A stretch of 27,039 nt of DNA from a virus: the IMG/VR virus record IMGVR_UViG_3300031857_001125, positions 1 to 27,039 of that record; one strand, written 5' to 3'. This document shows, piece after piece, positions 1-27,039 of this stretch. The notes under the pieces are model-generated. The model searched no databases, was not told the origin of the DNA, and was given only the letters and a program-made list of their open reading frames with translations. The translations under genes were made by a program, and so were the position numbers. Position 1 is the stretch's first letter; each line of letters begins with the position of its first letter.

Positions 1-1025
1 ATAACACTAGCGTCAATAGTTCCAGATCTACCTTCAGGATAACGAGCACCTAAGCGCATTTCTGACTGAAGTGCCGCTTGCTCCTGAAAAGCAGCGTTTG
101 GTATATCGAGTCTAACTCGACCAACGGCTTGCGGTTGGGATGTGCGAATAATCGCATCAGGTCCCATAGGCAAATCTATTACATCGTTAGGAACAACTAG
201 AGGTGCTTGAATAGCCTTCTCTGCTGCTTCCATACCTAAATTAGCAAAACGTGCTCTTGCTAACTGTACATATAAAACATCATCAAACTGTCCACGTGGT
301 TCATCATCAATACCAGGTTTACGAGCAATAAATGTAAGCATCTTGCCTACTGGATTCTTTGCTGCGTTTAATACTAAGTTACCACGGCTAGGTACGTATA
401 GAATGATATCGTTCTTATCAGAGTAGCGAATCATCTCTACAACAGAGTTAGTATTTTGATTGTAACCTAGTTGACCAAGTATCGCGCCAGCATACTCAGG
501 GTATTCATTTGCTAACTCTCCAAGAGTTTTCATATAGCGTTTAGCGTATGCTATACAGCGACCAAACCTATCAAATTCAGGATATGCACCAATTGGGTCT
601 TCTACTCTAATACGAGGAAGTTGTGTTTCCCAATCTAACTCAACATGGATAGGCAAAAAGCCATAAGTGAAATACCAATCTGCGCCCCAGTACATTTGTG
701 ATTGTAGACGTGATTGGTAAACATAGTTGTTGGCAATCATGCCACGCTTATCAGCAAAGGCTCTAGCACGATCTGATGTAGTATTAGTTGTTGAGCAATT
801 AAAAGATGGAAGTGGAGCAAGTACTTCTGCAAGATCACGGGCTGCTACATCTACGAAGTTAGCAACCATCGCTGAGTTCATTCCCTCAGGGAATAGATCA
901 GGGAATACCTCTGTCATCCTACCCTTACGGACTGCAAGGATATCGGACATACGAGCATCTCTAGATGCGTGGCGTAATTTTAGATTATCGACACGTTGAG
1001 CGATAGCCTCAATATTAACTGACAT
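1..1025 (-). CDS. Phage portal protein, N-terminal 341 residues (runs off left edge)
   Basis: This is an open reading frame with no stop, reading from ATG at 1025 out through base 1. It begins MSVNIEAIAQRVDNL, and the visible part carries stretches such as MYWGADWYFTYGFLPIHVE and RIRVEDPIGAYPEFD. The stretch with ELDWETQLPRI and DPIGAYPEFDR resembles portal proteins of tailed phages, the dodecameric channel through which DNA is packed. Its place 8 bases after the terminase stop is the usual terminase-portal order, and this supports the call. The leader between the two genes holds a weak GGAAAC ribosome site. The C-terminal part, with the clip and crown segments, is outside the window. A different head-vertex protein is possible but less likely. 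Confidence 0.72.
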   Translation of the reverse strand, partial: MSVNIEAIAQRVDNLKLRHASRDARMSDILAVRKGRMTEVFPDLFPEGMNSAMVANFVDVAARDLAEVLAPLPSFNCSTTNTTSDRARAFADKRGMIANNYVYQSRLQSQMYWGADWYFTYGFLPIHVELDWETQLPRIRVEDPIGAYPEFDRFGRCIAYAKRYMKTLGELANEYPEYAGAILGQLGYNQNTNSVVEMIRYSDKNDIILYVPSRGNLVLNAAKNPVGKMLTFIARKPGIDDEPRGQFDDVLYVQLARARFANLGMEAAEKAIQAPLVVPNDVIDLPMGPDAIIRTSQPQAVGRVRLDIPNAAFQEQAALQSEMRLGARYPEGRSGTIDASV

Positions 1026-1032
1026 TAGTTTC

Positions 1033-2904
1033 CTATTCGTACGAAGACATCTCGTAGTCGTTTACATTTACAGTAAATCGATTATCGAGTTGTTTGCGAG
1101 TTGCCCATCTATTTTTAACATGGGTTTGATTAATATTTCCATTATTTACTATTTCACGGGCTCTTAGTTCACAGAACCATAAAGCCATCACGCAGTCTGT
1201 AGGACCACGAGTATCAGGTTTCCAAGTAATCAATTGCTGTATTAAAGCCTTAATACCCTCAGAGCCTTCCTGAGAAGGAAGTTCTATTAGGTTATTATCT
1301 TGATGCAGGTTATTTCGCATAGTGCCAAATAGACCAGACATTGCGGCTACACCAAAAGATGTGTCCCACTTGTTCTTACCTGTGAATTGACTTGAGAATC
1401 TAATGCCTCTTGAGGCTAGGTATGAGTTTAGATCTGCGTCTAAGGCGTAAGCCTTCTGATGTGCATTAGTCTCAATTCTTAGTTCTTGAGGATTGTACTT
1501 TACGCACCAGTCCTCAATTAACTCTTGTATCTTTGCAGGTGTTGGATCTTTCATATTCTCAACATCTAGTATGTACCGTTTACGTGTCATACGATCTACG
1601 GTCATAACTACTGCTGCAGTTCTACCACTCATCGCTGGGTCTAAGCCCATGATGGTGTAATACGAACCTGCTTCTTTAGGATGCCCTGCTGCTCCTGGTT
1701 TTAGAGGGCCCCTCTTACGCATCCCATTGATGGAGCCTTGGATACAACCAGGTGGAAAAATAGAGTCTTCTTGTATGTCTTGCTGTTGGTATACCAAAGC
1801 CCAGGCAGAGGCCGAAACTTCACTTCGGCGCCTAAATAGAGCGGGGCCATTCCATTTTGGGTAGAGCCCATCTTCATCAGGTTGTACCTCTTCCTCGGAA
1901 CCTTCCCATGGTATATGGGACTTAGGCCATAATGTAACCCACTCTTCAGGGTCATCTGCAAATTCAAGTACTGCTGGCATGTTCATATATGTGAACGGTG
2001 TCTTGCCACTAGACCAATGCTCAGGATTACGTATCTCTCGATAGAGATCATTTGCTGCGATACGTGTTCCTACAATAAGTAACTTACCAGCATCACCAAG
2101 ACGAGTAATAACTTCTCGCTGTAGCCACAGTAGTTGCTTCTCCCACTCATGAGCGTTGGTAGTAGTCACAACGTCATCAAGGATAATTAGATCTGAACGA
2201 GCACCAGTGATCTGACCACCAATACCTAGAGCCTGTACAGTAGGATCTTTTTCGGTGGAGTCACGAGCCACATAGATGCGGTCAGCCTTCCAAGAGTCTG
2301 AGTCCTCTTTCCAACCACCAGCACTTCCATAGATGGCTTGCATCTTGGACCAGCGCTCATGGTTGAGGCGTTGCTTGATAGAGTATAAATACTCCTTGGC
2401 ACGCTCTTGGGTTTTGGAGACAATAGTAATTTTAACATTCGGATTCATAGCAATCCGATATACACAGTAGTTGACTGTGATGACTGTAGACTTAGCATGC
2501 TCAGGTGGCACGTTAATCAGTAGGCGTTTAGCAGAGGCTGGTTCATAGACCATAGCATCATGCAGCCAAGAAGGTACCCGACCTTCAAGGATATCAATCC
2601 AGTTCTGATGGTGTGGGAAGATCGGGCTATCTAAGAACTCCCTAGAGAACTCCTCAAAGCCAATCTTAAACTTAGCATCACCTGAGACAATGGAGAGAGC
2701 CTTCTGGCCTTCATCCTTTGCCTTCTCTAGTTCAGTCATGAACTTAGAGTCTTTCTTCCAGTCTTTCAGGACATCTGGTTTTCTGCCAGCCCTGATAATA
2801 GCATCTTGAATAGATAGACCTTGCCTTGCAAGATCAATAACCTTAGCCTTGGCCTCACGGAGTGCTATAACGCTATGGTGTTCAACGCCCTCTTTAAACC
2901 CCAT
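1033..2904 (-). CDS. terL: Terminase large subunit with N-terminal HTH extension
   Basis: This is the DNA-packaging motor, an ATPase plus nuclease. With the start at 2904 it has 623 residues. The ATPase part shows a Walker A-like NVPPEHAKS at about 131-139, Walker B LIILDDV at about 239-245, and a coupling-type GTR at about 279. The RNase H-like nuclease shows GLDPA (Asp about 422), RIETN (Glu about 478) and PTDCVMA (Asp about 570). Residues 18-63 form a predicted helix-turn-helix (GLSIQDAIIRAGR ... W ... F) like terminase small subunits. I chose ATG 2904 because GGAGG sits six bases before it; the longer reading from 2955 adds 17 residues that fall in a hairpin region and lacks such a site. 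No separate small subunit gene is adjacent. The portal gene follows immediately. Confidence 0.93.
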   Translation of the reverse strand: MGFKEGVEHHSVIALREAKAKVIDLARQGLSIQDAIIRAGRKPDVLKDWKKDSKFMTELEKAKDEGQKALSIVSGDAKFKIGFEEFSREFLDSPIFPHHQNWIDILEGRVPSWLHDAMVYEPASAKRLLINVPPEHAKSTVITVNYCVYRIAMNPNVKITIVSKTQERAKEYLYSIKQRLNHERWSKMQAIYGSAGGWKEDSDSWKADRIYVARDSTEKDPTVQALGIGGQITGARSDLIILDDVVTTTNAHEWEKQLLWLQREVITRLGDAGKLLIVGTRIAANDLYREIRNPEHWSSGKTPFTYMNMPAVLEFADDPEEWVTLWPKSHIPWEGSEEEVQPDEDGLYPKWNGPALFRRRSEVSASAWALVYQQQDIQEDSIFPPGCIQGSINGMRKRGPLKPGAAGHPKEAGSYYTIMGLDPAMSGRTAAVVMTVDRMTRKRYILDVENMKDPTPAKIQELIEDWCVKYNPQELRIETNAHQKAYALDADLNSYLASRGIRFSSQFTGKNKWDTSFGVAAMSGLFGTMRNNLHQDNNLIELPSQEGSEGIKALIQQLITWKPDTRGPTDCVMALWFCELRAREIVNNGNINQTHVKNRWATRKQLDNRFTVNVNDYEMSSYE

Positions 2905-2935
2905 ATATAACCTCCATAAAGATCCCCCTTCGTTC

Positions 2936-3243
2936 GGCGCCTCTAGGCGCCTCACTACCCCCTAAACGAGGAGCGCAATAAGCGCTCCGAGAAACTCGCT
3001 ATTTACTTCACGCTCGTTTTACGGTACATATATACTAACCCGTTCAACTATAGTAAACCGAACACCCTATGTTTGAAAGTAGTATAAATTACTGGCTTCA
3101 TATGATCTGAAAAAAATTAGAACTGATAGTGTATACATGCGCCGCAGGCGCTTTAAAGCACTGGGGTCGCGTTAGCGACACCTTGTGCGTCGGGCGAAGC
3201 CCTAAGAAGGTGCGAAGCACCTTATTCCCGAGCGAAGCGAGGG
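2936..3243. repeat. Cluster of short perfect hairpins upstream of terminase
   Basis: Seven independent inverted repeats lie in this non-coding stretch: 2936-2951 (GGCGCC, loop TCTA), 2970-2988 (GGAGCGC, loop AATAA), 3139-3151 (GCGCC, triloop GCA), 3166-3179 (GTCGC, loop GTTA), 3192-3202 (GGGC, triloop GAA), 3207-3223 (AAGGTGC, triloop GAA) and 3227-3243 (CCC..GC, triloop GAA, with tandem G/A mismatches). The last three share the GC-GAA-GC core, known from DNA biophysics as an unusually stable mini-hairpin. Between them, 3060-3135 is AT-rich with a run of A. The location between a terminator and the terminase start suggests a packaging or replication site, but that is inference. Confidence 0.8.
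3029..3057 (-). promoter_or_regulatory. Candidate promoter for terminase and portal
   Basis: On the minus strand TTTACT is followed after 17 bases by TATATA, about 125 bases before the terminase ATG. It matches sigma70-type spacing but only moderately in sequence. The transcript would start among the hairpins of this region. Confidence 0.35.
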
Positions 3244-3258
3244 CGATTTTTGGGCATT

Positions 3259-3294
3259 AAAAAACCCCCGCACACGTTCGCACGTGTACGAGGG
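3259..3294 (-). terminator. Rho-independent terminator after the 3313-3762 gene
   Basis: On the minus strand CCCTCGTACACGT and ACGTGTGCGGGGG pair over 13 positions (three G-T wobbles) around a GCGA loop, followed by six T. It lies 18 bases after the stop of the 149-residue gene and insulates it from the terminase unit. Confidence 0.9.
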
Positions 3295-3312
3295 CTGGTT
3301 TGTGTCGGTGGA

Positions 3313-3762
3313 CTATCTGCCGTTCATCTTTGCGAGTTCGTTCAGCACATCGAGAAGCACGTTGATTTGCTCGTGTGCTTCCGCTTTGATTGATTCAGCG
3401 TCCACGCTCTTGGTCTTGCGTGGCTTGCGTGGGGATTTAGTAGCAAGGATTTCCTGACCCTTTGCGCTGTCTGCATCGTGCCAGTTTTCCCGTGTGGTTT
3501 TCTCGGTTGCTGGCTTCTTGTTATCCACGCCAATTTCAGCGCCGATTGCAAAGATTCGGGCGAATAAATCTGCGTACCCGTTTTCGTCTGTGTCTGCTTC
3601 GTACTTGTTAGCAAGTGCATTAAGAGATTGGCTTGCCATGCGTAGGCGACTTTGAGCGCTTCCAGTTTTAGTTAGTGCGCTTTCCAAGCGGTTAGCGATT
3701 GATTTTTGTACATCTGAAGCAACTGGTAATTGCTCTGTTAACTCTTTGATTAGTGCGTTCAT
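3313..3762 (-). CDS. Hypothetical helical protein, 149 aa
   Basis: I do not recognise this family. The protein is mostly predicted helix, with an N-terminal half rich in Ala, Leu, Lys and Ser, a middle segment containing ADLFARIFAIGAEIGVD, and a lysine-rich linker (about 108-118, PRKPRKTKS) before a C-terminal amphipathic helix ending NELAKMNGR. There is no signal peptide or membrane segment. AAAGGATC eight bases before the ATG is a good ribosome site. The gene is monocistronic: its own terminator follows at 3259-3294, and a long divergent control region lies upstream. Such an isolated, separately regulated gene could be an early or DNA-binding protein given the basic linker, but nothing proves this. 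Confidence 0.8.
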   Translation of the reverse strand: MNALIKELTEQLPVASDVQKSIANRLESALTKTGSAQSRLRMASQSLNALANKYEADTDENGYADLFARIFAIGAEIGVDNKKPATEKTTRENWHDADSAKGQEILATKSPRKPRKTKSVDAESIKAEAHEQINVLLDVLNELAKMNGR

Positions 3763-3980
3763 TTTTTGATCCTTTCGAGATCGTTTTGCTTCTGCCTCTT
3801 TGGCATTGAGATAAGCCTATACCAAGCCAAGCCATTAACCTAATCTGAGCGTAAAACTGGGGCGTTTTGTCCTATTTTGTCCGTTTCTCTTTTGTGGTTT
3901 GTGTTGGTGATCTTTCCAACCAGCGCCAAGCGTATGCCCGAAATGTCCGATTTCCAGCGCACTCCAGCACGCACACGTGC

Positions 3981-3996
3981 TACATACATCGCTGTC
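3981..3996 (-). promoter_or_regulatory. Motif copy A (GACAGCGATGTATGTA)
   Basis: Minus-strand GACAGCGATGTATGTA differs from copies B and C at two or three positions. TATGTA could serve as an extended -10 box or the whole as an operator. It lies about 220 bases upstream of the minus-strand gene starting at 3762. Confidence 0.45.
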
Positions 3997-4038
3997 GTAC
4001 ACACGCACATGCAGCCGAAATCTCGCACGTACACGCAC

Positions 4039-4054
4039 TACATACCTTGCTGTC
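4039..4054 (-). promoter_or_regulatory. Motif copy B (GACAGCAAGGTATGTA)
   Basis: This is a second copy 58 bases from copy A in the same orientation. It shares 15 of 16 bases with copy C at 8607-8622. It is preceded by CGTGA, similar to the CGTGT before copy C. Confidence 0.5.
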
Positions 4055-4147
4055 TCACGCTCAAACACGTACACACCCTCGTTTGCAAACCCCTTTTGAT
4101 TAGATTTTCTATCATACGTACAGGTTTCTTTCTTTCTTTGGGGCTTT

Positions 4148-4176
4148 TTGATGCTGAAAAACTGATCTGCTATGAT
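4148..4176 (+). promoter_or_regulatory. Sigma70-type promoter of the plus-strand operon
   Basis: TTGATG (4148-4153) is separated by exactly 17 bases from TATGAT (4171-4176), close to the vegetative consensus TTGACA-17-TATAAT. Transcription would start near 4183, at the base of the first leader hairpin. This suggests the operon is read by the host housekeeping sigma factor, that is, early in infection. Confidence 0.72.
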
Positions 4177-4183
4177 GGTTTTC

Positions 4184-4260
4184 GGTGGTCAAAAGATCAC
4201 CAAGAAACTCTCTCGAGTGAGGTTAGTTCATTTCCTTCGTAGGCTCGAGAGGGTTTCTTT
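4184..4260 (+). ncRNA. Structured leader, possible attenuator or small RNA
   Basis: Two hairpins follow the predicted start site. The first pairs GGTGGTC (4184-4190) with GATCACC (4195-4201) around AAAA. The second pairs 14 bases at 4204-4217 with 4244-4257 (GAAACTCTCTCGAG against CTCGAGAGGGTTTC, one G-T wobble) around a 26-base loop and is followed by CTTTAA. The U-rich end makes the second hairpin a possible partial terminator, so the region could yield a roughly 75-base RNA or act as an attenuator before the first gene at 4282. Confidence 0.5.
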
Positions 4261-4281
4261 AATCATCACGAAAGGAACCAC

Positions 4282-4416
4282 ATGTATATCGAGATAACAG
4301 ACGGCATAGCGGTAATTATCGCCTTGTCGCTAAGTATCACGCTAATCACCACCACCGCACTACAAAATGCTCGGCTCACACGTCAAGTACGTGAGTTAAA
4401 GTCAGGCAGGAAGTAG
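4282..4416 (+). CDS. Small single-pass membrane protein, 44 aa
   Basis: The peptide begins MYIEITDGIAVIIALSLSI and ends in a basic tail (RLTRQVRELKSGRK). One hydrophobic segment covers about residues 8-28, so it should sit in the host membrane with the charged C-terminus probably inside. AAAGGAACC before the ATG is a good ribosome site, and the stop is two bases before the next ATG, so it is the first gene of the operon and translationally linked to the amidoligase gene. No family is recognised. A membrane anchor or host-takeover peptide is conceivable. Confidence 0.72.
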   Translation: MYIEITDGIAVIIALSLSITLITTTALQNARLTRQVRELKSGRK

Positions 4417-4418
4417 TC

Positions 4419-5966
4419 ATGCCTACCACACAGGTACCCCCAGAGGTACCGCAAGGTACGTTCAGCGCATACTATCGTGAGGAAGTATCCACTCATGATT
4501 GGTATGCCACGCTTACACAAGAGCAAGTTGTTGCTCTCGACAGCATCGTATTCCACCACACAGGTTGGGGTAATTGCGATTGCGGTAGGAGTGGCAGGTC
4601 TTACTCTTACTCATGCTACGGCAACGTGTTAGTCCTGAATAAATGTCAGCGTTGCGTACGTGCTTTCGTAGTCAATAACGATAACGTTGTGAATAGCGTG
4701 TACAATCGCTTGACCTCGTTAGATGAAATCATGCCTCTCGGAAGTTTCCCATCAGACACATCGGAACGTCAGATGTGTACTTGTGGTGATTTCATTTTCC
4801 ACGAAGGCGATCATGCAGTACGTAGGCTGATAGAGTCCACGTATGCACACAGTAGTTCCGCAACCGATGAGCCTGTCTTAATCCATAAGTCATGCTCGTT
4901 CTCGTGTAATATGTGCCATGAAGTGTTTACTTCTAACAGGCGCTTGAGTTCGTATTACTACAATGGTCGTCAGATATGCGGAGATTGTGCGATTATCTGC
5001 TCAGATGCAGATGACGTGTACTCATGCGATAACTGCGCTTATTACTTCGATGAAACCTTCTACTCCGAGTGGCGCCAACGTGATCTATGTCGTGAGTGCT
5101 ATGACGAGGAAGTCGAGTGTAATGAGTGTGGATACATGACAAACGAGGATTACATGGACGATCACGAGTGTTATCGTGATAGTTCAGGTATCTACGATTA
5201 CTCATACAAGCCAACCCCTGTATTCTACGGGCACGATGACTACTACTTCGGTATCGAGTTAGAGGTCGAGGATAAGGACAACTGGTCTTGTGGCGCAGGT
5301 GCAGAGATCGTGTATGACACACTCGGAACTCGAGTGTATTGCAAGCATGATGGCTCACTCAATGACGGCTTCGAGATAGTATCTCACCCACACTCACTCG
5401 AGGAAGTACAAAAACTAAACTGGAACTTCTTGCGTGCCTTACGCAACAAAGGTTTCCGTTCATGGGATACAGATACATGTGGCTTACATGTTCACGTATC
5501 TCGCACAGCGTTTCGTAAAGACGGCAAGCATAACGAAGCACACGAACTACGCTTCCAAAAACTTATTTACGATAACAGCGCTCAAGTGTGTGCAATAGCA
5601 GGTCGCTCAAGTTCATACGCAAGGTTCATGGACAAAGGACACCTAGTACCTAAGGTCAAGCACGGACAATCGGCTGATAGGTATGAAGCAATCAACATAC
5701 AAAACGATCACACACTCGAAATCAGAGTGTTCAAAGGCTCACTCAAGAAAGAGCGTGTCTTATCTGCGGTAGAGTTTATCCACTCTGCCATTGAGTACAC
5801 ACGTACCATGAAAATTAACCCAAGAGATAAGCAGTTCTCATGGATACGCTTCATGGCTTACGTGTTAGACAATCAAGCCAAGTACTCAAACTTCGTGCAA
5901 GTCGCACTAAGTTCACTCGACAAACCGCTAGTACCATCATCACACATAGACGAGGAGAATAACTAA
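4419..5966 (+). CDS. Predicted amidoligase with N-terminal Zn-finger array
   Basis: The C-terminal half (about 270-480) has the hallmarks of the COOH-NH2 (amidoligase, PF12224-like) ligases of the glutamine-synthetase-like fold: FGIELEVE at 277-284, KHDGSL at 309-314, EIVSHP at 319-324, CGLHVHVS at 354-361 and EIRVFKGSL at 434-442. These acidic, His and Arg residues are expected to bind Mg-ATP and the acid substrate and form an amide bond. The N-terminal half (about 53-251) holds some twenty Cys in paired CxC and CxxC knuckles (for example 163/166, 187/190, 203/206, 224/227, 234/237), that is several Zn ribbons or LIM-like fingers, probably for substrate or partner binding. The domain call comes from motifs; the substrate is unknown. 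The downstream gene overlaps its stop (TAATG) and encodes a glutamine amidotransferase that could supply ammonia. CAGGAAG precedes the ATG. Confidence 0.8.
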   Translation: MPTTQVPPEVPQGTFSAYYREEVSTHDWYATLTQEQVVALDSIVFHHTGWGNCDCGRSGRSYSYSCYGNVLVLNKCQRCVRAFVVNNDNVVNSVYNRLTSLDEIMPLGSFPSDTSERQMCTCGDFIFHEGDHAVRRLIESTYAHSSSATDEPVLIHKSCSFSCNMCHEVFTSNRRLSSYYYNGRQICGDCAIICSDADDVYSCDNCAYYFDETFYSEWRQRDLCRECYDEEVECNECGYMTNEDYMDDHECYRDSSGIYDYSYKPTPVFYGHDDYYFGIELEVEDKDNWSCGAGAEIVYDTLGTRVYCKHDGSLNDGFEIVSHPHSLEEVQKLNWNFLRALRNKGFRSWDTDTCGLHVHVSRTAFRKDGKHNEAHELRFQKLIYDNSAQVCAIAGRSSSYARFMDKGHLVPKVKHGQSADRYEAINIQNDHTLEIRVFKGSLKKERVLSAVEFIHSAIEYTRTMKINPRDKQFSWIRFMAYVLDNQAKYSNFVQVALSSLDKPLVPSSHIDEENN

Positions 5967-6793
5967 TGTGTATGTTATGCGTAGTTCCACCCAACGTACT
6001 ACCATCGAGAGAGAAGTTAACTTACTCTGCGATAAATAATCCTGACGGCTTCGGCTTCGCAATCGTTGTATCCAGCGAGAAGCGCATCATCGTGGAACAC
6101 ACGATGAACCCTGACGATGCTGTCAATCGTTTTCTCGAGATGCGTGCAAAGTATCCCGATGATTACGCACTATGGCATGCTCGCTATGCCACACATGGCA
6201 CAACCAATCTTGCTAACTGCCACCCGTTTTACGTGGTAGATAACCAAACTGTGCTGGCACACAATGGCGTATTACCGATAGATATTCCAGCAGGTGATAC
6301 ACGTTCTGACACACGTATCTTTACCGAGGACGTACTCGCCCCAATGGGCGGTGTTAAGGCACTCGATAATCCTCACATGTACAACATGGTCGAGGAGTAC
6401 ACGTCAGGTTCCAAGTTGTGCATACTCACAGTTGACCCACGTGCCGAGTATCAAATGTATCTCATACACTCAGACAAGGGTGCAGAGGACGAGAGCAAAG
6501 TGTGGTGGTCAAACGATAGTTGCAAGGCTGACTACGGCTACTCACGCTGGATACCCAGTCAAGCGTACGATAGTTTCTACCCTTCGTACGATCATTACAG
6601 CACTCAAACGGAAGGTGTGTTCCCATGTGTAGGTTGCTACGCACTCATTGACGAGGACAGACTAGAGAAGGACGCAATATGTCCAATGTGTCTAACGTGT
6701 CAATGGTGTGATATGCACACAGAAACATGTATGTGCTACAAGCCAACCACTAAACTGCCTGACAGTACATACTCAAACGCATGGGGGCTATAA
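5966..6793 (+). CDS. Class II glutamine amidotransferase with C-terminal Zn knuckles
   Basis: This enzyme should hydrolyse glutamine to release ammonia, using an N-terminal Cys exposed after Met removal (Met1-Cys2). Family motifs are in order: NPDGFGFA at 25-32, WHARYATHG at 70-78 (substrate-binding Arg 73), CHPF at 85-88, HNG at 99-101 and SDTR at 114-117. These match the Ntn-type GATase II fold. The last 60 residues add at least four CxxC or CxC pairs (221/224, 239/242, 245/248, 255/257), probably one or two Zn ribbons that could dock on the similar fingers of the upstream amidoligase. No synthetase domain is fused, so the partner must be separate. GAGGAG lies upstream and the start overlaps the amidoligase stop as TAATG, implying coupled synthesis. 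Confidence 0.85.
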   Translation: MCMLCVVPPNVLPSREKLTYSAINNPDGFGFAIVVSSEKRIIVEHTMNPDDAVNRFLEMRAKYPDDYALWHARYATHGTTNLANCHPFYVVDNQTVLAHNGVLPIDIPAGDTRSDTRIFTEDVLAPMGGVKALDNPHMYNMVEEYTSGSKLCILTVDPRAEYQMYLIHSDKGAEDESKVWWSNDSCKADYGYSRWIPSQAYDSFYPSYDHYSTQTEGVFPCVGCYALIDEDRLEKDAICPMCLTCQWCDMHTETCMCYKPTTKLPDSTYSNAWGL

Positions 6794-6987
6794 TGAAACG
6801 CATAGCAAAGCAACCACCAGCAAGGGCACACGCAAGCATGGCTGAAATGTGCTACAAGCACTACGAAATAGCGATAGGTAAACGCAACATGGTGGACGCC
6901 AGCAGGTGGCTACTCAAGGCACACACCTATCGTGAGAAGGCTGGACAAATCGGACACGAGAAGGAGTTGGAAAATGAGAACCGCTAA
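6793..6987 (+). CDS. Hypothetical helical protein, 64 aa
   Basis: The start at 6793 overlaps the stop of the amidotransferase (TAATG), with GGGGGC just upstream; a reading from 6781 adds four residues and is less likely. The sequence (MKRIAKQPPARAHAS ... KELENENR) is charged and helical, with a mid segment YEIAIGKRNMVDASRWLLKA reminiscent of a TPR-like helix pair. No Cys cluster or membrane segment is present and no family is recognised. Its place between the amidotransferase and a run of Zn-ribbon peptides suggests it belongs to the same operon. Confidence 0.7.
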   Translation: MKRIAKQPPARAHASMAEMCYKHYEIAIGKRNMVDASRWLLKAHTYREKAGQIGHEKELENENR

Positions 6988-7135
6988 GTGCATAGACACA
7001 CGTTGCTACAAGTGTGATGTACCTATATGGGTACCAGTACACGATTACAACGTGGAAAGAAACTACTGCTACTCGTGTGGCATGTCCAAGATTGGGGTGT
7101 TAAGTGGCTACTACGCTACGCAAGAAGGTGTGTGA
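6974..7135 (+). CDS. Zn-ribbon mini-protein, 53 aa
   Basis: AAGGAG at 6961-6966 fixes the ATG at 6974, 14 bases inside the previous gene. The peptide starts MRTAKCIDTRCYKCDVPIW and contains two CxxC knuckles (CYKC at 11-14 and CYSC at about 32-35), the pattern of a single four-Cys zinc ribbon. Such ribbons in phages are typically nucleic acid or protein binding. Target unknown. Confidence 0.75.
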   Translation: MRTAKCIDTRCYKCDVPIWVPVHDYNVERNYCYSCGMSKIGVLSGYYATQEGV

Positions 7136-7448
7136 TTGGGATAATGTCGAGTGGAAAACTACTCGCACAGGCAACCAAACCGCAACCATCATGCTCAATG
7201 CTGGCGAGTATTTTCACATCGAGGAAGGCTGGGAAATTGATGGCCCGATACGTGTGAAGATAACTTACTCACCAAGCACAGATCGGACTAGCGCTAGGTA
7301 TTCTCCTCTGCCTAGCGATAAGTTCGATATAGATAATCCATACGAGTACCCTTGTGCTTCGTGTGGTGCTGAGCGCCATGTTCCATGTGTGGGAGATGAT
7401 GCTAAATGTTCCTTCCGTGTATTCCTAATGAAAGGCGGTATGCTGTGA
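7104..7448 (+). CDS. Hypothetical protein with C-terminal Cys motif, 114 aa
   Basis: The frame opens with GTG at 7104, overlapping the previous gene; another GTG at 7128 is possible, and neither has a strong ribosome site (GGGGTG precedes 7104). The middle is beta-rich (TATIMLNAGEYFHIEEGWEI). The end carries CASCGAERHVPC and a fourth Cys (KCSF), similar to a CxxCGAxxxxPC element common in actinobacterial and actinophage proteins that usually binds zinc. The stop overlaps the WhiB-like start as GTGA. Function unknown. Confidence 0.65.
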   Translation: MATTLRKKVCDWDNVEWKTTRTGNQTATIMLNAGEYFHIEEGWEIDGPIRVKITYSPSTDRTSARYSPLPSDKFDIDNPYEYPCASCGAERHVPCVGDDAKCSFRVFLMKGGML

Positions 7449-7822
7449 GTTTTTTCCCGAAGTTCAGGAACGAACCATTGTGTACAAACTCAGACACACC
7501 TGACGATTGGTTCCCTGAGTTTGATCTTGTGCGTGGTGATAGGAAGGGTATTCGTGATAGATACTCATACACACCTAGCGCCATGCGTGCAAGAAACACA
7601 TGCTTAAACTGTCCTGCGTATGAGGAGTGCTTAGAGTATTCCTTACAATGGACTGATCTCGTAGGTATATGGGCAAACCTAGATACGTATGAGCGTAGAG
7701 AGGAACAACGTGCGAGAAATATACAAACAACAAGTTTGACTTTCACGTATGATAATCCACTAGATATAAACATCGTGCCTAGAATACACGATAGAGATGA
7801 GTGGGAAAATGAACTACAATAA
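7445..7822 (+). CDS. WhiB-like transcription regulator
   Basis: The GTG at 7445 is chosen because AAAGGCGG lies eight or nine bases upstream and it overlaps the preceding stop as GTGA; a longer reading from 7406 would add 13 unrelated residues. The 125-residue protein has the Wbl pattern: Cys13 before a D..DWFPE segment, then Cys53, Cys56 and Cys62 in NTCLNCPAYEEC, then GIW at 74-76. The four Cys normally hold a 4Fe-4S cluster, and the GIW turn contacts the primary sigma factor. Here the usual GVWGG is GIWANLD, so the two Gly after Trp are replaced. WhiB proteins occur only in Actinobacteria and their phages, which is the best host clue here. A basic patch for DNA binding is weak (ERREEQRAR), so it may act on sigma rather than on DNA. 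Confidence 0.87.
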   Translation: MSFFPKFRNEPLCTNSDTPDDWFPEFDLVRGDRKGIRDRYSYTPSAMRARNTCLNCPAYEECLEYSLQWTDLVGIWANLDTYERREEQRARNIQTTSLTFTYDNPLDINIVPRIHDRDEWENELQ

Positions 7823-7928
7823 TGATGAGTTCACACAGGAAACTGTGTGGGAACAGTTGCGTATAATAGCGTGGATATCTTTCACCACGCTAGGAGTTTT
7901 ATGCGCAATACTTTCGGTGGCGCTATGA
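7809..7928 (+). CDS. Small membrane peptide, 39 aa
   Basis: The ATG at 7809 lies inside the end of the WhiB-like gene, with GAGTGGGAAA before it. The peptide starts MNYNNDEFTQETVWEQLRI and continues with one hydrophobic stretch (IIAWISFTTLGVLCAILSVAL) to the stop. It is therefore a C-terminally anchored membrane peptide with a short acidic head. It overlaps the following ATG as ATGA. No family is recognised. Confidence 0.65.
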   Translation: MNYNNDEFTQETVWEQLRIIAWISFTTLGVLCAILSVAL

Positions 7929-8026
7929 TGTGTAGATATTGTAAGCGCCAGCGAGAGGCTGGCATACAGGATAATATCCCTGCGTGCCATGCTTGCTACG
8001 TAAAGAAGGGTGGAATAAATGAGTGA
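7925..8026 (+). CDS. Zn-ribbon micro-protein, 33 aa
   Basis: The peptide MMCRYCKRQREAGIQDN... has CxxC at its start (CRYC) and again near its end (CHAC), enough for one zinc ribbon. The start overlaps the previous stop (ATGA), GGTGG lies upstream, and the stop overlaps the next gene's first codons. The tight coupling on both sides supports a real gene despite its size. Confidence 0.62.
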   Translation: MMCRYCKRQREAGIQDNIPACHACYVKKGGINE

Positions 8027-8201
8027 TTTACATACCTATCGAGTAAAGGCTAAGTGCATGGTTAGTGTCTATCAAGACATAACGTGTGATGACGTGGAGA
8101 GAGCCGTGTACTTAGCCCTCGATGCAGTTAATGAGTGGAACGTTTATTCGCTAGACGAAGCCGAAGTCAAGCGTGTACTAGAGGTGGAAAGGATAGACTA
8201 A
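8019..8201 (+). CDS. Hypothetical protein, 60 aa
   Basis: The protein begins MSDLHTYRVKAKCMVSVYQD and has a predicted strand-strand-helix-strand pattern (acidic helix VERAVYLALDAVNEW, then a C-terminal EVKRVLEV). AAGAAGGGTGG before the ATG is a good ribosome site. It resembles the next gene product in start (MSD), size and layout, so the two may be diverged duplicates. No function can be assigned. Confidence 0.7.
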   Translation: MSDLHTYRVKAKCMVSVYQDITCDDVERAVYLALDAVNEWNVYSLDEAEVKRVLEVERID

Positions 8202-8365
8202 TGAGCGACAAGTATGAAGAAAAATACGTGCTACGTGTGGAATTAGTGGCACGAGATGGCGTGTATTACGAAGGTATCTGTAATGTACAAAATCTAATAG
8301 ATTACAAATTGCGTGATTACTTTCACGTAAAGACTACTGAAATCAAGCAAGTGGTATCTGCCTAA
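8201..8365 (+). CDS. Hypothetical protein, 54 aa, last gene of the plus-strand operon
   Basis: I placed the start at 8201, where ATG overlaps the preceding stop (TAATG) and GGAAAGGA lies upstream; a longer frame from 8135 runs through the previous gene. The sequence MSDKYEEKYVLRVELVARD ... EIKQVVSA has the same strand-helix-strand feel as the 60-residue protein before it. The operon terminator follows 12 bases after the stop. Function unknown. Confidence 0.7.
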   Translation: MSDKYEEKYVLRVELVARDGVYYEGICNVQNLIDYKLRDYFHVKTTEIKQVVSA

Positions 8366-8377
8366 TACCACGTAAAG

Positions 8378-8411
8378 AAACCCTCACGACTCCTTGCGTG
8401 GGGGTTTTTTT
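8378..8411 (+). terminator. Terminator of the plus-strand operon
   Basis: AAACCCTCACG (8378-8388) pairs with CGTGGGGGTTT (8397-8407) over 11 positions around an eight-base loop, and the T run continues to 8411. The same bases also encode the C-terminus of a minus-strand mini-protein (8384-8551). Confidence 0.92.
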
Positions 8412-8551
8412 ATTACCCAATTACCGACCTTATGCTGGCACACGCAATCTGCGTATTCACAAACGTTGTGTCTTTCGTGTGCTAAATCCTCACGCCCATA
8501 CGAGTTCATAGTGCCACCTTGTTTGCATGGATCACAAATCACGTGTATCAC
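8384..8551 (-). CDS. Cys-rich mini-protein with CxCQH motif, 55 aa
   Basis: The GTG at 8551 has AAGGG seven bases upstream. The peptide contains CDPC near its start, then HERHNVCEYADCVCQH. The paired Cys plus the CxCQH ending is a pattern I know from short actinophage and actinobacterial proteins, presumably zinc binding. It is the last gene of the minus-strand replication unit, 69 bases after the sigma gene, with motif copy C (8607-8622) upstream. Its last eight codons run through the opposing operon terminator, which fixes the C-terminus PRKES. It is below common length cut-offs, so it could easily be missed. Confidence 0.62.
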   Translation of the reverse strand: MIHVICDPCKQGGTMNSYGREDLAHERHNVCEYADCVCQHKVGNWVIKKPPRKES

Positions 8552-8606
8552 ACACCCTTACGTGTGCACACGGGAGCCACACGGGAAAAAGTTTGTGTTG
8601 GTTCAT

Positions 8607-8622
8607 TACATATCTTGCTGTC
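8607..8622 (-). promoter_or_regulatory. Motif copy C (GACAGCAAGATATGTA)
   Basis: This is the third copy of the motif at 3981 and 4039, same strand, 15 of 16 bases identical to copy B. It begins over the last bases of the sigma gene, 56 bases before the GTG of the CxCQH gene. The 12 bases GTTTGTGTTGGT next to it (8591-8602) recur near copy A at about 3897-3908. Confidence 0.5.
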
Positions 8623-9325
8623 ACACGTCCTCATCTACTGTATCCTCCGTGACTTCCTCGTTTACTAACTCAATTTCCTCACTCACGCTTATTTCTTCCT
8701 CAGTAAAATCTCTTTCTTTGCGTGGATAATTACCACCAAGAAAGTTTAACATACTTTTTAATGCTCTGTTTACACGCATGCGTACAGCATCTTGCGAGAT
8801 AGATAACTCTGAGGCTATTGCGCCTAACTCTAGTCCACTTGCGTATCGCAAGATCACGATATCTCGCTGTTCCTTGTTTAATTTACTGATTGCTTTCTCA
8901 ATATCAGAACAGATTGCAGGCCAGTTATTGCCCTCAGATGCAACCTTTTTTACGTTAGTCACACTCAAATCGTTCATGACAGGAGCCTCACGATTACCCG
9001 TTAAAACAGCAGGAATCAGCGATTCTAGCATGTTTTTATCGTAATAATAGTTATCTTCTACACGGAATCCAACCGACTTTGCCTTCTCTTTCTGACAGTA
9101 ATCTTTGGCAGCATTACGTAGTGAGCGTGCAACGAGTTTGGTGGATTGCTTGCTGTCATGTGAATCATGCCAGTACTTAACTTTGTTTGGATGCGTAAGA
9201 AACCATAGCCATAACTCCTGACGTAAGTCATCAACATCTACCATGCGATACTTACGAGAGAACTCATAGGCAATAGATGAAACTACGCCTTCATATTCCT
9301 CGATGAATCTTTTTACCATCGCCAT
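8621..9325 (-). CDS. Sigma-70 family RNA polymerase sigma factor
   Basis: The protein has 234 residues. The N-terminal part (about 4-60) resembles sigma region 2, with VDDLRQELWLWFL as the core-binding helix. About 148-197 is region 4, with the helix-turn-helix LNKEQRDIVILRYASGLELGAIASELSI and recognition helix AVRMRVNRAL, which would read a -35 box. The end (about 205-234) is an acidic tail (EEEISVSEEIELVNEEVTEDTVDEDV, split by few neutral residues). The linker between domains is short, as in group 4 (ECF-like) or phage sigma factors. GAGGG precedes the ATG at 9325, which lies 13 bases inside the phosphoesterase gene. It would redirect host RNA polymerase to phage promoters; the three-copy motif in this window is one candidate target. 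Confidence 0.82.
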   Translation of the reverse strand: MAMVKRFIEEYEGVVSSIAYEFSRKYRMVDVDDLRQELWLWFLTHPNKVKYWHDSHDSKQSTKLVARSLRNAAKDYCQKEKAKSVGFRVEDNYYYDKNMLESLIPAVLTGNREAPVMNDLSVTNVKKVASEGNNWPAICSDIEKAISKLNKEQRDIVILRYASGLELGAIASELSISQDAVRMRVNRALKSMLNFLGGNYPRKERDFTEEEISVSEEIELVNEEVTEDTVDEDV

Positions 9326-10053
9326 GTCTTGCCCTCAACTGTGAAACTATTTTTAACGATAGGCACAATTTGGGGAGTTACATTTTTACCATCCACATGC
9401 AAGATACCAAACCCTTGTTGCCAAGTGAATAATCCTGCTTTAATATACTTCGCATGCCTAACGTTCATGAGATGTCCAACTTCCATGCCCCATATAGCAC
9501 GAGATCCATTAGCCCAAGCCTGAGTGTAATGAGCCAATCCCATACGATGAGTGTGTCCACACACGACAGACATGCCACTTCTCTTTGCGAGTCCGAGAGC
9601 AGTAGCACCTGCTGTTGGTTGTACGTTACCTTCATCACCGTGCATGAGTAGCCAACCTGGGGCTATCTCTACAGGTCCATGATAATACGTAATACCCAAG
9701 TCATCTAACTTAAGAAACTTCTCAATTTCTAACTCTGGTAGTCCTAAGAACCCAGGAGCAGATGAGCGTATCTTGTTGAACAACCTGTCTGAATGGTTGC
9801 TACGTACAATGGTATCGATAGTTAAATCTTCTAGTAACTTAACAGTTGTATCTCTATCTTTACCTATTGATCTTTCCCACTCAAGTTCAGTCCCTTTTGC
9901 CCAACGACTGATCGACTGGAAATCTATTTCATCTCCAACCGATACTACTGAATCTGGTTGATAGGCATAGATGAATTTCTTGACGGCATTGACCGCATCT
10001 ACGTCGTGAAATGGGGATTGTAAATCAGAAATCACGACTATGGCTTTACTCAT
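9313..10053 (-). CDS. Calcineurin-like metallophosphoesterase
   Basis: The metal-site blocks of the family are present in order: SDLQSPFHD at 9-17, GDEID at 40-44, SNHSD at 85-89 (in place of GNHD/E), MHGDEG at 137-142 and GHTH at 166-169. A two-metal phosphodiesterase or phosphatase acting on nucleotides or nucleic acid ends is expected. The length of 246 residues fits the single-domain phage type. The start overlaps the stop of the HNH gene (ATGA) and the end overlaps the sigma gene, so it belongs to the replication operon. The substrate is not known. Confidence 0.9.
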   Translation of the reverse strand: MSKAIVVISDLQSPFHDVDAVNAVKKFIYAYQPDSVVSVGDEIDFQSISRWAKGTELEWERSIGKDRDTTVKLLEDLTIDTIVRSNHSDRLFNKIRSSAPGFLGLPELEIEKFLKLDDLGITYYHGPVEIAPGWLLMHGDEGNVQPTAGATALGLAKRSGMSVVCGHTHRMGLAHYTQAWANGSRAIWGMEVGHLMNVRHAKYIKAGLFTWQQGFGILHVDGKNVTPQIVPIVKNSFTVEGKTWRW

Positions 10054-10331
10054 TTTTTCTTTGCTCGTCTCTTATTTTCTAAGCCTACATTTTTCTTCTT
10101 AGACAAGACCCGTAGGTTAGATATCTTGTCGCTACCTTTACGTCCACGATTATCTTTATGGTCAACCTCTTGGTTACGCTTCAACTTCTTGCCAGTAGCC
10201 TTCTTGTAATCAAGACGTGCTTTATTGGTAGATGTTGTTTCAGTGCTTCCATCCTTTTTCTTACGTTTAATTACGTAAATAGGACGACCACCATTTTGTT
10301 TACTTCCTTTGTAAGGTCCGAATATTTTCAT
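10050..10331 (-). CDS. HNH-type endonuclease, small
   Basis: I chose ATG 10331 because it overlaps the upstream stop as TAATG; the frame can be extended four residues to 10343. The 93-residue, very lysine-rich protein has VDHKDNRGRKGSDKISNLRV and then KKKNVGLENK, matching the His-Asn-Asn core of HNH nucleases (DH..D...D...NL...N). The N-terminal segment resembles the small AP2/intein-endonuclease-like basic region (GGRPIYVIKRKKKDG). It may be a homing-type or packaging-associated nuclease. It lies inside the replication unit with overlapping ends. Confidence 0.75.
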   Translation of the reverse strand: MKIFGPYKGSKQNGGRPIYVIKRKKKDGSTETTSTNKARLDYKKATGKKLKRNQEVDHKDNRGRKGSDKISNLRVLSKKKNVGLENKRRAKKK

Positions 10332-10546
10332 TAGTCGCCACACTCACATACAAAGTCGTCATCCATATCGTCAAATGCATAATCGGCTATGCTAAATAAT
10401 TCGCCTTCTAAAACCTCATCAACGATAGTATCAAGTTCTCCCTGATTAAGTACATACCATTCTGAGTTTCCGTCTATAGCGAGATGTATCTTAAAGAACA
10501 AACGCATTAACCACTCAAATGGTTTGCCTAATAAGTATCTTATCAT
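10331..10546 (-). CDS. Hypothetical protein, 71 aa, acidic C-terminus
   Basis: The first 25 residues are hydrophobic and basic (MIRYLLGKPFEWLMRLFFKIH), possibly an amphipathic or membrane-surface helix. The rest is strongly acidic, ending in DDMDDDFVCECGD. Both ends overlap neighbours (ATGA at its start, TAATG at its end), so it is translated as part of the operon. No family is recognised. Confidence 0.65.
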   Translation of the reverse strand: MIRYLLGKPFEWLMRLFFKIHLAIDGNSEWYVLNQGELDTIVDEVLEGELFSIADYAFDDMDDDFVCECGD

Positions 10547-10866
10547 TTATCCCATTTTCCTCTCAGTACCAACAATGCGATTATCGCATAGTTTGCTAAG
10601 TCCTTAAATGAATCCTCGAAAGGTTCATGTTCAGGTGCCATATCCCTAACGCTGTCATATAAGTTATTTATACGAGCAGTCTTATCATGGATACGAACTC
10701 TTAGGCCATTGATGGCACCACCTGGTGCATTTGCTATGTTCTTTGGGCCGTAATCTTTATGCTTAGACAGCAATAAATCTACAAGTTCTTCTACTGTTTC
10801 CCATACACCTATCTCAAAGTCACTTGGATCAGGAATGTTATTATTTATTTTCGTCACTTTTGCCAT
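10543..10866 (-). CDS. Nmad1/DUF1599-like protein
   Basis: This 107-residue protein contains LLSKHKDYGPKNI, then GLRVRIHDKTARINNLYD and FKDLANYAIIALLVLRG. That arrangement (KHKDYG, R..DK..R..NL, D.ANYA) matches a small phage family often labelled DUF1599 or nucleotide-modification-associated domain 1. The domain was linked by comparative genomics to hypermodified DNA bases, though no biochemical role is proven. The start lies 26 bases inside the upstream gene, with GAGGAG about 13 bases before it. Recognition is from memory of the motif, so moderate confidence only. Confidence 0.6.
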   Translation of the reverse strand: MAKVTKINNNIPDPSDFEIGVWETVEELVDLLLSKHKDYGPKNIANAPGGAINGLRVRIHDKTARINNLYDSVRDMAPEHEPFEDSFKDLANYAIIALLVLRGKWDK

Positions 10867-11209
10867 ATTTCTTGAGCATCTCCTCTATACTGTCTATAGT
10901 TTCTTTAGTCATTTCCATAGTCTTGGCTTCGTTAATAAACTTATGGAAAGACTGCTCACCCTCAGATGCGTTGACTAATGATAGGACTAAAGACTGAACC
11001 ATAGCATCAGCACATTCTAAGTGGCCATGCTGTATCTGCTTACTAATCTGTTCAAGGAGTGGGAATAAATCAATACTATATCTGCTACTCAAACGTAAAC
11101 CCCAACTAAACGAGACATCACAATGCTCCAAGAACATGAATATATCATCGGTCTTAAAGTCACAGTCTCCACACTTAAAGCCTTCTTCTGATGGAATCAA
11201 TACGGTCAT
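10841..11209 (-). CDS. Hypothetical protein with CxxC finger, 122 aa
   Basis: The N-terminus has CGDC at 13-16 and HC near 29-30, which could form a C2HC-type zinc site. The rest is helical (LFPLLEQISKQIQHG ... IDSIEEMLKKYGK), with an acidic and lysine-rich end. The start overlaps the primase stop (ATGA). No family is recognised. Between a primase and an Nmad1-like protein, a role in replication or nucleotide handling is possible. Confidence 0.68.
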   Translation of the reverse strand: MTVLIPSEEGFKCGDCDFKTDDIFMFLEHCDVSFSWGLRLSSRYSIDLFPLLEQISKQIQHGHLECADAMVQSLVLSLVNASEGEQSFHKFINEAKTMEMTKETIDSIEEMLKKYGKSDENK

Positions 11210-11829
11210 TGTGAGTTACTTATCTTGTTTTGAAAATATTCGACACCGTGCTTTAGATACATAGAGTTAACATCCTCACCCTCTGGCATTTGTACAGTTA
11301 CAACATTAGGAAGTTCACGAGTTAATGATTTAGAAAAGTCATGTCCAGCCTGATCTCCATCAGCAAACATAAATACTTTATCAAAGTCTGCTAACAATTT
11401 AGTGTAATGTTTCTTCCAGTTATTCACGCCAGGGACCCCAACCGAAGGTAAACCACAAACATAATCCAACGTGATGGTGTCAATCTCACCTTCACAAATA
11501 CAAATATATGACGACGCTTTGAAGAATGACCTAGTATTGAAGAGATGTGTGTTCGCACCAGCCAAGCCCATATACTTCGGCTCTTCCGCTCCCATGGCTC
11601 TGAACCTAAGGTCAACCACACCTGTACGAGTGATATACGGAATGGAAAGACGGTTTTCGTATTGCTCATGACCCGTAACTGGATCTAGCACGACGCCCAA
11701 TCCCACTTTCTTCGCTACCTCCAGAGTGATTCCCCGTTCTGCGAGGTAATCCTCTGCTTCGTGAATTGCTGCTGCGTAATACTTTGCTGCTTTGCCCAGA
11801 GATTCTCTCTGCGAACTTGATTGCTTCAT
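11206..11829 (-). CDS. DNA primase, Toprim (catalytic) part
   Basis: The 207-residue protein carries the primase Toprim signature: CEGEID at 112-117 and FADGDQAG at 155-162, with GVPGVNNWKK between. These acidic residues bind the metal ions used to make RNA primers. Residues 13-105 look like the N-terminal core of DnaG-type primases (AAKYYAAAIHEAEDYLAERG ... ). There is no helicase-binding C-terminal domain. The ATG at 11829 lies inside the upstream CHC2 frame, in a +1 frame relation, with GGAGGG 11 bases before it. Removing one G of GGG at 11795-11797 would join both parts into one 287-residue primase. Confidence 0.9.
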   Translation of the reverse strand: MKQSSSQRESLGKAAKYYAAAIHEAEDYLAERGITLEVAKKVGLGVVLDPVTGHEQYENRLSIPYITRTGVVDLRFRAMGAEEPKYMGLAGANTHLFNTRSFFKASSYICICEGEIDTITLDYVCGLPSVGVPGVNNWKKHYTKLLADFDKVFMFADGDQAGHDFSKSLTRELPNVVTVQMPEGEDVNSMYLKHGVEYFQNKISNSQ

Positions 11830-12070
11830 GAAACTTTAGTCCCTCCCTCTCCATAATAATTCTATAAGTGTCGCCTTTAACTTGGCAGGCGAAACAACAA
11901 AATACATTTTCTCCAGTACTGACTGTTGCTGATCTGTGTGTGTCATCATGGAAGGGACATCTGATTGATGACCATCCACTTCGTTCAGGTACCTTTGCTC
12001 CATAATGTTCTAATATATCCTTAATTGGTAGGACATTTACACGTTGTGACTTTCTTGATCCATTGGTCAA
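11666..12070 (-). CDS. DNA primase, CHC2 zinc-finger part (separate frame)
   Basis: About residues 14-91 form the CHC2 zinc-binding domain of DnaG-type primases: C38-P-F-H41, then CFAC with C59 and C62, followed by the VKGD and EAIKFAERI elements. It would recognise template sequence and help start primers. After residue 92 the frame reads a Ser/Arg-rich tail (RSSNSRSRG...) with no primase character, while the Toprim frame on the same bases does. The tail is probably not conserved. The start appears to be TTG at 12068-12070 with GGAAGA before it, 50 bases inside the resolvase gene; confidence in the start is low. Confidence 0.82.
   Translation of the reverse strand: MTNGSRKSQRVNVLPIKDILEHYGAKVPERSGWSSIRCPFHDDTHRSATVSTGENVFCCFACQVKGDTYRIIMEREGLKFHEAIKFAERISGQSSKVLRSSNSRSRGLPRRTGNHSGGSEESGIGRRARSSYGS
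11791..11800 (-). other. Possible frameshift site joining the two primase frames
   Basis: On the minus strand TCT-GGG-CAA (CHC2 frame) can be read as TCT-G-GGC-AAA, skipping one base, which passes from ISG into GKAAKYY of the Toprim frame. The GGG is a place where a +1 slip or a one-base sequence error would be most natural. No downstream stimulatory structure could be judged by eye. Confidence 0.35.
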
Positions 12071-12392
12071 AATCTTCCACCACCCATGCTTGATTTATTC
12101 CTGCCATTCTACGTTTAATAATAACATAAGATGGCGGCACCTCGCTAATTGAGCGAGCACTTGCGTAGTTCTTTGCTTCAACTACTGCTTCATTCCAGAA
12201 CTCAGGCAACTTGAGTGCTTTAGTCGCCTTGAGTTCCAGGATATAAGTTTTACCATTGGCCATGACAACAATGTCGCCTTCGTCTTTAGCCCCCGCCTTT
12301 GTTAACCTTTCGGCTATCAAACTTTTTGAACGCAACCATTTTAGAACAGTTGTTTCAAACAAAGAACCTTTGCGTCCATTTTTGTTGGCCAT
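12021..12392 (-). CDS. Holliday-junction resolvase-like PD-(D/E)XK nuclease
   Basis: The 123-residue protein has RKGSLFETTVLKWL at the start (Glu13), then DEGDIVV (Asp40) and ELKA (Glu53, Lys55), followed by a conserved FWNEAVVEAKNYA helix. This is the core of archaeal Hjc-like and related phage resolvases of the PD-(D/E)XK fold. It should cut branched replication or recombination intermediates. It lies between the transglycosylase and the primase; the end overlaps the CHC2 frame by 50 bases. No good ribosome site is seen before the ATG at 12392. Confidence 0.78.
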   Translation of the reverse strand: MANKNGRKGSLFETTVLKWLRSKSLIAERLTKAGAKDEGDIVVMANGKTYILELKATKALKLPEFWNEAVVEAKNYASARSISEVPPSYVIIKRRMAGINQAWVVEDFDQWIKKVTTCKCPTN

Positions 12393-12398
12393 TTAGTC

Positions 12399-12821
12399 TT
12401 AGTACCAGCCTTTTCTATCATGATGATGAAGCGCTAAAGTAGGCGTTTTATACCGCTTTTTTATATACTTCAGCCCTAAATCAACTTGTTTGGTTAAGGG
12501 TGTATCCTCAGGCATATTGAGCATTTGGGGTATGCCATACGCTGATGACTTTGGGTTATCTGCTGTGTAATCCCAGCGAGATTCTTTAGTCCAAAGAGTG
12601 AGTAATGCTTTCCACTCTCGGTCATTCCAACCTACTTGCTTTACTTTCATAAATGCATATTTCTTAGCGAGTTTTTTACTTTGACTAATTGTCAAATTTA
12701 AGTCTTTACAGATCGGGTTCATACGGGTTACGTCCGTAATAGACGCAGCCGCAGGTTGATGCCAAGTACCCGCAAAGACCACAAAACACATTAAGATGTA
12801 TTTCAGGTTGTTTTTCTTCAT
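12399..12821 (-). CDS. Secreted lytic transglycosylase-like protein
   Basis: AGAGGAGAG six bases before 12821 and the ATGA overlap with the upstream gene set this start; the longer reading to 12869 is rejected. Residues 1-26 are a signal peptide (MKKNNLKYILMCFVVFAG ... PAAAS, cleavage after about Ala26). The mature domain has LWTKESRW with a candidate catalytic Glu80, then NPKSSAYGIPQM, LGLKYIKKRYKTP and a final GWY. This is the SLT-type fold of actinobacterial secreted transglycosylases that cut peptidoglycan. It sits inside the replication operon, far from the CHAP endolysin, which suggests a role other than final lysis, such as membrane or wall remodelling. Being exported, it may act from early in infection. 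Confidence 0.83.
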   Translation of the reverse strand: MKKNNLKYILMCFVVFAGTWHQPAAASITDVTRMNPICKDLNLTISQSKKLAKKYAFMKVKQVGWNDREWKALLTLWTKESRWDYTADNPKSSAYGIPQMLNMPEDTPLTKQVDLGLKYIKKRYKTPTLALHHHDRKGWY

Positions 12822-13033
12822 AGTCTCTCCTCTGTTGGGGCTGTTGCCTTTGTCCCACAGACAGCACACTCCATATCGATAAAGTATGAACTTATTGTAT
12901 CACTATCGTCATCCCATTCGACGAGTAGTTTCCAGACAAAAGAACCACAAGGACATATCTTGGTAGGTTCACCACGTATGTCCATGGACTCTTTATAATC
13001 TGGTTTTAATTCCCAGATATCCTTAGCACTCAT
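12818..13033 (-). CDS. Zn-ribbon protein, 71 aa
   Basis: Two Cys pairs, ICPCGS (27-29) and CAVCGT (about 56-59), are spaced by an acidic beta-rich segment (LLVEWDDDSDTISSYF), the layout of a rubredoxin-like or transcription-type zinc ribbon. The start overlaps the ATPase stop (ATGA) and the end overlaps the transglycosylase start. Possibly a helicase or RNA polymerase partner; no family is recognised. Confidence 0.68.
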   Translation of the reverse strand: MSAKDIWELKPDYKESMDIRGEPTKICPCGSFVWKLLVEWDDDSDTISSYFIDMECAVCGTKATAPTEERL

Positions 13034-13818
13034 ATTCTTTCAGGGATATCAGAAACTTCCATCATTTCAGGATTAAATTGTAGCCAGAACGATGTGTCTC
13101 CACTTGGATCTGCTTTGCCATACCTGTTTTTAACAGGAGCAACTGCAATATACCCAGGAGCATTACTTCCGACTGTACATATCAAGGCTGGTAATTGTGC
13201 TACCATTCCTTGTAACGCTGATCTAGGCTGGCACGGATTACCAGGGTAAGATTCCTTCGTGTGATGAAGGATAAGAACCGCAGCATTAGTATCTCTTGCA
13301 AGATATTTCAGTTCTTTAATTGTAGAACGCATTCCTGCGAACTCTTCACCACCATCATTAGCGATATCCATTAGGTTATCAACTACGATTAAGGTTGGTG
13401 GACAACCCCATAGTTCCTCAAAGGCAGAAACTTCTAGATCTAAATCAACCAAAGTAGGGGCTGACTCAAATGACCAGAAGATATGTCCTGAGTTTTCGTT
13501 GATTACTTTCCGTGATTCATCAACATTTTCTATGAGCATCTGTTCAGCCACGGATTGTGATTGACCAGAAATCATTGATAGCAGACGCATAGCCATTGTA
13601 TGTGCATTAGTATCTGCGCTTATGTAAAGCGTTGGAACTTTTGTCCGAAGGGCAATCGCAAGGGCAAGTGTTGATTTACCTGCCCCTGGAGTGCCAGCAA
13701 TCATAGATACCTCTGCCCGTCTAATAACAATCTTATTGATATCAAAGGTACGAAATACTGTCGGCAATGGTTCGCCACCAATATCTTTACTACCTACTGC
13801 ACGGGCTAAAGTTCTCAT
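13030..13818 (-). CDS. RecA/DnaB-like ATPase, replicative helicase
   Basis: The 262-residue protein holds a RecA-fold ATPase: Walker A AGTPGAGKST at 41-50, Walker B TLIVVDN at 142-148, and HH at 185-186 (ILHHTKE) as the downstream sensor. This resembles single-domain RepA/DnaB-like ATPases of actinophages, used as replicative helicases or helicase loaders. It lacks the N-terminal domain of full DnaB, so it may act as a loader or recombinase-like ATPase instead. The start has no clear ribosome site (GGAG is 13 bases off). It lies beside the Zn-ribbon and Cas4-like genes in the replication unit. Confidence 0.83.
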   Translation of the reverse strand: MRTLARAVGSKDIGGEPLPTVFRTFDINKIVIRRAEVSMIAGTPGAGKSTLALAIALRTKVPTLYISADTNAHTMAMRLLSMISGQSQSVAEQMLIENVDESRKVINENSGHIFWSFESAPTLVDLDLEVSAFEELWGCPPTLIVVDNLMDIANDGGEEFAGMRSTIKELKYLARDTNAAVLILHHTKESYPGNPCQPRSALQGMVAQLPALICTVGSNAPGYIAVAPVKNRYGKADPSGDTSFWLQFNPEMMEVSDIPERI

Positions 13819-13821
13819 TGT

Positions 13822-14244
13822 TTAAAACGTGCTCCATTCGGAATCAGTACGTCGGATCCATACTGGCTCACATTGATCTGGAGTACCCTTTGGTGATGGA
13901 CACATGAATGCTTTCCATGGTCCTTTAGCACCAGCACCTGTACGTTTTGTCATCTCACCATGCTTACAAGAACGACCTGATGGTCCAGTACTTGGTGTAA
14001 ATGTTTGTGTTGGGCTTGATACTGGTCTAGCACCTAGACCTTTTGCAAGGTTACCAACTGCCTCTTCATATGAAGCAGGTGCTCCCTCTACTGATGTTGC
14101 CATAGTTGAGATTAAATTCTCAGCCCCGACATCACCTAATATATGAGTCAAGTTTTGCTTGAACTCATCGGCACTATCACCAGCGATCACAAAGATGCGA
14201 CCATCTGGTAATTTACTACTAACTTGGAAGTTAGCATTAGCCAT
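13822..14244 (-). CDS. Zn-ribbon-containing hypothetical, possible ssDNA-binding protein
   Basis: The 140-residue protein has an N-terminal beta-helix section (FQVSSKLPDGRIFVIAGDS), a Pro/Ser/Thr-rich linker, and a C-terminal zinc-like CKHG ... CPSPKG ... C. The pattern CKHGEM..R.G...GPWKAFMCP is one I recall from phage DNA-replication cassettes, next to Cas4 and helicase genes. AAGGAGAAAAACA before the ATG is a strong ribosome site. A single-strand binding or recombination mediator role is an inference from position only. Confidence 0.62.
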   Translation of the reverse strand: MANANFQVSSKLPDGRIFVIAGDSADEFKQNLTHILGDVGAENLISTMATSVEGAPASYEEAVGNLAKGLGARPVSSPTQTFTPSTGPSGRSCKHGEMTKRTGAGAKGPWKAFMCPSPKGTPDQCEPVWIRRTDSEWSTF

Positions 14245-15004
14245 TGTTTTTCTCCTTTTCTGTGTATTTACCGTTCATAAACTTACAGTAGGATAGCACA
14301 CCACAACGTCCACAGTTGGACAAATTAGGCAAGAATATTTCAGCCTTACGTGCTCTATCAAATTCAGAGTAGATATGTTCTACCTCTTGAGTAGCAAGAT
14401 GTTCTAGACTCCAAGTGGTTACATGACCAGTGCGTGCATCCCAAAAACCTGCTTTGTCCACTTCAAGGCCGTCCATCTTGCGCAAAGCCCACGCATAAGT
14501 TGCAAGTTGAAGTGGGTGTCTTTGAGATGACGCCCCTGTCTTAATGTCTAAAAGGACTATCTTACCATCGTAATCCGTCATCACTCGGTCAATGGCCATC
14601 TTTACAACAGTATCTACCAAAGGAACCTCATACTGTTTTTCGATGTAGTCCTTATAGACACCCCACCCATTGGAACGAAACTCTATCCAACGTTCTAGCA
14701 TCCATAAACCTTCTCCGTACCACCAAGACATATCTTCCCTCTTGATGTATTCCCAAGCGAGCATGTCTCCGTGTAGTTCTTCATCTTCTTTTACTTGTTG
14801 AAACCAAGCATCATTCCAAATAGTTTCGGCAAACCCAGGATTTAGATCATACATCTCGGTAGCCCTATGGACAGCAGACCCACCCGTAAACCAAACAGCA
14901 TGTTTCTCAGGTACGCCTTGTAGTTTTGTTAAGTTGTATTTCCATCCGCACTCTTGATAAGTACCCAGAGCGGAATAGGATATATGTTTAGGTAATTCGT
15001 TCAT
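14237..15004 (-). CDS. Cas4/RecB-like Fe-S exonuclease
   Basis: The 255-residue protein shows the Cas4/AddB-type layout: Cys19 in YQECGWKY, GGSAVHRATEMY (His46), then AIDRVMTDYDGKIVLLDIKTG carrying the PD-(D/E)XK active site (Asp139, Asp153, Lys155), QLATYAW, and a C-terminal CGRC ... C triad (231, 234, 240). With Cys19 these would hold an Fe-S cluster. A 5' exonuclease role in recombination or end processing is usual in phages; no CRISPR array is nearby. It is the first gene of the replication unit, with AGGG upstream, after a 292-base intergenic region. Confidence 0.86.
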   Translation of the reverse strand: MNELPKHISYSALGTYQECGWKYNLTKLQGVPEKHAVWFTGGSAVHRATEMYDLNPGFAETIWNDAWFQQVKEDEELHGDMLAWEYIKREDMSWWYGEGLWMLERWIEFRSNGWGVYKDYIEKQYEVPLVDTVVKMAIDRVMTDYDGKIVLLDIKTGASSQRHPLQLATYAWALRKMDGLEVDKAGFWDARTGHVTTWSLEHLATQEVEHIYSEFDRARKAEIFLPNLSNCGRCGVLSYCKFMNGKYTEKEKNNG

Positions 15005-15296
15005 AACAGAACCCTACCACACCCTATTGGCTATCGCCAATCGAGCCCTGCCTGAACCCTGAAATTAAGAAATGCCCCCCTACCCCCCATAAAAATTATG
15101 AGTGGTCAGGGAGGCTGGTTAGGCTTTTGCCGTCACCCGTCAATTGAAGTTTCTGCCCCACGGTTTCCCGCAGGGGTAAGATATATTAAAATTATAAATC
15201 GTGCAAAACGACAAAAAGCCCCCTGTCCTAGGGTGGTTACCTTAGGTAGGGGGACTTCGTGTCTTAAAACGGCCTTTAAAGGCTATTTAGGGGTAT
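15005..15296. other. Intergenic region between lysis and replication units
   Basis: This stretch contains the terminator at 15213-15253, a short AT-rich box at 15181-15201 (TATAAT at 15191-15196 on the minus strand, without a good -35 element; TTGCAC lies on the other side), a GAAA-loop hairpin around 15155-15177 (CCCC..CGG / CCG..GGGG), and a G-rich tract on the minus strand at 15075-15088. A palindrome, GCCTTTAAAGGC, is near 15272-15283. It probably carries the promoter of the replication unit and could hold an origin, but I see no iterons. No gene is supported here. Confidence 0.55.
15213..15253 (-). terminator. Terminator after the lysis cassette
   Basis: On the minus strand the stem CCCCCT/AGGGGG (15219-15224 with 15248-15253) encloses an eight-base inner stem (CCTAAGGT with ACCCTAGG) and is followed by a T run (15213-15217). 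The structure lies 43 bases after the holin-like stop and separates structural/lysis from replication transcription. Confidence 0.85.
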
Positions 15297-15509
15297 TTAT
15301 TTGGTACCCAAGCCATACTCTTTTTCGGTCTTATCTGCCCATTTAGCCAAAGGTCCTGCTATAGAGCCGATTAGGATTGCATACTCAGGAGCAAGATCGG
15401 CAGCAAGTGCTAATCCCATAGTTACTGCTGATGCTAGAACAGCACGTAGGTAAGACTTAAAAGCAGCCTTAGTTTTCTTGCTCTTCAATTTAGCAATTAG
15501 ATCTTTCAT
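15297..15509 (-). CDS. Holin-like membrane protein, 70 aa
   Basis: I placed the start at 15509 because AAAGGA is five bases before it; the ATG two codons earlier is too close to this site. The peptide MKDLIAKLKSKK is followed by a hydrophobic segment (YLRAVLASAVTMGLALAADL) and a second weaker one (YAILIGSIAGPLAKW), ending in a charged tail. Two short membrane helices and its place directly after the CHAP endolysin fit a holin, which would time lysis by opening the membrane. It is the last gene before the terminator. Confidence 0.68.
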   Translation of the reverse strand: MKDLIAKLKSKKTKAAFKSYLRAVLASAVTMGLALAADLAPEYAILIGSIAGPLAKWADKTEKEYGLGTK

Positions 15510-15518
15510 ATCCATCCT

Positions 15519-15974
15519 TTAAGGGCGTGCAACGCCCATTACTAGGGAGTAGGCACGTTTCCTAAGATACACACCATCTCCATTTGACTGACTTCCTTTA
15601 CTGCCACTAGAGGTGTTACCCTCAATAACCGTAAGGAACTTTTTTCCATCGTTACTGGCGCATATTCCAACATGGTCAGGTTGTGCGTCACTATCGAACT
15701 GGAAGAATACTACATCACCAGGTTGAGCCTTGCCAACTGGGACTATCTTGCCTTTTTTGGTAAACCACTTAAGTCCCGCATCGCATGATGCAAATCCCTT
15801 ACGGGTCTGTGCTGCTACCTTAGATACTATCCCTGCTTTATCAAATACCCAAGATACAAACATAGCACACCAAGGTTGGTTATTAGCACCATACCATTTG
15901 CCGTACATATTATCGTTATTTTTGCCTACTTCGGTATATCCAATTTGAGATTTGGCTATATCAACTACTGTCAT
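15519..15974 (-). CDS. CHAP-domain endolysin
   Basis: The 151-residue protein has WCAMFVSWVF (Cys36), DHVGI (His101) and VIEGN (Glu/Asn near 118-120), the catalytic Cys-His-acid set of CHAP amidases/endopeptidases. It is a single-domain enzyme without a cell-wall-binding domain. It should cut peptide bonds in peptidoglycan after release through a holin; no signal peptide is seen. The start at 15974 is preferred to 15986 because GGTGG is five bases upstream and it overlaps the preceding stop as ATGA. It lies in a lysis cassette with two holin-like genes. Confidence 0.87.
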   Translation of the reverse strand: MTVVDIAKSQIGYTEVGKNNDNMYGKWYGANNQPWCAMFVSWVFDKAGIVSKVAAQTRKGFASCDAGLKWFTKKGKIVPVGKAQPGDVVFFQFDSDAQPDHVGICASNDGKKFLTVIEGNTSSGSKGSQSNGDGVYLRKRAYSLVMGVARP

Positions 15975-16102
15975 ATTGACCACCATCCATTGAAGCCAGC
16001 ATCAGGATTATCCTGTAGCCACTTCTCTCTTAGTTCATTCTGCTTAGGCCAGCATATATCATGTGGCTCACAGCCACACATCTGGCAGTTATTGTCTTCC
16101 AT
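15971..16102 (-). CDS. Cys-rich small protein in the lysis cassette, 43 aa
   Basis: The frame MEDNNCQMCGCEPHDICWP ... WWSI is intact, with Cys at 6, 9, 11 and 17 and a helical Trp/Gln-rich end. Its start overlaps the end of the upstream membrane protein and its stop overlaps the endolysin start (ATGA), so coupling with both is likely. It is too short for usual detection. It may bind zinc; function unknown. Confidence 0.6.
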   Translation of the reverse strand: MEDNNCQMCGCEPHDICWPKQNELREKWLQDNPDAGFNGWWSI

Positions 16103-16292
16103 TTTGAATCAAAATCTGGTAGAGGGTGTCTACTTTTTCCTCTAGCCTGCCAACCTGGTCACGGAGACTTGAGCCCCCATTGGGGCGAAGTTCAGATAAA
16201 TAGTGTTTAACTAAGTGTCTTACACCTATTGCTAAAGAACCTAATAATGTGGTTATGGCTACCGCAAATGCTGCCCAATCTTGTGCAGACAT
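16089..16292 (-). CDS. Holin-like membrane protein with coiled-coil tail, 67 aa
   Basis: A hydrophobic helix at about 6-25 (WAAFAVAITTLLGSLAIGV) is followed by RHLVKHYLSELRPNGGSSLRD and a Leu-rich coiled end (VGRLEEKVDTLYQILIQNG). The ELRPNGGSS..D..RLE layout is common in small actinophage proteins placed beside lysins and often annotated as holin or membrane protein. The start overlaps the stop of the tail gene by one base. Together with the 70-residue protein downstream it gives two holin candidates. Confidence 0.68.
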   Translation of the reverse strand: MSAQDWAAFAVAITTLLGSLAIGVRHLVKHYLSELRPNGGSSLRDQVGRLEEKVDTLYQILIQNGRQ

Positions 16293-18502
16293 TATAAGAC
16301 CGTTCTAACTGTGATAGTTAATAAACCGCCAAACCCATCGTAACGAGCACTAGGTGGCGTCTTACGAACAAATGAAACTTTCTCGACCAAGGCTTGAACC
16401 CTTTCTCCAGTAGTAAAGTCTTGAACATTAATAATATCTCCAGCGGCTTCTATATCTTCTAAGTTTTGGATACGCTCCCAAGCACGGCCTTCATATCCAG
16501 CCAGTACATTATATCTATCGGTTTCCACATCGAAACACCAAACAGGGAACTGAATCAACCTTTGGCGTTTAGTTGCTGGAAGAGATTTTGCCTGAAAGCC
16601 CTTGAAAGTTGGGCCAAGACTGGTATTGCTTGCGCTACGTGAGAGCGTAAATTTATAAGATATAAACTCCTGTGGTCCTTCTGGACTGTTTGTAGCAGCC
16701 TCAGGTGTACCAATAGAAGAGTTGTAAGTAATAATTGCATAAGTATTATTGCTTGAATCTACAGTTGCTATATCCATAGCACCATTAGTAAATATACCAC
16801 GGCCACGAATGAACTTATAGTTTTTAGGTTCTAGTGTTCCATAACGAATAGCACCTGTAGTTAGGTAACCATTAGATTTTTTAACACTAGGTAACTCTCT
16901 GTATACGTGTCCATCAGTAGAATTATAGGCTGTACAAAATGCTAAGTTGTCGCTAGAACCAAAAAATGCTACACCAGTAGTGTAATGTTCTGTTGCTTGG
17001 GTATATTGTAAATCATTAGCATAAGCAAATCTTAAAGATTCACCCTCTACTGAGGTACTTAAATCAATGCGGATAAGACCAGCATCTAGTGAACCAATAC
17101 CTGTAGCACACCATACGAAACGATCACGAGCAGCAAAATCATAGCAAGGCTGTGATGTTTCCACAATAAGTGGACCATAAGATATAGAACCGTCTTGGTC
17201 ATTTACAATACCAACACGGACACCCTTATTGGTTCCAATCATCATATATCCTAGGTAATAATAAATGTCATAGACAATTTCACCAGGAGGAAACTCAGCA
17301 GATACGATTGCTGAAGTCAATGTTGGCATAGAGCCAGATGTATTACTTAAAGTATACTTTTGAATAGTTGAATGTATACCATTATGCCCAGCAGTATAAA
17401 TAGCAGGACCTGAAGCAGTAATACCTGTGTAAACATAAGTACTTACAGGATTTGTATAAAGAGCAGTAGGTAGGGCAGTAGCGTTAGGAGCCAACTCGTA
17501 AATCTTATTATCGATACACATAACAATGCGGTCTTTTACATACTCTAACAGGGCATCTGTTACGGTAGTTCCTGTAACATAAAACATAGTGCTTACATCA
17601 GAAGTGTCAGCAGCATGTCCAGTCAAAGGTTTTTTGTACATATGCAACTTTGTTGCACCACCTTGAACCGAGTTAGTTACCCAAAAGGCAAATGTACCAT
17701 CATCACAGATACCATATACAGGTTCTGCTGAACCAGAGTTGTAATCAATAAAATGAGTTAAAGTGCTTTCAACACTTCCTACTGGAGATACTGCTGCAGA
17801 TGTTACGTTAGAAGCAGTTTTAGCATAGGTAAATGTTGTAGTTGTAGGCACTGTAGTAATAGTGTAAGTACCATTAAAGGTAGCATCTACACCAGTAATT
17901 ACTACTTCCATACCTACTGAAAGACCATGAGCAGCAGAGGTAGTTAATGTAGCCACGTTTGAGGTTAAGGCTTTATTACTAACAGAGGCTGTTATAGGTT
18001 GATAAACCTTATCTACATCATATCCATCATGAAGTAATACGGCATCTCTGTCACTATATCTAATAGAACGAACATGCTGACTAGGCTTGCCATTTGCTTG
18101 TAGGGCAGTAGTTATCTCATGATTTTCGTAAACATCATTTAATAAAGATACCTGTCCCTTTGTCCAAACATCTACACCTTGAGAGTCGGTAAATCTATAG
18201 TTAGTAGATTCTCCCGAGGTTGGGTCATAAAACTTAATACCAGTACCACCATGAAATGATGACTGAGAACGAATCCACCAACCAGTTAGAGATTGCTCTC
18301 CTGGTTCTTTGGAGTTGTCAAACTGGTCTTTACGATAAGGCGCAGTTTCTCTTTGATACGGATTAACATCCGTAGGTGCCAAGATGAAAGGTTCTCCACC
18401 AATAGCAACATCATAGTCTTCTGCGTTATTTATCCAAAAACCAGCAATACCAGGGTTACCAACGTTGAGGGGTAACGATTCGGTAATGTCTTTGCCAGCC
18501 AC
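16292..18502 (-). CDS. Large virion protein, probably tail or fibre base
   Basis: The 736-residue protein starts with GTG after AAGGAG and lies between fibre genes and the lysis cassette. It has repeated WWIRSQ-, YEL- and DRFVWCATG-type beta segments that look like a propeller-type fold. About 170-245 holds an Ig-like insert (AAHGLSVGMEVVITGVDATFNGTY...) rich in Thr and Val. Such proteins form part of the tail tip or base plate. No enzymatic motif was seen. The exact structural role is uncertain. Confidence 0.65.
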   Translation of the reverse strand: MAGKDITESLPLNVGNPGIAGFWINNAEDYDVAIGGEPFILAPTDVNPYQRETAPYRKDQFDNSKEPGEQSLTGWWIRSQSSFHGGTGIKFYDPTSGESTNYRFTDSQGVDVWTKGQVSLLNDVYENHEITTALQANGKPSQHVRSIRYSDRDAVLLHDGYDVDKVYQPITASVSNKALTSNVATLTTSAAHGLSVGMEVVITGVDATFNGTYTITTVPTTTTFTYAKTASNVTSAAVSPVGSVESTLTHFIDYNSGSAEPVYGICDDGTFAFWVTNSVQGGATKLHMYKKPLTGHAADTSDVSTMFYVTGTTVTDALLEYVKDRIVMCIDNKIYELAPNATALPTALYTNPVSTYVYTGITASGPAIYTAGHNGIHSTIQKYTLSNTSGSMPTLTSAIVSAEFPPGEIVYDIYYYLGYMMIGTNKGVRVGIVNDQDGSISYGPLIVETSQPCYDFAARDRFVWCATGIGSLDAGLIRIDLSTSVEGESLRFAYANDLQYTQATEHYTTGVAFFGSSDNLAFCTAYNSTDGHVYRELPSVKKSNGYLTTGAIRYGTLEPKNYKFIRGRGIFTNGAMDIATVDSSNNTYAIITYNSSIGTPEAATNSPEGPQEFISYKFTLSRSASNTSLGPTFKGFQAKSLPATKRQRLIQFPVWCFDVETDRYNVLAGYEGRAWERIQNLEDIEAAGDIINVQDFTTGERVQALVEKVSFVRKTPPSARYDGFGGLLTITVRTVL

Positions 18503-18526
18503 AGTGCTCCTTAAAGTTTAATTAAA

Positions 18527-18691
18527 TTATTCAGATACAACAGGTGCTTCAAGTGCTGCTGCTTCTTTAGCAGCCTGCTCTGCAGCGTATGCTGCTGCTG
18601 CCGCTTCACGCTCTGCAATCTCTGCTCCTGATAATGGAACATAAGATGTAGTCTTCTTCTCGCAATCGTATATAACTTTCATATTACTCAT
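18527..18691 (-). CDS. Small Ala/Glu-rich virion-associated protein, 54 aa
   Basis: GGGAGG eight bases before the ATG at 18691 supports this start, which overlaps the stop of the 114-residue gene (ATGAGTAA). The peptide begins MSNMKVIYDCEKKTTSYVP and continues as a long Ala/Glu helix (AEREAAAAAYAAEQAAKEAAA), likely a coiled-coil. Its place between fibre-associated genes suggests a tail-fibre accessory or chaperone. Function unknown. Confidence 0.65.
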   Translation of the reverse strand: MSNMKVIYDCEKKTTSYVPLSGAEIAEREAAAAAYAAEQAAKEAAALEAPVVSE

Positions 18692-19028
18692 TTACGATAG
18701 CCTCCCAATCCTTCTTGTCTTCATTCCAAGAGTACATAACGCCATCTGTAGGGTAAGCAACTGGTGCTTCCCAACGGCAAGTATCCTCATCTAGCAACCA
18801 AGAGTCATAAGGCTTTGGCGCTATAAAGGCATCTCTTACTGAGTCATAAGTAAATCCAACTCCTGCATAATTCTTTCTTATGCGGTTGTTGTATGAGGTC
18901 TGAACCCAAGTACCACCAAGACCTAAGTCATTGGCTAGGTAATCCTGTCCTCTATCCTCTGCGTTATCAGGTACAACTAATACCTGAGTAACGATATTGT
19001 TTTCATCTATCTGTGCGAAGTGTGCCAT
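18684..19028 (-). CDS. Fibre-associated small protein conserved in aquatic phages, 114 aa
   Basis: It starts MAHFAQIDENNIVTQVLVV and includes GTWVQTSYN, RKNYAGVGFTYD and PYDSWLLDEDTCRWEAP. I recall this set of segments from short proteins next to tail fibre genes in many marine and freshwater phages. It has no known enzymatic motif; a structural or fibre-assembly role is inferred. AAAGGAG precedes the ATG. Confidence 0.75.
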   Translation of the reverse strand: MAHFAQIDENNIVTQVLVVPDNAEDRGQDYLANDLGLGGTWVQTSYNNRIRKNYAGVGFTYDSVRDAFIAPKPYDSWLLDEDTCRWEAPVAYPTDGVMYSWNEDKKDWEAIVNE

Positions 19029-19037
19029 TATTCTCCT

Positions 19038-20414
19038 TTAGATTGCATATCTTATTATTACTAAACCAGAACCGCCATTAGCGCCAGGTCCACTATAGGC
19101 AGAAGCACCACCTGCACCGCCACCAGTATTTGCAAGACCTGGATTTGTTGAAACTGGACCACCTATACCATTTGCTCCTGCACCACCACCTCCAAGACCA
19201 CCTGCTCCTGCACCTGATGTTTGATTAACATTATAGGCACCGCCACCGCCTCCACCTGCATAATAGTAATTAGAACCTGATGCTTGCCCAGTTTGAGTTG
19301 CAAGAGCCATAGCGTTTATTAAAGATGAAGTACCACCGATACCGCCATCACCTGATTTAGTAAAAGTTGCTTGTGCTGGAGCAGCACCTTTACCGCCTCC
19401 ACCACCAGTTCCGCCATTTGTTGAACCTGATGCACCACCACCAGCATTACCTTGTCCTGATGTTCCAGCAAATCCAGTTGTGTCAATATCTGTACGCCCA
19501 CCACCTGAACCGCCTGTTGAACCACCTGACCTGTTATTACCGCCGTAAGAACCAGTACCACCGCCAACACAAGCAGTTAAAGAACCAAATTGTGAATTAC
19601 CTCCATTTGTTCCAGCGCCTGAAGTACTACCATTACCGCCAGCACCAACTGTCACCGTGTAATTAGTAGCAGTTAAAGATTGTGATGTAAATTCTAAAAG
19701 GCCACCTGCGCCAGCGCCAGCACTAAAATTATTACCAGTACCACCACCACCAGCAACTACTAATATGTCAGCGCTGATTGCAGTAGTCGGAGTAAATGTG
19801 CCTGAGAATGGGAACATATGGTAGTTGTAGGTACCGTCAGAGGATACGATTCCACCAGTTGCTTTAGTTGTGCTAGTTACATTTGAGATGCCGTATAGGT
19901 AGAAGGTTGAGCCTTCGTCAAAAGTTGACGATGCCGATGCGGTTAAAGTTATTGTAGTTATTGCTACATTTGATGGAGGATTGTATAAACCCGCAGTCAA
20001 ATACAAATAAGCAAGAGTAGCATTATTTTCTATAGCAGACTCAAAAGAAACTGACTTAGCATTAGTACTTGTATAGTTAGGAATATACATTTCCGAATTA
20101 GAAAAGGTGTTAGCGGTAGCATTATCGGTAGGTATATCAAACCGCTCCAAACGGGTGCCAGGGTCTGAGGTGCTTCTAGTTCCGCTTCCGTCACCCTCAA
20201 TCATTCGGGTTGAATAATAAGAACCGCTATCTCCATTAAAAGTAACATAGGCAGATGATGAAATATCGGTACCAGTTCTTGTTGACCTTGCTGACATTAC
20301 TATCTTCAAATCAGTATAAGTTTGAGGAATAGTTCCAGTTGCGGGCAGAGTGACGGATGCTGCTCCGCCTGAACCAACGGTTACACTTGTTATTAATTCC
20401 ATATTTGTACTCAT
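19038..20414 (-). CDS. Glycine-rich tail fibre / adhesin protein A
   Basis: The 458-residue protein has an N-terminal beta-sandwich head (LITSVTVGSGG..., YVTFNGDSGSYYSTR) to about 175, a linker SSDGTYNYHMFPFSG, then a long glycine-rich region from about 220 (AGGGGTGNN ... GAGAGG) ending GSGLVIIRY. This is the layout of phage adhesins whose polyglycine helices contact receptors. It is paralogous to the next protein. AGGGAGAATAACTA precedes the ATG. The glycine-rich tip probably sets host range. Confidence 0.8.
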   Translation of the reverse strand: MSTNMELITSVTVGSGGAASVTLPATGTIPQTYTDLKIVMSARSTRTGTDISSSAYVTFNGDSGSYYSTRMIEGDGSGTRSTSDPGTRLERFDIPTDNATANTFSNSEMYIPNYTSTNAKSVSFESAIENNATLAYLYLTAGLYNPPSNVAITTITLTASASSTFDEGSTFYLYGISNVTSTTKATGGIVSSDGTYNYHMFPFSGTFTPTTAISADILVVAGGGGTGNNFSAGAGAGGLLEFTSQSLTATNYTVTVGAGGNGSTSGAGTNGGNSQFGSLTACVGGGTGSYGGNNRSGGSTGGSGGGRTDIDTTGFAGTSGQGNAGGGASGSTNGGTGGGGGKGAAPAQATFTKSGDGGIGGTSSLINAMALATQTGQASGSNYYYAGGGGGGAYNVNQTSGAGAGGLGGGGAGANGIGGPVSTNPGLANTGGGAGGASAYSGPGANGGSGLVIIRYAI

Positions 20415-20427
20415 TAGTTATTCTCCC

Positions 20428-21750
20428 TTATGCCAAATATCTGATTACAATAATACCGCTACCGCCGTTGCCACCAGGATTAATATTGCTTACATTACCT
20501 GCGCCACCGCCACCAGAACCAGTACTAGATATACCACTTGTTGGATTACCTGAACCTACAACTCCTTGGCCTCCACCGCCAGAACCAGCAGCGCCAGCAG
20601 ACCCACTTTGTCCACCACCACTACCACCACCGCCGATGTAGCCAGATACTCCTAGTCCAGTTGAAGTAAGTACTGAAGACAATGCTCCCCAGTTAGTAAC
20701 TGTATTTACACCAGCACCACCTGCACCAGTTGTGCTAACTGTTGAGTTTCCTCCTGCAGCGCCTGCACCTCCACCGCCACCAGTGTTTGTCCAAGTAGCA
20801 TTATCGGAACTACCATTACCGCCATTAAAACCAGCAGTGCCAGTTCCTCCCACATAAGTTCCATTTGGATAGCCACCACCGCCCCCACCAGATGCGCCAG
20901 TTCCACCATTAACAGTTGAACCATAGCCTCCACCTATTGCTTCAGATAAAGATGCAAATTTAGATAAAGAACCATTAGAACCATCAGTAATATTTGAACT
21001 TGCTCGTGCACCAGCACCACCTGCTGCAACTAAACAAGTGTAAGATTTAGTAGTTAATGATTGAGAAGAAAATGCCCTAACTTGTCCAGCACCACCACCG
21101 CCACCTATATATGAGGCACCACCACCACCGCCACCAACTACTAATATATCTGCTGTTAATGCTTGGTTAGGGATAAAAGAACCTGATGAGGTGAAAGCGT
21201 GGTAAACATAAGTACCATCAGAGGTAACAATATTTCCACCTTGAGCCTTCTGAACCTTATCTCCTACTTGGATTCCGTAGATTGTAAAGGTTGAGCCTGC
21301 TGCATAATTGCCAGTATTCATTATGGCAGTTATTTCAGTAATAGCAGCAGTATTACGCCATAAAGTAGCAATAGCATCTGTTCCTAAAGCAGCCTGATTT
21401 GCTCTAGTTAATTGAGTTTTATAGGTTGTTGAATTTGAATAATTTTGAATATGTGTAATGCTATTGTAGTTAAATTCACTAGAACTTGTTTGTGCATTGT
21501 AGTTTATATTTGCTGCACTTTCATTATTACCTCTTGCTGAAGAAGCGGCTGAACCATTACCCGTTAAAATAGTACGAGAATAGTTAGAACCACTATCTCC
21601 ATTAAATCTTAAAGAAGGAAAATTAGCAGTTGAACCTTTTACATTTAAAACCAAAACTAAATCGGTATAGCCTTGTGGAATGCTGGAGAAGGTAACTGAT
21701 GATGCTGCGCTACCTAGTGTCTGAGATGCTATCGGTTCGTATGTACTCAT
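20428..21750 (-). CDS. Glycine-rich tail fibre / adhesin protein B
   Basis: This paralogue of the adjacent gene shares the head motif (PQGYTDL ... LRFNGDSGSNYSR), the SDGTYVYHAFTSSGSFIPN linker and the closing GSGIIVIRY. Between, the Gly-rich domain (about 205-435) differs in loops, as expected of a receptor-contact region under selection. The TAAAGGAGCATAA ribosome site precedes the ATG. It is 440 residues long. Two different tips in one virion would broaden adsorption. Confidence 0.8.
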   Translation of the reverse strand: MSTYEPIASQTLGSAASSVTFSSIPQGYTDLVLVLNVKGSTANFPSLRFNGDSGSNYSRTILTGNGSAASSARGNNESAANINYNAQTSSSEFNYNSITHIQNYSNSTTYKTQLTRANQAALGTDAIATLWRNTAAITEITAIMNTGNYAAGSTFTIYGIQVGDKVQKAQGGNIVTSDGTYVYHAFTSSGSFIPNQALTADILVVGGGGGGASYIGGGGGAGQVRAFSSQSLTTKSYTCLVAAGGAGARASSNITDGSNGSLSKFASLSEAIGGGYGSTVNGGTGASGGGGGGYPNGTYVGGTGTAGFNGGNGSSDNATWTNTGGGGGAGAAGGNSTVSTTGAGGAGVNTVTNWGALSSVLTSTGLGVSGYIGGGGSGGGQSGSAGAAGSGGGGQGVVGSGNPTSGISSTGSGGGGAGNVSNINPGGNGGSGIIVIRYLA

Positions 21751-22299
21751 TTATGCTCCTTTAATTCCGTAAAGTGAAATTCGGCTGTTGGGCGTAAAGT
21801 TGTAAGTAGTAAAACTTAAAGCAATAGATGAAATTGCTGCGGTGGTTTCATATAAATTTGAGTTTAAAAATATTCCACCTGAACCATTATTATCAACGCC
21901 GCCTAAAGTCCTAATTGTTTTATTTATTGAAGTATTTGCATATTCTAAAATATCCACAATTGCTGCATATTGTTGAGTATCTGAACGACCTGCTTGATAA
22001 GTTAAAAGATTTGTAGTATTTGAAGTGGCAGCAGCAGAACTTCCATCAGCATAAAGCCAATGATAGCGAGTTGAATTAACTGAACCATTTAAAACCATTT
22101 TCATATTGTCTAAACCAGTTAAATTATTGTAGGACATACGAATTTGTAAATGCTTATAAGTTGATGGAATAGAACTAAAAGTAATAGTTGAAGTACCACC
22201 TGAACCTACACTCACCATACCAAGTGGAAACATAGCACCAGTGTCGGGTGGTGTTAAGTGTCCTGAGATACCTGAAGCAATAACTCCTAGAATTGGCAT
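21751..22299 (-). CDS. Short fibre protein, head domain only
   Basis: I set the start at 22299 where ATG overlaps the upstream stop (TAATG). The 182-residue product has the same beta-head as A and B (MVSVGSGGTSTITFSSIPSTYKHL ... NGSVNSTRYHW ... SRISLYGIKG) but stops where the glycine-rich domain would begin. It may be a truncated third copy, or a base piece for the others. It has no signal or enzyme motif. Confidence 0.72.
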   Translation of the reverse strand: MPILGVIASGISGHLTPPDTGAMFPLGMVSVGSGGTSTITFSSIPSTYKHLQIRMSYNNLTGLDNMKMVLNGSVNSTRYHWLYADGSSAAATSNTTNLLTYQAGRSDTQQYAAIVDILEYANTSINKTIRTLGGVDNNGSGGIFLNSNLYETTAAISSIALSFTTYNFTPNSRISLYGIKGA

Positions 22300-22868
22300 T
22301 AGGCAATATCTCCTATCACATACCAAACATCCGAACCTTCATATACTGCAGTTGCAGATGAATATTGAGCACGAAGTTTAGGGGCTGTTGCGGTTGCACC
22401 AGTGCTTCTAATAGTAACACCTGCACCCTGTGCAAAGGTAACTTGACCTGCACCTTTTTGAATAATATTTATTTGAGCACCAGTTGCATAAGCAACGGAT
22501 GAGTTAGGTGGAATAGTAACTGTAATTGCCGAAGCATTAGATGCAGTTACAAACTTACCATTGTCAGCCAGTACAAATGTATAAGTAGTACCAGTCTGAG
22601 CATTAATTGCTAGGTTAATCTTAGGGTCAGTTAATGTCTTGTTAGTTAGAGTATCTGTGCTACTAGCAGTAACTAATCCAGTTAGTGTATTACTTGCAGC
22701 ATCAATAGTCTTATTTGTAAGAGTCTGGCTACCAGTTAGAGTTGCAACAGTTGAGTCAATACTCAAGGTAGCAGTACCACTAGAGGCTGTACCAGTCAAA
22801 CCTGTGCTGGCTGTTACCCCCGTAATATCTGCTAAAGCGTTATCCGCATTGGTTCTAGCACGGGTCAT
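22299..22868 (-). CDS. Fibre protein with C-terminal tip domain, 189 aa
   Basis: The protein has repeats (LTNKT, SSTDTLTNKTL) and then a C-terminal domain (about 86-189) with QTGTTYTFVLADNGKFVTA ... GAGVTIRSTGATA ... LRAQYS ... VIGDIA. The same domain closes the upstream 751-residue fibre, so it is a shared tip or trimerisation unit. Its start overlaps the preceding stop (TAATG). It resembles short head or tail fibres and lacks catalytic motifs. Confidence 0.76.
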   Translation of the reverse strand: MTRARTNADNALADITGVTASTGLTGTASSGTATLSIDSTVATLTGSQTLTNKTIDAASNTLTGLVTASSTDTLTNKTLTDPKINLAINAQTGTTYTFVLADNGKFVTASNASAITVTIPPNSSVAYATGAQINIIQKGAGQVTFAQGAGVTIRSTGATATAPKLRAQYSSATAVYEGSDVWYVIGDIA

Positions 22869-25123
22869 TAGGCTATATCTCCAATCACTAGGAAAGTATT
22901 AGATGCGGTACATATGATTGTACCTGTTGAATATTGTGCCCTAAGTGTTGGGGCTGAGGCTGTTGCTCCAGTAGATACAATAGTTACTCCAGCACCTTGT
23001 GCAAGTGTTACTCCACCAGCACCCATCCTAGCAATATGTATCTGTTGTCCAGCAGTAAATACTGAAGGAGGTAAAGTTAAAGTAATTGCACCAGCATTAG
23101 TTAGAGTAACAAGTTTATTTGTATCTCCACTTACTAATGTATATGTGGTGCCAGTCTGTGCATTGATAGTTAAATCAAGGGTTGAAACTGCACTTAATGT
23201 AGCCCATTTAACTCCAGCAGTTTCTGCAGAGTCAGCAACTAAATATTGTCCATTAGTTCCAACTGCAAGTCTACCTACTGTGTCAGAGGCTGTACCTACA
23301 AGTAAGTCGCCTTTAGCATCTACTACTGTAGTAGTTAATGCATTGGCTACGCTATATGGTGTCGCAGATAAAACCTCTACAATATCTCCTGCGGTAAGAG
23401 CAGCCACACCTGTAATGCTTGAACCATTGGATGCTGTGTAATCAGAACCTCTAGTTAACAATACACCATTTAGATATACTTGCTCATATCCTGCTGTGTA
23501 AGATAAAGATACAGCATTGTCATCTGCACCATTAAGTGTAGTCTCACCACCTGTTGCAGTTTTAGTCCAACGACTAAATGATACTGCGGAAGTAATACCT
23601 TCCCAAGCAGTAGCAACTGCATCGTATACCTGCATAGCACCAGTTGTAGTATTAAAGTAAAGAGCACCAGCAGTTAAAGCATTACCATCATTATCTACAG
23701 ATGGAGCAGATGCTTTAGCACCTAAGTATCTATCATCAAATGAATCATATGAGGCTGCAGCAGCAGCGGCACTTGCAGCAGCGGAAGCAGCATCGGCTGC
23801 AACAGTTGGGGCCACAGCATCTACATAAGCCTTAGTAGCAGCGTGTAAATTTTGAGTAGGAGCACCTGATAATGTCAGAGCACCAGTCATTGTAGAGCCA
23901 GCCTTTAATACTACCGTATCTGAGAAGTTGGCTGTGTCATTAAGAGCAGCAGCAATCTCATTAAGAGTATTTAATGTGCTTGGAGCACCATCAATAAGAG
24001 CGTTAATCTCAGTATCTACATAACCTTTAGTTGCTGCATCAGTAGATACAGAAGGTGTAGCAAGATTGGTAATGTTTTGGCTATTGACAGATAGTGCACC
24101 AGTAGGTGATGCCATCTGGTCTAGGCGAGATGTGCGTACTTGCGTATCAAAATTAGAAATAGTGCTAGCAGTTTGTGTGCCAGTATGGTTAGCACGAGCA
24201 AATGGGTCAGCAGTTAACTTAGCAGCAGTAATAGTTCCATCTGCAATATCAGCAGCAACGATAGTTCCATTTACTATGTCAGAAGAAGTAATAGTTCCTG
24301 CAAGGTTTAACTTACTATATGAGATAGCAGCAGAAGCATTAATGTCTGCGTTAACAATTGCACCAGTACCAATAACAGTAGTTAGGCTTACATTGCCAGA
24401 ACCATCAAAGGATACAGCAGATGCCTCTACATCTCCAGTCAGTTGGAAGTCACGGGCTGTAGTTAAAGCATTGGCAGTAGTAGCAGTAGTTGCTGTGCTA
24501 GCAGTACCTGTAAGGTTAGCGGTAATAGTACCTGCAGAAAAGTTACCTGAAGCATCACGAGCCACAATGGCTGATGCTGTGTTAGCCGATGTAGCGGTAG
24601 TAGCAGAGTTGGATACCTTAGAAGCAGTTGAAATAGTGGCTAACTTAGTATCTGCGATAGCAGCACTTGCGTTGATGTCAGCATTAACAATAGTGCCGTC
24701 AATAATCATTCCACTAGTTATCTTTGCAGTACCACCAGTATCTGCAGTAGTAACTACGTTAGCAATAGTTAACCCGTGTGGATTTGTTGTATTTCTAATG
24801 TGAGCATCAGCATCACGGAAGTCACGGCCAATAGCCATGTGACGAACTGCAGCACCAGCAGAGTGGGCAATAGCAGTAGATGAGTCAATATTTCTTTGAA
24901 TTGTTAAAGTATTGTTACCAGGAGCACTAGGGTTAACAACCTCTACAATTTCTTCAAGTGCTGTATCTGGATCAATGACAACTACAAATGTTTCACCAGC
25001 AGCAGGTGTAATTGAAGCAAGAAGACCAGAGGCGTTGACTACTGTCATTGTGCTAGCACTGTTATTAAGTGCTGCTGCTAAGGTAGTTTCTTGTGATATG
25101 GATGAATATAGTCTAGTTGTCAT
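22868..25123 (-). CDS. Long tail fibre protein, 751 aa
   Basis: The protein starts MTTRLYSSISQETTLAA and has an Ala/Thr-rich shaft with repeated units (TNPHGLT; INASAAIADTKL; STATTATTANAL; DAATKGYVD; HAATKAYVD), typical of trimeric beta-helical fibres. A short Ala-rich coiled part (AAASAAAAAASYDSFDDRYLG) precedes the distal domain. The final 100 residues are nearly the tip domain of the next gene. GAGGT precedes the ATG, which overlaps the previous stop as TAATG. It should be a main fibre that carries host recognition. Confidence 0.82.
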   Translation of the reverse strand: MTTRLYSSISQETTLAAALNNSASTMTVVNASGLLASITPAAGETFVVVIDPDTALEEIVEVVNPSAPGNNTLTIQRNIDSSTAIAHSAGAAVRHMAIGRDFRDADAHIRNTTNPHGLTIANVVTTADTGGTAKITSGMIIDGTIVNADINASAAIADTKLATISTASKVSNSATTATSANTASAIVARDASGNFSAGTITANLTGTASTATTATTANALTTARDFQLTGDVEASAVSFDGSGNVSLTTVIGTGAIVNADINASAAISYSKLNLAGTITSSDIVNGTIVAADIADGTITAAKLTADPFARANHTGTQTASTISNFDTQVRTSRLDQMASPTGALSVNSQNITNLATPSVSTDAATKGYVDTEINALIDGAPSTLNTLNEIAAALNDTANFSDTVVLKAGSTMTGALTLSGAPTQNLHAATKAYVDAVAPTVAADAASAAASAAAAAASYDSFDDRYLGAKASAPSVDNDGNALTAGALYFNTTTGAMQVYDAVATAWEGITSAVSFSRWTKTATGGETTLNGADDNAVSLSYTAGYEQVYLNGVLLTRGSDYTASNGSSITGVAALTAGDIVEVLSATPYSVANALTTTVVDAKGDLLVGTASDTVGRLAVGTNGQYLVADSAETAGVKWATLSAVSTLDLTINAQTGTTYTLVSGDTNKLVTLTNAGAITLTLPPSVFTAGQQIHIARMGAGGVTLAQGAGVTIVSTGATASAPTLRAQYSTGTIICTASNTFLVIGDIA

Positions 25124-26028
25124 TAGTACCTCGTGTAGTGGATTTTAGTTGGGTAAACATCTCGGAGTTTTTCTGACTCTTCTGTTAATCTTTGTTGGAA
25201 CAGAGCGAGTAAGAATCTAGCGGTTGAAGCACCAGAACCATATTGGATCTTGGTATCTGTTTGATCTGCCTCAGCAGATGTATAAGTCAATCTGCCTGGA
25301 TCAATAAATGATGCTAGGCGATAAGCAGCACCGTACAGGATTACATCTTTACAAGATGAAGGTAATCCAGTCACAGATTCAAAAACCGCATTAGATGCGG
25401 ATGCAGATAAAGTTGTAGGTTTCTTAGTATAAAAAATTTGTACCGTTCTGCCAGGGGTAATAGCATCATAAACGGATAGGCTTTGTCCTGTTGTAAAGGC
25501 GGTAGCGTTAGCCATTGGATCTTGGCGCCATGATTTAACAGGTAGCCATTCATTAGATGGACCAGTTACCGACCAAGTTACTGATAGAACTGTTTCCACA
25601 TCAGCAGGTACTTGGTAGGAAGTCTTAGTTGCCACCAATGTAAAAGTAGTGCTTCCAACTGCAAATAACTTAGGGAAGACTGCATCAATAGTATCGTTGA
25701 TAGCCTTTTTTACAACTGCCTTAGGAAACGACGGAGCGATTGTAACTTTTGTATCAGTAGTATGAGTAGCAGCAGTAGTGCCATTGTAGCCACGGCCATA
25801 CGGAGGAACCGTCGCAGTATTTGAAACACGATCATAAGTATCAATCCAAATCAATTCGTCGTCAATTTCAATCAGACCCTTGCCAATGTTGCTAACACTT
25901 GCGAGGTTAAGTGTTGTGCTTGATGTAGTAATATTACCTGTTAGGTGTGTAGTTCTATCTTGTCGTAAAGTATAACCTGCAAGATTAAGTAACACATCAT
26001 CTATAAGATTGGCATAGGTCGTTGTCAT
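25123..26028 (-). CDS. Structural protein (adaptor- or connector-like), 301 aa
   Basis: The 301-residue protein starts TTTYANLIDDVLLNLAGYTLRQDR and ends RDVYPTKIHYTRY. The beta-rich middle (TSSTTLNLASV...IEIDDELIWIDTYDR) and a helical C-terminus (LLALFQQRLTEESEKL) are found in proteins near the head-tail genes of aquatic phages. A connector or tail-completion role is likely but unproven. The start overlaps the preceding stop as TAATG. No enzyme motif. Confidence 0.65.
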   Translation of the reverse strand: MTTTYANLIDDVLLNLAGYTLRQDRTTHLTGNITTSSTTLNLASVSNIGKGLIEIDDELIWIDTYDRVSNTATVPPYGRGYNGTTAATHTTDTKVTIAPSFPKAVVKKAINDTIDAVFPKLFAVGSTTFTLVATKTSYQVPADVETVLSVTWSVTGPSNEWLPVKSWRQDPMANATAFTTGQSLSVYDAITPGRTVQIFYTKKPTTLSASASNAVFESVTGLPSSCKDVILYGAAYRLASFIDPGRLTYTSAEADQTDTKIQYGSGASTARFLLALFQQRLTEESEKLRDVYPTKIHYTRY

Positions 26029-26300
26029 TAAGAGGATATCCTTCTAAGCGCTTCTGTTGCCTCTAAGTCACTTGTTGATGCAAGTAAGTTACAGACACCG
26101 TTAATGTCTAAAAATGTTTTTGGATCTGTCTTGCCAGCCTTACGATTGAGGGCGCCTTGAACATCTAAGTTAGTTGTGCTAGCCCAAACATTTGCTGCTT
26201 CGTTATCACCTTTATATGCTAAAATAGCAGGATAAGTGCCACCATTAGCAAGACGATTTAGTTCAGCGCTAAATGTAGAACCGAGAGTTCCAATTGCCAT
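26028..26300 (-). CDS. Conserved small structural protein, 90 aa
   Basis: The segments NGGTYPAILAYKGDNEAANVWA and ALNRKAGKTDP and DINGVCNLLA match a short protein I recall from phages of aquatic bacteria, placed next to structural genes. CGAGGAAAACA precedes the ATG. It has no membrane segment. The family's function is unknown. Confidence 0.7.
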   Translation of the reverse strand: MAIGTLGSTFSAELNRLANGGTYPAILAYKGDNEAANVWASTTNLDVQGALNRKAGKTDPKTFLDINGVCNLLASTSDLEATEALRRISS

Positions 26301-26311
26301 TGTTTTCCTCG

Positions 26312-26548
26312 CTATCTATAGTTGGATGTTTTTTTTGCTATTGCTTTTGGTTGTTTAACAAATTGTTTGCCTTTTTTATTACCCTTGGCTTTGGCTCTAT
26401 TAGTAGCCGCTTTTTCTGCTGGACTTAATGCAGACCAAGCAGCCTTTGGTAAATATCTTTTCTTACCCTTAGATGGCTTACCATCTGAAGTTGTCCACTT
26501 TTGCGCTGTCCAATCCTTTAAAGACTTCTGAGATTTAGCAAGTGCCAT
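26312..26548 (-). CDS. Basic phage protein, DUF5872-like, 78 aa
   Basis: The sequence has KSQKSLKDWTAQKW, GKKRYLPKAAWSALSPAEKAATNRAK and KQFVKQPKAIAKKT, a pattern common in small phage proteins of the DUF5872 type. It is strongly basic (Lys/Arg rich) and so probably binds DNA or packs with it. GGAGGTTACAAGTA precedes the ATG. Family name given from memory. Confidence 0.7.
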   Translation of the reverse strand: MALAKSQKSLKDWTAQKWTTSDGKPSKGKKRYLPKAAWSALSPAEKAATNRAKAKGNKKGKQFVKQPKAIAKKTSNYR

Positions 26549-26730
26549 TACTTGTAACCTCCGCCTGCTTTCTTATATTGCACAGCAAGTAGTTGTGCTT
26601 TACGGGCTGACCACTCTCCTGGGTCTCCACCCTTAGAACCAGCCTTAATCTTTTTAAATAATGATGCTCTCATGCCAGGCTTAGTATAGTTACCAGCAGC
26701 ATTAACTTTAGATTTAGTTTTCTTTTTCAT
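26548..26730 (-). CDS. Basic small protein, 60 aa
   Basis: I chose ATG 26730, which overlaps the previous stop (ATGA); a TTG two codons upstream is an alternative. The protein reads MKKKTKSKVNAAGNYTKPG ... GDPGEWSARKAQLLA ... GGYK. VNAAGNYTKPGMR and WSARKAQLLA are conserved segments of a short basic phage family. It is likely a DNA-associated or head-completion protein. Confidence 0.7.
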   Translation of the reverse strand: MKKKTKSKVNAAGNYTKPGMRASLFKKIKAGSKGGDPGEWSARKAQLLAVQYKKAGGGYK

Positions 26731-27005
26731 CGGCAATTACAATCCCAAGCCCGAAGCGACTTGTTAATTCTAGAGTTTGGATCTCGTGCTGTTTTAGCAG
26801 AAGTCAATTTAGACTTCATACCACACATACGACTACAGAAAGATTTACGTCTTGCTGCAGACTTAGGTGATTTCTTGGCTTGTGCAGCCTTTACAGGAGG
26901 CTTTAGGTTCATGCCCTGTGCCTTAGCAGAAGCCCTTCCTCTGGCGTTTAAACCGCCTTTAGGATTCTTTCCCGCTTTCCTCTGCCACGCTGGTGTCGTT
27001 GCCAT
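26727..27005 (-). CDS. Basic small protein, DUF6321-like, 92 aa
   Basis: It contains TPAWQRKAGKNPKGGLN, RKSFCSRMCGMKSKLTSAK and RDPNSRINKSLRAWDC, matching a conserved phage and viral family (DUF6321-type, from memory). It is highly basic with four Cys near the C-terminus. GGGGG lies before the ATG. A DNA-binding or internal virion role is plausible. Confidence 0.75.
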   Translation of the reverse strand: MATTPAWQRKAGKNPKGGLNARGRASAKAQGMNLKPPVKAAQAKKSPKSAARRKSFCSRMCGMKSKLTSAKTARDPNSRINKSLRAWDCNCR

Positions 27006-27039
27006 TTTTCTTACCCCCGAATATTGCTCTGTAGTAATT
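26959..27039 (-). CDS. C-terminal end of a gene cut by the right edge
   Basis: A reading ending at TAA (26959-26961) runs to the window edge with NYYRAIFGGKKNGN and a tail overlapping the next gene's start by 47 bases. It has no start in the window. Two other frames are also open, one running straight into the next gene's ATG, so this is tentative. Confidence 0.35.
   Translation of the reverse strand, partial: NYYRAIFGGKKNGNDTSVAEESGKES

Follow-up and report, generated by a model that had tools for sequence, protein, structure and literature searches.

A glutamine synthetase-fold amidoligase and a class II glutamine amidotransferase, both with predicted zinc sites, are paired in a phage operon

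The window, the whole 27,039-nucleotide stretch of DNA analyzed here, is a 27-kb virus record that carries a gene for a COOH-NH2 ligase followed directly by a gene for a class II glutamine amidotransferase (GATase). The two proteins have the folds of their families and retain intact catalytic residues and conserved Cys and His residues at predicted zinc sites, and their genes are found together at nearly every locus where either was identified. On balance we lean toward the view that they encode the subunits of a single glutamine-dependent amide synthetase; that its target lies in the host envelope is a guess. The pair belongs to a block of genes on the plus strand (about 4282-8365) that runs from a membrane peptide through the ligase, the glutaminase, and proteins of 68, 53, and 114 amino acids to a WhiB protein and small ORFs.

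Folds and active sites of the ligase and the amidotransferase

The ligase gene (4419..5966, plus strand; ATG at 4419, TAA ending at 5966) encodes 515 amino acids. An earlier note on this DNA had predicted a COOH-NH2 ligase, and this is borne out by a match to the Pfam family Amidoligase_2 (PF12224; E=2.5e-7, 31.3 bits against a cut-off of 22) and by structural matches to the GS fold. The same profile matches 69 of the 73 aligned members of the ligase family, and the window protein also matches the PHROG 'amidoligase enzyme' families 2443 and 7469. A Foldseek search with the AlphaFold model (mean pLDDT 89.7, with 72 relatives in the alignment) returned YbdK (3.2e-7), glutamine synthetase (4.4e-5), the gamma-glutamylmethylamide synthetase GmaS (4.9e-5), and the Pup ligase PafA (5e-4), all with a probability of 1.00, and Dop is also among the best structural matches; a structural match to the COOH-NH2 ligase fold, set beforehand as a refutation test, was therefore found. 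Low TM-scores (about 0.2-0.36) probably reflect the lack of an equivalent of the zinc region in those targets, and the fold assignment thus stands on the E-values and motifs.

The model, the structural matches, and the invariant residues place the catalytic GS-like domain at residues 276-500 (5244..5918, plus strand). Gly278, Glu280, Glu282, Lys309, Asp311, Ser313, Glu319, His357, His359, Asn426, Glu434, and Arg436 are invariant in 73 ligases that span environmental actinophage-like contigs, OM43 phages, and Clostridia, and they resemble the metal, ATP, and substrate residues of the glutamine synthetase family. The GxExE, HxH, and ExR active-site motifs of GS-type COOH-NH2 ligases are intact in the window protein. 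As judged from profile, motifs, and model, it is a GS-fold COOH-NH2 ligase, with ATP-dependent amide formation as its predicted activity. A PADLOC search for defense systems gave no match for either the ligase or the GATase.

The downstream gene (5966..6793, plus strand; ATG at 5966, stop ending at 6793) encodes a class II (Ntn) GATase of 275 amino acids. It matches GATase_4 (1.5e-7) and GATase_6 (1.7e-6), both past the Pfam cut-off, and its length leaves no room for a synthetase domain, in agreement with the earlier description of a glutaminase lacking its own synthetase. The structural matches of its AlphaFold model (mean pLDDT 83.9) are led by the GlmS glutaminase domain (4e-7) and PurF, with EgtC behind them. 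A profile of the family finds GlmS (1.8e-13), then GFAT and PurF, with EgtC not among its matches at E<=1; NCBIfam gave weak glmS/purF matches only. The nucleophile Cys2 and His71, Arg73, Thr76, Gly78, His86, Asn100, Gly101, and Asp115 are invariant in 48 GATases and are shared by the actinophage-like, OM43, and Clostridia members. The window protein thus has the Cys2 nucleophile, Arg73, the HNG motif, Asp115, and the GlmS/PurF glutaminase fold that define class II enzymes.

Pairing across phage and bacterial genomes

The ligase and GATase ORFs share one nucleotide (TAATG, with the GATase ATG starting inside the ligase stop), as expected from the earlier description of adjacent, overlapping genes. 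Among loci fetched with the GATase, the ligase lies immediately before it on the same strand in 142 of 148, and in the remaining six the contig ends on that side; among those fetched with the ligase, a GATase is present in 79 of 81, the exceptions being one locus cut by its contig (L166) and one aberrant locus (L234). Many contigs were fetched repeatedly, and the figures to be used are those for proteins clustered at 70% identity, at which pairing holds for 50/50 GATase clusters and 71/73 ligase clusters. One of the two unpaired ligase clusters is cut by its contig and the other is the second ligase of L258, a locus in which the order is reversed (1370-6647), with the GATase followed by a 644-aa ligase-like ORF and then by another ligase-like ORF. 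The core clade by itself provides 115 distinct protein pairs. Spacing between the two genes ranges from -146 to +45 bases, with the most negative values arising from over-long ORF starts. The conserved co-occurrence, the absence of which was the other refutation condition set beforehand, shows that the pairing is near-obligatory and not due to chance. The earlier note had treated the two genes as a pair, which the co-occurrence upholds; pairs of this kind in phages had already been published.

Beyond the core clade, the pair is present in mycobacteriophages, OM43 phages, a spring podovirus, and Clostridia genomes, the last found with a Clostridia-type query. The Clostridia loci, which encode an amidoligase, a GATase, and a DUF3846 protein, resemble the window in having a ligase with three zinc sites and a GATase immediately downstream; unlike in the window, the GATase belongs to a different class II subfamily and lacks a zinc tail, and the setting is chromosomal and apparently that of a mobile element. 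The involvement of another GATase subfamily implies that the combination of ligase and GATase either persisted or arose twice. A ligase of the same family in Clostridioides phage AR1086-1 (L007, 3671-4783) has neither the zinc array nor an adjacent GATase, and a ligase of this family therefore need not always use a GATase.

In Mycobacterium phage Marvin (gp105/gp106) and its cluster relatives, the gene order is the same and the frames overlap as in the window. The Marvin GATase is 34% identical to that of the window over 97% of its length, and both have the zinc tail; the Marvin ligase has a similar Cys-rich N-terminus, but is only 28-32% identical and has fewer zinc sites, and no WhiB gene is annotated beside the pair in the stretch of Marvin examined, unlike in the window. 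The OM43 phages MEP401 and MEP402 also carry a two-gene pair, with a 10-nt overlap and conserved catalytic residues (PMC10580990); in contrast to the window, they have about one zinc site in the ligase and no zinc tail in the GATase, and the pair lies before the primase/helicase.

The 'peptidoglycan modification cassette' of phiEco32, LUZ24, and PSA-HP1 likewise combines an amidoligase and a class II GATase in a non-structural block (PMC5498523; PMC3890496). Phage amidoligase/GATase pairs are thus already known from Marvin, the OM43 phages, and LUZ24-like and PSA-HP1-like phages, and in the window the cassette is reduced to two genes. GGCT (PF06094) is absent from 17 window-type records, which may be fragments, with a positive control, a difference from the phiEco32/LUZ24 cassette; the phiEco32-type ligase (PF14395) is likewise absent from 17 window-type records, the positive control being the record of L255; and the proteins scanned from the window and its 42-kb closest relative gave no ATP-grasp match. 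The L255 phage contig (2946-8877) links the two-gene form with the larger cassettes already published: besides a zinc-bearing pair, it encodes a second Amidoligase_2 protein, a phiEco32-type PF14395 COOH-NH2 ligase, and a second class II GATase.

Two further observations bear on physical association but fall short of proof. Evolutionary distances of the ligase correlate with those of the GATase at 0.82, compared to 0.48-0.66 with other phage genes, and the partial correlation of 0.63 exceeds that of all pairs except toprim-sigma (0.86). However, toprim and sigma reach 0.94, above the ligase and GATase, so linkage alone could yield correlated distances, and we do not take correlated divergence as proof of contact. 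A single ORF that matches both families (L234, 2446-4026) is not proof of a one-enzyme form either; missing from it are the C-terminal end of the ligase, the N-terminal end of the GATase with the catalytic Cys2, and some of the zinc array. It is probably the product of a deletion or an assembly chimera and was left uncounted.

Zinc arrays and operon context

Both proteins contain the Cys knuckles described in the earlier note. In the N-terminal half of the ligase, 20 Cys/His residues within residues 53-251 (4575..5171, plus strand) are kept in 82-100% of 44 sequences (nonredundant at 85%), while the remaining cysteines (66, 194, 291, 308, and 391) are not conserved. From their spacing, these residues can be assigned to five predicted zinc sites, with the putative ligands 53/55/76/79, 120/122/156/159, 163/166/187/190, 203/206/224/227, and 234/237/249/251. 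Sites 3-4 are LIM-like in a profile comparison (CRP2 LIM at 7e-4); Pfam LIM matches 8 of the 73 ligase relatives, and the window ligase itself has no match. In the GATase, eight C-terminal cysteines (residues 221-257; 6626..6736, plus strand) form two further predicted sites, C221/224/239/242 and C245/248/255/257, conserved at 76-97% and confined to the core clade and phage Marvin. Zinc binding at the sites of both proteins is a prediction from these patterns.

Outside its ligands, the zinc region of the ligase averages only 25% identity, compared with 58% in the catalytic domain, and yet the zinc ligands stay fixed, which suggests a module for recognizing a target or partner that varies. Site 1 is missing from a short-ligase subclade, sites 3-5 reach the Clostridia members, and the OM43 phage ligases retain only about site 5. 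The earlier note took the two zinc modules as a sign that the proteins dock through them. This part of its proposal is not supported: the pairs of OM43 phages and Clostridia are kept despite the missing GATase zinc tail, and the OM43 phages have about one ligase site in place of five. As pairing is equally strict without the tail, it does not require docking of zinc module to zinc module. In the literature covered we found no description of the five-plus-two zinc architecture, the micropeptide, or the leader RNA, which is not proof of novelty; a search for amidoligases with a zinc ribbon or finger gave nothing relevant among its eight best matches.

Of the companions named in the earlier note, WhiB and membrane peptides, the WhiB protein and one membrane peptide were identified. 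The first gene of the operon, just upstream of the ligase, encodes a 44-aa micropeptide with a single membrane helix (4282..4416, plus strand), and a similar hydrophobic ORF precedes the ligase gene at about 21 of 48 loci of the core clade. Downstream of the pair, all on the plus strand, are a conserved 68-aa protein of unassigned function whose gene overlaps the end of the GATase (6781..6987; related ORFs in 38 loci), a 53-aa CxxC...CxxC zinc-knuckle protein (6974..7135) with analogous ORFs in relatives such as L234, a conserved 114-aa protein with a Cys knuckle at its end (7104..7448; related ORFs in 23 loci), and a WhiB-like Fe-S transcription factor (7406..7822; Pfam Whib, E=3e-9; 50 loci). 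A terminator-like site follows the block at 8388-8406, although sites of this kind are no more numerous than expected by chance.

At the head of the operon, a consensus scan identified a promoter-like site (4148..4176, plus strand; TTGATG-17-TATGAT, with TG before the -10), which is suggestive by position only, as the scan found 5 such sites where 9.1 were expected, not above chance. It is followed by a structured leader (4184..4259, plus strand) of two hairpins (about 4184-4201 and 4203-4259), supported by folding and covariation and placed just upstream of a conserved CACGAAAGGA ribosome-binding site that precedes the micropeptide. Each of 20 distinct leaders folded singly forms the second hairpin, and at positions 5, 6, 7, 9, and 10 of its stem both partners change, giving 3-6 pair types; the pair types were counted from these single-sequence folds, as a sequence-based alignment misplaced the second stem. 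An Rfam search of the leader gave no match, and deeper relatives have other hairpins at the same position. The leader may be an attenuator or regulator site, or a DNA operator. Upstream of the operon, 19 loci conserve the region 3877-4242 as an ORF that is probably spurious; this stretch may be regulatory DNA.

Proposed role, alternatives and probable host

In the amide synthetase that we propose, the Ntn glutaminase would hydrolyze glutamine through Cys2 and ammonia would pass to the GS-fold ligase, which would use ATP to convert a target carboxylate to an acyl phosphate and then to an amide. The transfer of ammonia and the formation of a complex are steps that we infer. The fast-evolving zinc array of the ligase would most likely bind either the target or a helper protein; the micropeptide at the operon head may place the enzyme at the membrane. 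In actinobacteria, an AsnB/LtsA-type class II GATase enzyme amidates diaminopimelate, a precedent for the proposed chemistry. The substrate and the purpose of the pair are a matter of guesswork; the most likely target would be a carboxylate of the host envelope, such as the stem-peptide Glu or diaminopimelate of peptidoglycan, the amidation of which would alter the cell surface, lysis, or superinfection. The host-directed tagging or envelope modification suggested in the earlier note is likewise a guess. Among the operon genes, no other one that modifies the envelope was recognized. A working analogue is found in Staphylococcus aureus, where the co-transcribed ligase and glutaminase genes of MurT/GatD amidate peptidoglycan Glu (PMC3267633); the folds of MurT/GatD (a Mur ligase and a CobB/CobQ-like, class I-type GATase) are unrelated to the GS-like and Ntn folds of the window pair, which does not belong to that family. 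An envelope carboxylate has also been proposed as the target of the podovirus cassettes (PMC5498523; PMC3890496), and the idea of an envelope target was repeated for the OM43 phages (PMC10580990). A more specific version, in which a membrane-recruited, zinc-scaffolded two-subunit amidase of phages of aquatic actinobacteria acts on one specific envelope carboxylate under a new leader RNA control, is quite improbable.

Against the amide synthetase reading, GS-fold ligases and Ntn proteins also serve pathways that ligate and then hydrolyze. Here the ligase would attach an amine to a glutamyl carboxylate, and gamma-glutamyl amides would later be cleaved by the Ntn protein, as for EgtA/EgtC and PuuA/PuuD. 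The appearance of EgtC among the structural matches of the GATase, and of the amine users YbdK and GmaS among the best matches of the ligase, is consistent with this; nevertheless we regard it as unlikely, as the GATase profile is nearest the ammonia donors GlmS and PurF and does not find EgtC. The glutamine- and gamma-glutamyl-binding residues do not discriminate the two readings. The structural similarity of the ligase to PafA and Dop would also fit the formation of isopeptide bonds on proteins, with the zinc array docking protein targets, a role in keeping with the LIM-like sites 3-4, as LIM domains bind proteins. However, the PafA match is weaker than those to YbdK and GS, the glutaminase would be superfluous, and no tag peptide was recognized among the operon genes, which makes protein tagging decidedly unlikely.

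A carboxylated base or nucleotide is a very unlikely target for amidation by the pair; in that case, its zinc fingers would bind nucleic acid. The same phages do encode a DUF1599 protein ('nucleotide modification associated domain 1'; window 10543-10866, 1.8e-5; 55 loci), but its gene is outside the operon of the pair, and scanning proteins of the window and its closest relative turned up no gene for a base hydroxylase, deazaguanine, or glycosylation. We give the least weight to a general contribution to host nitrogen assimilation during infection, which has been proposed for a chronic planctomycete phage with an amidoligase, a GATase, a glutathione synthase, and GGCT (PMC10945688); the growth effects in that study come from the whole phage and not from these genes, and the zinc arrays together with such strict pairing point to a specific target, so that this role would be highly improbable.

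Unrelated phages as well as Clostridia genomes carry amidoligase/GATase pairs, for which the literature covered establishes no substrate. The lineage of the window is a good test case, as its cassette has two genes and more than 100 distinct natural pairs reveal which residues must be kept; the homologous pair of Marvin, which infects Mycobacterium smegmatis mc2 155, makes the question of the substrate directly testable.

The record of L011 is a relative of 42,018 bases whose ligase and GATase are 81% and 93% identical to those of the window; it looks circularly complete because both of its ends fall within the same tail gene, and one strand carries most of its genes. The window terminase is nearest to that of the unannotated phage ct2KA10 (57%) and then to those of Streptomyces phages (45%), and the sequences nearest to the WhiB protein are from mycobacteriophages; on these grounds the host is probably actinobacterial. 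Neither ct2KA10 nor the terminase-matching Streptomyces phages were among the matches of the ligase search, and the pair therefore appears to be accessory and not core in such phages. In the closest relative phage, a proteasome-subunit-like Ntn protein (L285, 15709-16278, minus strand; Pfam Proteasome, 3.7e-8) is encoded amid the head genes.
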